Below are positions 1-64,000 of a stretch of 64,000 bases of DNA, piece after piece (within the stretch, counting starts at the first letter, position 1; the number at the start of each line of letters is the position of its first letter). Where the stretch lies: positions 62,001-126,000 of the forward strand of contig JAAELK010000120.1 in NCBI GenBank assembly GCA_024226935.1. The letters run 5' to 3'. This stretch comes from Desulfobacteraceae bacterium (GTDB lineage Bacteria > Desulfobacterota > Desulfobacteria > Desulfobacterales > Desulfobacteraceae). Made by a program: the position numbers and the translations under genes. Below the pieces are notes generated by a model. That model was not told the DNA's origin. It saw nothing but the letters and a program-made list of their open reading frames with translations, and did no database searches.

Positions 1-3000
1 GTGGCCGCTACCTTTTGTTTGCTTGTTACACCATCTATGACAACCTCAATTTCTATCAAATCATCTTCATCAATTTGCCTATCATTATTGATATCAAATT
101 GGGCAGTAGACAATCGACCTCCAGAACAAGCATCAACTTCGTGTATGATTGAATTACCGCCACCTGAACAGGGAGAAACATCTGGTTTAAAAGTGAGATA
201 AATCAGATTATTGTCCCTTATAATCACATCCTTTATCACTCTTTCTCCTCCGCTTAACTGGAAAAACCACCCGGCATTGGCAGGTTCTGAGGAATCTGGA
301 TCCGGATCTGGATTTTGGGTGCTGGTTGCGTCACATTTGATCTCCCAGGAGGGTGAATTATCGGTGAGTATCCTCAGGTACACCCCATTGTAATATCCAC
401 TGGCCGACTCCTCGGTCTGTTCCAACAGGGTAATCTTTGAATTTAAATTGGAAAGCTGGGGAGTCCCGGTTTCATTAAAGGTTCCTAAATATTCACTATC
501 ATCTGCATCATCCCCATAATCCCACAGGCCAAATATATATTCATCGGCCGTGGAAATTCGGTCTGCCTCGTTTAAATATTTACCTGTTCCAAACATAACC
601 ATATACCCTGGGACATCATCTTCACTGCATGTCAAGTTCGTATTGGTTTGATTATAATCACAATGCCGCATAACATCGGGTTTTGAAGTAATGGATTTTC
701 CTGGGACTGAAAAAAATGGAGCAGGAACAGAAGCACTTTCTTTGTATGCCACCTCCCATTGACTGGAATTTGAACTTGTCAGATCAAATTTCCATAAATT
801 CCCATTTAAATCCCCTGCATAAACATAATCAGCACGCAAATCGTTATCCACATCAATTACAGATGGGGTGGAAAGTCCATTACACCCCAAGGCACCTGTA
901 TCAATTTTTTTTATGAGCTGACCATCAAGGCCCAGGATATAAAGGACACTGCTTCCGTTTGTACTATCATATCCATTACCAAAGATAACCACCCATTTGT
1001 ATTTGGAATGGGATGAACTTGATTCACTGGATACAATATTAGACTTAACAATAATCGGCATACTAAAGGAATATCCTAGATCATCAATCTCATCTTGGGG
1101 GGTGCTGTCCTTGGGATACTCCCATTGGACCATGGGTATTATATCCGTCACGATTGTAGCAGAACTTCTGGAATCAGCATTGGTAATATCAAGACAGTAA
1201 TACCCGTGACCACCCTTGCCAAGGCCTCCCACCAACAATGTATAAAGTGTATCGGCACTATCTTGCTCCAGGTCTATGCCCTCCTTGGCAGAGGGAGTTA
1301 AATCCACAAAAAAACGATGTTCATAACCGGAAGCAAAAAAACTTTTTTCAGGATCAGAATCATTATAATAATTATGCATCACAAGATCTGGAATATAAGC
1401 AAACCGTTCCTGGCCAGTATTGGAATTAAAGGCATGGAGCATACCATCATTTCCACCTACATAAACAGTTTCTCCCATGAGCAGGGGAGCGGAATGGATA
1501 ATATCTGCCAGCTTTTTTGTTCTGGACCTGAAGCCTGATATCTCTTCTCCCCTGATATAGCTGACAACCTTTTGTGCTTCAGCTGCATCAGGATTCAATT
1601 GAGTTTGCTGATCTGCATTCAACTCGCTGTAAAGAAAGTCAATCCCCATACCTGTGACAGGATCATAGCTGACTATATTCCTGTCCGAGGCTAAAAGATT
1701 CTGGAGTTCATCGGAGGCATGCCAGAGAATATCTGCTTCTTCCTTTTGAATTTCACCGGTTACAGGGTTCACTGGATAAGCTGTTACGTCCCCGGTCCAA
1801 CTATCGGAAAGGTAGCTGGCCTGATAGAGGGTAGTACCTGAATTAAGTTCCTCCCCGTTCACTGAAACTGAGGCACCCGACGAGATTCTGGATGCAATAT
1901 TGGAGGTGACATCCACCAGAGATTGGACAAGTTCCTGGGGATTGGCGGCACTGAAAAAAAGTCCCCTGCCGTTAATTGTAGCATGGTAGAGATCATCTAT
2001 TTTTTGTTGATCCCCGCTTGTGGGATTAGGCCAGACAGGCGTGCTGTTATCCAGAAGACAAGAATCATAATCGCTTGGCGTCAGTGTTCCTTCCACTCCA
2101 AAAGAAACCCCATAGGTCACCATATGCTGGTGGGTGGCCTGATCGCAGGAATTGGTGGGAACCACATCATCCAAAGAACCTGCCAGGTCATTTTTAAAGT
2201 ATTTCATTGCCACATCCGCCAAGGTATCATCATAATTATCTGCGTAGGGAGCCCCATCAAACAGATTGGAAGTATCTGCATCCTGATTACCCACTCCAGG
2301 ACTGCTGCCGTTCCAGAACCCGTCGGTGATAACAATGGCAAAAGCCTGCTGGCAGGCGCCGCCTTCGTCAGCATCTGCAAAGGGTGAATCTCCAAGATTA
2401 CCGCTGTTGCCGTCATCCATATGAAAATACCGCCCCACATTGTTTAAAGCAGTTCGTAAAGGAGTTCCTCCGGATGAATCCATATCATAGAGATTGGATA
2501 AAAGCGTATCACTGTCATCTAATATGGAAGTTGTTGATCCGCTGGCTGTGCCTACAAACTTGACAGCATCGGCACTGGTGCTGTTTCCGGTACTTGAACC
2601 ATCCCTTGTAACCCTGACATAGCCCTGGCTGCCTTCATCAAAACTATACTGGCCCAGTTCAACCCAGTCACCATATCCTGATTGCTGATTAATGCGAAAA
2701 GTTGCATCACCACCTGCATGGTGGATTGTATATTTGGCGTTTGTATCACGTGTACCAGCTTTGGTATACCAGACATAGACAGTGTATTGATCATCCGAGG
2801 GTATATTAGGCGTAAAAGTGGCATAACCGCCTGTCGTACCTGTATACCTTGAACTGCCATCATATTCGCTGGATGCACTGGATTCATACCAGCTACTGTT
2901 TTCTGAATATCCAGAATCCTTGTTATCAACAATAATCTGTATTTCCCCCGTGGCAGTCGTGGTTTCTACCCCTATGGGAAGCACAGCCTGGCGAAGGCCT

Positions 3001-3914
3001 GAGTTGATTGAGTAAAACCCGACATAGACCCAATCAAGCTCATGAATGGCTCCTGCCACGGCAGCCTTGGCCGTTAATTCCCTCTTTCGATAAAAAGAGA
3101 ACCAATTGGCAAAATTTTGTAAGTCCTGGGCATCTGTGGCATACTCTGCAAGGGTTCCGTCTTCATCATAGATTTTAGCCTTGACACCATCTGGCACAGC
3201 CGTTCCTGTCTTAAGGTACAATTCACCACTGTCAACTCTATTATCACCATCTGTATCATCAACTAAATAATAGGCCCGAATCCCGTTTACAAAATTTACC
3301 AGATAAATATCCTCACCAGAATCTTTTGCCCCGTCTTCATCCAGATCGTTAATCATAAAATAATGGGCATTTTTAACACTCACTGTGGAACCAGATCCCG
3401 GGGTAATGGAATAATATTCCCCGGTCATTTGAAACTTGGAACTTGAAGAGGTGGTATTATTTGGATTGGACCAAGGCTCTGATGTATCGGCATCGGTTTT
3501 TTTAGGCCAGGGTGAATATTGGGCATTGGGATTATAAAAAACCTTATTATACCCGGCCCACTGGGATTTCCAATCTCTTTGTTCGTCACTACCAAGAATA
3601 TAACTGGAACCATAAACCCGGTCCTGACCGTTTATAAATGCAGAATCCGGATAAATATAGTATTCTCCACTAAAAATCCCGTTGGTCTCAGATGTCATAA
3701 ATTCCCAGTCCATACTTCCGGAATTATCCAACACAAACATAAGATTAGCAGGAGCCGCCTGGACCTTTGTTTCCATGGGGGTATCGCTGATATCAATACA
3801 GACGGCAAAAACACTCTCAATAAAAACCAGGATGGACATGCCAACGATAAAAGCAGCAATCTTGCAAAACCCTGATTTACGACAAAATTGATGTTGGTTT
3901 GTACTGCCCTTCAT
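1..3914 (-). CDS. pilY1: PilY1-family type IV pilus tip/anchor adhesin, 3' end off the window
   Basis: PilY1 proteins sit at the type IV pilus tip and help control extension, retraction and adhesion. About 1304 codons are visible and the C-terminus lies beyond the left edge. A signal peptide covers residues 1-37. A von Willebrand A domain follows, with MIDAS residues DNSGS at 63-67, a Thr in GGTPLRT near 483 and an Asp in ITDG near 531. A separate domain resembling the golvesin/xanthan-lyase C-terminal module is inserted at about 325-455, inside the vWA fold. The C-terminal half (about 785 onward, starting near VYVGGNDGMLHAF) is the PilY1 beta-propeller, with the Ca-binding loop DVDNDLRAD and then AGDLNGNLWKFDL near 1017-1040. 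A second EF-hand-like loop, DINNDRQIDEDD, lies near 1268. The ATG at 3914 follows AGGAGG. It is the last visible gene of the minor-pilin operon. Confidence 0.93.
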   Translation of the reverse strand, partial: MKGSTNQHQFCRKSGFCKIAAFIVGMSILVFIESVFAVCIDISDTPMETKVQAAPANLMFVLDNSGSMDWEFMTSETNGIFSGEYYIYPDSAFINGQDRVYGSSYILGSDEQRDWKSQWAGYNKVFYNPNAQYSPWPKKTDADTSEPWSNPNNTTSSSSKFQMTGEYYSITPGSGSTVSVKNAHYFMINDLDEDGAKDSGEDIYLVNFVNGIRAYYLVDDTDGDNRVDSGELYLKTGTAVPDGVKAKIYDEDGTLAEYATDAQDLQNFANWFSFYRKRELTAKAAVAGAIHELDWVYVGFYSINSGLRQAVLPIGVETTTATGEIQIIVDNKDSGYSENSSWYESSASSEYDGSSRYTGTTGGYATFTPNIPSDDQYTVYVWYTKAGTRDTNAKYTIHHAGGDATFRINQQSGYGDWVELGQYSFDEGSQGYVRVTRDGSSTGNSTSADAVKFVGTASGSTTSILDDSDTLLSNLYDMDSSGGTPLRTALNNVGRYFHMDDGNSGNLGDSPFADADEGGACQQAFAIVITDGFWNGSSPGVGNQDADTSNLFDGAPYADNYDDTLADVAMKYFKNDLAGSLDDVVPTNSCDQATHQHMVTYGVSFGVEGTLTPSDYDSCLLDNSTPVWPNPTSGDQQKIDDLYHATINGRGLFFSAANPQELVQSLVDVTSNIASRISSGASVSVNGEELNSGTTLYQASYLSDSWTGDVTAYPVNPVTGEIQKEEADILWHASDELQNLLASDRNIVSYDPVTGMGIDFLYSELNADQQTQLNPDAAEAQKVVSYIRGEEISGFRSRTKKLADIIHSAPLLMGETVYVGGNDGMLHAFNSNTGQERFAYIPDLVMHNYYNDSDPEKSFFASGYEHRFFVDLTPSAKEGIDLEQDSADTLYTLLVGGLGKGGHGYYCLDITNADSRSSATIVTDIIPMVQWEYPKDSTPQDEIDDLGYSFSMPIIVKSNIVSSESSSSHSKYKWVVIFGNGYDSTNGSSVLYILGLDGQLIKKIDTGALGCNGLSTPSVIDVDNDLRADYVYAGDLNGNLWKFDLTSSNSSQWEVAYKESASVPAPFFSVPGKSITSKPDVMRHCDYNQTNTNLTCSEDDVPGYMVMFGTGKYLNEADRISTADEYIFGLWDYGDDADDSEYLGTFNETGTPQLSNLNSKITLLEQTEESASGYYNGVYLRILTDNSPSWEIKCDATSTQNPDPDPDSSEPANAGWFFQLSGGERVIKDVIIRDNNLIYLTFKPDVSPCSGGGNSIIHEVDACSGGRLSTAQFDINNDRQIDEDDLIEIEVVIDGVTSKQKVAA

Positions 3915-3982
3915 AACTCCTCCTAAAATTTTAATAGCCTATCAATATTGCCGGCCTAACCCTTTCACACCCCAGGCTTATT

Positions 3983-4498
3983 CTAAAATTTTTTTAAATA
4001 ACCAATTTCAACCAATACATTTCCATTAAATTCATCGGACCTGCCAAAGACCGCAAACTCATAAAGCCTTGTTGAACTGATATCCAGGGAACTGCCTTCC
4101 CGTGGCCCTTTAGCAACTGTGGCATAACTGGCATTGGCATTAAATTGAGATGAATCCGAATTATCGTTTACATCTGCGCTGGCTTGGCCTTCATCATTCC
4201 AGTTATCTGTAACTGAAAAATCTATAATATCATCATTGAGCCAGTTATGATCGCTGGAATCAGGAATCAGCTCAAAGGGATCGGTTTCGTTTTCAATGCG
4301 CAGGGCAGCTTCATAGGCACTGGATTCCGCCAAATAAAAATTTGTTTGATAGATCTGCTCATTTCTGACAATGTTTAACTCCGTCGTAGTGGTATTGGTG
4401 GAAGATATCCCGATAATGGAAAGAATGGACAAAGCAAGCAAAGCAAATACAATTGCTGACCCCTTTTCATTTGCAATAATTGAGTTAGAATGCTTCAT
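3983..4498 (-). CDS. pilX: PilX-like minor pilin / pilus assembly protein
   Basis: This 171-residue protein has a short positive N-terminus, then a hydrophobic helix (about residues 15-36, beginning KGSAIVFALLALSIL), followed by TTTTELNIVRNEQ and a FYLAESSAYEAA segment. That layout is typical of PilX N-terminal-domain proteins, which carry the K/RGSA(I/L)(V/L) pseudopilin motif instead of GFTLIE. PilX is a minor pilin of the tip complex that primes pilus assembly with PilV, PilW, FimT/FimU and PilY1. Position between pilV and pilY1 in the canonical order supports the call; sequence conservation beyond residue 60 is weak, as usual for this family. Confidence 0.85.
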   Translation of the reverse strand: MKHSNSIIANEKGSAIVFALLALSILSIIGISSTNTTTTELNIVRNEQIYQTNFYLAESSAYEAALRIENETDPFELIPDSSDHNWLNDDIIDFSVTDNWNDEGQASADVNDNSDSSQFNANASYATVAKGPREGSSLDISSTRLYEFAVFGRSDEFNGNVLVEIGYLKKF

Positions 4499-4522
4499 AA
4501 AAACCCCATCAAAGATTAATTG

Positions 4523-4918
4523 TTAAATGCCGCTTGACTTTGTAAAAGTCAGGGAACTTCGCTGGCTCCCACTGGGATCGGTCACCACCACTATAATTTG
4601 AATAAGATCATCATTACCATCACCGTCAAGATCAACAGCATTATTGTCTGGATCCACAGTCCATATAACGGTATAGCCGCTGGCCGTGACCAGCGCTCCA
4701 TCCGCCAGATCAGCAAATGAGGTTGCCATTAACAAATCAACCTGTCCCTGGGCGAATTCAGAAGCTTCCGAATGTTTTCTGGCACCTGTATTGCCATTAG
4801 TGGATGAAATCTGCATGGTTGCAATTCCAAGTATACCGATTGCAAAAATTGCCAATGCAATCAACACCTCAATGAGGGTAAATCCATCAGAATTTATTTG
4901 ACATCTCTTTTTAAGCAT
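4523..4918 (-). CDS. pilV: PilV-like type IV pilus minor pilin
   Basis: 131 residues. The N-terminus has a class III signal, DGFTLIEVLIALAIFAIGIL, with prepilin peptidase cleavage expected between Gly and Phe and the conserved Glu5. The AIFAIGILGIATMQ helix and following residues match the PilV/modification-protein family. The product should be a membrane pseudopilin in the pilus-tip priming complex. It begins one base after the pilW stop, so the two are probably co-translated. An acidic repeat, DPDNNAVDLDGDGND, could form a small Ca-binding loop (inference). Confidence 0.9.
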   Translation of the reverse strand: MLKKRCQINSDGFTLIEVLIALAIFAIGILGIATMQISSTNGNTGARKHSEASEFAQGQVDLLMATSFADLADGALVTASGYTVIWTVDPDNNAVDLDGDGNDDLIQIIVVVTDPSGSQRSSLTFTKSSGI

Positions 4919-5515
4919 CTATAATCCCATATTTCTTAAAAATACCGTTGAAGTCAAAGTGCGGGTATTATTATTTGTGGCCCAGGCAAGTTCATCCTGA
5001 TCAACTATTGCTGTAATGCTTATCTGTATGGACCTGATATCGGCCGGTGTCGCAACAGGGGCTGCAATTGCATTAGGCACAGGCGAGGTGCCATCAAAAT
5101 ATGTAAATGTCAGGTTTGAGATATTTTCAGCAAGAACAACTGCGTTCAAAGTAATATCATCTATATTCCCATCCCCATCATCATCTTCAAATGCATAGGT
5201 ATCGGTGCTCAATAACTCAGTAACTGTGTCCACATAACTAAAAGTCAAAGTGGTGGAATCTGCTGTATTGATTCCATTATTAGTATAATCGGTGGTATAG
5301 GGATTAAAACCTGCCATTCGGATGGCCTTTTTCATCATAAACATGACGGCCCTGACATTTTGTTGCATTTCAACCGCCTGGGTCTGGGTAATATGCTGTT
5401 CCTGCTGCCTTGTTCTTGATCCAATAATAGCAGCTATAATGATGCTGAAAAGCGCCATTGCGATCATTAATTCCATGAGGGAAAACCCATTGGCGGTTTT
5501 AAGAGATTTCATCAT
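4919..5515 (-). CDS. pilW: PilW-like type IV pilus minor pilin
   Basis: About 198 residues. The prepilin motif NGFSLMELMIAMALFSIIIA occurs after a short leader, and the size and long hydrophobic helix match PilW. I chose the ATG at 5515 because it overlaps the fimT stop as ATGA and has GGAG seven bases upstream. A frame-compatible ATG at 5536 would add seven residues within fimT and lacks a better ribosome site. PilW links PilX/PilV to the other tip pilins. The acidic stretch EDDDGDGNIDD is a possible Ca-binding loop (inference). Confidence 0.9.
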   Translation of the reverse strand: MMKSLKTANGFSLMELMIAMALFSIIIAAIIGSRTRQQEQHITQTQAVEMQQNVRAVMFMMKKAIRMAGFNPYTTDYTNNGINTADSTTLTFSYVDTVTELLSTDTYAFEDDDGDGNIDDITLNAVVLAENISNLTFTYFDGTSPVPNAIAAPVATPADIRSIQISITAIVDQDELAWATNNNTRTLTSTVFLRNMGL

Positions 5516-6039
5516 CGCCAGGCTCCGTTGGACCAACGCCTGATTTTAATGATGCCGGTACTCAGTGTCCCCACAGCATAAGCCACATCATTATAGGCAA
5601 GATAAACCCACCCGCTATTACAAGTTCCCCTTGAATTAAAAGTCAGGATATCGCCATTATAACTGATGTTTCCAGCTGGAAAGGCACCACCACCAACAGT
5701 AGCGTTTGTCGTAGCACCGGCAGAGCCGTATTGAACTCCCTGGGCATAGCCGGTAAAAGTAAAAGTTTTGAGAACTGTACCATCACCATCTTGAATTGTA
5801 TATCCAGCGACTGTAAATACAATACTCCTATCAGCATTGCTTTTAATGGCTGATAACTTTATTTTCTGCATATCCCCCATGAGTTCCCTTGCAACCTTTT
5901 TTATCCGATGTTCGGAGCTTAATAGCCAGGAAACACTGATGCCAGACAAGATCCCTATTATGGCTACGACAACCATCAATTCCATCAGGGAAAACCCCGA
6001 CGAAAATCTTAAAAATTTATATTTAATTATCCGTTTCAT
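5512..6039 (-). CDS. fimT: FimT/GspH-type minor pseudopilin
   Basis: 175 residues with the prepilin signature SGFSLMELMVVVAIIGILSG at about residues 14-33. A GspH/FimT body follows: helix SEHRIKKVARELMGDMQKIKLSAIKSN, then beta-rich sequence. FimT proteins prime pilus assembly and in some bacteria bind DNA during uptake; DNA binding is not predicted here. It is the first gene of the minor-pilin operon. The region upstream (6040-6107) has a weak sigma-54-like match, and beyond it lies dispersed repeat A. Confidence 0.88.
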   Translation of the reverse strand: MKRIIKYKFLRFSSGFSLMELMVVVAIIGILSGISVSWLLSSEHRIKKVARELMGDMQKIKLSAIKSNADRSIVFTVAGYTIQDGDGTVLKTFTFTGYAQGVQYGSAGATTNATVGGGAFPAGNISYNGDILTFNSRGTCNSGWVYLAYNDVAYAVGTLSTGIIKIRRWSNGAWR

Positions 6040-6071
6040 TTATTAATTTCCAATCCATGAACAAATTATCT

Positions 6072-6087
6072 TGCAAGATCGATGCTG
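6072..6087 (-). promoter_or_regulatory. Weak sigma-54-like promoter upstream of fimT
   Basis: On the minus strand the sequence CAGCATCGATCTTGCA has a perfect TTGCA -12 element at the correct spacing, but the -24 element is CAGCAT instead of TGGCAC. It lies about 33-48 bp upstream of the fimT start. PilR control of minor pilins is known in other bacteria, which motivates the call. The poor -24 half keeps confidence low. Confidence 0.25.
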
Positions 6088-6107
6088 GGTTGGCATATAT
6101 TAAAAAT

Positions 6108-6201
6108 TTATATGAAACTCCCGATATACCAGGAGAGAATTTTAATCTTTGTTGTGGGCAGAACCAAGGGTAAAATCCCTGGTCCGCCCATGGCGGTTAT
6201 T
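6108..6201. repeat. Dispersed two-hairpin repeat, copy A
   Basis: One of three copies (also 9373-9467 and 49956-50047) of a roughly 90-bp element. On the plus strand it opens with TTTATATGAAACTC, forms a first hairpin (CTCC/GGAG here), then has TTTGTTGTGGGC. A second hairpin follows (ACCAAGGG/CCCTGGT inside GGGC/GCCC), and the copy closes with GCCCATGGCGGTTATT. Outer segments are conserved between copies while the loops differ, as in REP/MITE-like elements. It lies between fimT and a decayed glycosyltransferase fragment. Confidence 0.6.
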
Positions 6202-6364
6202 TAAAAACAATTTAAAAACGGCAGAAACAAAGCCCATATGCCACCCATTATACAGACAGCTTCCAAAAGCCTTTATTTGCTTTAATTGATTAAAAATCAT
6301 CAAATTAGCGAAATAAAACGGTTATATATCACTTTAATTTCCAGCTATCTTTTATCAACAGATT

Positions 6365-6510
6365 ATCCATTTAGAAAACGACGATTTTTCAAACAGATAC
6401 AATTGGCGAATACAATTTATATAACCTACATTGTAAACTGGATCAACAGGCACATCAACAACTTTTAAATTTTTCACAACCAGGCCCGGGACAAACAAAC
6501 TTTGGGTTAA
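6365..6510 (-). pseudogene. Decayed fragment of a GT2 glycosyltransferase
   Basis: The minus-strand translation contains NLKVVDVPVDPVYNVG, nearly the same as NLRVTDVPVEPVYNIG in the intact glycosyltransferase just upstream (6527-7477). Nucleotide similarity runs over roughly 6417-6505. The fragment has no start, no GDGQ-type catalytic core and soon diverges, so it is not a functional gene. It is either the remnant of a tandem duplication or of a second pilus-locus glycosyltransferase. Surrounding sequence (6202-6365) is AT-rich and I see no gene in it. Confidence 0.6.
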
Positions 6511-6526
6511 ATAAAAATTAAACTTT

Positions 6527-7477
6527 TTACACTTTAAGGTGTTTATTAGCTTCCATATCAAACCACATGGCAAACAAAGAAAACTGACTTGCACTCATAA
6601 AAGAAAACATGGCTGCAAGTGCATTTATCGCAGGAATATGTCCCGTCAAATACCAGATAAAAAAGACCCGCGCAAACAATATAACCGTGCATATACCAAA
6701 ACCTAAACCAAAAAGATAAAAGAAAAGGAGGGGATGAAAATCTCTAATAACATACTTTTCTTTCATTCTCCACAAAAACAGTTTTACCAAGAGCCAGCCA
6801 ATGGTAAACATCACTTTGTGAATTCTGATCCCCGACTTTTCTCCAATATTATAAACCGGTTCAACGGGCACATCAGTAACCCTTAAATTTTCAACATTAA
6901 GCCTGACAAGGACATCATTTGGCTGACCATATCGTTTGTACATTTTATCCCAGTCGATTAACTCCAAAGCCTTTTTGTTTATTACAGTATACCCGGACTG
7001 TGAATCTGCAATATCCCAATAGCCCGAAGTAATTTTGGTCATCAGAGAAAGAAAACCGTTTCCCAAATATCTGATGGTTGGAATTTTTTTAAACGCCTCT
7101 CCTGTAAACAATCGATTCCCCTTAGAATAATCGGCTGTTCCATTGACAACCGGTTCAAGAAGCGCTGGCAGATCATCGGGATTCATCTGCCCGTCACCCG
7201 CCATTACAACCGCCATTTGAATTTTATTATCCCGGGCCCATTTATAACCGCTTACTATGGCACCACCAACTCCTTGATTGACACCATGCTCAATCAGGAC
7301 AATTTTTTTGTTATTTCCCTGTATTTTTTTGATTTTTCCAACGGTCCCATCATTGCTGAGGTCATCTACAATCACCATATGATCCACATATTCGGGCATG
7401 GTTGTGATAACTTTTTCTATCTGGTTTTCTTCGTCATAACAGGGAATTACAACACAGACTGTTTTGTTTTTATACAT
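6527..7477 (-). CDS. GT2 family glycosyltransferase with C-terminal membrane helices
   Basis: 316 residues. The N-terminal GT-A domain starts VCVVIPCYDEENQIEKVI and has VIVDDLSNDGT (nucleotide-sugar binding), VVMAGDGQMNPDD (metal-binding acidic motif) and ADSQSGYTVINKKAL, as in dolichyl/undecaprenyl-phosphate sugar transferases. Two hydrophobic segments near 245-270 and 280-305 anchor it in the inner membrane. Such enzymes transfer a sugar from a nucleotide donor to a lipid carrier. It ends the run of glycan genes downstream of pilA and probably acts on the sugar made by the next three genes (inference). Specificity cannot be read from sequence. Confidence 0.9.
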   Translation of the reverse strand: MYKNKTVCVVIPCYDEENQIEKVITTMPEYVDHMVIVDDLSNDGTVGKIKKIQGNNKKIVLIEHGVNQGVGGAIVSGYKWARDNKIQMAVVMAGDGQMNPDDLPALLEPVVNGTADYSKGNRLFTGEAFKKIPTIRYLGNGFLSLMTKITSGYWDIADSQSGYTVINKKALELIDWDKMYKRYGQPNDVLVRLNVENLRVTDVPVEPVYNIGEKSGIRIHKVMFTIGWLLVKLFLWRMKEKYVIRDFHPLLFFYLFGLGFGICTVILFARVFFIWYLTGHIPAINALAAMFSFMSASQFSLFAMWFDMEANKHLKV

Positions 7478-7555
7478 ATATTCTCCATTTAAATATTTTT
7501 GCGTTTTTAAAAAAAAGTCTATTCATCATTACCCCAATTAAAAATCAGGTAAAAA

Positions 7556-8686
7556 TCAATTAAAAGCACTCACAATAGTTTTGGCAATAAACTCTAAATG
7601 CTCATCTACAAGGTAGGGGTGCATTGGAATACTTAAAATAGTATCTGCAACTTTTTCTGCCACCACAAAATCACCTTTTTTGTATTTTAACATGGAAAAC
7701 ACCTCCTGTAGATGAAGGGGTTTAGGATAATAAATTGCGTGGGGAATCTTATTTGTTTCAAGTTCTGCCATGATCTTACTGCGATCCTCGGAACAAAAAG
7801 AAAACTGTGCCCAGGCACTTGTAAACTTGTCCGAAATTTTCTGGAATTGAACCAACCCCTTTAGTCTTTTCCTATATTTTTGGGCAACTATCTGCCTTTT
7901 TTTAAGCTCCTCCCTAAAAATTGTCATTTTTTGTATGAGTATCGCTGCCTGGAGAGTATCCATCCTGCCATTAATGCCCAACCGGATATTATCATATTTA
8001 TGTTGCCCTTTCCCGTGAACTCGAATGGAAATCAACTTTTCATTCAGATCATCGTCACTGGTAAAAATAGCCCCTCCATCCCCATAGCAGCCCAGGGGTT
8101 TTGCCGGGAAAAAACTTGTAATTGCAACATCGGTCAAATTACAAGCCATCTTATCACCTGTTTGTCCACCAAAACTTTGAGCCGCATCTTCGATAACAAA
8201 AAGATTATATTTATCAGCAATTTTATTAATTGTTTCATATTCGGCCGGCAGTCCAAATATATCCACAGGAATAATACATTTAGGCGTCAACCTTAAGGTA
8301 CTATTTTTATTAAGGTCCTCAATGGCTTTTTCAAGTTTAAAAGGGTCGATATTAAAGGTATCCCCATCAATATCAACAAATACCGGAACAGCACCCAAAA
8401 GACTGATAACCTCAGCTGTGGCAATAAAGGTAAAGGGGGATGTAAAAACAGCGTCGCCGGGGCCAATACCCATAGCCATTAATACCATTAACAGTGCATC
8501 TGTACCGCTGGAGCAAGTAACCACATGTTTTGCCCCTGTAAAAGCTGAAAGTTTTTTTTCAAGGGCATAGACTTCAGGTCCCATGATAAACCTGCCATGG
8601 GCTATAACCCTATCGATCGAAGATTTAATTTTGTCACCAATGATTGACCCATGTGTCTTTAAATCTATAAATTCAATTGATTTCAT
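7556..8686 (-). CDS. wbpE: DegT/DnrJ/EryC1 sugar aminotransferase, WbpE/WlbC-like
   Basis: 376 residues. A PLP-dependent sugar aminotransferase: TCSSGTDALLMVLMAMGIGPGD, VIEDAAQSFGG and the Schiff-base lysine in SFFPAKPLGCYGDGGA are all present. WbpE/WlbC aminates UDP-2-acetamido-3-keto-glucuronic acid at C3 using glutamate. It starts two bases after wbpD, and wbpB is next upstream, so the B-D-E trio supports the specific assignment over a generic DegT enzyme. No wbpA (UDP-GlcNAc 6-dehydrogenase) or wbpI (epimerase) is in the window. Confidence 0.88.
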   Translation of the reverse strand: MKSIEFIDLKTHGSIIGDKIKSSIDRVIAHGRFIMGPEVYALEKKLSAFTGAKHVVTCSSGTDALLMVLMAMGIGPGDAVFTSPFTFIATAEVISLLGAVPVFVDIDGDTFNIDPFKLEKAIEDLNKNSTLRLTPKCIIPVDIFGLPAEYETINKIADKYNLFVIEDAAQSFGGQTGDKMACNLTDVAITSFFPAKPLGCYGDGGAIFTSDDDLNEKLISIRVHGKGQHKYDNIRLGINGRMDTLQAAILIQKMTIFREELKKRQIVAQKYRKRLKGLVQFQKISDKFTSAWAQFSFCSEDRSKIMAELETNKIPHAIYYPKPLHLQEVFSMLKYKKGDFVVAEKVADTILSIPMHPYLVDEHLEFIAKTIVSAFN

Positions 8687-8688
8687 TA

Positions 8689-9354
8689 TTATTCTGGATT
8701 TTTTTTATAATGTTTATAACTCTTTTTGCCTGTTCTCATATCTTTTGGTAAACTCTGATTTTCTTCTATATCAACGCAGATTAAAGTTTTTTGGGCTGTT
8801 TTTTTGTACCTTAATCCACTTTCAGGACAAATATAAAACCCGTTCTCATCCTTTCTTTCAAGTTTGTGACCATGGCGGGATATAAAGCCTGTTTGCCTGG
8901 CAGGAACACCCTGCACCATGGTGTAGTCAGGAATATCATCTGTTACGACAGCACCGGCACAAACAAATGCATACCTGCCGATTGTCACACCACAAACTAT
9001 TGTCGCATTAGCTCCGATGGTTGAACCTTTTTTAATCAAAGTCTTTTCATACAAGTTTTTTCGAGAGATTTCCGATCTTGGATTTGTAACATTTGTTAAT
9101 ACACAAGAAGGTCCTAAAAAAACATCATCTTCAATAAAAACTCCATCATAAACAGAAACATTATTCTGAATTTTTACATTATTGCCTATGATGACATCTC
9201 CTGAAATGCATACATTCTGACCTATACTACAATCTTTGCCGATGAGAGCTCCGGAAAGAATATGGGAAAAATGCCAGATTTTTGTCCCATGGCCGATTTT
9301 TGCCCCCTCATCCACATAGGAAGCAGCATGCACAAAATATTTTTCTATTTCCAT
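8689..9354 (-). CDS. wbpD: UDP-3-amino-sugar N-acetyltransferase, WbpD/WlbB-like
   Basis: 221 residues forming a left-handed beta helix: hexapeptide repeats from about residue 10 (KIGHGTKIWHFSHI, DCSIGQNVCISGDVIIGNN) to about 160. It ends in the VTDDIPDYTMVQGVPARQTGFIS segment typical of WbpD/WlbB, where an aromatic-rich tail follows the helix. The reaction is acetyl-CoA-dependent N-acetylation of the 3-amino group, giving UDP-2,3-diacetamido-glucuronic acid. The C-terminal extension of about 50 residues, YICPESGLRYKKTAQK onward, is longer than the minimal family and is basic at its end. Confidence 0.9.
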   Translation of the reverse strand: MEIEKYFVHAASYVDEGAKIGHGTKIWHFSHILSGALIGKDCSIGQNVCISGDVIIGNNVKIQNNVSVYDGVFIEDDVFLGPSCVLTNVTNPRSEISRKNLYEKTLIKKGSTIGANATIVCGVTIGRYAFVCAGAVVTDDIPDYTMVQGVPARQTGFISRHGHKLERKDENGFYICPESGLRYKKTAQKTLICVDIEENQSLPKDMRTGKKSYKHYKKNPE

Positions 9355-9372
9355 ACACCTATCCCCTAAATC

Positions 9373-9467
9373 TTTATATGAAACTCAGCCCAAGGGATTG
9401 TAATTATAAGAGTTTCATCTTTCGTTGTGGCCAGGCGCAAATACCATGCTCCGGCCATGCCGGTTCT
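9373..9467. repeat. Dispersed two-hairpin repeat, copy B, overlapping the wbpB 3' end
   Basis: Same element as at 6108 and 49956. It opens with TTTATATGAAACTC, with an 8-bp perfect hairpin TGAAACTC/GAGTTTCA (9379-9386 and 9410-9417). Then come TTCGTTGTGGCC and a second hairpin, closing with GGCCATGCCGGTTCTTAAC. On the minus strand its right half encodes the last residues of wbpB (NRHGRSMVFAPGHNER), so the repeat has become, or contributes, the end of a gene. The first hairpin lies in the wbpB-wbpD gap and might attenuate transcription. Confidence 0.6.
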
Positions 9468-10410
9468 TAACAAACGGGTGGATCATATTTTTATTTTTTA
9501 TGCCTGGAGTTGTATTTCGTATGGAGGAAACTAGATTCAAAGAGGGCCTGACATCTTCTATTCCAAATCCTTTCCCCCTAAGGATACTTTTATAAACAAG
9601 GGTATGAAGATCGCTAAACCCGCCGGAAAATTCAATTTCATTCCCATCGATTGTAATTGATCTGAAAGTAGGGATAAAATTTTTCCTGGCATATTCTGGC
9701 AAATCATTATTATCCGCAGATAAAAACCACCGGACATTTGCCCTGTCAAGCTCTATGAATCCCGCCATTTTTTTTGATTGAGACAGGTGAACCTCTTGAT
9801 ATCTGACATTGCCAAACAACCAGATCAGCATATCAAAAAAATGGATGCCAATATTTGTGGCAATACCACCGGATTTGGAAATATCTCCCTTCCATGAATT
9901 GAAATACCATTTCCCCCGGGAAGTGATATAACTCAAGTCTATATCATATTTTTTCTCTTTATTATCCATATCCAATCTATTTTTCAATTCAATGATAGAA
10001 GGATGAACCCTTAACTGGAGAACGTTATATACCTTTTTACCAGTTTCTTCTTCCATCAATTTGATGGCATCAAGATTCCAGGGATTTAATACCAGGGGTT
10101 TTTCACAAATCGCATCGGCACCGATTCTAAGGGCAAATCGTATATGGGCATCATGCAGGTAATTAGGAGAACAGATACTGACATAATCTATTTTTTCCTT
10201 TTCGCCAATTCTTCTAAGTTTTTCAGCGTGCCTGTCAAATCGTTCAAATTCAGTAAAAAAGGCGATATCATAGGAAAAACTATCAAGTATCCCCACAGAA
10301 TCACTTTTATCCAAGGCCGCGACCAAAGTGTTATCGGTATCTTTAATTGCTTTCAAGTGTTTGGGTGAAACATAACCTGCCGCACCTATCAGGGCAAAAT
10401 TTTTATTCAA
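9415..10410 (-). CDS. wbpB: Gfo/Idh/MocA UDP-sugar 3-dehydrogenase, WbpB/WlbA-like
   Basis: 331 residues. The N-terminal Rossmann fold begins FALIGAAGYVSPKHLKAI, followed by DYVSICSPNYLHDAH and the conserved ADAICEKPLVLNPWNL lysine motif. The C-terminal catalytic half includes GGIATNIGIHFFDMLIWLFG with the His of this family. WbpB/WlbA oxidises C3 of UDP-GlcNAc uronic acid, recycling NAD(H) with 2-oxoglutarate. The adjacency of wbpD and wbpE fixes the pathway. Its final residues are encoded by dispersed repeat B, so the C-terminal tail differs in origin from the enzyme core. Confidence 0.9.
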   Translation of the reverse strand: MNKNFALIGAAGYVSPKHLKAIKDTDNTLVAALDKSDSVGILDSFSYDIAFFTEFERFDRHAEKLRRIGEKEKIDYVSICSPNYLHDAHIRFALRIGADAICEKPLVLNPWNLDAIKLMEEETGKKVYNVLQLRVHPSIIELKNRLDMDNKEKKYDIDLSYITSRGKWYFNSWKGDISKSGGIATNIGIHFFDMLIWLFGNVRYQEVHLSQSKKMAGFIELDRANVRWFLSADNNDLPEYARKNFIPTFRSITIDGNEIEFSGGFSDLHTLVYKSILRGKGFGIEDVRPSLNLVSSIRNTTPGIKNKNMIHPFVKNRHGRSMVFAPGHNER

Positions 10411-10446
10411 CCTGGCACCGCCTTTTCAGATATTAAAAAAACATAT

Positions 10447-11370
10447 CTAAATCTTTATCATAGGTTTTTCAAAAAAAGAAACAACTTTTCGATTACCGGT
10501 TATCATAGCAAGCAGACCCAGCAATGCAACATAAATGACCAGAACTCCGTGGGAGGCTATTGCAAATTGCAAGGCTTGCTTTGTACCAAATCCCATTAAA
10601 ACAAGTGCTGCAACCCATCCTCCTTCATGGTTGCCGCTGTTGGCAACTCCCTGAACAGGAAGCATCTGTAAAGGCAATTGAATTGAAGAAAGAAAAATCA
10701 CTTCAGACAATTTAAAATCAAGCCCCAGGGATCTTACCATACAATATTGACTGGCATAGACACTTATCCAGATAAGGGCAGTAACAAAAAATTCAGTTAA
10801 ATTTGTCTTTAACAGTCCGGAAATATCAAACTCGTATTTAAACTTATTTTTTAATAAATAATTACCAAATTTACCGATCTTTTGAAAACCGAACCAAAAA
10901 AAAGTTAATACAACGCCAGATAAAAGCCATAGACCCCTGACCGTTGAAGAGATCATCCTGGCACCGAAATAAGCACCAAAAATTGTAAAAATTCCTATCA
11001 TGGTAAAATCCATAACCCTCAATTTTACCAGGACACCGACACCTTCTTTTAAATCAATTTTACCCGTGGCCTTTAATAAAATAGGCAAAGAAATATCCCC
11101 CGCACGCAGGGGCAAAAGATATGAAAAAAAACCGTGGAGGATTGAAAAATGAAATGCTTGTGAAAAAAATCTCAATTTTGAACCGGTCAATAATTTGAGG
11201 CGAACCCCCCGGAAAATATAATTGACAACATAACATCCAAACCCCAGAACAACCCAGTGGATCTCAATGGTATCATAAACAGCTAAAATATCCTTCCAAT
11301 TGTAGAAAATAAAAACCACAACCATAAATGAAAGAAAAACAGAGAGTATTCTTAAAAAGTTTTTATACAC
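10447..11370 (-). CDS. Flippase-like lysylphosphatidylglycerol-synthase-TM family membrane protein
   Basis: About 307 residues with seven to eight hydrophobic helices. It has the LPG-synthase transmembrane (UPF0104/AglD-like) pattern: FSILHGFFSYLLPLRAGDISLPILL early, and SSIQLPLQMLPVQGVANSGNHEGG late. Members occur in glycan and lipid-carrier clusters and are proposed flippase-like or glycosyl-transfer helper proteins; the biochemical role here is unknown. I prefer the GTG at 11370, which has AAAAGGG five bases upstream and lies just past the preceding stop. The ATG at 11409 would overlap the upstream gene by 29 bases and has no ribosome site. Confidence 0.8.
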   Translation of the reverse strand: MYKNFLRILSVFLSFMVVVFIFYNWKDILAVYDTIEIHWVVLGFGCYVVNYIFRGVRLKLLTGSKLRFFSQAFHFSILHGFFSYLLPLRAGDISLPILLKATGKIDLKEGVGVLVKLRVMDFTMIGIFTIFGAYFGARMISSTVRGLWLLSGVVLTFFWFGFQKIGKFGNYLLKNKFKYEFDISGLLKTNLTEFFVTALIWISVYASQYCMVRSLGLDFKLSEVIFLSSIQLPLQMLPVQGVANSGNHEGGWVAALVLMGFGTKQALQFAIASHGVLVIYVALLGLLAMITGNRKVVSFFEKPMIKI

Positions 11371-11380
11371 ATATACCCTT

Positions 11381-11947
11381 TTATAATTTTGTGTAATCAA
11401 TCCCTCCATAGGATTTTTTTTCCCGGATCACTTGACAGGGATTTCCAGCGGCAACAACATTTGAAGGAATATTTTTTGTTACCACAGAATTTGCGCCTAT
11501 CACCACATTACTGCCTATGGTTATACCAGCAAGTACCACGGCATTCATTCCGATCCACACATTATCTCCGATGACGATGGGAGATGACTCCAGATGGACA
11601 TCATAATCATCTTCTTTATGGTTGGCGCTTATCAACCCCACACCCGGGCCCATCCTGAAATTGCTGCCGATGCGTATGCCGTTTCTGGCCTGGACATAAC
11701 CATTTGCAGTCATACCAGGAGCACTATTATTTCCCACTTGGATATTCTTATGAAAAAGTATTCTGGAGGTAAAATGCACCGGCCAGGGAACAGAACCATT
11801 AATTCTTAACACTTTCTGGGGAACAAACAAATAAAGGCTGAATAAAAATGGAATACCTTTGGATTTTGGATAAAAAAATCTAAGCCAAAAAAATAAAAAT
11901 GATACCCTCTCAATTTTATTTTTAAGTTTGTCTATTCCGGTTACCAT
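11381..11947 (-). CDS. Hexapeptide-repeat O-acyltransferase (WcaF/serine-acetyltransferase-like)
   Basis: 188 residues. The N-terminal ~65 residues are hydrophobic/basic and probably contact the membrane. Left-handed beta-helix repeats follow (NGIRIGSNFRMGPGVGLISANH, VIGDNVWIGMNAVVLAGITI), ending SNVVAAGNPCQVIREKK as in WcaF/NodL/CysE-like acetyltransferases. The SANH histidine is the likely catalytic base. It should acetylate a sugar hydroxyl in the glycan made by this locus (inference). It lies 14-16 bases after the TMTC-like gene. Confidence 0.85.
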   Translation of the reverse strand: MVTGIDKLKNKIERVSFLFFWLRFFYPKSKGIPFLFSLYLFVPQKVLRINGSVPWPVHFTSRILFHKNIQVGNNSAPGMTANGYVQARNGIRIGSNFRMGPGVGLISANHKEDDYDVHLESSPIVIGDNVWIGMNAVVLAGITIGSNVVIGANSVVTKNIPSNVVAAGNPCQVIREKKSYGGIDYTKL

Positions 11948-11961
11948 AAAATAACGCCATG

Positions 11962-14064
11962 TTAATCATTTTTTTTACCCTTTGTCAGGAGTAATTGATC
12001 CAAATTTTGTCTCAACTGCGATTGGATATAGTCAATAAGAATTTTATTATCAAGGGGAACCCTGCGATAACGTTCATCCGCAGGAGCACGAAGAGGTCGA
12101 AAAAAATAAATAAGGGAAAAGTTCTTCAAGGAACGCTTCAACTCATTTTGAGCCAACTCAATTTTACCGGCCCTAAGGTGGTTTTCAATTATACAAAGAG
12201 AAACAATGGCATCATCTCTTCCGTTTTTTCGTGCCTGGGAGAGATACCAGTTTGATTTATCATGATACCCCAGTATCGAAAAACATTTACCCAGGGTAAG
12301 AAGAATATTCGGATGTCCCGGAGCATATTTCATGGCCTGTTGGATAGCAGGCAATGCCTTTTTGGGTTGCCCGGTCCAAAGATCTATAAACCCCAGCATG
12401 TCAAAATAATCTGCGTGGACAAAACCCTTATCTAAAATTTTTAACAGTTCAACTTTCGCCTGGAAAAAATTGCCCGTCACAACAAGATTTTTACAAAAGT
12501 TATAGCGGATTCCCGCATCTTCCGGGGCAAGTGTCAAGGCTTTTTCATAGTAAAAATTAGCCTCTTTATACTCGCCGAGCTTATTGTAAAGGCTGGCCAT
12601 ATTGCTAAACTGGGCCGCATCCAGACGCCTGCGGCTCATACGCATGGATAAGGTACGTTTTGTCAATTCCAAAGCTTTGCGGTACTTAGCCCCATTGGGA
12701 TTGGGTCCCCAGGCAAGTTTTACAGCAAGGGTGGCCAGGGGACGAGAAGAGTTAGGAGCCTTTACAAGGGCATCCAGCCAGAGGGATTCTTCGGTTTTCC
12801 ACGCTTTGTTACGTTCATAGGTGGCATACCCTTCTGTTGCAAGTAAGCAACCAAGCAACACCCCAATAAAGAGTATAATAAATTTATTTTCCTGTACCTG
12901 GATCATTATCCAATTTAAAGCCTGGGCCAGGGGCAAAAAAAGAAATAATGAAGGCAGATAGTTTCGATGTTCGAAAACAAGTTCTAGGGGAATAATGGTG
13001 GATTCAACAAGATGATTTAAATAAAAAAACAGGACTGCCAGGGAAAAGAGAGGTTGTTTTTTACCCATTCTGACTGCAAGCAATAAAAGTAAAATATGAA
13101 CTAAAACAGCTGCCCCTGTGGTCCAAGGATTAAATAAAGAGGTGGATAGTATAATATCATGATCAATGGAAAGACGCCCGGGAGCCGGAAAAAAAAGTTG
13201 GGAAATATAAAAAAGTACAATTTTTTGTTCTGTTAAAACACGTTCAACCAACGTAAAAGGACGATTATCATAATAATTAATTATAAAATCAAATAGTTCC
13301 GGCCGCAGGGCAAAACCAACCAAGACGCAAATCAGCCCCCCTAGGATTACCCCCCCAACTGTTTTCTGAACAAATGATCGTGATAAATCATGGCGGAAAA
13401 AAAGAAGTTCTAACAACGGCACCGATAAAACTATTGTCACCGCATTTTCCTTGGATAAAATAGCCAGTAAATAGCTGATGACTGCACAGACAAGAAGAAC
13501 CATGCGTCCTTTGGCGCTACCGTTCAAACGGGCCTTCAAATAACAAAATATTGCAAGAAGGGAAAACATGGCGGCCATCGAAGCCATGCGTTGGACAATA
13601 TAGGTTACAGCTTGTGTATGGATGGGATTCAAAGCCCAGAATAAAACAGCCATAACCGCTATAAACTCAATTTGCCCCGGTGTATAACATCCCTTAAGAC
13701 GGGGGGTTAAAAAAAGAGTTTTGATAGTCAAAAAAAGAAGCCAGGCGGCACAGCAATGGACAAGAAAATTAATAATATGGTAGCCGAATACATCTTTTTG
13801 GCCAAAATACCAGTTTAAGGCAAGGCTCAGACAGGCAATCGGACGATAAAATTCACCCGACCCAGGTTTTGCAAAGGCAGTCTGCAAAAGATTGGCCAAT
13901 GAGATTTTTTCAAGTTGAATCGGTTTGTTCACCAAGATATTTGGTTGGTCATCAAATTGCCAGGATGAATAAAACGAGTTGCTGTAAGCTAAAAAAAGCA
14001 ATAAGCTTACAAGAAAAAACAAGCGGCAGCTTGAACTGGAATTTATACCATCAGGTAATCGCAT
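11962..14064 (-). CDS. TMTC-like GT-C protein with C-terminal TPR repeats, next to pilA
   Basis: About 700 residues. Roughly ten transmembrane helices occupy residues 10-425. A luminal acidic motif SSWQFDDQPNILVN lies near residue 40, the position of the catalytic Asp pair in protein O-mannosyltransferase/TMTC proteins. About six TPR-type repeats fill 470-660 (for example LYNKLGEYKEANFYYEKAL and LLTLGKCFSILGYHDKS). I take the ATG at 14064; the in-frame GTG at 14085 lies in the pilA terminator loop and is unlikely. Its place immediately downstream of pilA suggests it modifies the pilin with a lipid-linked sugar. That is inference: no reaction is proven for bacterial members, and polysaccharide assembly is an alternative. 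Confidence 0.85.
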   Translation of the reverse strand: MRLPDGINSSSSCRLFFLVSLLLFLAYSNSFYSSWQFDDQPNILVNKPIQLEKISLANLLQTAFAKPGSGEFYRPIACLSLALNWYFGQKDVFGYHIINFLVHCCAAWLLFLTIKTLFLTPRLKGCYTPGQIEFIAVMAVLFWALNPIHTQAVTYIVQRMASMAAMFSLLAIFCYLKARLNGSAKGRMVLLVCAVISYLLAILSKENAVTIVLSVPLLELLFFRHDLSRSFVQKTVGGVILGGLICVLVGFALRPELFDFIINYYDNRPFTLVERVLTEQKIVLFYISQLFFPAPGRLSIDHDIILSTSLFNPWTTGAAVLVHILLLLLAVRMGKKQPLFSLAVLFFYLNHLVESTIIPLELVFEHRNYLPSLFLFLPLAQALNWIMIQVQENKFIILFIGVLLGCLLATEGYATYERNKAWKTEESLWLDALVKAPNSSRPLATLAVKLAWGPNPNGAKYRKALELTKRTLSMRMSRRRLDAAQFSNMASLYNKLGEYKEANFYYEKALTLAPEDAGIRYNFCKNLVVTGNFFQAKVELLKILDKGFVHADYFDMLGFIDLWTGQPKKALPAIQQAMKYAPGHPNILLTLGKCFSILGYHDKSNWYLSQARKNGRDDAIVSLCIIENHLRAGKIELAQNELKRSLKNFSLIYFFRPLRAPADERYRRVPLDNKILIDYIQSQLRQNLDQLLLTKGKKND

Positions 14065-14098
14065 GATAAAAATGGAAAAGGGCACTACACCCTTTTCC
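14065..14098 (-). terminator. Intrinsic terminator after pilA
   Basis: A perfect 9-bp stem GGAAAAGGG/CCCTTTTCC with a 7-base loop lies 40 bases after the pilA stop. On the minus strand it is followed by ATTTTTATC. It should give a short abundant pilA transcript with limited read-through into the TMTC-like gene. The plus strand also has a T-run after the stem, so it may act in both directions. Confidence 0.85.
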
Positions 14099-14137
14099 CT
14101 TTTTGGTTATTTTAGATATATCAATTTTGTGAATCAG

Positions 14138-14539
14138 CTATTGAATAACTTTTTGATAAACACCGCCAACCCATCCATTACTGTTGGCATCCAACCCGAC
14201 TTGATAATCAGCTGGACAGCGACCAGAAACATCCGTTACCGTGATAGTAATAGCTGTGTTAGGAGCTGTGGCACTAATAGTATAAGTATTTACCGCTGGT
14301 TGAAAAGCTTGATCATCAGTAACAATAGCTGTATGGGAAGGTATTGCAAAATAATCAGCAATGGAAGCTGCAATATTGTTGGCATCCGATTCAGCTGCCG
14401 AGCAAAACGCTTTATTCCTATAAGCAATAAAATTTGGAATCGCAATGGCGGCAAGAATACCAATAATCGCGATGACGATCATCAACTCAATCAAGGTAAA
14501 TCCCTTGTTGTCGTGATTTAATTTAAATTTTTGAAGCAT
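14138..14539 (-). CDS. pilA: Major type IV pilin PilA
   Basis: 133 residues. The leader MLQKFKLNHDNKG is followed by mature FTLIELMIVIAIIGILAAIA, with Glu5 of the mature protein, then PNFIAYRNKAFCSAAESDA, the usual major-pilin N-terminal helix. The globular part is small, with Cys46 and Cys108 (precursor numbering) able to form a disulfide. Thr/Ser-rich loops (TYTISATAPNTAITITVTD) could carry O-glycans. AAGGAG lies seven bases before the ATG. It has its own sigma-54 promoter and terminator. The protein is longer than the truncated Geobacter-type e-pilin. Cleavage by PilD and polymerisation by the Pil motor are expected; those genes are outside the window. Confidence 0.95.
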   Translation of the reverse strand: MLQKFKLNHDNKGFTLIELMIVIAIIGILAAIAIPNFIAYRNKAFCSAAESDANNIAASIADYFAIPSHTAIVTDDQAFQPAVNTYTISATAPNTAITITVTDVSGRCPADYQVGLDANSNGWVGGVYQKVIQ

Positions 14540-14600
14540 GATAATCTCCTTGGCTATAAGTTATTAATTTCTAAAGAAACTCTCCCTTGCAATGGGATCA

Positions 14601-14617
14601 CTGCAATTAACACACCA
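14601..14617 (-). promoter_or_regulatory. Sigma-54 promoter of pilA
   Basis: Read on the minus strand this is TGGTGTGTTAATTGCAG. It has the invariant GG (-24) and GC (-12) at the correct spacing, with TTGCA matching the -12 consensus. Transcription should begin near 14590, about 50 bases before the pilA ATG. PilR-activated, RpoN-dependent pilA promoters are well known. Both a PilR homologue (17949-19337) and rpoN (28172-29614) are in this window. Confidence 0.8.
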
Positions 14618-14727
14618 TGTCCAAAATCAAATTTTTAAAAAGGATAACTGTCTTAAATATCGATGTTTTGTGCTTTAAATACCTGAACTATGTATGTAAT
14701 ATGCTTTTTTAAAAAAGTCAAACTATT

Positions 14728-14760
14728 AACATAATTTGTCATAAGATAACAAATTATGTT
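14728..14760. promoter_or_regulatory. 12-bp inverted repeat upstream of pilA, candidate PilR enhancer site
   Basis: AACATAATTTGT and ACAAATTATGTT are perfect inverted arms separated by nine bases. The centre is about 150 bp upstream of the predicted pilA start point, the usual distance for an NtrC-family activator site. It could also be a hairpin in a transcript reading rightward. No known PilR consensus is specific enough to decide. Confidence 0.45.
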
Positions 14761-14849
14761 AGAAATATTCCATAATCCCAAAAGTTGACACCGTTCCAGA
14801 AACCGGATACTGTCAAAAGAATCAATAATTAGTGGCTGACCGAAAACCC

Positions 14850-14975
14850 GTGCTTGGATGAAAGCTTGCCCATATGCAAGGCGGAAGAAAATTTGAAACC
14901 GGAGTGTACTATAGTACATGAGGATTTCAAGTTTTTGCAGCAACGCGGCAGATGGGTGAGTTTTCGTTCAAGCAC
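14850..14975 (+). repeat. 126-bp nested palindrome / structured RNA-like element
   Basis: The 28-base ends pair at 27 of 28 positions: 22 are Watson-Crick and five are G-U pairs that work only in the plus-strand RNA. The inner part also pairs (GAAAATTTGAAACC with GGATTTCAAGTTTTT) and is capped by the 12-base palindrome GTACTATAGTAC at 14906-14917. It ends 41 bp before the VKOR-DsbA gene. It resembles multi-copy palindromic elements of Desulfobacteraceae, but I see only this copy here. Confidence 0.7.
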
Positions 14976-15016
14976 TAATTAATCATAATTTAATTACGGA
15001 CTTCAACCATTCAATC

Positions 15017-16192
15017 ATGTTAATTCAGCACTCTGATAAAATAAAACCTTTTGGGCTGTCCTTTTATTGCAGCTTTCTTGTGATTCTATCTTTTTGCGGG
15101 ATGCTGGTCTCCGGATATTTATCGACATCCCACTACAGAATTTATACAGACCTGGATTATTCAAGTTTTTGCGCCATATCACAGGCCATAAACTGTGATA
15201 CCGTTTCCCAGAGTCCCTATTCCATATTTTGGGGGCTTCCGGTTCCCATCTGGGGAGTCCTTGGATACATTTTGATGTTGGTAAGCATATTTATTTCTTT
15301 TGATATTAAGAAAAAAAAAATAAATAATCTGCCCTTTCTTTTTTTTCTCGGAACAGTTTTCAGTAGTATCAGTATTTTTCTGGCAATCCTTTCCGCAGTT
15401 GAAATTCATTCCTATTGCATAATGTGTATTATAACCTATGGTATCAATTTCATGCTTTTATATACAATCTGGCTGATAAAACGACGCTTTGAAAAAGAAA
15501 GTTGGAAAACTGCCATAATAAATAACATTAAATTCTATCAATACAACAAATACAAAATATTTAAATTCTATTCACCATTAATTGTTTTCACAATCATGAT
15601 AATGATTTTTATACCCGACTATTGGAATCTAACTTACACTAATCATGGTACAAAGACACTGAAAACGGGAATTACCATGGACGGATCCCCATGGATAGGT
15701 GCTAAAAATCCGGAGTTGACCATCACGGAATATACGGACTACATGTGCTTTCAGTGCAAAAAAATGCATTTTTTTTTAAAAAATTTAGTTGCCCTGCATC
15801 CCGATAAAATCAAACTGATCCATAAACATTTCCCCATGGATCAAAAATTTAATCCCACCATAAAAGAAAATTTGCATCCCGGTTCCGGAACCCTTGCTTT
15901 GATTGCCATCTATGCTGCCAAAAAAAATAAATTCTGGGAGGTTAATGATTTTTTATACCATTATGATATGAGCAAGGGAGCAATATATCTTCGCCAGATC
16001 GCCCAGGAATCCAATCTTGATCTTGCTGCATTACAAACAGGTATCCGTGATCCAAAGATAAAACAAAAGTTAGAAAAAGATATTTTATCAGGTTTAAAAA
16101 AAGGTATCAGTGGAACCCCCTCCTATATTATCAACAATAAAGTTTATGCAGGTCAAATTCCGCCTGACATACTCAATTTAATCCGGAAATGA
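15017..16192 (+). CDS. VKOR - DsbA-like thioredoxin fusion (disulfide-forming membrane protein)
   Basis: 391 residues. An N-terminal vitamin K epoxide reductase domain has four to five helices, a periplasmic loop pair Cys52/Cys60, the SPYSIFWGLPVPIWG segment and the quinone-side CIMC at 134-137. A fifth helix near 190-205 leads to a periplasmic DsbA/DsbG-type thioredoxin domain (about 225-391) with active site CFQC at 244-247 and the cis-proline motif SGTPSYII. VKOR passes electrons from the thioredoxin partner to quinone, so this one protein can both introduce disulfides and be re-oxidised. Divergence from pilA, whose product has exactly two cysteines, suggests a role in pilin or PilY1 folding (inference). 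Confidence 0.9.
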   Translation: MLIQHSDKIKPFGLSFYCSFLVILSFCGMLVSGYLSTSHYRIYTDLDYSSFCAISQAINCDTVSQSPYSIFWGLPVPIWGVLGYILMLVSIFISFDIKKKKINNLPFLFFLGTVFSSISIFLAILSAVEIHSYCIMCIITYGINFMLLYTIWLIKRRFEKESWKTAIINNIKFYQYNKYKIFKFYSPLIVFTIMIMIFIPDYWNLTYTNHGTKTLKTGITMDGSPWIGAKNPELTITEYTDYMCFQCKKMHFFLKNLVALHPDKIKLIHKHFPMDQKFNPTIKENLHPGSGTLALIAIYAAKKNKFWEVNDFLYHYDMSKGAIYLRQIAQESNLDLAALQTGIRDPKIKQKLEKDILSGLKKGISGTPSYIINNKVYAGQIPPDILNLIRK

Positions 16193-17895
16193 AGCATTTT
16201 TTAAAAAAATATTTTCTCCTTTTAATGTTATTTACGCTTGTTTCAACCATCGCCATAATGAGTGCCGTTCCACCTGTCAGCCGGGATGCCCTTACCCATC
16301 ACCTTGCAGTTCCCAGACTCTATGTCCAGGCCGGCAACATCCATGAACTGCCTGATATAGTACCATCATATTATCCCCAGCTTCTTGATCTGATATATTG
16401 TATTCCCCTGATATTCGGCAATGATATCATACCAAAATACATCCATTTTGCCTTCGCCCTTTTTACAGCTTTTCTTATATTCTTATATCTGCAAAAAGAG
16501 CTGAATCGTTTTTATGGAATGTTAAGCGTTCTTTTTTTCCTTTCATTGCCTGTTATTGTAAAATTGTCCATAACCGTTTATGTTGACCTTGGTCTGATTT
16601 TTTTTTCATTTGCTTCTTTAATTTGTCTTCTCAAATGGTATGATAAAAAATTTCATTTGAGATGGTTGTTCTTAGCTGCCCTTTGTTGCGCTCTTGCCTC
16701 AAGTACGAAATATAACGGCCTGATCACCTGCTTTATTTTAACGGCTTTAACCCCGTTCCTCTATTTGAAAGGTATCAGCACCACCACAAACCAATCCCTT
16801 GAAAATATTACTGTTCCATCTGCTCGGCAAAAAAAATACCCACAATTAAAAGCAGCCGGATATGGCATCTGCTTTTTGCTTATTTCTACAGCCATATTTT
16901 CTCCATGGATGATCAAAAATTATGTCTGGACAAAAAACCTTATTTACCCTCTTTATGACAACTATTTTAATTCAAAATCCAAGATCATTTCAAAGAATCA
17001 TGCCACAAAACCCGCCATGAACCATTTTTTGATTCGTAAATATATTTATGGAGAATCCCTGTTGGAAACGATCACCATACCCTTGAGAATTTTTTTCCAG
17101 GGCGAAGATGATAATCCCAAATTTTTTGACGGTCAATTAAACCCACTTCTTTTTTTACTGCCCTTGTTCGCATTTATATCGATTAAAAAAAAGACAGAGC
17201 AGAATTTGATCCATCAAAAAACACTGTTGGCATTTTCCCTGTTATACATAATGATAGTATTTTTTCATCAGGATATGCGCATAAGATGGATAGGACCGGC
17301 AATCCCTCCCTTAATCATATTATCAGCCCATGGCCTGAAAAATATATTTCAATTGATGACCACCACAAAAAAATTGCCTCCAAAAAAACATTTATACTTG
17401 TCCTGGATCAAAAAATCTATCCTGTTTATTCTGATATTTTCCATGGCAAGCTTGAATGCCGTTTATATATACCAATTATTCAAGAAAATTGCCCCGCAAA
17501 CATATATCACCCATAAAATTACACGGTCAGAATATATTGAACAATTCAGACCTGAGTACGCAACTTTGCAGTTTAGCAACCAGCATCTTAAAGGTAATAT
17601 CAAACTTCTTGCATTTTTTCTTGGCAACCGCAGATATTACTCAACCCATGACATCATATTCAACAACGAATTGTTTCAAAAAATAATCCAGGAATCAAAA
17701 ACCCCAAAACAAATTTTTCAAAATCTGAAAATAAAAAAATTTACCCACCTGCTTATCAATTATCCAAAATTTAATTCCTGGATCAATATAAATTTTGACA
17801 CCAGGGAAAAAGAAAAGATACAAAAGTTTTTTAATAAATACACGAAGATATTATTTTTGAAAAATAATCACGGATTATACCAACTTAAACAATAA
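16189..17895 (+). CDS. GT-C family membrane glycosyltransferase (ArnT/PMT-like), substrate unknown
   Basis: 568 residues with about ten transmembrane helices. The first periplasmic loop, AVPPVSRDALTHHLAVPRL, contains the acidic residue expected in GT-C (family 39/ArnT-like) catalytic sites. Short hydrophilic C-terminal region of about 140 residues. It overlaps the VKOR-DsbA gene by four bases (ATGA), so the two are translationally coupled. GT-C enzymes use polyprenyl-phosphate sugars on the periplasmic side. Its place beside the pilin locus makes envelope or pilin glycosylation plausible; lipid A or polymer modification is equally possible. Confidence 0.8.
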   Translation: MKHFLKKYFLLLMLFTLVSTIAIMSAVPPVSRDALTHHLAVPRLYVQAGNIHELPDIVPSYYPQLLDLIYCIPLIFGNDIIPKYIHFAFALFTAFLIFLYLQKELNRFYGMLSVLFFLSLPVIVKLSITVYVDLGLIFFSFASLICLLKWYDKKFHLRWLFLAALCCALASSTKYNGLITCFILTALTPFLYLKGISTTTNQSLENITVPSARQKKYPQLKAAGYGICFLLISTAIFSPWMIKNYVWTKNLIYPLYDNYFNSKSKIISKNHATKPAMNHFLIRKYIYGESLLETITIPLRIFFQGEDDNPKFFDGQLNPLLFLLPLFAFISIKKKTEQNLIHQKTLLAFSLLYIMIVFFHQDMRIRWIGPAIPPLIILSAHGLKNIFQLMTTTKKLPPKKHLYLSWIKKSILFILIFSMASLNAVYIYQLFKKIAPQTYITHKITRSEYIEQFRPEYATLQFSNQHLKGNIKLLAFFLGNRRYYSTHDIIFNNELFQKIIQESKTPKQIFQNLKIKKFTHLLINYPKFNSWININFDTREKEKIQKFFNKYTKILFLKNNHGLYQLKQ

Positions 17896-17948
17896 ATTTA
17901 ATCTTTGATGGAATATAGTAGAGGAACCATGATTTTTGATCCTGAATA

Positions 17949-19337
17949 TTACAAACTTTTATCCAACCGATAACGCATGGATCGCAAACTTAGGTTCAAA
18001 TAGTTTGCAGCCTGGCTTTTATTGCCGCCGGATAATTCCATGGCTTTTTTCAAATAGGCCGACTCAATGATGGAAAGAATTTTATCCAGATCAACTCCCT
18101 GTTCCACTTCTTCAAGGTCAAATTGCTGACCTTTTATTCCTTCTATCCAGCTACGCTTCTTGTGAATGGAAATAGTAAGACTTTCAGGCAGAATAATATT
18201 GGTGGAAGAAAGAGCAACACTTCGTTCGATGAGATTTTCAAGCTCCCTGACATTACCGGGGAAAGAATATTTTTTTAAAAAATCAATGGCATAGGAGGAA
18301 AGCTTAACAATATCCTTTCCCATTTTATCTGAATATTTTTTTGTAAAATGGGAGGACAAAAGAGCAATATCTACTTGTCTGTCCCTTAGGGGGGGAACTT
18401 TAATGGGGATAACATTAAGACGGAAAAAAAGATCTTCCCTGAAATTACCTTCAATAACTTCCTGGTCCAGTTTTTTATTTGTAGCAGAGATTATCCTCAC
18501 GTCCACTTTAATTTCCGCCGTCCCCCCCACAGGCTTAAAGGAGGTTTCCTGAACAGCTCTCAGCAATTTAACCTGGAGCATGGTTGACAATTCACCTATT
18601 TCATCCAGAAAAATAGTTCCGGCATTGGCGGCTTCAAACAAACCGATTTTATTGCTTATTGCTCCTGTGAATGAGCCTTTTACATGGCCAAAGAACTCAC
18701 TTTCCATCAGGGTGTCAGAGATTCCCCCGCAATTAACCACCACAAAGGGCTTGTCCCTGCGATCTGAATTTTCATGGATGGCTCTTGCAATCAACTCTTT
18801 TCCCGTGCCGCTTTCCCCGGTAATCAACACATTGGTCTTGGTGGGGGCAATTTGCTGGATACATTTATAGATGGCCTGCATTCCCGGGCTGTTTCCAATA
18901 ATTCTATTAAAATGCAGATGATCCTTAAGCTCTGCAGACCGACTCTCTTTTTCATGATCAAGGGTTCTAAGTTCCAGAGCTCTGGCTATGGTATGGGTGA
19001 GTTCAATATTATTAAAGGGCTTGGGAACAAAATCATAGGCTCCTTGGTTCATGGCCTCCACGGCTATTTCCGTAGTGGAGTAGGCAGAAATCATAATCAC
19101 AACCGTGTCAGGATCTTTTTTTTTAGCCTCTTTTAATACATCAAGGCCGGTAATATCTCCCAATTGAATATCGGATAATACAAGATCATAGGAGTTGTTT
19201 TGAATCAGCTTTGCTGCCTGGTTACCACTTTTTGATAGACTAACCTTATAGCCTTCCTTGGATAAAAGCATATCCAGAAACTCGCGCATGCTGAGTTCAT
19301 CATCCACCACAAGAATTTTGTGTTGTCTATTCATCAC
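17949..19337 (-). CDS. pilR: PilR-like sigma-54-dependent response regulator
   Basis: 462 residues. The receiver domain (5-120) has acidic pocket VVDDE, phosphoacceptor Asp in LVLSDIQLG and Lys in VPKPF. The AAA+ domain (about 140-375) has Walker A GESGTGKE, the sigma-54 contact loop GSFTGA, in place of the more usual GAFTGA, and Walker B GTIFLDEIGE. A Fis-type helix-turn-helix closes the protein (GGNKSQAANYLNLSLRSMRYRL). It should activate RpoN promoters such as pilA. The partner kinase PilS is absent from this window. It is 24 bp after pyrC and may be co-transcribed with the pyrimidine genes. Confidence 0.88.
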   Translation of the reverse strand: MMNRQHKILVVDDELSMREFLDMLLSKEGYKVSLSKSGNQAAKLIQNNSYDLVLSDIQLGDITGLDVLKEAKKKDPDTVVIMISAYSTTEIAVEAMNQGAYDFVPKPFNNIELTHTIARALELRTLDHEKESRSAELKDHLHFNRIIGNSPGMQAIYKCIQQIAPTKTNVLITGESGTGKELIARAIHENSDRRDKPFVVVNCGGISDTLMESEFFGHVKGSFTGAISNKIGLFEAANAGTIFLDEIGELSTMLQVKLLRAVQETSFKPVGGTAEIKVDVRIISATNKKLDQEVIEGNFREDLFFRLNVIPIKVPPLRDRQVDIALLSSHFTKKYSDKMGKDIVKLSSYAIDFLKKYSFPGNVRELENLIERSVALSSTNIILPESLTISIHKKRSWIEGIKGQQFDLEEVEQGVDLDKILSIIESAYLKKAMELSGGNKSQAANYLNLSLRSMRYRLDKSL

Positions 19338-19361
19338 AACCCTCCCCCGGCTTTTGGATAT

Positions 19362-20648
19362 CTATTGTTTTTTATAAACTATCCTTCCATCAACCATGGT
19401 TAAAAACGTTTTTCCTTGCACCTGTCTGCCGCTAAAAGGTGTATTTTTGGATTTTGATATAAAGATGGAAGGATCAATTGCATATTGGATCTGCGGATCA
19501 ATGATGGTCAGATCCGCAGGATTACCCGGTTTGATATCATTATCAATCCCCAAAATTTTCGCGGGCTGTTTTGACATTTTATCAACAAGATCTGCCATGG
19601 ACAACATACCATCTTGCACCAGCTTTAATGACAGGGGCAATGAGGTTTCAAGTCCCACAATACCAAATGCCGCCCTGTCAAACTCCAAATTCTTTTCATC
19701 GGCGCTGTGGGGGGCATGATCCGAAGCAATCATATCAATGGTACCGTCCATAAGGCCTTCTATTATTGCTTTTCTGTCCTTTTCAGATCGCAGGGGTGGG
19801 TTCATCTTGAAGTTGGTATCATAATCTTTCACGGCACCATCGGTTAAGGTAAAATAATGGGGAGCCGTTTCACAACTTACATTGGCACCACGTTTTTTTG
19901 CCTGACGAACGGCTTCAATGGACTCTGCTGTACTCATATGACAAAAATGAACCGCAGCCCCCGTAAGTTCACAAAGAGCAATATCCCGGAGCACCATAAT
20001 ACTTTCTGCGGCATTGGGGATTCCTTTTATTCCCATGAACGTGGCATGGGGGCCTTCGTTCATGGAGCCGCCATCCATCAAATTTTTATCTTCCGCATGG
20101 ACAAAGATGGGAATATTGAGCCCATTACAATACTCAAGGGCTCGCCTCATCAACAAAGAATTTTCAACGGGCAGTCCATCATCGGTGACAGCCCTTATAC
20201 CAGCCTGCTGCATATCATAAATCTGCGCCAGAGATGTTCCCGATGACCCCTGGGAAACGGCCCCTGCAGGATAGACCCTGGCACCACCGGCATATTTGCC
20301 CCGGTTGATAATAAAAGCCGTTACCTGGCTGTTATCATTAACCGGATCGGTGTTGGGCATGGAACAGACAGCGGTGAATCCCCCCCTTGCCGCAGCTTTT
20401 AATCCCGATTCAATGGTTTCCTTGTATTCATGGCCAGGTTCCCGCAGATGAACATGGATATCAATTAAACCAGGGACCACTATCATCCCAGAAGCATCCA
20501 CCACCTGAACATCGGAGCTGTCCGACAAATTTGATGTATCCGATGGATCAAGTATTGCCTCAATTTTCCTGTCCCTGACCAAAATATCTTTTTTGTCATC
20601 CAAGTTCCCGGGGTCAAGAACCCTTGCCCCTTTAATAAGAATCTGCAT
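19362..20648 (-). CDS. pyrC: Dihydroorotase
   Basis: 428 residues, the length of class I dihydroorotases. Metal-binding IDIHVHLREPGHEYKETIE, then MPNTDPVNDN, later VHAEDKN and CHMSTAES, and the catalytic Asp in MIASDHAPHSADEK are all present. It catalyses the reversible cyclisation of carbamoyl aspartate to dihydroorotate. It overlaps the 3' end of pyrB by 17 bases, so the two consecutive pathway enzymes are made together. Active or inactive status of the PyrC copy is sometimes an issue in pyrB-linked genes, but all metal ligands are visible here. Confidence 0.95.
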   Translation of the reverse strand: MQILIKGARVLDPGNLDDKKDILVRDRKIEAILDPSDTSNLSDSSDVQVVDASGMIVVPGLIDIHVHLREPGHEYKETIESGLKAAARGGFTAVCSMPNTDPVNDNSQVTAFIINRGKYAGGARVYPAGAVSQGSSGTSLAQIYDMQQAGIRAVTDDGLPVENSLLMRRALEYCNGLNIPIFVHAEDKNLMDGGSMNEGPHATFMGIKGIPNAAESIMVLRDIALCELTGAAVHFCHMSTAESIEAVRQAKKRGANVSCETAPHYFTLTDGAVKDYDTNFKMNPPLRSEKDRKAIIEGLMDGTIDMIASDHAPHSADEKNLEFDRAAFGIVGLETSLPLSLKLVQDGMLSMADLVDKMSKQPAKILGIDNDIKPGNPADLTIIDPQIQYAIDPSIFISKSKNTPFSGRQVQGKTFLTMVDGRIVYKKQ

Positions 20649-21570
20649 GTCTGCTTCCTCCCGCCACTATATAAAAAAGCGCCATTCTCAATGCAACTCC
20701 ATTGGTGACCTGATCTAAAATCATGGAAGAATTAGAATCGGCCACCTCACTGGATATTTCAACCCCCCGGTTCATGGGACCTGGATGCATGAGGATCACA
20801 TCCTTTTGGGCAAGCTTTACCCTGGCCGGATTCAGCCCGTAAAGGCTTGCATATTCCCGTTCACTTGGAAATAATATGTTCCCCTGTCTTTCTTTTTGAA
20901 TTCTGAGCATCATAATAACATCCGCTCCTTCAACACAGGTATCCATATCTTTTGCCACCCGGCAGCCTAAGCTTTCAATACCATTAGGAATCATGGTTTG
21001 GGGGGCACAAACACTAACTTTGGCCCCCATCTTTGAGAACCCGATAATGTCGGATCTAGCTACCCTGGAATGGGCAATATCTCCCACAATGGAAATATTA
21101 AGTCCCGCAAGACTCCCTTTTTTCTCCCGGATACTCATCATATCCAGGAGAGCCTGGGAAGGATGGGCATGAATACCGTCCCCCCCATTGATAACCGAAC
21201 ATTTGACCTGTTTTGAAATCACATGGGCTGCCCCCGATGAAGAATGCCTCAATACAATAATATCAGGATTCATAGCTTCAAGGTTTTTGGCCGTATCAAT
21301 CAAAGTTTCTCCTTTAACAATGCTGGAGGAACTTTTAGCAATGGACACCGTATCAGCCGACAGCCGTTTGGCCGCAATTTCAAAGGAAAGTTTTGTCCTT
21401 GTAGAAGGTTCCTGAAAAAAAAGGATAATGGTTTTGCCCCTAAGGGTGGGAACCTTTTTAACCGGCCGTTTTGAAATTTCTTTCATCCCCTGGGCCGTGT
21501 CCAGAATCATGGTGATCTCCTTGGTATCAAGGGACTTGATATCAAGAATATCTTTTTTTTCAAACCGCAT
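20632..21570 (-). CDS. pyrB: Aspartate carbamoyltransferase catalytic subunit
   Basis: 312 residues. The carbamoyl-phosphate motif FQEPSTRTKLSFEIAAKRL, DIIVLRHSSSGAAH, NGGDGIHAHPSQALLDMMSI and the aspartate-binding LMHPGPMNRGVEI segment are complete. It condenses carbamoyl phosphate and aspartate in the first committed step of pyrimidine synthesis. No pyrI regulatory subunit is adjacent. The enzyme is probably of the class that associates with dihydroorotase, consistent with the overlapping pyrC. Confidence 0.96.
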   Translation of the reverse strand: MRFEKKDILDIKSLDTKEITMILDTAQGMKEISKRPVKKVPTLRGKTIILFFQEPSTRTKLSFEIAAKRLSADTVSIAKSSSSIVKGETLIDTAKNLEAMNPDIIVLRHSSSGAAHVISKQVKCSVINGGDGIHAHPSQALLDMMSIREKKGSLAGLNISIVGDIAHSRVARSDIIGFSKMGAKVSVCAPQTMIPNGIESLGCRVAKDMDTCVEGADVIMMLRIQKERQGNILFPSEREYASLYGLNPARVKLAQKDVILMHPGPMNRGVEISSEVADSNSSMILDQVTNGVALRMALFYIVAGGSRHADSY

Positions 21571-21586
21571 ATTACCTACCTTAATT

Positions 21587-22207
21587 TTAGAATAATAAAC
21601 TGCCTAATCTATTCCACCGCACACTGAAAGCTTGCTTATCCCAGGACCAATAAATCATGAAGGCCTCCCCTTTAACCGCAGATAGATCTACAAATCCCCA
21701 AAATCTGCTGTCATGACTATTATCTCTATTATCACCCATCACAAACAGCTTGTTATGGGGAACCTTAATTTTGCTTAAGTTATCTCTGGTACTGAGATTA
21801 CCCGGAATGATTCGATCATCCCCGTATATGGCATAGGGTTGATTGGTAACAAGTTTATCATTCACATAAAGTCGTTTATTTATAATTTCAAGGGTATCTC
21901 CTCCCACGCCTATCACCCGCTTAATGAAATCCTTGGACGGGTCATCTGGATATTTAAATACCACAATATCTCCACGTTGGGGATCTTTGACATGAATCAG
22001 AGTTTTACCATTTGTAAAAGGTATTTTTACCCCGTAAATAAATTTATTGACCAGAATCTGATCGCCAATCTGCAAGGTTTCCAGCATTGATCCGGAAGGA
22101 ATTTTAAAAGCTTGTACAATAAAGGTCCGGATAAACATGGCAATTATGATTGCAATTACAATTGCTTCTATGTTCTCCCGCCACACATTCTTCTTTTTAG
22201 TCGTCAT
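21587..22207 (-). CDS. lepB: Signal peptidase I
   Basis: 206 residues. One N-terminal transmembrane segment (about 12-32) anchors it, with the catalytic Ser in KIPSGSMLETLQIGD and the general-base Lys in DFIKRVIGVGGDTLE. Boxes C-E (RLYVNDKL, FVMGDNRDNSHDSRFWGFV) are intact. It removes Sec/Tat signal peptides on the periplasmic side. It is separate from the PilD prepilin peptidase needed for the pilins in this window. It lies 16 bases upstream of pyrB in a mixed housekeeping operon. Confidence 0.96.
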   Translation of the reverse strand: MTTKKKNVWRENIEAIVIAIIIAMFIRTFIVQAFKIPSGSMLETLQIGDQILVNKFIYGVKIPFTNGKTLIHVKDPQRGDIVVFKYPDDPSKDFIKRVIGVGGDTLEIINKRLYVNDKLVTNQPYAIYGDDRIIPGNLSTRDNLSKIKVPHNKLFVMGDNRDNSHDSRFWGFVDLSAVKGEAFMIYWSWDKQAFSVRWNRLGSLLF

Positions 22208-22228
22208 TTTTTAATTTCACTTTCAATA

Positions 22229-23392
22229 TTAACAAAACAGGTGTTGGGGTTGTCCTATAAAAAACTTTGAGCGTTGAATCTGGGTTTTCAGTATGGTTGC
22301 AATTTTCCTTGCTTTTACCATACTTGATAGGGGAACCGTGGGAATTTTTTTGCCCTTTATCATGATACTGCCACTTTTTAATTCGGCATAACTGACCTGC
22401 CCATAGGATTTTGAAACGCCCTGGGGATAATCATACCCATAATCAACCACTTGGGTAAAAATCTGGTCATCTGAAACCGCTGTGTATTTTAGCATCTCCT
22501 CGTTTAAAATGGGAATGGGAATACCAAGGCCAATGGAAAGAGAACATCCATACCCCCTGATACTCTGCCCCACCAGCCACTCAGGAGACATCTGCTTTAA
22601 GTCACCCATGACGCAAAGAGTGCCAGATGGTGTTGTAGGGACCCCGTTCATGGAGCGTTCCACATCCTTTTTATGCTGGGTACCGGTCCAGGTGACATAC
22701 CCTTGGGCACCACCCAAAAAAATACGGGTACCAAGACCTATGGTTTTCAAATAAGGATCATTAAATAATGGACTTAATTCACCGGAAGTCGAATAATTGG
22801 CATTGCCCATATTTGATTTCAAAGTTCCCATATAGGTATATTTTATTTTATCGGACCGATTAACGGCACAATTATAATTCTGGTATGCATTGCGTGGATT
22901 ACAAAGCATTGCATTGGGAAGATCGTTTAATGTCACAATCTTTTCAATTTTCTTGTTGGGATAGCAATCAGTCCCATAACTTTGTGCCCGGACTTCTACC
23001 TTCCTGCCTGCCACAAGATCCTGAATAACATGCCCGCCACCATAATTAAATTCACCTGGATGGTATTTGTTCAAAGGGTCATCATCACTGGTTTGAGTAG
23101 CTCCAAGGTAGCAATCCACCGCGGCAACCCCGGAATATGCAGATACATTATTAAACCAGGTCTTGGTGGTTCGCACAAGGGGTTTGAACTGGCCAATATT
23201 AATGAATGCCCCCGAAGAGCACATGGGTGCAAAAGTTCCGGTGGTGACCACATCCACTTTTTTAGCAGCTTCAACCACTCCGTGCTTTTGAGCAATGTCA
23301 ATAATCTCTTCCGCTGTAACTACAACGGCCTCACCCCGGGCAATTTTTTTATTTATCTGCTCATAGGTTTTGTTTACTTTAAATTCATTCAT
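22229..23392 (-). CDS. DUF39 homocysteine-biosynthesis (HcyBio, MA1821-like) protein
   Basis: 387 residues. DUF39/HcyBio proteins take part in making homocysteine from aspartate semialdehyde with sulfide in methanogens and sulfate reducers. Family segments visible are TTGTFAPMCSSGAFINIG near 50, NNVSAYSGVAAVDCYLGA near 85, CNPRNAYQNYNCAVN near 160, LGTRIFLGGAQGYVTW near 220 and GYGCSLSIGLGIPIPIL near 285. Several conserved cysteines may bind sulfur or metal. Unlike many archaeal members there is no CBS-domain tail, and the usual ferredoxin/NIL partner (MA1822-like) is not adjacent. It precedes lepB by 21 bases. Confidence 0.88.
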   Translation of the reverse strand: MNEFKVNKTYEQINKKIARGEAVVVTAEEIIDIAQKHGVVEAAKKVDVVTTGTFAPMCSSGAFINIGQFKPLVRTTKTWFNNVSAYSGVAAVDCYLGATQTSDDDPLNKYHPGEFNYGGGHVIQDLVAGRKVEVRAQSYGTDCYPNKKIEKIVTLNDLPNAMLCNPRNAYQNYNCAVNRSDKIKYTYMGTLKSNMGNANYSTSGELSPLFNDPYLKTIGLGTRIFLGGAQGYVTWTGTQHKKDVERSMNGVPTTPSGTLCVMGDLKQMSPEWLVGQSIRGYGCSLSIGLGIPIPILNEEMLKYTAVSDDQIFTQVVDYGYDYPQGVSKSYGQVSYAELKSGSIMIKGKKIPTVPLSSMVKARKIATILKTQIQRSKFFIGQPQHLFC

Positions 23393-23408
23393 AATTAACC
23401 TTTACAAA

Positions 23409-24791
23409 TCATTCTACCATTTGCTTAACAAATTTAATTTTTGAAGTGATATTATTTTTTATCCAGGATGCATCCCACCATTCAACAGGATTGACAAATA
23501 CATTATGGACAATCATTGAAAAATGCAAATGATCACCTCCGGCAAGACCAGTTAGTCCTGAGATGCCGATAACATCTCCCTTTGCCACCTCATCCCCTTT
23601 ATTCACCGTAATTTCACTTAAATGGGCATAGAGACTTGCAAGACCAAAACCGTGATCAATAATGACGCAATTGCCGAAAATACCCACCTTTTTTGCCATA
23701 ATAACCCGACCCGCATTGGCGGCTCCCACCTTTGCATTGGAAGTGGACGCAAGGTCCATCCCCATATGATCCGCCTGACCAATTTCCCTACCATGGTATT
23801 TGTAAGTTCTGTGGTCGGCAAAACCGGCACGGGTTGCAGAACCTGCAAGCCTGGCAAATCTGCCTTTCCATAAAAGTTTACCCTCGGTATCTTCTGGAAC
23901 CTTCAAAACAGTGGCGCAATTTTTTTTGCGTAACTTAGTATTAATATAGATAAATTTTTCAAGCAATGGATTTTTGGAGCCGACAAAGGTATCATCTACT
24001 TCACCCAGGTCAAAATCCGGCATTTTAAATTCCAGAAATTTGTCTGATATATTCAAGGTATCAGTTTTAAAGTGCTTGTCACCTATATAATGGTGAAAAC
24101 CCCTTTGGGCTACATTTCCTGCAAGATCCTGGGCAGTTACAAAAATTTGAGTCCCCGGCCCTTGTTTATCACTTAACGCAAAAAAAGCGGCATAAATATT
24201 CTTATTCTTAAACAGCCCCGAATAACCTGGGAAAAAATTATCTCCAACCATGACACCGCTCTTGACATTGTCCTCGGACAATTTGTAAATAACCAATCCA
24301 CTGCCGCCCCGGGCAATATTGTGTTGACGGGTTAATACTCTGATTTCCGGAGGCTTTGTGTCAATGATCACCTTTTTTTCTTCGGAAAAAACATTGCCAC
24401 GATTCCACCCTCGCCATGAATAGTCAGCCACCATGATCCGAATAAGAGCTTCTCCATCGTGCATCCCATATTTACGGGATTCCACTGGAATAACAAAAGA
24501 ATCTTCATTCACCCGACGGTCGGAAAAAAAACTGGCAAGGGAAGAAGGGGGATAGTCTTTTTCAAGAAGCACCTTTTCATTACCATTTTGAACAATGGAA
24601 ACCATGACTTTCCTTAAGCCGGTCCCCTTATCATTCACCTTTAAAGACATCTCATAGGATTTTTTTAAATATAAGGAGGGTAATACCACATCTACCTTGG
24701 GCCCAGAACCTTCGTATTTATAAAAAAGGATCCACACAAGCGGGATCAAGATTGCCAAAAATAATATAACAATAACAACTTTCTTCATCAA
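23409..24791 (-). CDS. M23 (LytM-type) peptidase with N-terminal membrane anchor
   Basis: 460 residues. A hydrophobic helix at about 4-22 anchors or exports it. A middle region (about 30-300) of Ig-like character includes KVMVSIVQNGNEKVLL and IIDTKPPEIRVLTRQHN. The C-terminal M23 domain (about 340-445) has zinc ligands in DHMGMDLAS and the GDHLHFSM motif, plus AHLSEITVNKGDEV. It should cut peptidoglycan cross-links or act as a LytM regulator. Because H-x-D and H-x-H ligands are all present, catalysis is likely. It heads the minus-strand operon that ends with pilR. Confidence 0.9.
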   Translation of the reverse strand: MMKKVVIVILFLAILIPLVWILFYKYEGSGPKVDVVLPSLYLKKSYEMSLKVNDKGTGLRKVMVSIVQNGNEKVLLEKDYPPSSLASFFSDRRVNEDSFVIPVESRKYGMHDGEALIRIMVADYSWRGWNRGNVFSEEKKVIIDTKPPEIRVLTRQHNIARGGSGLVIYKLSEDNVKSGVMVGDNFFPGYSGLFKNKNIYAAFFALSDKQGPGTQIFVTAQDLAGNVAQRGFHHYIGDKHFKTDTLNISDKFLEFKMPDFDLGEVDDTFVGSKNPLLEKFIYINTKLRKKNCATVLKVPEDTEGKLLWKGRFARLAGSATRAGFADHRTYKYHGREIGQADHMGMDLASTSNAKVGAANAGRVIMAKKVGIFGNCVIIDHGFGLASLYAHLSEITVNKGDEVAKGDVIGISGLTGLAGGDHLHFSMIVHNVFVNPVEWWDASWIKNNITSKIKFVKQMVE

Positions 24792-24883
24792 ATATACCTA
24801 TCTTTTCAAGAGGTTAGGATTCATACAAACAAAACATATTAAAATACCAGCAATGATCTAACTTATCAAGGAATTTTACATTC

Positions 24884-24910
24884 TTGACTTTTTGGGCTCC
24901 AAAATATAAT
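24884..24910 (+). promoter_or_regulatory. Sigma-70-type promoter for the kds-lpt-rpoN operon
   Basis: TTGACT (24884-24889) and a perfect TATAAT (24905-24910) are separated by 15 bases, slightly short. They lie 36 bases before the kdsA ATG in the gap between divergent genes. No better candidate exists in this 154-bp gap. Confidence 0.5.
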
Positions 24911-24945
24911 TTAGACCATATACTTTAATTTTAAGGAAAGACCCC

Positions 24946-25758
24946 ATGAACAATTTTTTTTTTAATTTGATAGACACTCCCTCCCCTGTTTTTTTCCTCA
25001 TTTCAGGCCCCTGTGTAATTGAAAGCTATGAGACCAGTTTTTCCATTGCCAAGAGTTTAAAAGAAACCACACAAAAACTGGGAATACCCTTTATCTTCAA
25101 GGCTTCTTTTGATAAAGCAAACCGGACTTCCATAGATGCCTTCCGGGGCCCTGGATTTGAAGAAGGGTTAGATATTTTAAACCGGATTAAAACCGAACTT
25201 AAGATTCCTGTCCTTTCGGACATCCACCTTCCCGACCAAGCCCAAAAGGCTGCACAAGTACTTGATATCATTCAGATCCCTGCCTTTTTATGTCGACAGA
25301 CAGATTTAATTCGGGCGGCTTGTGAAACCGGTCGACCCGTAAATATAAAAAAAGGGCAATTTCTCTCCCCCTTTGAGTGCAAAAACATCATTACCAAAGC
25401 AAATTCTTTTGGGAACTATGACATCAGCATCACCGAAAGAGGTGTCAGTTTCGGATATAATAATCTTGTTGTGGATTTCAGATCCATCCACATTCTCAAC
25501 GAAATGGGGGCTCCGGTCATCTTTGATGCCACCCACAGCGTCCAATTGCCAGGCGGAGCGTCAGATTCATCGGCAGGAGAAAGCCAATTTATCCCGACCC
25601 TTTCAAAGGCTGCCATTGCAGCAGGTGCCCATGGCTTGTTCATGGAAACCCACCCGGAACCTGCAAAAGCACTTTGTGACGGCCCCAATTCCATGCCCCT
25701 CAATGAGATGGAACCATTGCTGACCACCCTTCTGGCAATCAAAAAAGTATCTGGATAA
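24946..25758 (+). CDS. kdsA: 3-deoxy-8-phosphooctulonate (KDO-8-P) synthase
   Basis: 270 residues. The start FFLISGPCVIESYETS, FKASFDKANRTS, FLCRQTDLIRAACETGRPVNIKKGQF and the FDATHSVQLPGG segment identify KdsA. It condenses phosphoenolpyruvate with arabinose-5-phosphate to make the precursor of the lipopolysaccharide inner-core sugar KDO. HGLFMETHPEPAKALCDGP near the C-terminus is also typical. It starts an operon of LPS-synthesis and transport genes. Confidence 0.97.
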   Translation: MNNFFFNLIDTPSPVFFLISGPCVIESYETSFSIAKSLKETTQKLGIPFIFKASFDKANRTSIDAFRGPGFEEGLDILNRIKTELKIPVLSDIHLPDQAQKAAQVLDIIQIPAFLCRQTDLIRAACETGRPVNIKKGQFLSPFECKNIITKANSFGNYDISITERGVSFGYNNLVVDFRSIHILNEMGAPVIFDATHSVQLPGGASDSSAGESQFIPTLSKAAIAAGAHGLFMETHPEPAKALCDGPNSMPLNEMEPLLTTLLAIKKVSG

Positions 25759-25764
25759 ACCAAA

Positions 25765-26322
25765 ATGAAAGAAGAATCAAACCACAAAAAAGCAAATCCT
25801 AAAAAACCTGATCTAAAATTAAATCAGGTCAAATTACTGCTCTTAGATGTAGATGGGGTTCTGACAGACGGACAAATCACCTATACCGACTCAGGTGAGC
25901 AGATCAAAAGTTTTAATTCAAAAGATGGTCTAGGGCTGCGGCTGCTCATGGATAACAATATCCGGGTCGGCATTATTACCGGTCGAAAATCCAATGCCCT
26001 GGTCCACCGCTGCCGGAATCTGGGCATTGATCTTATCTTTGACGGCATAAAAAACAAGGCGGAGGCTTTGGACAAAATTATTAAGCTAACTGGAATTTCT
26101 GCCCCGAATATTGCCTTTGTTGGAGATGATCTCATAGATCTACCGGCAATGATACGCACGAGTATTTCTTTTACTGTTCCCGATGCTCCCGAAGAAGTAA
26201 AGCTCCACGCCTCCATGGTCACTTCGGCAAAGGGAGGCCATGGTGCAGTGAGAGAAATTTGTGAGGCCATCCTGAAAGCCCAGGGGTTATGGGAAAAACT
26301 TTTAAATAAATACTTATCATGA
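25765..26322 (+). CDS. kdsC: KDO-8-phosphate phosphatase
   Basis: 185 residues of the HAD C0 type without a cap domain. Nucleophile motif LLLDVDGVLTDGQI, then VGIITGRKSNALVHRC, and the Mg-binding VGDDLIDLPAM. It hydrolyses KDO-8-P to KDO right after KdsA. It lies six bases downstream of kdsA and overlaps lptC by four bases. About 20 extra lysine-rich residues precede the HAD core. Confidence 0.95.
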   Translation: MKEESNHKKANPKKPDLKLNQVKLLLLDVDGVLTDGQITYTDSGEQIKSFNSKDGLGLRLLMDNNIRVGIITGRKSNALVHRCRNLGIDLIFDGIKNKAEALDKIIKLTGISAPNIAFVGDDLIDLPAMIRTSISFTVPDAPEEVKLHASMVTSAKGGHGAVREICEAILKAQGLWEKLLNKYLS

Positions 26323-26897
26323 ATAAATCCGGTAACAAAAAACTGATTTATCCTTTAATGGCATTGCTCATCTGTATTCTTATGGGCCTTGGAGGCTTTT
26401 TTTATGTTAACGATCTTTTGAACACACCCATTACCCTGAAAAAGATTAATGTCGACTCCAAGGCTGCCCTGAAGCTGAGTGCACTGGAACAAATTTCCAA
26501 AAAAAACGGAATCACCGAATGGAAGTTAAAAGCCTCGTCTGCCACCCTATTGAAAAAAAAAGATAAGGCAATCCTGAAAGATGTTGATGTTATTTTCTAC
26601 ACCAAAGACAAGACCCAGGTGCGTCTGACAGCAGACGAAGGTACCTTAAATACTTTAACCAAAGACATGACCTTTTTGAAAAATGTTATTGTCCATTATG
26701 AAACTTATACCCTTAGAACTGAGAAGTTGCTTTATGAGAAAAAAACACATATAATACACTCCGATGTGCGGGTCAAATTTGAGGACAGGGGATCGGTTAT
26801 TGAAGCAGATTCCATGGTGACCCAGTTAAATCAGAATAGAACCACCTTAGAAGGACATGTTAAAGGAAAATTCAGTGAAAATTTTAACATACCGTAA
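26319..26897 (+). CDS. lptC: LPS transport protein LptC
   Basis: 192 residues. One N-terminal transmembrane helix (about 10-28) is followed by a beta-jellyroll periplasmic domain: ISKKNGITEWKLKASSA, DVDVIFYTKDKTQVRLTADEG and VIVHYETYTLRTEKLLYEKK match the LptC/DUF1239 repeat. LptC passes LPS from the LptBFG extractor to LptA. Overlap with kdsC (ATGA) and lptA fits the usual cluster. Confidence 0.9.
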   Translation: MNKSGNKKLIYPLMALLICILMGLGGFFYVNDLLNTPITLKKINVDSKAALKLSALEQISKKNGITEWKLKASSATLLKKKDKAILKDVDVIFYTKDKTQVRLTADEGTLNTLTKDMTFLKNVIVHYETYTLRTEKLLYEKKTHIIHSDVRVKFEDRGSVIEADSMVTQLNQNRTTLEGHVKGKFSENFNIP

Positions 26898-27447
26898 TTC
26901 AACTCCCACCATTTTTGCCATCATTATCTGCGCCCTGTTTTGTTTCAATGTTACAACCCTTTTTGCCGAGACGAGAAACCAATCGGATAAAGATAAAATA
27001 GCAGATCAAAGTCTTCATGTAATCTCTGACAAAATGGTTGCCCAAAAAGATGCTTCCACGATCGAGTTTATCGGCAATGTCAAGGCAACCAGGGATGACT
27101 CCATTATTTTAGCCGATTCCATAAAGGTCTTTTTTTCCTCCGATAAAACAAAAAAAACAAAAAAAGGCGATCAGCAAAATTTAAAAAAAATCATAGCCAC
27201 CGGAAATGTCAGATATACGGCAGGTGAAAGAAAAGCCTTTGGCGACAAGGCCGTCTATACAACAGAAGATGGGGTCCTTGTCCTCACCGGCAAAGCTCCA
27301 AAACTGGTCAACGGTGACAGCTATGTCACGGGGAAAAAAATAACCCTATTCAGAAATGAAGACAGGGTTCTGGTCGAAAGCAATGGGAAAACCAGGGTTA
27401 CCGCTATTTTTAACCCAAAAGACCAAAAAAAAGGTAGTACTAAATAA
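26857..27447 (+). CDS. lptA: LPS transport periplasmic protein LptA
   Basis: 196 residues. After a signal peptide (IFAIIICALFCFNVTTLFA) comes an OstA-like jellyroll: LHVISDKMVAQKDASTIEFIGNVKATR, KKIIATGNVRYTAGERKAFGDKAVY and KITLFRNEDRV. LptA forms the periplasmic bridge that carries LPS to the outer membrane. The ATG at 26857 overlaps lptC by 41 bases. A GTG at 26875 has a better AAAGGA ribosome site and gives an equally good signal peptide, so the true start may be there. Confidence 0.9.
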   Translation: MLKENSVKILTYRNSTPTIFAIIICALFCFNVTTLFAETRNQSDKDKIADQSLHVISDKMVAQKDASTIEFIGNVKATRDDSIILADSIKVFFSSDKTKKTKKGDQQNLKKIIATGNVRYTAGERKAFGDKAVYTTEDGVLVLTGKAPKLVNGDSYVTGKKITLFRNEDRVLVESNGKTRVTAIFNPKDQKKGSTK

Positions 27448-28170
27448 ATGTCAGAACTGGTACTTGAAAATTTAGTAAAAACTTACAACGGCAAAACAGT
27501 GGTGAACAAAGTCAACTTAACCGTAAGCCAGGGAAAAGTTACAGGTCTTTTAGGCCCCAATGGAGCAGGAAAAACCACTACATTTTACATGACCGTAGGA
27601 ATGATCAGGCCGGACAAGGGAACTGTCTACCTGGATCGGGAGGATATCACCCAACACCCCATGTATATCAGGGCCAGAAAGGGAATCGGATATCTACCCC
27701 AGGAATCCTCTATTTTCAAAAAACTTACGGTAAAACAAAATATAACCGCCATCCTTGAAGTGTTGCCCAAAAAAGATGTTTCTGTTGAAAAAAAAGCCGC
27801 CGGCCTCATGGAAGAACTGGGAATTGCCAGACTTTCCCATCAAAAAGCAGCCTCTTTATCCGGGGGAGAAAGACGGCGTCTTGAAATATCCCGGGTTCTG
27901 GCGGCAGACCCCAAGTTCATTCTTCTCGATGAACCCTTCGCAGGAATTGATCCTCTGGCCGTGATTGATATTCAACAAATCATTTCCCAGCTGACCAACA
28001 AGGGAATTGGTGTTTTAATTTCTGATCACAATGTCAGGGAAACCTTGGGAGTGTGTGACCATGCATATATTATGAGTCAGGGGGCTGTTATTGAATCAGG
28101 ATCCCCTGAAAAAATCATTTCAAGCAAAATAGCAAAAAAAATCTATTTGGGAGATAATTTTAAACTTTAA
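27448..28170 (+). CDS. lptB: LPS export ABC transporter ATP-binding protein LptB
   Basis: 240 residues. Walker A GLLGPNGAGKTTTFYM, Q-loop YLPQESSIFKKL, signature LSGGERRRLEISR, Walker B FILLDEPFAGIDPLAV and the H-loop SDHNVRET are complete. LptB powers LPS extraction by LptFG from the inner membrane. The lptF/lptG genes are not in this window. It abuts lptA with no gap and is followed one base later by rpoN, the classic order. Confidence 0.97.
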   Translation: MSELVLENLVKTYNGKTVVNKVNLTVSQGKVTGLLGPNGAGKTTTFYMTVGMIRPDKGTVYLDREDITQHPMYIRARKGIGYLPQESSIFKKLTVKQNITAILEVLPKKDVSVEKKAAGLMEELGIARLSHQKAASLSGGERRRLEISRVLAADPKFILLDEPFAGIDPLAVIDIQQIISQLTNKGIGVLISDHNVRETLGVCDHAYIMSQGAVIESGSPEKIISSKIAKKIYLGDNFKL

Positions 28171-28171
28171 T

Positions 28172-29614
28172 ATGGAACTTGGACTACAACAAAACCTCTC
28201 GTTGACCCAGCAGTTGGTGATGACCCCCCAACTCCAACAGGCTATCAAACTACTTCAATTATCAAGACTGGAACTAGCCGATACCATTGAACAGGAAATG
28301 GAGCAAAATCCAGCCCTTGAAGAAGAGCTCAATGAGGACAGATCAGATAAGAAGATCACTGCCCAGGAAAGTGAAACTTTAACACAGGAAAAAGAATCCC
28401 CTGTCAAAGAAGTCACTATAGATGAAAAAATCAGATCTGATATCGACTGGGACAGCTACATTAACGAATATAATTCCACAGGGCGGATATACACGGAATC
28501 TGAAAATACCGAAGCACCCAATTTTGAAGCATTTACTTCAGAAAAAACAACCCTGGAGGATCATCTCAAATGGCAATTAATGCTTTCCGGGCTAAATGAT
28601 GATGAAGAACGTCTTGGGCATCTAATCATTGGAAACCTGAATCGAGACGGGTATCTTTGCTCCAATGTGGATGAAATAGCACAAAGTGCACAAGCGCAAA
28701 CCCAAGTTATAGAAAAGGTCCTTGGCGTCCTCCAGACCTTTGATCCCCCTGGAGTATGCGCACGGGATCTATGCGAGACACTGCTGAACCAAATCAAAAT
28801 ACTTGGGATTGAAAATCATGTCATTACAGAGATCATAACCCATCATTTAAAAAATCTTGAAAACAGAAATACTAAAAAAATAGCAAAGGCTCTTCGGATT
28901 TCCACCGATGATGTTCGGGCAGCGGTTAAAATCATTCAATACCTGGAACCCAAACCGGGACGAAAATTTACCACGGATGAACCTGCCTATATCACACCGG
29001 ATATTTATGTATACAAAGATGGAGATGGGTTTAAAATTGTGATGAACGATGACGGCCTGCCCAAATTAAGGATCAGCCGATTTTATCGAACTGCCCTTGC
29101 AGACGGACGAAAGATTTCAAGGGAAACCAAAACCTATTTAACTGAAAAAATGCAATCTGCCTCCTGGCTGATCAAAAGCATTCAACAGCGCCAGAAAACT
29201 ATTTACCTTGTCATGGAAAGTATTATTAAATTCCAGCGTGAATTTTTTGATAAGGGAATCGCCTATCTGCGTCCTCTTATTTTAAAAGATATTGCAGAAG
29301 ATATTGAAATGCATGAATCAACCATAAGTCGAGTAACCACCAACAAATATGCCTACACCCCCCAAGGGCTGTTTGAGCTAAAATATTTTTTTAACAGCTC
29401 AATTACTCGTACCGGCGGCAAATCAATGGCTTCCGCCAGTGTTAAAGATAAAATCCGACTGCTCATTGAAAATGAAGATCCCAACAACCCGCTTAGTGAT
29501 GATAGGATTGCTGTCATTCTTCAAAAATCAGACATTGAGATTGCCAGAAGGACCGTTGCAAAATACCGGAAGGTACTTAATATTCTACCTTCCAATAAAC
29601 GGAAACAACTTTAA
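28172..29614 (+). CDS. rpoN: RNA polymerase sigma-54 factor
   Basis: 480 residues. Region I is Gln-rich (LGLQQNLSLTQQLVMTPQLQQAIKLLQLSR) and contacts activators. An acidic region II lies at about 50-110. Core-binding and HTH regions follow (DIAEDIEMHESTISRVTTNKYAYTPQG), and the RpoN box reads ARRTVAKYRK near 460. It directs polymerase to -24/-12 promoters such as the one before pilA and depends on PilR-type AAA+ activators. It sits in the conserved lptB-rpoN-hpf-ptsN-rapZ context. Confidence 0.97.
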   Translation: MELGLQQNLSLTQQLVMTPQLQQAIKLLQLSRLELADTIEQEMEQNPALEEELNEDRSDKKITAQESETLTQEKESPVKEVTIDEKIRSDIDWDSYINEYNSTGRIYTESENTEAPNFEAFTSEKTTLEDHLKWQLMLSGLNDDEERLGHLIIGNLNRDGYLCSNVDEIAQSAQAQTQVIEKVLGVLQTFDPPGVCARDLCETLLNQIKILGIENHVITEIITHHLKNLENRNTKKIAKALRISTDDVRAAVKIIQYLEPKPGRKFTTDEPAYITPDIYVYKDGDGFKIVMNDDGLPKLRISRFYRTALADGRKISRETKTYLTEKMQSASWLIKSIQQRQKTIYLVMESIIKFQREFFDKGIAYLRPLILKDIAEDIEMHESTISRVTTNKYAYTPQGLFELKYFFNSSITRTGGKSMASASVKDKIRLLIENEDPNNPLSDDRIAVILQKSDIEIARRTVAKYRKVLNILPSNKRKQL

Positions 29615-29626
29615 GGAGATTTTTTT

Positions 29627-30172
29627 GTGCAAACAACCGTAACTTTTAAAAAAATGGACTCATCCGAGTCTTTAAAGACCTATGTTCAGAAAAAACTTGA
29701 TAAATTTGATAGAATGTTAGACAATCCCGGCGAAGCTCACCTGGTATTATCCGTTCAAAAAATCAGACATATTGCTGAAATCACACTCACCTGTGACCGA
29801 CTTAATATCCATGCCAAAGAAGAATCAGAAAGCATGTATTCATCCATTGATATGCTCATGGACAAAGTAAAATCCCAAATTAAAAAACATAAAGAAAAAA
29901 TCAAACGGCATATGTCGGGAAACAAACAAAGCCTTAAAAATGATACCATGGAATTTAACACACCTCAAACCACTCCAAATCCAGATCAAAATTTGGACAA
30001 TATCACCATTGAGCCCATAGACGACAAGCCAATGGATATAGATGATGCCATGGTTGAACTTAATTCTTCAAAACAATCATTTTTTGTATTCAATAATGCC
30101 AGAACCAAACAGTTGAATGTCCTTTATAAACACAATAATGGGAAACTGGGGCTCATTCAACCCAGAGGATAA
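29627..30172 (+). CDS. hpf: Ribosome hibernation-promoting factor, long form
   Basis: 181 residues starting at GTG 29627, preceded by AAGGAGATTTTTTT. The N-terminal S30AE domain (1-100: VTFKKMDSSESLKTYVQKKLDKFDRML) binds the decoding centre. The linker is acidic/Asn-rich. The C-terminal dimerisation domain (about 128-181: MDIDDAMVELNSSKQSFFVFNN, LGLIQPRG) marks the long form that forms 100S ribosome dimers by itself. Position between rpoN and ptsN is standard. Confidence 0.95.
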   Translation: MQTTVTFKKMDSSESLKTYVQKKLDKFDRMLDNPGEAHLVLSVQKIRHIAEITLTCDRLNIHAKEESESMYSSIDMLMDKVKSQIKKHKEKIKRHMSGNKQSLKNDTMEFNTPQTTPNPDQNLDNITIEPIDDKPMDIDDAMVELNSSKQSFFVFNNARTKQLNVLYKHNNGKLGLIQPRG

Positions 30173-30180
30173 CAAATTCA

Positions 30181-30639
30181 ATGAAAATTAGTAAGATTCT
30201 TAATAAAGATTCAATTATTGCCAACCTGGAATCAACCAACAAAAACGGGGTTATCAAAGAGCTGAGTCGGGCCATATCAAAAACGACCAATGCACAGCCT
30301 GATGATATTGCTGCCGTCCTAATGGAAAGGGAAATGCTTGGCAGCACAGGAATTGGTGGTGGCATTGCCATACCCCACGGAAAACTTGATTCGGTAGAAT
30401 CTGTCACAGTGGGGTTTGGCCTAAGCCGCAGGGGAGTTGAATATGACTCCTTAGACAATCGATTGGTTCATATTTTTTTCCTGCTGCTCACACCAGGAAA
30501 CAGTACAGGCGACCACCTAAAAGTGTTGGCCCAAATCTCCAAGCTCCTAAAAATGAACTCCTTTAAAGAAAGATTAGAAACAGCCAAGTCTGTGGATGAA
30601 ATTTATGAAATTATTCTGGAGCAAAATGAAGAGTTTTAA
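30181..30639 (+). CDS. ptsN: PTS IIA-like nitrogen regulatory protein PtsN
   Basis: 152 residues of the EIIA(Ntr) fold, with phospho-acceptor His66 in GGGIAIPHGKL. It belongs to a regulatory phosphorelay that senses nitrogen/carbon state rather than importing sugar. It is linked to rpoN and rapZ as in many proteobacteria and runs directly into rapZ (start at the next base). No ptsP or HPr gene is visible here. Confidence 0.94.
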   Translation: MKISKILNKDSIIANLESTNKNGVIKELSRAISKTTNAQPDDIAAVLMEREMLGSTGIGGGIAIPHGKLDSVESVTVGFGLSRRGVEYDSLDNRLVHIFFLLLTPGNSTGDHLKVLAQISKLLKMNSFKERLETAKSVDEIYEIILEQNEEF

Positions 30640-31521
30640 ATGGAAAATCAAAAAGTTTATATCATAACCGGTCTTTCCGGATCTGGGAAAAGTACGGCTA
30701 TTCAAGCATTTGAAGATGCCGGCTTTTATTGCGTTGACAATATGCCCATGGAACTTATCCCCAAATTCCTTGAGATTCCTTTTAAAGAGACACCGAGTGT
30801 AAAAGGAACCGCTTTTGTGATGGATATGCGATCAAAAAGCTTTATTTCAAACTATGCAACGGGTATCTCTGCCATTGAAGATATAGGAATTTCACCCCAA
30901 ATTATTTTCCTTGATGCCGGTGTTGATACCCTGTTAAAACGATTTAGCCAAACCCGAAGGCACCATCCCATCGCCCATGAAAAAAGCCTGTTAGAAAGCA
31001 TAAAATCAGAAAAACAAGCTATGCAATTTATCAAACAGGTGGCCCATCATATTATTGATACCAGCGCTTATAATGTTCACCAACTAAAGTCTGTTATTTT
31101 AGATTTGATTCATGATGGCAAAAAGACTACCAACCGGATGAAACTAAATATCCTTTCCTTTGGTTTTAAATACGGAATCCCCAACGATGCAGATCTGGTC
31201 ATGGATCTAAGATTTCTTGCCAACCCTTATTTTGTACCGGAATTGAAAAACCTGGATGGAGAATCTACGGCTGTAAGACAATTTGTAATGACAAATCCGG
31301 AAGCCATAAATTTTCTGGATAAATACTATACCCTTCTTGACTATTTAATCCCCCTGTATAAAAGAGAGAATAAAGCATATTTAACCATTGCTGTCGGATG
31401 TACCGGCGGCAGACACAGAAGCGTGGCAATTGCTAGAAGCATTTTTGAACATCTTAACAAAAAAGGGCTCACCCCTGGCATTATCCACAGAGATATTGAC
31501 AGGGATGTAAAAGAAATATGA
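30640..31521 (+). CDS. rapZ: RNase adapter protein RapZ / nucleotide-binding protein
   Basis: 293 residues. P-loop GLSGSGKSTAIQAFEDAGFYCVDN, a Walker B-like ISPQIIFLDAG segment, and the C-terminal ligand-binding part VGCTGGRHRSVAIARS. In E. coli RapZ senses glucosamine-6-phosphate and guides RNase E to an sRNA. In deltaproteobacteria the target is unknown, so only the family assignment is firm. It overlaps the next gene by four bases. Confidence 0.93.
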   Translation: MENQKVYIITGLSGSGKSTAIQAFEDAGFYCVDNMPMELIPKFLEIPFKETPSVKGTAFVMDMRSKSFISNYATGISAIEDIGISPQIIFLDAGVDTLLKRFSQTRRHHPIAHEKSLLESIKSEKQAMQFIKQVAHHIIDTSAYNVHQLKSVILDLIHDGKKTTNRMKLNILSFGFKYGIPNDADLVMDLRFLANPYFVPELKNLDGESTAVRQFVMTNPEAINFLDKYYTLLDYLIPLYKRENKAYLTIAVGCTGGRHRSVAIARSIFEHLNKKGLTPGIIHRDIDRDVKEI

Positions 31522-31931
31522 CAGGAATATTAGTAGTTACCCATGCCAACCTTGGCCACACACTAATTGAAACACTCGAATTAATCCTGGGAAAAAAGCA
31601 GGAAAATTTATTAGCTATCTCCATCGACATTAAGGTGAATCCGGACAACCTGCGGAAAAAAATCCATCAGGGCATTTCCAAAGTAGCCTCGGATAATGGC
31701 ATCCTTATCTTCACAGATATGTTTGGCGGGACTCCTTCAAATATAGCTTATTCGTTTCTTGAAGAAGGGAAAATAGAAGTCATTTCCGGGGTCAATCTAC
31801 CCATCCTTCTAAAAGCTGTTACCGCTAGAAAAAAAATGGACATGGAAACCTTAACTACATCCCTCGTCGAATACGGTAAAAAAAGCATATCACTTGCCAG
31901 TGGTATTCTCAAAGGCAGTAAACGATCATAA
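31518..31931 (+). CDS. PTS mannose-family IIA component
   Basis: 137 residues, EIIA(Man) type. Phospho-His9 lies in VVTHANLG, and FTDMFGGTPSN is conserved. No IIB, IIC or IID transporter parts are adjacent, so it may be a regulatory remnant of the PTS used with PtsN and RapZ instead of a sugar importer (inference). The coding start overlaps the rapZ stop. Confidence 0.88.
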   Translation: MTGILVVTHANLGHTLIETLELILGKKQENLLAISIDIKVNPDNLRKKIHQGISKVASDNGILIFTDMFGGTPSNIAYSFLEEGKIEVISGVNLPILLKAVTARKKMDMETLTTSLVEYGKKSISLASGILKGSKRS

Positions 31932-31938
31932 TTTTTAA

Positions 31939-32967
<1,029 letters not shown>

Positions 32968-32986
32968 CCTTAAACTGAGGTAACAA

Positions 32987-33745
32987 ATGAACAGACGCCC
33001 ATTCATTGCTGGAAACTGGAAAATGCATAAAACAGGTCAGCAAGCAGTACAAACAGCAACACGTCTTGCAGAACTTTGTTCTGATCTAACCGATCCTGAG
33101 GTAATGATCGCCCCCACCAGTCTCTCTTTACCCTTGGTAGCAAAAGCGTTAGAGAATACCCCTGTAAAAGTTGGGGCCCAGAACCTGCACTTTGAAAAAC
33201 AAGGAGCGTTCACAGGGGAAATTTCAGCAGAGATGATAAAAGCTGCAGGAGCTGAATATATCCTTATCGGCCATTCTGAAAGACGGCAGTATTTTGGGGA
33301 AACGGATGAATCCGTGTGCAAAAAAATCAAAGCCGCCCTTGAAGCAGGGTTGAAGCCGGTATTATGCATTGGAGAGACCCAGGAACAACGGGAAGAAAAA
33401 AATACTTATTTAGTTCTTGACAAGCAGGTCTCAAATGGGTTAAAACGCTTTGGTCTTGAGGAATTGTCTGACTTGGTTCTGGCATACGAACCGGTCTGGG
33501 CCATAGGCACCGGGCTGACAGCCAGCATTGAACAGGTAGCACAGGTTCATAAACATTTAAGATCCTTACTTGAAGATCTATTTTCAAAAGACCTGGCAGA
33601 TAGAACAAGAATATTATACGGTGGTTCTGTCAAGCCTGAGAATGTAAAAGACCTCATGGGTATCGAGGACGTAGATGGCGCTCTGGTTGGCGGAGCAAGC
33701 CTTGATGCAGATAACTTTATTAACATTATTAAATATAATGAATAA
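32987..33745 (+). CDS. tpiA: Triose-phosphate isomerase
   Basis: 252 residues. Substrate Lys in AGNWKMHK, catalytic His in LIGHSERRQYFGE, catalytic Glu in AYEPVWAIGTG and the phosphate-binding YGGSVKPEN loop are all intact. It interconverts dihydroxyacetone phosphate and G3P, pairing with the adjacent gap gene. Confidence 0.97.
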   Translation: MNRRPFIAGNWKMHKTGQQAVQTATRLAELCSDLTDPEVMIAPTSLSLPLVAKALENTPVKVGAQNLHFEKQGAFTGEISAEMIKAAGAEYILIGHSERRQYFGETDESVCKKIKAALEAGLKPVLCIGETQEQREEKNTYLVLDKQVSNGLKRFGLEELSDLVLAYEPVWAIGTGLTASIEQVAQVHKHLRSLLEDLFSKDLADRTRILYGGSVKPENVKDLMGIEDVDGALVGGASLDADNFINIIKYNE

Positions 33746-33764
33746 GGTATAATAAATAAATCAT

Positions 33765-34052
33765 ATGACAACTATAATAGTCGGTTTACATATTAGTGTT
33801 TGCATTCTTTTGATTCTCATTGTTCTGCTTCAAAGCGGTAAAGGAGCAGAAATGGGAGCCTCCCTGGGGGGCGGTGGAAGCCAAGCTTTTTTCGGCGCTG
33901 CAGGGCCTGCTGGTATTTTGACAAAGATCACCACTGGGGTTGCCATTATCTTCATGGTAACATCCCTGAGCTTGGCCTATTTATCAGGTCACCAATCAGT
34001 ATCCAGTGTGATGACAGGGAAGACTACTCCAGTGGAGCAGACATCTAAATAA
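33765..34052 (+). CDS. secG: Preprotein translocase subunit SecG
   Basis: 95 residues with two transmembrane segments (about 4-24 and 50-72). The conserved QSGKGAEMGASLGGGGSQAFFGA loop lies between them. SecG stabilises and speeds SecYEG translocation. A tpiA-secG-tRNA-Leu order is common in many bacteria. Confidence 0.94.
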   Translation: MTTIIVGLHISVCILLILIVLLQSGKGAEMGASLGGGGSQAFFGAAGPAGILTKITTGVAIIFMVTSLSLAYLSGHQSVSSVMTGKTTPVEQTSK

Positions 34053-34074
34053 AGACCGTAAAAATAGATAATTA

Positions 34075-34159
34075 GCCGAAGTGGTGGAATTGGTAGACAC
34101 GCACGCTTGAGGGGCGTGTGGGGCGACCCGTGGGAGTTCAAATCTCCCCTTCGGCACCA
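34075..34159 (+). tRNA. tRNA-Leu (anticodon GAG)
   Basis: An 85-base class II tRNA: acceptor GCCGAAG/CTTCGGC, D-arm containing TGGTAGAC, anticodon stem CACGC/GCGTG with loop TTGAGGG (anticodon GAG, reading CUC/CUU). A long variable arm and T-arm (GGGAGTTCAAATCTCCC) follow, and CCA is encoded. It directly follows secG and precedes an intrinsic terminator. Confidence 0.97.
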
Positions 34160-34164
34160 AAATA

Positions 34165-34198
34165 AAAAAGCCGCGGACAGATATGTTCGTGGCTTTTT
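34165..34198 (+). terminator. Intrinsic terminator after tRNA-Leu
   Basis: A 14-bp stem, AAAAAGCCGCGGAC with GTTCGTGGCTTTTT (two G-U pairs), has a six-base loop and ends in TTTTT. It begins five bases after the tRNA CCA end. Confidence 0.92.
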
Positions 34199-34222
34199 CA
34201 CTTTAAACTGGTATTGTCTTGT

Positions 34223-34417
34223 ATGAATCAAGATTATAAAAGAAATTGTTATAAATGTAATTACTTTTATGTGACCTGGGACCCCCAACGTCCAAACGGG
34301 TGTAAAGCCATGGGTTTTAAATCAAAACAGCTTCCCAGTATCACAGTCTATCGATCTTCTGGAAAACCCTGTCAGTTTTTTTCAGAAAAAAGACATAGAA
34401 AATCCGATCAGTCTTGA
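34223..34417 (+). CDS. Small Cys-rich protein of unknown function
   Basis: 64 residues from the ATG at 34223; an upstream in-frame TTG at 34214 would add three residues but is less likely. Four spaced cysteines occur as CYKC, GC and PC, with the central motif [21 protein letters not shown]. They could bind a metal as a small ribbon. Short proteins with this WDP..GCKA.GFKS pattern are, to my recollection, common in deltaproteobacteria, with no assigned role. It is followed closely by the ClpX-like gene, so they may be co-expressed. Confidence 0.65.
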
Positions 34418-34449
34418 ATTCTTTAAAACCTTGTTTATATTATTCTATT

Positions 34450-36195
34450 ATGAATGAAAAAAATGATATTCAGGGGCCGGACCCCAAAAAAATCGAAAAA
34501 GAGCTGGGAGAATTTTTAAACAAAAAATTTGGTGAAAATGTCAAAATCATTTCTCCTTCCATCCAACCCCAGCAAGAAGCCATAAGCGGCAAGACACCAT
34601 CCAAAGGTAAAAAAGAGCTGGTCGATTTCAATATAAAACCCAGCGAACTTATTACCTATTTAGATCAATATGTGGTCAGGCAGGAAAAAGCAAAATCTGT
34701 CTTATCCACCAAAATCTGCACCCATTTTAACCGCATCAGGCATCAGGAAACATCCGGGGATGAAATTTTTAAAATCACCGGCAATATAAAAGCCAATATT
34801 TTGATGATGGGACCGACAGGAATCGGAAAGACCTATCTGATCAAACTGATTGCTAAAAAATTAGGGGTTCCCTTTGTAAAAGCCGATGCCACCAAATTTT
34901 CCGAAACCGGGTATGTGGGTGGAGATGTGGAAGATCTTATCCGTGATCTTGTCAAGGAAGCCGACGACAATATCGACCTTGCCGAGTGTGGAATCATTTA
35001 TATTGATGAAATCGATAAAATTGCAGCCAGCCCCAATGTCATGGGGGCTCAAGTCTCTAGAACCGGCGTGCAAAGAGCCCTTTTAAAACCCATGGAAGAA
35101 ACCGAAGTGGATCTTAAAGTCCCCCATGATCCGGTTTCCATGATGCAAGAACTTGAATCCTTTCAAAGAACCGGAAAAAGAAACCAACGTAGAGTCAACA
35201 CGGCCAACATCCTTTTTATTTTAAGCGGTGCCTTCTCAGGCCTCACCGATGTAATCAAAAAACGCATGAACAAACAAAATATCGGTTTTGGTTCCCAGCT
35301 TGCTGAACCCAAAAACGAGATTGAACTCTTAAAGCAGGCCCAGGCAGAAGATCTGGTAGAATACGGGTTCGAATCTGAATTTATTGGAAGAATTCCAGTA
35401 AGATGTGTCCTTGATACCTTAAGTGAAGCAGACCTTTATGCCATCCTTAAAATGCCCAATAACCCTGTCATTTTAAGTAAAAAACTCGATTTTGCAGCCT
35501 ATGGTATTGATATCATGTTCACCGACACGGCCTTAAAAATTCTTGCCCGGAGGGCTGCTTTTGAAAACACCGGAGCCAGAGGGCTTGTCAGTGTAGTAGA
35601 AGAATCCTTACTCACCTTTGAAGAAAAACTGCCCTCAAGCATGATTTCAAAATTTACAGTGACCCCAAAAGTCCTGGATGATCCAGTTACTCGACTTAAA
35701 GATTTGATCTCAAGCAACAATTATAAAGAGCTAGAACAAGAACACACCCGGGCCACAAATGATTATAAAAAATATATTACCAAATATATCAGAGAAAACT
35801 GGAAAGCCTTTTCCATACGCCATGGACTAACCCTTTCTCAAATTCGTTGCAAGATGGTTGCCCAATATTATACGGGCAATATCATGGAAGTTGAAGATGC
35901 CGTCAAGCAAATCAAACGCTTCCATGACTCGGTAAAAGAAATTGAAGTAGAGGTATCCAAAAGCTACGATTTAAACATTGTTTTTGAAGAAGATGCCATC
36001 GATTTTATAATTCAGCAATTTATTGATCATAATGCAACCAGTGAAGAAATTTTATCAAAATTATATGAAGATTTTTATGACGGGTTTAATCTGATCCGGG
36101 AAAAAACAAACAAAAACAGGTTTTTTCTCTCTAAATCAGCTCTCCTAGACCATGAAACTTACCTTAACGACCTTATCAGGAAAGAAATAAGATGA
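34450..36195 (+). CDS. ClpX-like AAA+ unfoldase without the zinc-binding N-domain
   Basis: 581 residues from the ATG at 34450 (a TTG at 34414 would overlap the previous gene). Walker A GPTGIGKT (121-128), pore loop GYVG (154-157), Walker B IIYIDE (182-187), sensor-2 GARG (375-378) and the ClpP-contact tripeptide IGF (278-280) are conserved with ClpX. Instead of the Cys4 zinc domain there is a short acidic/lysine N-terminus. After the AAA+ core comes about 150 extra residues (430-581) of helical sequence with no family I recognise. It could feed a ClpP with a different set of substrates. It overlaps ahbC by four bases, linking it to haem synthesis genes. Confidence 0.85.
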   Translation: MNEKNDIQGPDPKKIEKELGEFLNKKFGENVKIISPSIQPQQEAISGKTPSKGKKELVDFNIKPSELITYLDQYVVRQEKAKSVLSTKICTHFNRIRHQETSGDEIFKITGNIKANILMMGPTGIGKTYLIKLIAKKLGVPFVKADATKFSETGYVGGDVEDLIRDLVKEADDNIDLAECGIIYIDEIDKIAASPNVMGAQVSRTGVQRALLKPMEETEVDLKVPHDPVSMMQELESFQRTGKRNQRRVNTANILFILSGAFSGLTDVIKKRMNKQNIGFGSQLAEPKNEIELLKQAQAEDLVEYGFESEFIGRIPVRCVLDTLSEADLYAILKMPNNPVILSKKLDFAAYGIDIMFTDTALKILARRAAFENTGARGLVSVVEESLLTFEEKLPSSMISKFTVTPKVLDDPVTRLKDLISSNNYKELEQEHTRATNDYKKYITKYIRENWKAFSIRHGLTLSQIRCKMVAQYYTGNIMEVEDAVKQIKRFHDSVKEIEVEVSKSYDLNIVFEEDAIDFIIQQFIDHNATSEEILSKLYEDFYDGFNLIREKTNKNRFFLSKSALLDHETYLNDLIRKEIR

Positions 36196-37376
36196 TTGGA
36201 ATTTCAAAGCTTTATTGTGCAACTGTTGAACCGTCCGATACCCTGAGATACTCAAGAGATTCCGGACAACTGCCCTCCCATCTTCTGCAGTTTTCAAAGG
36301 ATAAAAAACCAGTAGTAGTCTGGAACATGACCAGAAGATGTAATTTAAAATGTGTCCATTGTTATGCCAGAAGTGAAGATATTTCCTATGACAATGAGTT
36401 GAACCACGAACAATGCATCTCAATGATTGATGATCTTGCAAAATTTGGAGTGCCGGTCCTCCTTTTTTCCGGAGGGGAACCCCTCGTCCATCCAAGACTT
36501 CTGGAATATGCAAACTATGCAGTCAGCAAAGGGATGAGAGCTGTCATTTCAACAAACGGAACCCTGATCACAAAAGAAAAAGCAAAAGCATTGAAGGAGA
36601 TCGGTCTTTCCTATGTGGGGATCAGCCTGGATGGTCTTGAGGCAACCCATGACAAGTTCAGAGGTGTCACAGGATCATTTAAACGTGCCATGGAAGCCAT
36701 TGACAACTGCCAGGAAGCCGGCATAAAAGTGGGGGTGAGGTTCACCATCAACAAACAAAATGTCCAGGATATCCCTGGTATTTTTGACCTTCTTGAAGAT
36801 AAAAATATACCCAGGGCCTGTTTTTATCATCTGGTCTACTCGGGAAGAGGCTCTGAAATTGCCAAGGAAGATCTCTCCCACGAAGAAACCCGTAAGGTAT
36901 TGGACCTGATCATGGACAGAACCCGGGATCTCCACAACCGAAACCATCCCAAGGAAATACTTACCGTGGACAACCATGCCGACGGTCCCTATTTGTACCA
37001 GCGCCTCCAGAAAGAAAACCCGGAACGGGCTGCTCAAGTTTTGGAACTGCTTGAAATGAATGAAGGCAACAATTCGGGACGGGGCATCGGCTGTATCTCC
37101 TGGGACGGCCAGGTCCACCCGGATCAGTTCTGGCGTGAAAAAACCCTGGGAAATATCAAAGACCAACCCTTTTCTAAAATCTGGGTAGATCCTGAAAACA
37201 AATTTTTAATGCAGATGAAAGAAAAGAAAAAACATGTCAAGGGCAGATGTGCCCAGTGTAAATGGCTTGATATCTGTGCTGGCAATTTCAGGGCAAGGGC
37301 GGAATCGGTTGCCGATGACCCATGGGATTCAGATCCTGCATGCTATCTGACAGACGATGAGATAAAAAAAGACTAA
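36192..37376 (+). CDS. ahbC: 12,18-didecarboxysiroheme deacetylase AhbC (radical SAM)
   Basis: 394 residues. Radical SAM [4Fe-4S] Cys50, Cys54, Cys57 in TRRCNLKCVHCYA, the SAM-binding SGGEPL motif, and a SPASM-like cysteine cluster near the end (CAQCKWLDICAGNFRARAE). AhbC removes acetate side chains of didecarboxysiroheme to give Fe-coproporphyrin III. The assignment rests on the layout ahbC-hemB-ahbD, the same as around the Desulfovibrio vulgaris genes. The ahbA/ahbB decarboxylase genes are not in the window. Confidence 0.87.
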   Translation: MIGISKLYCATVEPSDTLRYSRDSGQLPSHLLQFSKDKKPVVVWNMTRRCNLKCVHCYARSEDISYDNELNHEQCISMIDDLAKFGVPVLLFSGGEPLVHPRLLEYANYAVSKGMRAVISTNGTLITKEKAKALKEIGLSYVGISLDGLEATHDKFRGVTGSFKRAMEAIDNCQEAGIKVGVRFTINKQNVQDIPGIFDLLEDKNIPRACFYHLVYSGRGSEIAKEDLSHEETRKVLDLIMDRTRDLHNRNHPKEILTVDNHADGPYLYQRLQKENPERAAQVLELLEMNEGNNSGRGIGCISWDGQVHPDQFWREKTLGNIKDQPFSKIWVDPENKFLMQMKEKKKHVKGRCAQCKWLDICAGNFRARAESVADDPWDSDPACYLTDDEIKKD

Positions 37377-37396
37377 ATCAAAAAGGAGAAAAAATA

Positions 37397-38371
37397 ATGC
37401 TCTTTCCAGATTCCAGGGGCAGACGGTTGCGGGCAAACCCCAATTTTAGACGGATGATCCGGGAAACCAAAATATCCCGGGATGATTTAATCCTGCCTTT
37501 GTTTGCTATTGAAGGCAAATCTGTTAAAAAACCCATTGAATCCATGCCGGGTCAGTTTCAGCTGTCCTGTGATAATATTGTTAAAACAGCTCAACAGGCC
37601 CAGGAAGCAGGCGTACCTGCCATTATACTTTTTGGTGTAGCCGATAAAAAAGATTCACTGGCCACAAGAGCCTATGCAAAAGATTCCATTGTCCAAAAGG
37701 CAGTTGCCGCAGTCAAGGCAAAGGTACCGGATATCACGGTAATCACCGATGTCTGTTTGTGTGCCTACACCGACCACGGCCATTGCGGCGTTATGGACAA
37801 AGGGATCATTGACAATGATGCCTCTCTTGATCTTCTAGCTAAAACTGCTCTTTCCCACGTGGAAGCAGGAGCTGATATGGTAGCCCCCTCCGATATGATG
37901 GACGGACGGGTGGCTGAAATCCGCCAGACCCTGGATGAAGAAAATTTTTCCCACATTCCCATCATGTCCTATGCTGTAAAGTATTCCTCTGCCTTTTATG
38001 GTCCCTTCCGGGAAGCAGCCGATTGCGCCCCCCAGTTCGGAGATCGAAAGACCTACCAGATGGATCCTGGCAATGCCCTAGAAGCCATCAGGGAAGCCAC
38101 CATGGATATTGAAGAAGGGGCCGACATCATCATGGTAAAACCGGCTCTTTCCTACCTGGATATTATCTACCGACTCAAACAGGAAATTGATCTTCCCATT
38201 GCAGCCTACAACGTCAGCGGCGAATACAGCATGATGAAAGCCGGAGAAATGATGGGTTGGGTAGATGCAAAGGAGGTGATCATGGAAACCCTGATTTCAA
38301 TTAAGCGGGCCGGAGCTGATCTGATATTGACCTATTCAGCCCTTGATGTTGCAAGGGAGTTGAACGCATAA
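37397..38371 (+). CDS. hemB: Porphobilinogen synthase (delta-aminolevulinate dehydratase)
   Basis: 324 residues. The metal-binding cluster TDVCLCAYTDHGHCG (Zn type), Schiff-base lysines in SYAVKYSSAFYGPFREAA and IIMVKPALSYLD, and the C-terminal GADLILTYSALDVAREL are present. It condenses two aminolevulinate molecules to porphobilinogen, the entry to siroheme, haem and corrinoids. AAGGAG precedes the ATG. It overlaps the ahbD start by one base. Confidence 0.97.
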   Translation: MLFPDSRGRRLRANPNFRRMIRETKISRDDLILPLFAIEGKSVKKPIESMPGQFQLSCDNIVKTAQQAQEAGVPAIILFGVADKKDSLATRAYAKDSIVQKAVAAVKAKVPDITVITDVCLCAYTDHGHCGVMDKGIIDNDASLDLLAKTALSHVEAGADMVAPSDMMDGRVAEIRQTLDEENFSHIPIMSYAVKYSSAFYGPFREAADCAPQFGDRKTYQMDPGNALEAIREATMDIEEGADIIMVKPALSYLDIIYRLKQEIDLPIAAYNVSGEYSMMKAGEMMGWVDAKEVIMETLISIKRAGADLILTYSALDVARELNA

Positions 38372-39498
38372 TGAATCATCCCCATTCACACGGCAAGTTA
38401 GAATACCCCCAGGGCGGGCACAGCGCAACAAAGACAACCGATAATGCCAATACCATCCGCCTGGTTGCCTGGGAAACCACCCGCAGATGTAACTTGAAAT
38501 GCAAGCATTGCAGGGCTGTTGCAGAAGATCATCCCTATGATGGTGAACTTTCCACCCAAGCCTCCTTTAAGCTTTTAGACCAGATCAGGGAAGTGGGAAC
38601 ACCCATCATCATCCTCACCGGTGGTGAACCCCTGCTCCGGGAGGATATCTTCGATATAGCCGCCCATGGAACTAAGATTGGGTTGAAAATGGTCATGGCA
38701 CCCAATGGAACCCTGATCACCCCGGCAACAGCTGAAAAACTCAAAGCCTGCGGCATAAAACGAATCAGCGTCAGCCTGGATGGATCCACCCCCCAAACCC
38801 ATGATGATTTCAGGGGCCTTGAAAATGCCTTTAGCGATGCCATCCGGGGCATAGAAATTGCCAAGAAAGCAGGCCTGGAATTTCAAATAAACACCACCAT
38901 CACCAAAACCAATCTGGATGAAATTCCAAAGATTTTAAGCCTGGCAGAATCTTTGGGAGCTGTTGCCCACCATATTTTCCTTTTAGTACCCACGGGCCGT
39001 GGAAAATATATTGCTGATTCAACCATTGATGCAAAAGAATATGAACAAACCCTGAACTGGTTCTATGATCAACAAGATAAAGTAAACCTACAGCTCAAAG
39101 CCACCTGCGCCCCCCACTACTATAGAATTTTACGCCAGCGGGCAAAGGCGGAGGGTAAAAAAGTCACCTTTGAAACCCATGGATTGGATGCTGTTACCAG
39201 GGGTTGCCTTGCCGGTACCGGCTTTTGTTTTGTCTCCCATGTGGGCCGGGTTCAAACCTGCGGATTTTTAGACGTGACCTGCGGAGATATCACAAACCAG
39301 ACTTTCAAAGAGGTCTGGGATAATTCAACCGTATTTAATAAACTCAGAAATTTTAATAATCTTGAAAATAAATGCGGGATATGTGAATACAAAAAAGTTT
39401 GCGGCGGCTGCCGGGCCCGTGCCTATGAAGCCACAGGCAATTATCTTGATCAAGAACCCCTGTGTTCCCATCAACCACGAAAATTAACTCAAAAATAA
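38371..39498 (+). CDS. ahbD: Heme synthase AhbD (radical SAM, Fe-coproporphyrin III decarboxylase)
   Basis: 375 residues. Cys40, Cys44, Cys47 in TTRRCNLKCKHC bind the SAM cluster, and LTGGEPLL follows. A C-terminal cysteine set (CGICEYKKVCGGCRARAYE) binds a second cluster. AhbD decarboxylates the two propionates of Fe-coproporphyrin III to make haem b. It is paralogous to AhbC in this operon; the shorter N-terminus and GGCRARAYEATG tail match AhbD. Haem would supply the c-type cytochromes expected in a sulfate reducer. Confidence 0.9.
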   Translation: MNHPHSHGKLEYPQGGHSATKTTDNANTIRLVAWETTRRCNLKCKHCRAVAEDHPYDGELSTQASFKLLDQIREVGTPIIILTGGEPLLREDIFDIAAHGTKIGLKMVMAPNGTLITPATAEKLKACGIKRISVSLDGSTPQTHDDFRGLENAFSDAIRGIEIAKKAGLEFQINTTITKTNLDEIPKILSLAESLGAVAHHIFLLVPTGRGKYIADSTIDAKEYEQTLNWFYDQQDKVNLQLKATCAPHYYRILRQRAKAEGKKVTFETHGLDAVTRGCLAGTGFCFVSHVGRVQTCGFLDVTCGDITNQTFKEVWDNSTVFNKLRNFNNLENKCGICEYKKVCGGCRARAYEATGNYLDQEPLCSHQPRKLTQK

Positions 39499-39522
39499 AA
39501 CAAGCTTAATTTTATCCCCCAT

Positions 39523-39558
39523 AAAACCGGCAGGAGCCACTCCCCTGCCGGTTTTTTT
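39523..39558 (+). terminator. Intrinsic terminator after ahbD
   Basis: AAAACCGGCAGG pairs with CCTGCCGGTTTT around a short loop and runs into a T7 tract. It closes the haem operon and separates it from the Slam-like operon. Confidence 0.93.
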
Positions 39559-39617
39559 ATTCCTTTTTTTTCACCCCCCTGGTAAAATTTATCACCACTT
39601 CCTAATTGGTTTTCTTC

Positions 39618-39646
39618 TTGACAAATGCTCCGGATTTCGTGATAAA
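39618..39646 (+). promoter_or_regulatory. Sigma-70-type promoter of the Slam-like/FecR/CHASE2 operon
   Basis: A consensus TTGACA (39618-39623) is followed after 17 bases by GATAAA (39641-39646), about 55 bases before the first ATG. The spacing is ideal and no other promoter is evident after the upstream terminator. Confidence 0.6.
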
Positions 39647-39699
39647 CTTACAAAGCTGTTTCTTTATACAGATCAATTCAAATCAAGCCAGGACTTTTT

Positions 39700-41034
39700 A
39701 TGGTTAGAATCGGAACCATCATTCTGATATTCTTTTTTTGTGTTGGATTTTCAGAGATCCAGGCAACACCTGGGAATCCCATCTCCTTTGACGATTACCT
39801 GAAACAAGGAATTGACGATTTTAAATCCCAGAAATATCGTCAGGCCTATGAAGTCCTGTTAGAGGCTTTTAACCTGAATCCCGGTAATTACGAGGTCAAT
39901 TTTTACCTGGGACGTGCTGCATTTGAAATCCATAATTACGAAATGGCCGTCATGATTTACGAAAGGGCCTTGATTATAAACCCGAAAAACCTTCGAGTCA
40001 AACTTGAAATGGCAAGATCCTACCAGAAATTAGGAATGAACGATATGGCCCGAAAATACTGCAACGAGGTATTACTCACAGACCCACCCCAGGCCGTCAA
40101 ACTAAATATTGAAACGTTTTTAGCCTATATTGACCGGACCGAACAAAAACATTTTTTCCGGGGCACCCTTTCCCTGGGGGTTGACTGGAATGATAATATA
40201 TGGGCAAGTCCTACCGATGATGCTATCGCCACTATTATCGGCGAAATAACCCTGACCGGAAAATCCGCCCAGGAGACCCAGGATACTATTTTCCTGGGAA
40301 TCGGCGAACTGAATCATACCTATATATTCCCCTATTCAAATTTTGCATGGCAGAGCAACTTATCTGTATACAAAGCCATCTACAACAAAGAAAACGACCT
40401 TGACACCCTTTACCTGAACATTGAATCAGGGCCTGAATATATCAAAGGCAAAGGAATAACCGGCCTGTTATTCACGACGGAGCATCTGGATCTCGGAAAA
40501 TCAAAATATTTAACTTCCCTGGGAGTAAAAACCTTTTATAGATATATGTTCACCCCCTCTTTCGTCCTTTCTCCAAGCCTTGCCTATAAAAACAAAACCT
40601 ATGAAAAAGATTCTAAAAAAAATGCCGATAATCTGGACCTTGCCATTGATACCGCCTTTTTAACCAAAGGATTTTGGGTTGACACCACCCTGGGATATGA
40701 ACACGAAAGTGCGGCAGATAATGAACACAGCTACAATCGTTACAAACTATGCCTTGATATTAACCGGGAGCTTGGCCGTGGATTCACCGCCTTTGCCTCC
40801 TATAATTTTTTCCATACCCGGTACGACGATGCGCAATACCTGTTTAATAAAGCCAGAAAAGACAACATCCATTATCTTGGCTGCGGCCTGAAAAAAAGAC
40901 TCTGGCAATCTTCCGACCGACGCCAAAGCCTTGCCCTCACCCTTGGATATCAATATACAAACTCCCAATCTAACCTGGACTTATATCAGTACACCAGAAA
41001 TGTTGTTAATTCTTCTATGGAATACCGTTTTTAA
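39700..41034 (+). CDS. Slam-like TPR / outer-membrane beta-barrel protein
   Basis: 444 residues. A signal peptide (about 1-23) precedes TPR repeats at about 35-145 (DYLKQGIDDFKSQKYRQAYEVL, VNFYLGRAAFEIHNYEMAVMIY, LEMARSYQKLGMNDMARKYC). The rest (about 150-444) is alternating hydrophobic beta strands ending in an aromatic EYRF, the OM-barrel C-terminal signal. TPR domain plus ~14-strand barrel is the architecture of Slam (DUF560) translocons that put TbpB-like lipoproteins on the cell surface. Family membership is judged from architecture and context only. The next gene encodes a TbpB-like barrel, a fitting cargo. Confidence 0.72.
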   Translation: MVRIGTIILIFFFCVGFSEIQATPGNPISFDDYLKQGIDDFKSQKYRQAYEVLLEAFNLNPGNYEVNFYLGRAAFEIHNYEMAVMIYERALIINPKNLRVKLEMARSYQKLGMNDMARKYCNEVLLTDPPQAVKLNIETFLAYIDRTEQKHFFRGTLSLGVDWNDNIWASPTDDAIATIIGEITLTGKSAQETQDTIFLGIGELNHTYIFPYSNFAWQSNLSVYKAIYNKENDLDTLYLNIESGPEYIKGKGITGLLFTTEHLDLGKSKYLTSLGVKTFYRYMFTPSFVLSPSLAYKNKTYEKDSKKNADNLDLAIDTAFLTKGFWVDTTLGYEHESAADNEHSYNRYKLCLDINRELGRGFTAFASYNFFHTRYDDAQYLFNKARKDNIHYLGCGLKKRLWQSSDRRQSLALTLGYQYTNSQSNLDLYQYTRNVVNSSMEYRF

Positions 41035-41046
41035 TTAGGAGGAATT

Positions 41047-43140
41047 ATGAAACAGCAATTATTTAGTATCCTGGTAATGCTCTTTATAACTGCCCTTATT
41101 TTGGCAGTTTCCCCCACAATTGTTTTTTGTCTGCCCGATAATCCCATTGGAAAAGTTGTAGCCTTAAGGGGAAAAGTCATTGCAGTTCAATCTAATTCCA
41201 ACTTCAGGACCCTGGAACTGAAATCTCCTGTTTTTCTTCAGGATACCATTAAAACCACCCAGGGTAGAACCCAATTAATGTTCGACGACAACACTCTGAT
41301 CACCCTGGGCCGCAACACCGAAATGATCATAAAAGAATATCAATGGAAGGCAGGAGATCCCGATTCCGGCATTAAAACCCAGATCAGAGCCGGAAGCTTC
41401 CGGGTAATGGGAGGGGCTATCACCCGGGATGCACCAAAAAACTTTATAACCCAAACACCTGCTGCCACCATTGGCATCAGGGGCTCCATGTATGCTGGCC
41501 TTGTCCAGGGGAAATCTTTGACTCTGGTATTTCAGGGAGGAAAAAGTATCTATGTGACAAATAGGATGGGCAGGGTGGATATTGACAGGCCAGGATACGG
41601 CACCATCGTAAAAAATGCGGCAAAGGCCCCTGCAAAACCTGCAAAAATGGATAAAAAAGCCCTCCAAAAGATAGAAGGGGAGCTGGCCGTCAATGCCAAA
41701 GAGACAGAGGAAAAAACAGACCAGGAAAGTGATTCCCAAACTCAATTGGCCGATTTAGATATGGAAGGTTCAGAAGAGACCTTAGAAAATCCAGCCCCCG
41801 ACAATACCATTGACAATATTAAGATGACAGTGGCCCAGGATACCGAGGAGATCACCGATTCAGCCCAAATAGACTCCATAATTTCCGGTACCATCCCCTC
41901 CACCGGAATCTGGACCTATACTGGAACTCTCCAGGACACGACTGATGCCACGGACAAAGAAAATGTAACGGTCACCGTCAACTGGGACAATAAGCGTTTT
42001 CTTGCCATTGAAGAAGACCCCGACCATCCCGATAATGCTACCCATGGATTTGCCTTTGGAGAGGTGACCGATTCTGGTGAAATCATCAATGTCGTGGTAC
42101 TGGGCACCGACGATTATGATAATAGCGGACAGATCAGAACCATGACAGGATCTGAAACATCCGGTCAGATCTATGGTAGCGCCCAGGAATCTGCCATTAT
42201 AAACCTGGAAGGGCATGATATTGACATCCAGAACCAGACAATCCAGAAAGCCTGGTCCGATACCGTGGAAGTATCAGTGGACACCAAGGCTTCCAACTCC
42301 AACTCGGGCACAGCCACCTGGAACGGTTTTTTTACCGGAGTGGGAGAAGACATGGATGATCCAGATACTGATAGAGTCGCCTTTGCCAATGAGGATTCAT
42401 CCGATTTTAAAATGACGGTGAACAAAGATGATGGTACTTTTTCCGGCTCCATGTCAGGAGATGATTTTCTAGGGTCCACCAATCAGATAAATTCCATCAC
42501 CCTTGGAGGAGGTAAAACCAAGTCAGTTTATATATCAGATGACAAGTTGGCAGGTATCCTGGACGGAACCATTTCAAACTCATCGGGTAGTTCCAATTTA
42601 AAAACCTATGGAAATTTCATGATCTCCTCCATGGAAACCCAATTGTCCGACAACACCAATTGGGGATACTGGGAAGCCGCCTATGAAGAAGCGGGAACCG
42701 GAAAAGACTTTCATATCCACGACCCAGGGGCCTTTTGGATTGCCGGCGCACAAACCCCAGCTTCTGCTGTGCAAAGTTTAATATCATCCAATTTTTCCGC
42801 CACCTATGAAGGTGGTGCCCAGGGTGTAAAGTTTGATAGTTCCGGTCAAATGACAAGCTTGACAAACGGACAGACCAGCCTGACAATTGAGTTTGGTTCC
42901 GGCACCTACACACCCGTACATGGAACCATCAGCTTTGATGAAAAGACCCTTGATGTAGAGAGTTCAACATTAGTTAACAACCTGGGATTTTCCGGTAGCA
43001 TAACCGACGCTGAGTCAGGCTCCATGGTCAACGGGACTTTTTTTGGGGATAATGCCCAGGGGATAGGCGGTAATTTTTCCGCCACCTTCACCAACGGCGC
43101 CACCACCACCTACCAGGGGATTTTTGCAGGAGATCGTTAA
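41047..43140 (+). CDS. FecR-domain surface protein with a C-terminal TbpB-like barrel
   Basis: 697 residues with AGGAGG before the ATG. A signal peptide (about 1-31) leads to a FecR domain (about 35-190: GKVVALRGKVIAVQ, TTQGRTQLMFDDNTLITLGRN, TPAATIGIRGSMYAG). A charged linker (200-265) follows, then beta-rich repeats with many Gly/Ser/Asp residues. The last ~170 residues carry MVNGTFFGDNAQGIGGNFSA and end QGIFAGDR. That GxFYGPxAxExGG...F-G pattern is typical of TbpB-like barrels carried by Slam cargo. No lipobox is clear: the Cys in VFCLPDN is a weak candidate. FecR may signal or anchor to the cell wall. Confidence 0.75.
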   Translation: MKQQLFSILVMLFITALILAVSPTIVFCLPDNPIGKVVALRGKVIAVQSNSNFRTLELKSPVFLQDTIKTTQGRTQLMFDDNTLITLGRNTEMIIKEYQWKAGDPDSGIKTQIRAGSFRVMGGAITRDAPKNFITQTPAATIGIRGSMYAGLVQGKSLTLVFQGGKSIYVTNRMGRVDIDRPGYGTIVKNAAKAPAKPAKMDKKALQKIEGELAVNAKETEEKTDQESDSQTQLADLDMEGSEETLENPAPDNTIDNIKMTVAQDTEEITDSAQIDSIISGTIPSTGIWTYTGTLQDTTDATDKENVTVTVNWDNKRFLAIEEDPDHPDNATHGFAFGEVTDSGEIINVVVLGTDDYDNSGQIRTMTGSETSGQIYGSAQESAIINLEGHDIDIQNQTIQKAWSDTVEVSVDTKASNSNSGTATWNGFFTGVGEDMDDPDTDRVAFANEDSSDFKMTVNKDDGTFSGSMSGDDFLGSTNQINSITLGGGKTKSVYISDDKLAGILDGTISNSSGSSNLKTYGNFMISSMETQLSDNTNWGYWEAAYEEAGTGKDFHIHDPGAFWIAGAQTPASAVQSLISSNFSATYEGGAQGVKFDSSGQMTSLTNGQTSLTIEFGSGTYTPVHGTISFDEKTLDVESSTLVNNLGFSGSITDAESGSMVNGTFFGDNAQGIGGNFSATFTNGATTTYQGIFAGDR

Positions 43141-43167
43141 ACTTTACAGGATACAGATAAAAACTAA

Positions 43168-45210
43168 ATGAAACTTAATAAAAACCTTTTTTTCTCTCCT
43201 TTTTCCATGGGATCTTTATTGATTATTTTATCCTGTCTGGTTTTCTATTCCTTTGGCAACCAAAAGCCTGGGTTTTTGTCCGGCCTGGACAATAAAATTG
43301 TGGATATCATGTTCCAGATCAGGGGCCCCCAACCCATTTCCAAGAAAGTGATAATTGTAGATATTGATGAAAAAAGCCTGAAACAACTGGGCCAATGGCC
43401 CTGGCCCAGACATATACTGGCCGACCTGACACGGGTAATACACAATAACGGTGCCAAAGTCATTGGATTTGATATCGTATTTCCCGAAGCAGACCGAACC
43501 TCTCCTGCACGATATCTGGAAAAGTTAAAACCCATATTAAAAGAGCATATTCCAAACAATTTATTCGAGGATATAATGGAATCCAAAACCCTGGACCATG
43601 ATATTGACTTTGGAAATGCAGTGGCCCAAAGCCGGGTAATTCTGGGGTATGCCTTCCAGCTTAAAAATGATGGTCTCAAATCAGCTACCCAGGTACCTTT
43701 TTCTTCTGTCCATATTCGCCTGGTTCCAGAAACACAAGTTTTTAAAAACCTCTCTCTTCTCTCGGCCTACCGGGCTATCTTAAATATTGAATCCGTGTCC
43801 ACTGCAGCCAGTGAAGGCTTTTTCAATGTTCTCACAGATGATTCAGGCACCGTACGCCAGGTACCCCTGCTCATGGAGATGGACCAGATCCCCTACCCCT
43901 CCCTTGCCCTTGAAACCTGGCGGTTAGGAATGAAGATCCCCCTTATAACCATCCATACAGACAGCCGGATCAAAACTGTTCCCACCCCTATCCTGGGCCT
44001 TGGCCTGGGACACTCATTTATTCCCACCACCAACAACTGCCAGATGGTTATAAACCACAGGGGACCTTTCAATACCTTTCCCTATATATCGGCTGGAGAT
44101 CTTTTGGCAGGCCGGTCCCATCCGGATCTTAAAGATAAATTTATCCTGGTGGGATCTTCTGCCACCGGATTATTTGACCTGAAAGCCACCCCCTTTTCCA
44201 GCACCATGCCGGGCATTGAAATCAATGCCACCATCATTGATAATCTAATACAAGGGGATCCTTTCAAATATGATCTTTTCACGGAAATCGGCATCACCTA
44301 TCTGCTGATTCTGGCGGGTGGTTTTCTTCTAAACCTTATACTTTCTTTTTCCCGCCCCCTAACAGGGGCAGTGGGTGCCTTGTTATTTTTTTTGTTTATT
44401 TTTGCAGGAAACTATTATTTTTTCTTTCTCAACAACCAACTCATCGGAATAACCTTTCCCTTCGACACCTTTTTGATCCTCCTGGTCCTGGTCAACATCT
44501 TAAACTATGTCCGGGAAGGCCGTGCCAAACGGTATATCCAAAACGCTTTTTCCCATTATATAGCTCCTGATGTGGTAAAAGCCCTTGTGAAAAATCCCAA
44601 ACAGCTTTCTTTAGCCGGAGAACAAAAAGAACTTACAGTTTTATTTTCGGACATCCGGGGCTTCACCAGTATTTCTGAAAAAATGGACTCCAGAGTCCTT
44701 GGAAAATTCATGAACCAATATCTGACACAAATGAGTCATATCATCATGGAAAACAAAGGCACGGTGGATAAATTCATTGGTGATGCCATCATGGCCTTCT
44801 GGGGAGCCCCGAATGATGAACCGGATCATGCAGGCAAAGCAGTTCAAACAGCCCTTTTAATGAAATCCCACCTGATAAAAAGCAACCAAAAACTAAAGAA
44901 CCAGGGCATGCCGGAGATTCACGTTGGTATTGGGATTAATTCAGGTATAATGAGCGTAGGAAATTTTGGCAGCCAGGATCGATTCGATTATACCGTCATG
45001 GGAGATAACGTTAACCTGGCATCCAGACTTGAAGAGATTAATAAAACCTATGGTACCACCATTCTTGTCTCTGAATTTACCAAAGAAAAGCTGAAAGATC
45101 GATTTTCCTTTCACTTTATTGACAAAGTAATGATCAGGGGGCGCAAACAAAGGGTCCAGATTTATGAACCCTTTGTTAAAGATACACCACCCAGAAAAGA
45201 TAATTCATAA
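43168..45210 (+). CDS. CHASE2-domain adenylate/guanylate cyclase
   Basis: 680 residues. One N-terminal helix is followed by a periplasmic CHASE2 sensor (about 30-360: KVIIVDIDEKSLKQLGQWPWPR, GFDIVFPEADRTSP) and three transmembrane helices at about 370-460. The class III cyclase domain (about 485-665) has metal Asp residues in FSDIRGFTSISEK and FIGDAIMAFWGAP, and transition-state Asn/Arg in NVNLASRLEEIN. It should make cAMP (residue choice fits adenylate better than guanylate, inference) in response to an envelope signal. Linked FecR and TPR genes suggest the signal comes from the cell surface. Confidence 0.9.
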   Translation: MKLNKNLFFSPFSMGSLLIILSCLVFYSFGNQKPGFLSGLDNKIVDIMFQIRGPQPISKKVIIVDIDEKSLKQLGQWPWPRHILADLTRVIHNNGAKVIGFDIVFPEADRTSPARYLEKLKPILKEHIPNNLFEDIMESKTLDHDIDFGNAVAQSRVILGYAFQLKNDGLKSATQVPFSSVHIRLVPETQVFKNLSLLSAYRAILNIESVSTAASEGFFNVLTDDSGTVRQVPLLMEMDQIPYPSLALETWRLGMKIPLITIHTDSRIKTVPTPILGLGLGHSFIPTTNNCQMVINHRGPFNTFPYISAGDLLAGRSHPDLKDKFILVGSSATGLFDLKATPFSSTMPGIEINATIIDNLIQGDPFKYDLFTEIGITYLLILAGGFLLNLILSFSRPLTGAVGALLFFLFIFAGNYYFFFLNNQLIGITFPFDTFLILLVLVNILNYVREGRAKRYIQNAFSHYIAPDVVKALVKNPKQLSLAGEQKELTVLFSDIRGFTSISEKMDSRVLGKFMNQYLTQMSHIIMENKGTVDKFIGDAIMAFWGAPNDEPDHAGKAVQTALLMKSHLIKSNQKLKNQGMPEIHVGIGINSGIMSVGNFGSQDRFDYTVMGDNVNLASRLEEINKTYGTTILVSEFTKEKLKDRFSFHFIDKVMIRGRKQRVQIYEPFVKDTPPRKDNS

Positions 45211-45215
45211 TCTAT

Positions 45216-47306
45216 CTATTTTTCAGGTCCTATGGAATTTAGCACCAGAGTGATAGGCCTGTCTTCTTCTGTTTCACCGGCAAAACGTATGGGTGCCGGC
45301 TGCCGATAATGGTCCGGTCCTAAATCTGCTGCCACCCATTTTTTCCTCAAAGATTTATAAACCCTGAAGGCGTTTGAATTCAAGTCCACCAGACTTTTTT
45401 CGATTACCAATTCCAACTTACCCTTTCGCTCTTCCAGATGCATGAGCTTAGCAATGGGAATACCAATGGGTTCCCACTGATCAAAATCCATCTCAAGATT
45501 CCGAATAGCGGCCATCTGACCGGTAGCATTTCCGGCAATAAGATGAAATGCAGTCATACCGAGGTTATAAGTATAGTTACAATCAAAATGACTGGGAGCA
45601 GATCCCCTGCCGTTATACCCGTAAAAATGGGTCTGGGTTTTAAATTTGGGCTGGGATTTCAAAAAAAGCTCAACAATGGGTCCTGGAATATCGTTGCCGG
45701 CATCCATAAGTTCATTGCTGACAAGTTCCTGCTTCAGAGTTTTTTGGGAAATAATGATCTTTTTAACCAAAAGATATTTAGCCCCGGGGTTTCTGAAAAT
45801 TACCCCAGCATATAAATCCGGATCCATATCATTGGCAACCATAATAGATTTATATTCGGTATTTTTTATCCCAATTTTATAGACACCCTGCTCTTTTAAA
45901 ACGTCGAGATACTCTTTTACCATATCCATGATTATCTTTTCTGTTTTAACCTGGGAAAACTGAAAATTTCCATGGAGATCGCGTTCCACCAAGAGACCGT
46001 CCCTGAAAAATGAGGGCAATTGATTAAACAATTCATCATCTCGAATATTCCAAATGGGAAAGGGGTTTTTATCTATCATTCCCTGGCTGATCCGCCTTAA
46101 ATAATCATGTTTTTCAGTCAACCCGGGCAATGCCAAGTGAAAATCCAAATCATGAATTGTGTTATACTCCGCTATGATTTTATTAAGTTTTATGATAAAA
46201 ACCTGAATTTCATTAATATATTCTAGGATTCCCTCGGGAATAATCATAACTCCGTAATTTTTACCAAAGGTCGCCCGCTTCACGATGACATCGCAGATTA
46301 AGCGGGACAGATGACGCAGGGTAATGCCAAAGGCATTATAATCGATGGTTTTATTTTTCCTTGCCTTTTCCAGGCGATCCTGGTCAACATAATCTGCAAG
46401 TTCCTCTCCTATCAAAGACAAAGTTGCATGGGTCTGGAGGGCAGATTCCAATGTTAAATGACTTGCTACCCTGCCCATCACCTTACATACATGCCAATAT
46501 TTGACAGTAGATTCACCATCATTGGCCAGATTACTGATGTTCTGGGAGAACGCCCTGGCAGCACTATGAAAGCCAAAGGAAGTAGCACAAAGAACATCCC
46601 CATCATCTGTTGTCACCTGAATATCCCCATCAATAGTCTTAGGAACTCCTATAACCTTGATGCCGGACGCTTTAAAATACTGGGCAAGAAAGGCAGCATT
46701 GGTATTGGAATCATCTCCACCGATAACTACCAATGCATCCAGTTCAAGATTCATGCAGGTTTTCAATGAAGATTCCATCTTCCCTTTTGAATCTATTTTT
46801 GTCCTGCCCGTCTGTAGCATGGAAAAACCACCCATGTTACGATGGATATCCACAAGCTCTTTTGTAATCTCAATATACCGGGATTCAATAAGTCCATCCG
46901 GTCCCAATAAAAACCCAAACAACTTTGATCCAAAATTATATTTTTTGAGTTCATCATAAAGACCTGCGACCACGTTATGTCCACCAGGAGCAGGTCCTCC
47001 TGAAAAAACCACCCCCAGATTTCGTTTACTTGAAAAGGCCTGTTTTTGAGTTTCAGACAATGGGCCATTAAGAGTCACCTTCTGGACTTTATTATTAATA
47101 ATATCCGGAAGAATTTTTTTGGCTTCCTTATCACTGCTGAACCGATATTGCGGCTGATCTTTCAACAAAGAATACTTCTTAGAAAAAATTTGGATCTTTT
47201 TCGGTAAAAATAATCTCCTGTCTATTGTTTCACTGTTAACGTTGGATATAACATTGTTTGCAATTGGATGATTCAACAAATAATCCAGCTCTAGCTCAGA
47301 TCCCAT
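45216..47306 (-). CDS. pfp: Pyrophosphate-dependent 6-phosphofructokinase
   Basis: 696 residues. GVVFSGGPAPGGHNVVAG (diphosphate loop), VVIGGDDSNTNAAF with the GGDD aspartate that selects PPi over ATP, and the catalytic PKTIDGDI are present. The protein resembles the long (plant-type) PPi-PFKs. It phosphorylates fructose-6-phosphate reversibly. Its C-terminal ~300 residues lack strong motifs. Length is greater than the common 550-620, mostly from a ~90-residue N-terminal extension. It converges with the CHASE2 cyclase gene, the stops being five bases apart. Confidence 0.93.
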   Translation of the reverse strand: MGSELELDYLLNHPIANNVISNVNSETIDRRLFLPKKIQIFSKKYSLLKDQPQYRFSSDKEAKKILPDIINNKVQKVTLNGPLSETQKQAFSSKRNLGVVFSGGPAPGGHNVVAGLYDELKKYNFGSKLFGFLLGPDGLIESRYIEITKELVDIHRNMGGFSMLQTGRTKIDSKGKMESSLKTCMNLELDALVVIGGDDSNTNAAFLAQYFKASGIKVIGVPKTIDGDIQVTTDDGDVLCATSFGFHSAARAFSQNISNLANDGESTVKYWHVCKVMGRVASHLTLESALQTHATLSLIGEELADYVDQDRLEKARKNKTIDYNAFGITLRHLSRLICDVIVKRATFGKNYGVMIIPEGILEYINEIQVFIIKLNKIIAEYNTIHDLDFHLALPGLTEKHDYLRRISQGMIDKNPFPIWNIRDDELFNQLPSFFRDGLLVERDLHGNFQFSQVKTEKIIMDMVKEYLDVLKEQGVYKIGIKNTEYKSIMVANDMDPDLYAGVIFRNPGAKYLLVKKIIISQKTLKQELVSNELMDAGNDIPGPIVELFLKSQPKFKTQTHFYGYNGRGSAPSHFDCNYTYNLGMTAFHLIAGNATGQMAAIRNLEMDFDQWEPIGIPIAKLMHLEERKGKLELVIEKSLVDLNSNAFRVYKSLRKKWVAADLGPDHYRQPAPIRFAGETEEDRPITLVLNSIGPEK

Positions 47307-47340
47307 TCCAGCTCCTGTATAGATTTTTTTTTACAATATT

Positions 47341-48753
47341 TTAATGAACCAATACCTGGTTCCTTCCATTTTCTTTTGCCTTATATACGGCTATATCTGC
47401 CCGCTCAAATACCTGTAAATGATTTGCATCCCCTTCTTGTACCTGGGTACCACCCACACTAACCGTAACCTTCACTGTCTCATTTTTATACAAAAACTCA
47501 ATCTTTTCTATGGTTTGTCGGATTTTTTCTGCTGCCTCTTTTGCGCCGGCAGCATCGGTTTCCGGCATGACAACAACAAACTCCTCACCGCCGTACCGGG
47601 CCAACATATCATTTTTGCGCAACAAAGGGATGGATCTTTTAATAATTTCCTGAAGACATTTGTCTCCGATAGCATGCCCATAGCGGTCATTAATATTCTT
47701 AAACTTATCTGCATCAATCACCAACAAAGAAAATATAGTCCCATATCGCAAAAACCGTTCCATTTCGTCTTCAATTTTTTTGTCATATGCCCTCCTATTA
47801 AACGAACCAGTCAGTTGATCCAGATTCAATTTTTCTTCAAGTTTTTCAGAATATTGAGTAGCCTCATTCAATTCCTGCTTTAATTTGGCAAACCCGGACT
47901 TAAAAATATGCCGGTTTTTTTCTGCCACAGCTTGAATCGCCTTATCCTTTAATTGTTTTTTCTTCAATGCTGTTTCAATGGATGTCAGTCTTTCCGTAAT
48001 TTGAATTTTTAAATCATCCAGACTGGAGGTTACATTAGATGTTGTTTGTAGATCCGTCATCTCTGAACTTAAAAGAGTTTCAAACCCTGAATTGGATGAA
48101 AACAGGGAGCTTGTCTGATCATAGGAAGTGGCAATTTTTACTTCAATATCCAAAATCTTGCCCACAATATCCTGGACAAAGGAGTTCACTTTTTCCCGGT
48201 CCTGGTTTGTTTCGGAAATATAGACAAAGACCAAACTAAAAAGACTTTCCCGGATATCCCCAATATCCCCGGTATCTGCGGCATTTAATATTCTGGTCGT
48301 TATATTATCCATCCGGGTTGCATATTTTTTATCAAGGGTGGATCTTAGATTATTAAGAATATCATGATAACTTTGCTTAAAATCTTCAATAAAATTATTG
48401 GTTGGTGATTTCATTAAAGAAGCAAAAAAACCTTTTTTCTTTTTCACGGGTGCCGGTCCAATACCTTCTTTAATCATGGCTGTTTTCAATTGTTCAAAGA
48501 TATAAGCAATTTTTACAAAGGATGTCCCTTTTTTTAATGCACCACTCAATTCATTGCATGCCCTTGCAAAATAAGTATCCCCTGCTGCCACCATATCAAT
48601 GATGATGGGAAAATATTTCCGGTAGAGCCTGTCCTGGTTTTCGAACTTTTCTTCTATGGTATCCAGTTCCTTTATCAGACTATCCTTTTGCGATTGAAGT
48701 TTTTTAACCCTGTCCTTCAACACCACTACTTGTTGGTCCAATTGCGTCACCAT
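47341..48753 (-). CDS. Diguanylate cyclase (GGDEF) with coiled-coil N-terminus
   Basis: 470 residues. The first ~300 are helical with an N-terminal coiled coil (LDQQVVVLKDRVKKLQSQKDSL) and no known sensor. The GGDEF domain (about 305-470) starts LDQLTGSFNRRAYDKKIEDEM. It has the active signature RYGGEEFVVVMPE and an inhibitory RxxD I-site, RKND, five residues upstream. It should make c-di-GMP with product inhibition. Such levels often control type IV pili. It runs opposite to ftsY from a shared gap. Confidence 0.93.
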   Translation of the reverse strand: MVTQLDQQVVVLKDRVKKLQSQKDSLIKELDTIEEKFENQDRLYRKYFPIIIDMVAAGDTYFARACNELSGALKKGTSFVKIAYIFEQLKTAMIKEGIGPAPVKKKKGFFASLMKSPTNNFIEDFKQSYHDILNNLRSTLDKKYATRMDNITTRILNAADTGDIGDIRESLFSLVFVYISETNQDREKVNSFVQDIVGKILDIEVKIATSYDQTSSLFSSNSGFETLLSSEMTDLQTTSNVTSSLDDLKIQITERLTSIETALKKKQLKDKAIQAVAEKNRHIFKSGFAKLKQELNEATQYSEKLEEKLNLDQLTGSFNRRAYDKKIEDEMERFLRYGTIFSLLVIDADKFKNINDRYGHAIGDKCLQEIIKRSIPLLRKNDMLARYGGEEFVVVMPETDAAGAKEAAEKIRQTIEKIEFLYKNETVKVTVSVGGTQVQEGDANHLQVFERADIAVYKAKENGRNQVLVH

Positions 48754-48949
48754 GAGACACCTTCCCTCTTAATCATACTTAAATCATAATATTCTCTTTC
48801 CTTTATTTTTAACGGTTGATGCGCAGAATGTAAAGCATCATTGTCAAATATAATAGGATATTGAATTTTCCTTGTTTTAACTTGATTCTAATTACAAAAA
48901 ATTGTAAAAGGTCATACTCGCTCAAATTATGACCTTAGGAGATACAAAA

Positions 48950-49927
48950 TTGGCTTCTAATATAGTCAAAAAAAAACACACTAAGCAAGAAAAAAAATTA
49001 TAACAAAAAAATCCAGATAATGGAATATTTTCCAGATTAAAAACCGGATTAAGCAAAACCCGCGCCGTTCTGAATACAGATATCAATGAACTTTTTGTCG
49101 CCGCCAAAAAAATTGATGAAGACCTATTTGAAGAACTTGAAGAACTGCTTGTAACATCAGACCTTGGCATGGATATAACCATGGAAATGATGGAACGTAT
49201 CCGCAAAAAAGCAAAACGCCTGAAGACTGCCGATGAACTCAAACAAGTCTTAAAAGACGAGCTTATAGCTTTGTTCCCCGACATCCCCCCCCTTTTTGCT
49301 GAACCAATTTCTGTAAAACCCCATGTCATTATGATGGTTGGGGTGAACGGAACCGGAAAAACCACCACATTGGGCAAACTTGCCATGAAATATACCCGCC
49401 AGGGACAAAAGGTACTCATTGCGGCCGCAGATACCTTCAGGGCAGCCGCAATTGAACAAGTAGAAGTGTGGGCAAACAGAGCCGGGGCCACAATTGTCAG
49501 GCACAAAGAAGGAGCAGATCCTGCTGCCGTAGCCTATGACGCAATGGAAGCTGCTATTGCCAGGAATATTGATATTGTTCTCGTTGACACGGCAGGCCGA
49601 CTCCACACCCAAAAAAACCTCATGGAAGAATTAAAAAAAATAAAACGTTCGATCAATAAAAAATTTGAAGGAGCCCCCCATGAGGTTTTAATGGTCCTGG
49701 ATGCAACCACGGGTCAAAATGCCATATCCCAGGCAAAGACCTTCCACAAAGCCGTTAAGATTACCCAGATTGCATTGACAAAACTGGACGGAACAGCAAA
49801 GGGTGGAATCGTCGCTGCCATAGCCAGCACCATGGATATTCCCATCTCCTACATCGGAGTTGGAGAAGAAATTGATGACTTACAAGAATTTAATTCAAAA
49901 CAATTTATTAATGCTCTGTTTGACTAG
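48950..49927 (+). CDS. ftsY: Signal recognition particle receptor FtsY, frame interrupted by TAA near the 5' end
   Basis: The FtsY NG GTPase is clear: GVNGTGKTTTLGKLA, ADTFRAAAIEQ, LVDTAGRLHTQKNL, ALTKLDGTAKGG and the C-terminal YIGVGEEIDDLQEF. Its conserved N-domain start (GIFSRLKTGLSKTRAVLNTD, then KKIDEDLFEELEELLVTSDLG) begins at 49022 in the same frame. The only plausible start is TTG 48950, eight bases after AGGAG, but a TAA at 49001-49003 lies between them. The stop is flanked by A8 (48990-48997) and A7 (49005-49011) runs. Starting at ATG 49169 would drop the conserved N-domain helices. Either homopolymer indels exist in the assembly, or slippage restores the frame. FtsY is essential, so full loss is unlikely. 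Confidence 0.85.
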
Positions 49928-49955
49928 CAATTGCTCCAAAGACACCCCCGATATT

Positions 49956-50047
49956 GTATATGAAAGAACCAACCAACCTATCGGATTCTTTCAGGTTTTA
50001 TTGTGGGCAAGCCGATGAAACCCCTTGGGCGGCCCATGGCCGTTATT
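49956..50047. repeat. Dispersed two-hairpin repeat, copy C
   Basis: Third copy of the element at 6108 and 9373. TATATGAAAG starts a first hairpin (TGAAAGAA/TTCTTTCA). TTTTATTGTGGGC and a second hairpin (GGGC...GCCC) follow, ending GGCCCATGGCCGTTATT. It lies between ftsY and the LysE gene, 26 bases before the LysE ATG, and could affect that gene's 5' leader. Confidence 0.6.
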
Positions 50048-50072
50048 GGATTAAAATAAGGAGATCTTTTTT

Positions 50073-50705
50073 ATGTTGGGAATTGAAAATTACACAGGAT
50101 TTATTATTGCCGTCATTATTCTCAACCTGACACCGGGTGTAGATACCATCTACGTTGTTACCCGAAGTGTTTCCCAGGGCAAACGTGCCGGTATCGTATC
50201 CGTTGCCGGCATCATGACCGGCTGTGTGATCCATGTCTTGTGTGCCGCCTTCGGACTCTCCTTAATTTTGTCCACCTCTGCCACAGCTTTTACCCTGGTA
50301 AAATGGGCAGGTGCCCTTTATCTGATCTTTTTAGGCCTTAAAACCCTCATGGATAAAAAAACAGCCTTTGACACCGCTGACAACCGTTTTGCCACAAAGG
50401 ATCTAGTAAAAATCTATCGCCAAGGGGTAATCACCAATGTTTTAAACCCAAAAGTTGCACTGTTTTTTCTCTCTTTTTTACCCCAGTTTATCAACCCCCA
50501 GGCAGCTCAAGGGCCATTGCCCTTCCTCGCTCTTGGCAGCATTTTTCTTATTAGCAGCTGCATCTGGTTCATGGTTCTGACAAAGATAGCTGCGAAGATG
50601 ACCAATACCCTGAGAAACAATCACCGTATTGGTCTCACCCTGCAAAAAATTTCCGGCACTATTTTCCTGGGCTTCGGATTTAAGCTGATCTTTGATTCAA
50701 AATAA
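50073..50705 (+). CDS. LysE/RhtB family amino-acid exporter
   Basis: 210 residues with six transmembrane helices. Family motifs are LTPGVDTIYVVTRSVSQGKRAGIVSVAGI near the start and FRQGVLTN-like YRQGVITNVLNPKVALFFLSFLPQFI in the middle. It exports small amino acids such as lysine, threonine or homoserine; substrate unknown. AAGGAG lies nine bases before the ATG, after repeat C. Confidence 0.92.
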   Translation: MLGIENYTGFIIAVIILNLTPGVDTIYVVTRSVSQGKRAGIVSVAGIMTGCVIHVLCAAFGLSLILSTSATAFTLVKWAGALYLIFLGLKTLMDKKTAFDTADNRFATKDLVKIYRQGVITNVLNPKVALFFLSFLPQFINPQAAQGPLPFLALGSIFLISSCIWFMVLTKIAAKMTNTLRNNHRIGLTLQKISGTIFLGFGFKLIFDSK

Positions 50706-51088
50706 TGGCCACCTGAGAAAACTCTGAATTTCAGATTTTCATCCAGACAAAAAATGAGCTTTAAAAGAAGTTTTTAAGACAAATAAATATTAATTATTGA
50801 AAATAATTTGTCTTAATCACCCATATATAGTATATTAATCTCGATTGATTTCATTAGAATATCGATCGAATCTTCGAATTTTATTTAGTAATATTTTATA
50901 ATTTCATGAAGTACGAAAAACAAAGTGCATAGCACTATGCCCTTGCTTATAATCTTTTCGGGGGTATGATTTTTGTTACCATTACATCCATATCCTCCCC
51001 CGGGGGCTTTACAAGATAGTGATCATGGAATGATCTTTATGAGATAATAAATTGAAAAATAAACAACTTTAATGAGAGGAGATTAGAT
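50706..51088. other. 383-bp gap before the chemotaxis operon with inverted repeats
   Basis: No gene is evident. There is an 11-bp perfect inverted repeat TTAAGACAAAT (50774-50784) / ATTTGTCTTAA (50806-50816). A short palindrome GCATAGCACTATGC lies at 50927-50940. G/C-rich patches GGGGG (50960s) and CCCCCGGGGG (about 50999) stand in AT-rich DNA. AGGAGA precedes the cheW ATG. This may be a regulated leader or an operator region; I found no convincing -35/-10 or sigma-54 site. Confidence 0.4.
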
Positions 51089-51601
51089 ATGACTCAATTA
51101 ACCGAAACGATTAATCATACTCTTAAAACAACAACAATTAAAACGGGGAAATATTTAACCTTTTTATTGAAAAAAGAAGAATATGGATTGGGTATCCTCA
51201 AGGTAAAAGAGATTATCGGCATGATAGCTATCACCTCTATTCCCAAGACTCCAAAGTTTATTAAGGGAGTGGTTAACTTAAGGGGCAAAGTGATTCCGGT
51301 GATTGATCTGCGACTCAAATTTGACATGGAATCGATTGATTATTCAGATCGCACCTGTATAATTGTGGTTGAGATAGATTCAGAATCAGGCACAGTTCTC
51401 ATTGGTATTGTTGTGGATGCAGTATCGGAAGTTTTAAATATCAAAGAAGAAGAGATAGAAGAAACCCCCACCTTCGGTACAAAGCTTGATACCGACTATA
51501 TTCTTGGCATGGCTAAAATGGAAGGCCGCGTCAAAATTCTTCTTGATATAGACAAAGTTTTAAACGCCGACGAAATCGCAACTCTTAAAAAAACCAAATA
51601 A
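51089..51601 (+). CDS. cheW: Chemotaxis coupling protein CheW
   Basis: 170 residues. The CheW fold is clear: [42 protein letters not shown] (receptor/CheA contact) and [19 protein letters not shown]. It bridges the MCP to CheA in signalling arrays. It has an N-terminal extension of about 20 residues. First gene of the cluster. Confidence 0.95.
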
Positions 51602-51627
51602 GATCCATTCAAGAGGAGAACGTTAGA

Positions 51628-54399
51628 ATGAAACAATTGACCCTTGGAGCAAAATTGATCATTTTCTTTCTTTTAATAGGATTGATCCCCTTTAGCGTAA
51701 TCGGTGCCATATCCTATAAAAAATCAAGCAATGCGCTTTCAGGGGCTGCATTTGGACAACTCAAGGGAATGCGGGCGGTCAAAAAAGCACAGATCACCCA
51801 GTTTTTTAATGAACGTAGAGGTGATATGGGCGTACTGATGGAAACTGTCAGTACATTGAGAAAGGAGGCCTTCGACAAGCTTGAGGCAATCCAGCAATTA
51901 AAAAAGGCAGCCCTGGAAAGCTATTTCACCGATATGTTTCTAAAAATGAACATGTTTGCAAAAAGCAAAGATGTAAAATTACTTTATGATCGGCTTGTAA
52001 TTTATCACAATGATATGAATACATCTCCCACCGGGAACTATGATGTGACGACTTCCGAATATAAGCAGATATGGAAAACCCTGGGAGCTAGCATGACAAA
52101 TTTTTATGACGCCAGTGGAGTGTATGATGTCTTCCTTATTTGCGCTAAACATGGACATGTTATGTATTCAGCAGCAAAAGAACAGGACCTAGGAGAAAAT
52201 ATCGCCCATGGAAGATATAAGGATTCGGGCCTCGGCAATCTTTGGTCAAAGATTATCAATTCCGGCAAACCCGCCATTGTCGATATAACACCCTATGCCC
52301 CAAGCAATGATGAACCTGCCATGTTTGCAGGATATCCCATAAATAATCAAGCAGGATCCATGATTGGAATCATTGCATTCCAGTTGCCCCTTGATCAAAT
52401 CAATAAAGTGATGACTACAAGGTATGGACTGGGCGAAACCGGAGAATCGTATCTTGTGGGACCGGACAAACTGATGCGGTCGGATTCTTATCTTGACCCA
52501 GAAAATCATACGGTTAAGGCAAGTTTTTCAAATCCTGATAAAGGCAGTGCAGATACAACAGCCGTGCAACTTGCCCTGGCTGGAAAACACGGCAGGAAGC
52601 TTATGACAGACTATAATGGAAATCCTGTGTTATCTTGCTATGATCCGATTAAAATAATGGATCTTAACTGGGCGATTCTTACTGAAATCGACGTTGCAGA
52701 AGCATTTTGCCCCAAAGATGAATCGGGGGAGTATTTTTTTAAAAAATATACTGAAATGTACGGATATTATGACCTTTTCCTGATTAACCCCAATGGATAT
52801 GCATTTTATACAGTTAGCCAGGAAGCAGACTACCAGACCAATTTTGAAAACGGAAAATACGCAAATTCAGGCCTTGGAAAGCTTTTTAGAATAGTAAAGG
52901 CCTCCCAAAAATACGGGGTTGCAGATTTTGAACCCTATGCCCCGAGCAATGATGCCCCCAGTGCCTTCATAGCCCAGCCGGTCCTTGATGGCAAAAAAGT
53001 TGAGATGGTAGTGGCCCTGCAACTTTCCCTTGATGCCATCAATAATATCATGCAACAAAGAGAGGGTATGGGAAAAAGCGGGGAAACTTATCTTGTGGGC
53101 CCAGACATGCTCATGAGATCGGACAGTTTTCTTGATCCCACCAACCACACGGTTAAAGCCTCATTTGCCAATCCTTCCACTGGCAGCGTGGATACCCAGG
53201 CAGCAAGAGAAGCGCTTTCCGGCAAAGAAGACACAAAAATCATCATTGACTATAACGGCAATCCTGTACTTTCAGCGTTCACGCCTTTGAAAATTGGTGA
53301 CACTACCTGGGCGCTTATTGCCGAAATCGATGAATCCGAAGCATTTGCGGCGGTTAACACAATTAAATGGCTTATGATAATCATCGCCATCATCAGTGCC
53401 GCTGCAATTTTTGGAATCGCATGGTTGATTGCACGTTCCATAAGCAAGCCTATCAATGTAATTACCAATGGAATGAGTGAAGGAGCAAATCAAGTCGCTT
53501 CTGCTTCTAGCCAGGTATCTTCATCCAGCCAGTCCATGGCAGAAGGAGCTTCCCAGCAGGCTGCATCCATAGAGCAAACCTCTTCTTCCATGGAAGAGAT
53601 GTCTTCCATGACCAAGAAAAATGCTGAAAATGCCGGCCATGCCGATAATTTAATGAAGGAAGCTAACCAGCTTGTAATTACCGCCAATGAATCAATGGGG
53701 CAGTTAACAACATCAATGGAGGATATTTCCAAAGCCAGTGAGGAAACCTCGAAAATCATTAAGACAATTGATGAAATCGCCTTTCAGACCAATTTACTTG
53801 CCCTTAATGCAGCAGTCGAGGCAGCCCGGGCCGGTGAAGCAGGGGCAGGTTTTGCCGTGGTGGCAGATGAAGTCAGAAATCTTGCCATGAGAGCTGCCGA
53901 TGCCGCAAAAAATACAGCAGAGCTGATAGAAGGGACTGTAAAAAAAGTAACAGATGGCACAACACTTGTGTCAACCACAAATGATGCGTTCAGCAAAGTT
54001 GCTAAAAGCACAACCAAGGTCGCAGATCTAGTTGCAGAAATTTCTGAAGCATCCAAAGAGCAATCCAGTGGTATTGAACAGGTAAATCTTGCAATTACCG
54101 AAATGGATAAAGTAGTCCAGCAAAATGCCGCCAATGCGGAAGAATCCGCAGCTGCCTCGGAAGAGATGAATGCCCAGGCAGAACAACTAAGAGAATATGT
54201 GGGGGATCTTGTTCAACTTGTAACTGGTAAAAATGACCAGAATATCAACTCTGGTAAAACCCGAAGGAGAAAAGCGCCTTGCCACCCTTCAAAACCAGCC
54301 GGGGCGAAAAGAAAAAAAATGCTGGCCCATGATACAAAAGAGATATCACCCGACCAGGTGATTCCTTTTGATGAAGACAAAACCTTTAAAGATTTTTAA
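51628..54399 (+). CDS. Methyl-accepting chemotaxis protein with duplicated sensor module
   Basis: 923 residues. Transmembrane helices near 8-30 and 578-600. Between them are two similar sensor modules, about 170-365 and 385-580, with near-identical blocks: [16 protein letters not shown] versus [16 protein letters not shown], and [20 protein letters not shown] versus [20 protein letters not shown]. The cytoplasmic part (about 605-890) includes the receptor tip [24 protein letters not shown] and heptad methylation helices. A full HAMP domain is not evident and no CheR-tethering pentapeptide is at the end. The ligand is unknown. Confidence 0.95.
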
Positions 54400-54511
54400 A
54401 AATTAATTTACTGGCACAGAGCAATTTTATATTTACGCCCTGCTCCCAGCGATAAAGTTTTAGTAAAAAAAGTTGTAATGATTAATATATACCAAAAATA
54501 AAGGCAGTATC

Positions 54512-58115
<3,604 letters not shown>

Positions 58116-58502
58116 ATGAAACAAAAAAAAATTTTAATCGTTGATGATGAAATAGCCATACTTCAATTGTTTGAAATAGCATTTTTAAAAGCCGGCTATC
58201 AAGTTCGAACCGCTACAAACGCAGAACTTGCTTTAGAGCTATTAAAAAAAGAAGAGATTTATGTGATATTTTTAGATCTTAATATGCCTGGAATGGATGG
58301 TGTTCATCTATGTAAAAAGATTAAAGAGGATATGCCAATAACAGTGATTTACGCGATGACAGGGTATGCTTCTTTATTTGAACTCGCCGATTGCCGGGAT
58401 GCCGGATTTGATGATTATTTCAAAAAGCCCATTAATTTAGAATTATTACAGGAAGCCGCAGAAGAAGGTTTTAAAAAAATTATCCGGTGGAAAAAAAGAT
58501 AA
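58116..58502 (+). CDS. Stand-alone receiver (CheY-like) protein
   Basis: 128 residues with one receiver domain: ILIVDDEIAILQLF (acidic pocket), FLDLNMPGMDG (phospho-Asp), AMTGYAS (switch Thr) and FKKPIN (Lys). No output domain. It starts directly after cheB and probably is the CheA target that drives motility or pilus output. Some CheY hallmarks (Phe/Tyr switch context) are weak, so it is named generically. Confidence 0.93.
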   Translation: MKQKKILIVDDEIAILQLFEIAFLKAGYQVRTATNAELALELLKKEEIYVIFLDLNMPGMDGVHLCKKIKEDMPITVIYAMTGYASLFELADCRDAGFDDYFKKPINLELLQEAAEEGFKKIIRWKKR

Positions 58503-58701
58503 TAATTAAAAAAATACTGCTTTAAACACCGAAAAATAGTATAAAGGGGATAGACCATTGAAACACCTGAGGATTGAACCCTATACCAAAGAAGTGGTAA
58601 AAGGGATTGTCAGACTCCTTATTGAAGGTGTAAAAAACCATCTGGCAAAAATCGATCTGATGGTCAGAAAAACCAATACCCCTATGGTTAAGGAGTGTCA
58701 A

Positions 58702-59118
58702 ATGAAACTTTCACACGACGAAATTAAAACAAGGCTTAAGGAATGGAACCTGGCCTGGGATAAGCACGATCTTGACAAAGTCATGGATCTCTTCCATGAA
58801 GATGTTTTTTTTGAAAACTGGACAGGTGCCTATGTCAAAGGGAAAAAAAATTTAAGAAAAGTCTGGACTTCCTGGTTTGAAAACCACGGCAATTTCAGAT
58901 TTTTAGAAGCAGAAACCTTTGTGGATGAGCAGGTACAAAAAGTATTATACCGCTGGGTGCTTGAATGGCCTTCAATGGAACCTGGCTTTGAAGACAGGCA
59001 GGAAATAAGAAAAGGCGTGGATGTAATCCATTTCAAGGATGGTAAAATCATTAACAAACTCACTTTTTCCAAGACAACCCTTGAAATTGATAATAAACGA
59101 TATGCCATGCACCTTTGA
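58702..59118 (+). CDS. NTF2/SnoaL-like protein
   Basis: 138 residues from the ATG at 58702, with AGGAG seven bases before it. The SnoaL/NTF2 pattern EWNLAWDKHDLDKVMDLFHEDVFFENW, then KGKKNLRKVWTSWFENHGNF, and IEI-type strands. It forms a small cone-shaped pocket; ligand or reaction unknown. A TTG at 58558 with a GGGGA site would add 48 residues in frame and is an alternative start or separate leader. Confidence 0.75.
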   Translation: MKLSHDEIKTRLKEWNLAWDKHDLDKVMDLFHEDVFFENWTGAYVKGKKNLRKVWTSWFENHGNFRFLEAETFVDEQVQKVLYRWVLEWPSMEPGFEDRQEIRKGVDVIHFKDGKIINKLTFSKTTLEIDNKRYAMHL

Positions 59119-59168
59119 GACAAGATTTGCTTTTCAGCGCAAGGCATATCACCAAACAAAAAACACCA

Positions 59169-59204
59169 AGTTCCCTAACCGGAAACCTCAATGGAACCGC
59201 CTCA
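59169..59204 (-). promoter_or_regulatory. Predicted bacterial SECIS hairpin downstream of the arsS UGA
   Basis: On the minus strand, UGA is followed after three bases by GGUUCC (59198-59193). That pairs with GGAACU (59174-59169) around an 18-base loop that contains GGU, as bacterial SECIS loops do. It is short and its loop is larger than the E. coli fdhF one, so only structure prediction against SelB would settle it. Confidence 0.45.
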
Positions 59205-60164
59205 GGTGAATCCGCTGCCGGCAGTGCAGGCGTAACAATGATTACCCACGGCAACCTCCTGATTATTAAAATTCATATTTGTCAAATCACCGATATGTGT
59301 TCTTAAATTGCCCTTGGGCAATCGAGCTGCCAGATTAAAATCACAATCGTAAAGATACCCGTCCCAGGATATCGAAATCAAATGACGACACATCAATCCG
59401 TCCAAGGTACATGGATTAAATTTTTCCCAGAGGGATTTCAGATAGGTCTCAAAAATTTCTTTTTTTTTCAACCAGGTTTCGAACCGTCCCAGGGGCATGT
59501 TGGCAAAGGTGAACAATCGATTGAAAACAATCCCCCATTTATCTTTGAGTACCCTGCGAAATCGTTTTTCCGCTACGGCCTGGGGGGTGGGCATGAACGC
59601 ACCTGCCGGATTTGACACCAAATCCAGAACAAGACTTGCATCCTTTTTCCCATACCCCATATCATTGAGCAGTTTTATAGCCTTAATGCTCTTATCAAAC
59701 ACCCCTTCCCCCCGTTGGCCCTCGGTTTGGGAAAGATTCAATGATGGCAGAGAAGCAACAATAGTTACCCTGTGTTTCACCAGCAAATCCAGTAGACCAG
59801 GATCATTGATATCATAGAGTGCACTCAAGTTGGACCGTAACATCAGAGTATTGGTCAATCCGGCCATTTCCTCAATCAAAACCGGCAGATGGGGATTCAT
59901 TTCAGGAGCCCCACCTGTGATATCCACTACCTCACAGGCAGCCTTTTTTTGAAATTGGATCACCTGGTGGATGGTGGCAAGATCCATAAGTTCTTTTCGC
60001 CCAGGGCCCGCCGACAAATGACAATGTTTACAAACCTGATTACATAAAAGACCCAGGTTTATCTGGCAGATGACCGTCTCTCCCCGTTTCAGGAAAAGAC
60101 CATGATTCTTGAGGGTTTGATCAAAATCAGGAAAGCCACCCTCTTGTAAATTTTGAATTTCCAT
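59175..60164 (-). CDS. arsS: ArsS-like radical SAM protein, predicted selenoprotein (UGA at residue 321)
   Basis: 329 residues if the in-frame TGA at 59204-59202 is read as selenocysteine; the upstream part is 320 residues. The SAM cluster Cys41, Cys45, Cys48 (CNQVCKHC), ITGGAPEM, MLRSNLSA and the DUF3641 C-terminal part (CRHLISISWDGYLYDCDFN, then CYACTAGSGFT) are ArsS-like. Homologues carry a Cys or Sec in a C-terminal GG motif; here the codons after the TGA give GGSIEVSG and then TAG, which matches. The family is linked to arsenosugar biosynthesis. AhpD-like 60184-60516 is its usual partner. Terminating at TGA would lose the conserved motif. Confidence 0.8.
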
Positions 60165-60183
60165 CGATCAAGGTTTTCCTGTT

Positions 60184-60516
60184 TTACATTGACATTTTTT
60201 CAGCTATATTTCTCATCTGAACTCCGTGGACCAGAGAGGCTCCACCCCGGATGGCCGTGGCCACATGAAGAGCTTCCGTCATTTCAGAAAGATTGGACCC
60301 TTTTTCAAGGCAACCTTTGGTATAGGCATCAATACAATAAGGACACTGGATGGTATGGGCCACAGCCAGGGCTATCAGGGATTTTTCCCTTGCCGTGAGA
60401 TCTCCTTCAGCAAAAACTTGCCCATAGTATTCAAAAAAATTTTTAGCAAGTTCAGGGGCATCTTTCCCAACTTCTTCAAATTTTAACAGATCTTCCGGAT
60501 TATAATAATTTTCCAT
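60184..60516 (-). CDS. AhpD/CMD-family protein, arsenosugar-associated peroxidase-like
   Basis: 110 residues of the carboxymuconolactone decarboxylase/AhpD fold: FFEYYGQVFAEGDLTAREKSLIALAVAH, then redox motif CPYC in HTIQCPYCIDAYTKG, and HVATAIRGGASLVHGVQMRN. Its place 19 bp upstream of arsS matches the arsS-linked, peroxidase-like family, where the first active-site residue is Sec in some genomes and Cys here. A thiol-based reductase or peroxidase role is plausible. Confidence 0.87.
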   Translation of the reverse strand: MENYYNPEDLLKFEEVGKDAPELAKNFFEYYGQVFAEGDLTAREKSLIALAVAHTIQCPYCIDAYTKGCLEKGSNLSEMTEALHVATAIRGGASLVHGVQMRNIAEKMSM

Positions 60517-60531
60517 ACATAATTTCCTTAT

Positions 60532-61704
60532 TTATTTTACACGATCAAAGGCTTTTTTAAACCCATCAAAAGAACCTTTAATAGTTTTTTCCGGCACCGC
60601 ATAGGACAGCCTAAAAAAACCGGGCCCACCAAAACCTGTTCCGGGAACTGCCAAAATATTTTCTTGCTTCAGGAGATTAACAAACTCAAGGTCATCTTCA
60701 ATGGGACTTTTTGGAAAAAGATAAAAGGCACCCTGGGGCACATCAAATTGATACCCGGCAGCAAAGAGTCCTTCACATAACATGTCCCGGCGTTTTTTAT
60801 AAATATCAATATCCACGCTAACACCCTGGAGCCGTCCCACCACCTGCTGGAAAAGCGCCGGCGCATTCACATACATCATGGTATTTGTCACCCCGGCCGC
60901 CCCGGCAATCATAGCTGCATCCTCGGCTTTGGGATGAATGGCAAGGTATCCGATTCGCTCCCCTGCCAGGGACAATTCCTTGGAATAGGAGCTAAGTATA
61001 ATGGTATGGGGATACACATCAAAAACTGAAGGTACCTGGGCACCATAAACAAGCTTTCGATAAGGTTCATCAGAAATCAAATAGATACGTTTGCCAAACT
61101 TTTTACTGGCCTCTTCAAGCAGATTTCCCAACCCCTCAAGTTCTTCTTTTGTATAAACGACTCCCGTAGGATTATTAGGAGAATTGATCAGCATTACCCT
61201 CGTATTTTTTGTAATGGCAGCTTGAATAGCAGCAAGATCCAGATGAAAATCTGCCAGGGAGGATACGGGTTTCAAATTTGCATTGGCCACAAAAGCATAT
61301 TGATTATAGCCAACAAAATAAGGAGCAGATACCAAAATATCTTCTCCTGGGTTCAGCAATGCCCTCAGGGTGTCATTCAATGCTCCAGCGGCACCTGCAG
61401 TCATTATCACTAAATCCCGGGTAAGCCCTACATTAAACTCCTTATTCAAGTAATCAGCCACGGCCTGCCTCACTTGGGGATATCCTGGGTTAGGCATATA
61501 TCCGTGGGTGGTATCATCATTATTGATTAGTTCCAACAAAGTCTTTTTAACAACAGCCGGAGGGGGAACATCAGGATTACCAAGGGAAAAATCAAATACA
61601 TTATCGGCCCCATATTTTTCTCTCAACCGCGCACCTTCTTCAAACATTTTTCGAATCATGGATGCGGATTCAACCATTTTCACCATCTTATCTGCAATCG
61701 GCAT
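60532..61704 (-). CDS. PLP-dependent class I/II aminotransferase
   Basis: 390 residues of fold type I. SLGNPDVPPP (N-terminal substrate arm), YLNKEFNVGLTRDLVIMTAGAAGALN, NSPNNPTGVVYTKEE, the PLP Lys in ILSSYSKELSLAGERIGY and FRLSYAVP are conserved with aspartate/aromatic aminotransferases. It transfers an amino group between 2-oxoglutarate and an amino acid; substrate not decidable here. It sits 15 bases upstream of the AhpD-like gene and may be co-transcribed with arsS. Confidence 0.92.
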   Translation of the reverse strand: MPIADKMVKMVESASMIRKMFEEGARLREKYGADNVFDFSLGNPDVPPPAVVKKTLLELINNDDTTHGYMPNPGYPQVRQAVADYLNKEFNVGLTRDLVIMTAGAAGALNDTLRALLNPGEDILVSAPYFVGYNQYAFVANANLKPVSSLADFHLDLAAIQAAITKNTRVMLINSPNNPTGVVYTKEELEGLGNLLEEASKKFGKRIYLISDEPYRKLVYGAQVPSVFDVYPHTIILSSYSKELSLAGERIGYLAIHPKAEDAAMIAGAAGVTNTMMYVNAPALFQQVVGRLQGVSVDIDIYKKRRDMLCEGLFAAGYQFDVPQGAFYLFPKSPIEDDLEFVNLLKQENILAVPGTGFGGPGFFRLSYAVPEKTIKGSFDGFKKAFDRVK

Positions 61705-62157
61705 ATACTTTTCCTCTGAACTAGTAAATTAAAATAATTTCTACCATACCCTAAATTTTTCTTGATGAAAATAGCCCATTTAAAAACCGGCTTCAACTTT
61801 TAAATGGACATTTTTTAAATAAAAAGAACATAGAGGGATTGAAAATTATCCAATCCCCAGATTTTTACTCCAATGGATACTACCGGATATAATATTTAAA
61901 CCGATAGATCACCGGAGAAAAAAGGGTTTTCATTCTCGCCAATACTCAGGTTGGTCATACTATATTTCCAATGTTTTTTTTAAAATTCATTTATCTTGAT
62001 TTTAGGCAGCAAACCTTGCTTAAAAAATAATTCCGGCAGAAAAAAATAAATTTCTTGAATAAAAATTTCTTTTATGTCAAGAATTTCCTAATAGAGATGT
62101 TCAATTAATTCTTATTTACAATTCATATAGCGCTAATATTTCAGGGAGGAATACCGT
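61705..62157. other. 453-bp AT-rich gap with two inverted repeats
   Basis: No gene seen. CCATTTAAAA (61776-61785) pairs perfectly with TTTTAAATGG (61798-61807) and is followed by T6, resembling a weak terminator on the plus strand. GGGATTG (61835-61841) pairs with CAATCCC (61851-61857). From about 61980 the DNA becomes markedly AT-rich and continues so into the next gene. AGGGAGGAA stands just before that gene's start. Confidence 0.5.
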
Positions 62158-64000
62158 TGAACTTAATAAAAGTGCTTAGTAAAGTAAATCAAATTGAAAA
62201 AATATCTTTTTTAAAAATATTAGATAAGTATAGCGAAACAAATAGAGAGAAAAATCCAAAAATTGATAAAATTTTATCCGATAGTAATAATATTCTTAAA
62301 AAAGCAGAAGATATCAATATTGTTCAATTATTCAACTTGCTTAGAAATGAATACACAGAACATTTAAAACATGGCATCAAATTTAGTAACTTCCAAATAG
62401 AGTTGATCGTTGAAATTTTTATTCGAGATGGGAATCAAATGATGTCTCGTGACTGGTTCGATAAATTATACAAAAAATCATTAAATAATCTCAATAACCA
62501 GATCAAGTCGATGAAATCACAAATAACTAATGAAACAGCGAACATATCACCAGAAAGAAAACGAGATTATATAATCTTCAAAAATTGCGTTAATACTGCC
62601 TATACTAATGATATAGAAATCAACCGAGAACAACAGATAACATGGAAGGAAAAAACAATTCTTCACACATTATCAAAAAATCTTGATCTGTCGAGTGAAG
62701 AAGACAAAGCTATTACCTACTCGATAATACCACCTGAAAAGTATAATGTTGAAGATGTTATAAATGAATTAAAAGAAACAGGAATTGTCTTTTTCAATCG
62801 TAAATCCAATACCATATTTATCCCCGATGAAATAATATATATTCTTAGAAAAATTTTAGAGATAGAGCTACCTTTCAAATATTTGCGCAGAATCTTAAAA
62901 CATCTTAAAGACCCTGAAATCAATTTAATTGCTAAAAAACACGGCATTGACAAAAAAATTTCAAGAATTGACAAAATCAATGCCATATTAAATCAAGGTG
63001 TCAACGTCACGTCATTACTTAGCAATGATATATTTCAAGATAAAGTGACTAAAAATGATAGAGCAAAAAGGGTTCAAGAACTTATCAAAAAAGATTTAGA
63101 TATTTCGGTGCCAAAACTCGGAAGATCATTAGAAGAAAAAATTTATATTTTATTAGATTATCTTAGAAATCAAGAAAAAGAAGATTCAATATCATTATCC
63201 AAAGATGGCTTGGATAAATTAATATCATTGCTTGTTAAATTCAAACCGGATTTAAACAAAACAATAAAGGCAGAGTTTGAGCTTCAAGAAGATGAAGTTA
63301 TACAGGCAGACATTCTTACCGATTATGGCATTGGTCCAAGAGACATATTATATCTTCTGTCCAAAAAAGAACTAATTGAATTTTCAAAATACAATAAAAT
63401 TAACTCCAGGGGTAATAACGTATTAAATATTATAAATAATTTCCGAAATATTCAGGATCTATACTTTGATAATTATGTCGAAATTGGTTGCCGTGATATA
63501 AATTCACTTAAAGATAAAGGGCTTGTGATTAAAGAAAGTGAATTGGGCTCACTCTATGAAAAGCTGACTAAAGATCTATTCAGAAAATTGGGCTTTGATG
63601 TTGATGAAAAATTGAGAGCCAAGATAAATACCGCAAGATCAAAAATGGATATTCTCATAAATTTAGGTAATAAAGATGTTATTATCATTGAATGCAAGAC
63701 TATTAAAGACAAAGATTACAATAAATTCACAACAGTATCTCGACAGCTTAAATCTTATGAGGCACTATGTAAAAAAAATGGATATCATGTAAACCAAGTC
63801 CTTATCGTCTCAAATGATTTTACAGAAGATTTTATAGGAGAATGTGAATACGAATATGATATTGGTATTTCGCTCTTAACTTCCAGTGATTTACTCAAAA
63901 TTTACGAAGGCCTTAAAGAATCTCACCTAGGAGAATTGCCTGTAAGGCTTATAACTAGAGGTGGTGCTCTTAATGGAGATAGAATAGTAAAAGCTTTGAG
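62158..64000 (+). CDS. Large protein with C-terminal PD-(D/E)XK-like nuclease motif, 3' end off the window
   Basis: At least 614 codons stay open to the right edge. The TTG at 62158 follows GGGAGG at proper spacing; the next in-frame ATG is about 95 codons later. The product is very Lys/Asn/Ile-rich and helical, with no recognised family in the first ~450 residues. A SAP-like segment, INLIAKKHGIDKKISRIDKI, lies near 260-280. Near residues 465-520 is a nuclease-like core: LYEKLTKDLFRKLGFDVDEK, then SKMDILINLG and VIIIECKTI, fitting D...ExK of Mrr/restriction-type enzymes. Base composition unlike its neighbours suggests horizontal transfer. Defence or restriction function is an inference. Confidence 0.75.

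Follow-up and report, generated by a model that had tools for sequence, protein, structure and literature searches.

A long hairpin upstream of a putative VKOR-DsbA gene in a Desulfobacteraceae genome raises two questions: what kind of element it is, and why its pairing appears to be preserved in only one of the two strands. The DNA analyzed here (the window) is a stretch of 64,000 nucleotides of contig JAAELK010000120.1, and all positions refer to it. A first-pass annotation, made from the letters alone, had placed the hairpin at 14850-14975, had attributed its one-sided pairing to selection on a plus-strand RNA and had offered a leader RNA or a mobile palindromic unit as possible identities.

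Boundaries, parts and fold of the window copy

Reading of the sequence confirmed the basic geometry of the hairpin. Its 28-base ends (14850-14877 and 14948-14975) form 27 pairs, of which 22 are Watson-Crick and 5 G-U, with a mismatch at the remaining position; a perfect 12-base palindrome (GTACTATAGTAC) forms the tip, and 41 bases separate the hairpin from the next open reading frame, the putative VKOR-DsbA gene that starts at 15017. The extent originally given is real but incomplete, since the unit begins 18 bases earlier at 14832 and has TAATTA on both sides. When copies were aligned, the whole element was found to measure 144 bp, from 14832 (GTGGCTGACC) to 14975 (TTCAAGCAC), bounded by the two identical sixmers; this length leaves no room for a transposase gene. 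An 18-bp left TIR is followed by a second TIR-like sequence, which forms the outer 5' arm, then by the core and by a 3' arm that ends in the right TIR. The TIRs are 16-18 bp long (GTGNNTGAMCGAAAAC). The individual parts are as follows:

14826..14831, no strand: left target-site duplication TAATTA, identical to 14976-14981; 6/6 identical flanks in 35 of 73 full copies
14832..14849, plus: left TIR GTGGCTGACCGAAAACCC, the start of the copies; agrees with the termini of ISNCY elements from genomes G021 and G022
14850..14873, plus: outer 5' arm, second TIR-like copy, from the fold; five wobble-making transitions relative to the right end
14866..14959, plus: match to R2, the core model of the superfamily (E 1.3e-21, 79.8 bits); no second match anywhere in the window at E 10 or below
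14877..14883, plus: conserved core motif CAAGGCG (inner bulges, 5' side), with little or no variation in 38 lineages
14887..14900, plus: inner stem, 5' arm of the predicted fold; covarying helix 3
14904..14919, plus: tip hairpin around GTACTATAGTAC, with the compensatory tip-stem variants UGUAC/GUACA, CGUAC/GUACG and CAUAC/GUAUG
14922..14936, plus: inner stem, 3' arm of the predicted fold with one bulged base; covariation
14941..14946, plus: conserved core motif CAACGC on the 3' side of the inner bulges, its CAACG near-invariant or invariant in 38 lineages
14952..14975, plus: outer 3' arm, its end (14960-14975, GTTTTCGTTCAAGCAC) being the right TIR; 52 right ends in the genome versus 0 for the control
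14976..14981, no strand: right target-site duplication TAATTA, identical to the left sixmer

The plus strand of the window hairpin has a predicted folding energy of -63.0 kcal/mol (z -10.35) and the minus strand one of -36.7 kcal/mol (z -5.47); in both cases none of 200 shuffles folded as well. Compared with the reverse complement of the right end, the second TIR-like copy carries five transitions, each of which preserves a G-U pair in the plus strand. Five wobbles at six positions of a single copy are weak evidence (7/64 = 0.11 one-sided), and therefore the strand claim was tested on relatives.

When the window was searched with Rfam 15, only tRNA was found. At the element itself there were three matches up to E 10, all of them below about half of the gathering score, and 20 distant loci gave no Rfam 15 match. 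An SRP-like RNA was rejected as a candidate, as no Rfam match at the element supported it. A separate 16-nt inverted repeat (14727-14761, 94% complementary, 3-nt gap) lies between the pilin-like frame and the element.

Dispersed copies and a candidate transposase

The suggestion of a mobile palindromic unit was borne out by dozens of scattered copies, by target duplications and by an insertion sequence that shares the ends and the target of the element. Copies were counted genome-wide and in related species, as the first-pass annotation had proposed. The genome that carries the window (a draft of 590 contigs) gave 40 scored matches among 80 candidates, some of them partial. Its end sites numbered 43 left and 52 right versus 0 for the control patterns, and the TIR pattern occurred at 121 sites versus 19 for the reversed control. 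DNA-level matches were present in 12 of 58 genomes of relatives (own genome included), and occurrence was patchy, with no match in 4 of 5 genomes of the same genus. With the whole-element model R1 (E at most 1e-4), relatives were also found in 165 of 389 genomes sampled from the class, and with the core model R2 (E at most 1e-5) in 176 of 395 sampled from the phylum; in both searches the filters were stricter and larger groups were sampled evenly, and the E-values are rough. As off-phylum control, 100 kb of E. coli yielded one partial match (22.5 bits, E 7e-4), which is weaker than the 1e-5 threshold. An exact right-end pattern retrieved at least 109 stretches, 80 of which were used; they gave 72 distinct copies (58 full, 54 with a recognisable core), and some of the records are genomes already contained in the DNA-level sample of relatives and in the class sample. 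Among the right-end matches listed, the named carriers were mostly Desulfobacula and Desulfobacter records, with Desulfobacter vibrioformis DSM 8776 among them.

Perfect 6-bp duplications flanked 35 of 73 full copies from the own and related genomes (mean 6.8, maximum 18 in 10,000 shuffles) and 38 of 58 separately picked full copies (mean 7.1, maximum 15 in 5,000 shuffles). Most of them read TANNTA, and the target is a palindromic YTANNTAR (51 sites); no motif extending beyond it was found among these sites.

The copies vary in structure. A 158-bp subfamily (L021, L023, L025-L033, genome G000) has about 14 extra bases in the inner 3' arm, where CCCGATTCTATAATTTGGC replaces a short stretch. Six copies of G021 (L097, L104, L112, L113, L117, L118) have an outer 5' arm enlarged by an additional block resembling GGCTCGAAGAGGAGCTATGCTCACAAA. 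Miniature forms of about 46 bp (L071, L072, L074, L075, L076, G000) have lost the core and kept both ends, and 11 copies of G000 (L078-L088) consist of the right part only versus few left-only ones (L069, L073). A second family (L119-L131, genomes G034 and G022) has the same TIRs, differs in its stems (GGAAATTTTGTCGA) and possesses a core that is related (AAGGCGGAC, AACCGGAG, CCAACGAAG). Copy L121 has been invaded at about 515-580 by a different, GC-rich palindrome (GGGAGCGCAGGCGTCCCGCC...). At L207 (G021, contig 2), two TIR-like ends (TAGTGGTCGAACGAAAAC) stand in direct orientation 4.5 kb apart on a small replicon.

For a candidate helper, the ends of the element were informative. In G021 (two contigs), about 100 of 120 sites were listed, and among these one pair of matching ends lay 1.84 kb apart. 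The pair encloses an 1840-bp insertion sequence bounded by the TIRs of the element and, outside them, by two TAATTA sixmers; its transposase belongs to the ISNCY family (NF033593), the gene being broken into three frames. Genome G022 has an intact NF033593 frame of 504 amino acids (527 bits) between matching TIRs; its right flank reads TANNTA and, as the contig begins within the left flank, the duplication can be checked in G021 only. Since the same ends bound an ISNCY insertion sequence in two relatives, the element is most likely a MITE moved in trans by that transposase, as judged from the matching ends and target. The DDE enzyme would bind both ends, cut the element and insert it at TANNTA sites. 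We take the ISNCY group with these ends to be ISDol1-like. Passages of PMC8147514 name an ISDol1 subfamily. The own genome contains no intact ISNCY transposase in its draft assembly, where one fragment of 33.7 bits was the only match, and four of eight genomes searched with NF033593 had no match, all four outside the family. The helper is thus absent, lost or unassembled in the window's own assembly.

A different route of spread would be retrotransposition of a plus-strand RNA, which would make the element a bacterial counterpart of SINEs. A conserved plus-strand fold would suit such a route, and so would the excess of right-end-only over left-only copies. However, the TIRs match those of a DDE insertion sequence, and at the left junctions of truncated copies the best duplications were two 5/6 matches by eye. 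We rejected retrotransposition on the lack of a perfect duplication at the broken end of truncated copies and regard it as very improbable.

Conservation of the plus-strand fold across lineages

Preservation of plus-strand pairing, as opposed to DNA symmetry, was supported across lineages. The more specific attribution to RNA was not, since G-U pairs could equally serve a folded single-stranded DNA. In 52 copies chosen for their DNA similarity, both partners had changed in 22 of 50 pairs (mean 8.3 in shuffled and 6-11 in slid controls). In the alignment of these copies, which share ancestry, 95.5% of the cells pair, and 319 G-U cells stand against 34 A-C cells. A covariance model, another of the checks proposed, was built; it found relatives in other families of the order. 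Covariation was strong. For the core, 24 of 31 pairs show double changes in 38 lineages, with a covariation score of 0.616 (0.211 when shuffled, at most 0.177 when slid). The outer stems of these superfamily relatives are unrelated in sequence, and the core motifs CAAGGCG and CAACG are kept, with little or no variation, across the 38 lineages.

The strand question was addressed by comparing arm with arm, a procedure that treats both strands alike, with one copy per genome. For the outer stems, 30 genomes of 22 other families gave 53 G-U versus 2 A-C (genomes 27 to 0, 3 ties), and 30 genomes of the own family gave 100 versus 2 (genomes 29 to 0, 1 tie). For the inner stems, the corresponding G-U and A-C counts were 14 to 2 in the other families and 13 to 0 in the own family. 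It can be seen that the plus fold was stronger than the minus fold in 59 of 60 genomes. These fold and arm comparisons draw on loci from 30 of 32 genomes that had been picked because they matched, and the lineages from other families had been found with the structure model. Such a model could favour G-U pairs, and therefore the count was repeated on the copies fetched by exact right-end sequence. Here, we found 172 G-U versus 6 A-C in 54 copies (52 copies to 0), in a sample that leaves out 18 of 72 distinct copies without a recognisable core, whose 3' arm is fixed by the pattern and whose members share ancestry. Two single genomes behaved similarly: G322, where the stems differ copy by copy, gave 46 G-U versus 3 A-C in 20 copies, and G053 gave 24 versus 1 in 19 copies. 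A U-G pair 7 or 8 bases outside the core recurs in 17 and 15 of about 29 other-family genomes, respectively; with many wobbles at this one conserved place, the lineages count as only partly independent.

Palindromic structure is inherent in MITEs and their ends, and correction of one arm by the other can mimic compensatory change. A plain DNA palindrome, whose arms are kept alike by template switching or gene conversion and of which neither single strand is used, might therefore be put forward. But such correction yields Watson-Crick pairs and would erase wobbles, whereas the wobbles observed are one-sided and fixed in position; moreover, the motifs around the inner bulges are conserved as well. 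We consider this explanation improbable. A mutation bias as the origin of the wobble excess was rejected on the pair states private to one copy, which showed none (11 G-U versus 13 A-C). States shared by 2-4 copies gave 5 versus 7 and those shared by at least 5 copies 11 versus 1; when private variants were compared with all shared ones, the wobble contrast was not significant (Fisher p 0.24). This pattern, in which single copies decay without visible wobble bias and lasting variants respect the fold, fits selection on spreading copies, not on each host site.

Genome G053 carries the core between other ends (GATGGTCTCGTAAAAAG and GACGGTTTCGTAAAAAG; 19 of 20 stretches aligned). The layout is unchanged (left TIR, TIR-like arm, core, right TIR), and no NF033593 match was found in this genome. 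Sixmer duplications (AAGGTT twice, AATCTT, AATATT, AAAGTT, AAAAAT, ATTCTT, AATTTT) were perfect, as judged by eye, in 8 of 14 copies with a left flank. In the simplest reading of G053, at least two transposon families carry one core; alternatively, there is a single family whose ends have drifted. Extending the former, we tentatively propose, at somewhat less than even probability, that a structured module found through much of the phylum rides different transposon families, its ends being of the ISNCY kind and its target TANNTA in genomes of the Desulfobacter type versus GAYGGTYTCGTAAAAAG ends and other sixmer duplications in G053, and that its plus-strand fold helps it to spread. If true, this module would be a nucleic-acid parasite that changes transposases.

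Neighboring genes and known systems

The window copy lies between a divergent pilin-like frame and the putative VKOR-DsbA frame (both named from reading of the translation), and it does not abut a stop codon. A leader RNA of the VKOR-DsbA gene, proposed as a possible identity in the first-pass annotation, was rejected as the main reason for the element's existence, since the copies adjoin many different genes in every arrangement. An effect on this particular gene is possible but would be incidental.

Many copies sit exactly on natural stop codons. For copies with at least 5/6 duplications and an abutting open reading frame of at least 300 nt, we compared the stop of the empty site with that of the filled site, and the frame ended at the same base with or without the element in 25 of 25 cases. 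Gene-end insertions may be tolerated because the duplication restores the stop. Among the G322 copies (L243-L262), whose outer stems differ within one genome, the stop codon frequently lies in the right end itself (TAGAAG).

Such positions invite the view that the host retains the element as a cis-acting RNA, either a leader or a 3'-UTR, for control of neighboring genes through an ERIC-like effect on mRNA. The intact frames agree with this view, as does the frequency with which natural stops are touched: of the 136 copies in the first sample, 80 had a frame of at least 300 nt ending at their right end and 24 had one ending at their left end, and in G322 the figures were 16 of 18 versus 2 of 19. 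However, this orientation bias was gone in the separately picked sample (right 20 of 52, left 15 of 57, p 0.50) and in G053 (right 1 of 19, left 4 of 14). Wherever the bias is present, the adjoining gene reads into the minus strand, whose fold is the weaker one. The absence of wobble bias among private changes also speaks against host-site control, and so does the intergenic region of the window, with 4 promoter-like sites versus 2.2 (sd 1.5) in shuffles and no terminators. We consider cis-regulation unlikely. The orientation bias is lineage-dependent, and what we retain is that insertions often lie exactly at natural stops and leave the frame unchanged.

Integron attC sites likewise combine stop-codon adjacency with a one-strand hairpin, and the element might resemble them in being recombined by an integrase from a folded bottom strand. 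However, paired RYYYAAC/GTTRRRY boxes were present in 0 of 60 lineages (shuffled mean 0.2), no close tandem arrays occurred among the places listed, and 6-bp duplications are present. On the missing boxes an attC site was rejected, and we regard it as extremely improbable.

Taken together, scattered copies, TIRs, 6-bp TANNTA duplications and conservation of the fold are observed, and we consider it likely that the element is a 144-bp MITE, moved in trans by an ISNCY transposase, whose hairpin retains a plus-strand fold that aids the element rather than regulation of neighboring genes. Between its ends, the plus-strand fold of the long hairpin has been maintained through compensatory changes and one-sided wobbles, and the hairpin core is common to a superfamily that extends through much of the phylum. 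We are least sure of the last step, in which the folded plus strand, as RNA or as single-stranded DNA, may aid spread or tolerance. In general, small mobile repeats are viewed as passive debris that has palindromic ends. Here the stem sequence is exchanged but the fold of one strand persists in many families, which suggests that RNA or DNA in single-stranded form is of importance to a MITE of the DDE type. Whether structured repeats spread via an RNA or a single-strand fold thus becomes a testable question, and with the core model and a likely helper family an experiment on the fold is feasible.

We found no report of such repeats in these bacteria in the open-licence PMC literature. REP/BIME elements and attC sites are palindromic, have a folded single strand and lie at gene ends. 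The element shares these features with both but differs from them in its 6-bp duplications and in the lack of attC boxes, and membership in the REP/RAYT class (5' tetranucleotide, 20-40 nt unit, RAYT transposase) is unlikely from its size, TIRs and duplications. With the ISNCY insertion sequences of the ISDol1 group (NF033593) it has the TIRs in common, together with the TAATTA duplication in G021 and the TANNTA right flank in G022; unlike them, it codes for no transposase, and its hairpin core was not seen in the IS ends inspected. Bacterial MITEs with RNA-folding potential described in portions of PMC2229807 and PMC3049150 include ERIC/IRU, Correia (NEMIS), RUP, BOX and YPAL, and for RUP a helper IS is proposed there. 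According to these portions, such MITEs and the present element have in common a length below 200 bp, TIRs, target duplications, a long hairpin, an intergenic location and many copies. One-strand wobble conservation over many lineages was measured here for the element, and the same portions of the two papers contain no such strand test. The element differs from ERIC/IRU, Correia, RUP, BOX and YPAL in its 6-bp TANNTA target, in its likely ISNCY helper and in a core that is conserved across many families on differing outer stems.

Follow-up and report, generated by a model that had tools for sequence, protein, structure and literature searches.

The biochemically studied ArsS acts on dimethylarsenite, which is adenosylated via the 5'-deoxyadenosyl radical. 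Radical SAM enzymes that adenosylate arsenic have been reviewed (PMC12159101), and cyanobacterial ArsS is reported, in work as cited by PMC8552651, to carry out the initial steps of arsenosugar synthesis together with ArsM. The NCBI model for the family, TIGR04167 (rSAM_SeCys), is named "arsenosugar biosynthesis radical SAM (seleno)protein ArsS", and TIGR04167 is included among the predicted selenoprotein families in reviews from 2022 (PMC9312934) and 2026 (PMC13188914). Both reviews give AAR34688.1 as the reference protein, and the later one adds the motif GxxU (PMC13188914). Both listings (ref [11] in 2022 and ref 13 in 2026) go back to Zhang and Gladyshev (2005). Two further NCBI models are of interest here: TIGR04283, named as an arsenosugar biosynthesis glycosyltransferase, and TIGR04169, named as an arsenosugar biosynthesis-associated peroxidase-like protein. 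The short name of the latter, perox_w_seleSAM, places its association with ArsS already on record.

The window analyzed here is a stretch of 64,000 nucleotides from a Desulfobacteraceae genome. It contains an arsS gene with the following features:

59175..60164, minus strand: arsS, encoding a radical SAM/DUF3641 protein of 329 aa with predicted Sec321 (TIGR04167, PF12345 and PF04055 matches)
59202..59204, minus strand: in-frame TGA, the predicted Sec321 codon, opposite the invariant Cys of homologues (alignment)
59168..59188, minus strand: predicted hairpin of the bacterial SECIS type, overlapping the true stop codon (folding, family comparison and published model)
60184..60516, minus strand: AhpD-like protein with CPYC, TIGR04169 perox_w_seleSAM (189.1 bits, cut-off 120)

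As conventionally called, the arsS ORF runs on the minus strand from the ATG at 60164 to the TGA at 59204-59202 and encodes 320 aa. The original prediction had noted that the frame continues beyond the TGA through GGSIEVSG to a TAG, and that a conventional call drops nine residues (Sec and GGSIEVSG). Both statements were confirmed, with the TAG located at 59177-59175; the boundary it quoted, 59169, lies 6 nt beyond the true gene end (59175). The read-through product, ending in ...HCYACTAGSGFT-U-GGSIEVSG, scores 375.6 bits in a profile search with TIGR04167 (curated cut-off 300 bits) and covers profile positions 2-303 of 303. This match, which extends beyond the TGA as far as the end of the profile, was counted in favor of Sec decoding. 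Both a Radical_SAM (PF04055) and a DUF3641 (PF12345) domain are present, the cluster motif CxxxCxxC appears as CNQVCKHC, and the C-terminal motif HCxxCTAG...(C/U)GG appears as HCYACTAGSGFTUGG. In a 35-sequence alignment the Cys/Sec positions of these motifs are invariant, including the column of the TGA when U is read as C.

The window gene therefore shares with described members of TIGR04167 the full-length match above the cut-off, a C-terminal GG motif bearing Sec/Cys, the radical SAM and DUF3641 domains, and the AhpD-like neighbor. Nothing essential differs, although ArsM was not found above its cut-off in this genome. With AAR34688.1, which we take to be a Geobacter radical SAM selenoprotein, it shares the TIGR04167 assignment and a GxxU motif (GFTU in the window), a likeness drawn from the family listing. 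With the ArsS of Synechocystis it shares the family by name; the cyanobacterial enzyme is presumably the Cys form, whereas the window ArsS would carry Sec. Since the family is already catalogued as selenoprotein, both in publications and in the NCBI models, the window ArsS is well supported as an ordinary member of a known selenoprotein family and does not represent a discovery.

It is very likely, judging from sequence comparison, that the UGA is read as Sec in an ArsS-family protein. The gene would encode ArsS (TIGR04167) with Sec nine residues from the C-terminus. A hairpin starting 13 nt downstream would recruit SelB with Sec-tRNA(Sec), so that the UGA at 59204-59202 is decoded as Sec, and translation would end at the UAG within the hairpin. 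Sec321 would take the place of the invariant Cys in CxxCTAGxGxx(C/U)GG, and automatic gene calling drops this residue, which is probably essential for catalysis or as a ligand. By analogy with the biochemically studied ArsS, the enzyme would adenosylate dimethylarsenite. The probable task of Sec/Cys is to hold the arsenic substrate or to join in redox chemistry, perhaps together with the CPYC AhpD-like protein as a partner. A structure model of ArsS (pLDDT 85.7) has low confidence at residues 322-328, directly after Sec, and for this reason cannot place Sec near the active site; among solved structures, its fold comes closest to radical SAM enzymes that modify peptides, such as SkfB.

An arsenosugar role for the window ArsS, again by analogy, is reasonably likely: TIGR04283 is present in this genome, but no ArsM reaches the cut-off there, and ArsM-like genes are found in less than half of the ArsS-bearing genomes examined. 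The alternative that survives best accepts Sec incorporation but supposes that in this lineage the radical enzyme makes no arsenosugars and, with its AhpD-like partner, uses some other substrate; we consider this possible, though doubtful. It is favored by the best NF008823 (ArsM) match in the genome, which reaches 62 bits against a cut-off of 263 in a MAG that is 95% complete and leaves the supply of methylated arsenic unproven. ArsM-like matches (E up to 1e-50) were found in only 17/37 genomes with Sec-type ArsS and 19/43 with the Cys type, and the arsS neighbors scanned in the window include no arsenic genes except the TIGR04169 partner. Set against this, the environment may supply methylated arsenic, TIGR04283 is matched above its cut-off on another contig of the genome, and most loci have a TIGR04169 relative next to ArsS, an adjacency that is kept across phyla. 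It is unlikely that in this lineage Sec-containing ArsS and its CPYC partner act as a redox pair whose role lies outside arsenosugar synthesis and does not depend on ArsM.

Two further observations concern ArsM-like genes. One of the best ArsM matches, on the window's contig (L191:1330-2241), is a fusion of an ArsR-type regulator with a methyltransferase. In addition, ArsM-like genes with one in-frame TGA were seen in the ArsS-bearing genomes G318, G355, G026, G191, G330, G390, G105, G174, and G210; PMC13188914 lists arsenite methyltransferase among the selenoprotein families.

The TIGR04169 gene lies directly upstream of arsS, and the two are likely co-transcribed. The AhpD-like protein (60184-60516) was considered as a second selenoprotein and rejected: its motif is CPYC in all of the approximately 125 readable neighbors (a few being duplicate copies of one gene), and Sec was found in the CxxC neither in the window nor in any of these loci. 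The original prediction had assigned this protein to a family known with Sec, which does not hold for TIGR04169; the reported Sec versions (CxxU) belong to other AhpD families (PMC13188914).

Returning to Sec decoding in ArsS, the TGA was compared across homologues. Of 395 genomes searched from the phylum, 121 had ArsS, and a search of public genomes added 80 more ArsS loci, the nearest being from Desulfobacteraceae and Desulfobacula MAGs. C-termini read from the fetched loci comprised 47 of the Sec type (the window gene and 46 others) and 109 of the Cys type. Sec-type tails have GFTU ahead of GG-like residues, with GFSU or GSTU in a few of them, and Cys-type tails are mostly GSSCGG; three Cys-type genes (L183, L185, and L186) share the GFT context of the Sec type. 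The expectation that Cys or Sec stands just ahead of Gly-Gly in ArsS was borne out, the window's TGA falling exactly in the column of the Cys homologues, and the alignment of the two sets of tails supports Sec. Sec/Cys pairs this clear-cut within one radical SAM family would be useful to test what selenium adds to the formation of the carbon-arsenic bond.

The codons 3' of the TGA carry a further signal. Rather than all ending at the TGA with no conserved glycines beyond it, the 47 Sec-type genes have Gly at U+2 in every case (47/47) and at U+1 in 40/47, and U+4 is occupied by Ile or Val in all 47. Second codon positions after the TGA show little variation, those of codons 2 and 4 being invariant, while the third positions vary freely, a pattern that translation through the TGA would leave.

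The predicted hairpin of the window has an 8 bp stem (AGGUUUCC/GGGAACUU) and an apical loop GGUUA at 59180-59176 that starts 21 nt past the UGA, with an MFE of -11.0 kcal/mol. The original prediction of a hairpin with GGU in its loop was correct as to the loop; its placement three bases after the UGA was not, as the main stem starts 13 nt after the UGA (approximately 8-10 nt with weak outer pairs included). The bSECIS consensus constraints, from a model traced to Zhang and Gladyshev (2005), were taken from PMC13188914, and the window hairpin agrees with all of them: the loop has 5 nt beginning with GG, the stem 8 bp, the spacing is 21 nt, and the MFE is below -7.5 kcal/mol. It differs from the consensus in enclosing the true stop codon, a consequence of how close Sec is to the C-terminus.

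Compared with shuffled sequences, the window hairpin alone is unremarkable (z between -0.2 and -1.9 for the different segments folded; p ~0.06 at fixed position). The family was tested by requiring at least 4 contiguous pairs and a loop starting 18-21 nt after the UGA or Cys codon. With this same spacing search a hairpin was found in 46/47 Sec-type genes vs. 20/109 Cys-type genes. The mean hairpin score was 16.1 in the Sec type compared with 9.9 after shuffling, and 7.8 in the Cys type both before and after shuffling. Each stem position in the Sec-type genes is occupied by several different Watson-Crick pairs, indicating compensatory change. The loops seen most often are AGUU, AGGU, and longer forms of these. 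Across the ArsS family the predicted hairpin thus occurs far beyond chance, and this comparison is the decisive one.

All four components of the Sec machinery for which the genome was searched are present: selA (610 bits), selB (357 bits), selD (365 bits), and the tRNASec gene selC (76.9 bits, also called by ARAGORN). The selD gene (L026:1471-2526, on contig C159 of the same genome) has one in-frame TGA, read in the context SGUAAK, so that the gene for selenophosphate synthetase is itself a selenoprotein gene. In related genomes the presence of selC does not separate carriers of the two ArsS types (31/37 for the Sec type vs. 36/43 for the Cys type), and is uninformative in this respect, tRNASec being present in the majority of genomes sampled.

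These results bear on whether the TGA could be a genuine stop, the protein ending in ...SGFT and the downstream GG being a relic. Conventional ORF callers do report such an ORF, and few residues would be lost so near the C-terminus. The residue lost would be the invariant Cys/Sec, however, and the TGA and the codons after it are kept with a coding signature in 47 divergent genes; together with the conserved hairpin and the Sec machinery this makes a genuine stop highly improbable. That the TGA arose from TGC or TGT by sequencing error or by a recent nonsense mutation has a negligible probability: although the assembly is fragmented (590 contigs) and a single base change would suffice, three close relatives from independent genomes (L060-L062, 76-84% identical) share both this TGA and the TAG stop, which rules out sequencing error. 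About 40 genes at greater distance also have the TGA, and nearly all of them carry the hairpin. Homologues, coding signal, family hairpin, and sel genes agree in supporting the proposal that the apparent arsS stop codon is a selenocysteine codon.

A scan of the window for other TGA-interrupted frames found 26 with the required long flanks, a requirement by which Sec near either end of a gene would escape, and none gave any sign of being a gene, several lying opposite listed ORFs. One relative of ArsS, L179 (genome G289), carries a TAG in frame and was considered for recoding and rejected; its reading goes on in another frame and it therefore looks like a frameshift. Finally, in 26 of the 47 Sec-type genes (L063-L067, L142-L170, and others) the true stop codon is a second UGA, usually six codons past the Sec UGA and within the SECIS hairpin (e.g., GCCUG-AGUU-CAGGC). 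In such genes two UGAs approximately 20 nt apart are presumably decoded differently.
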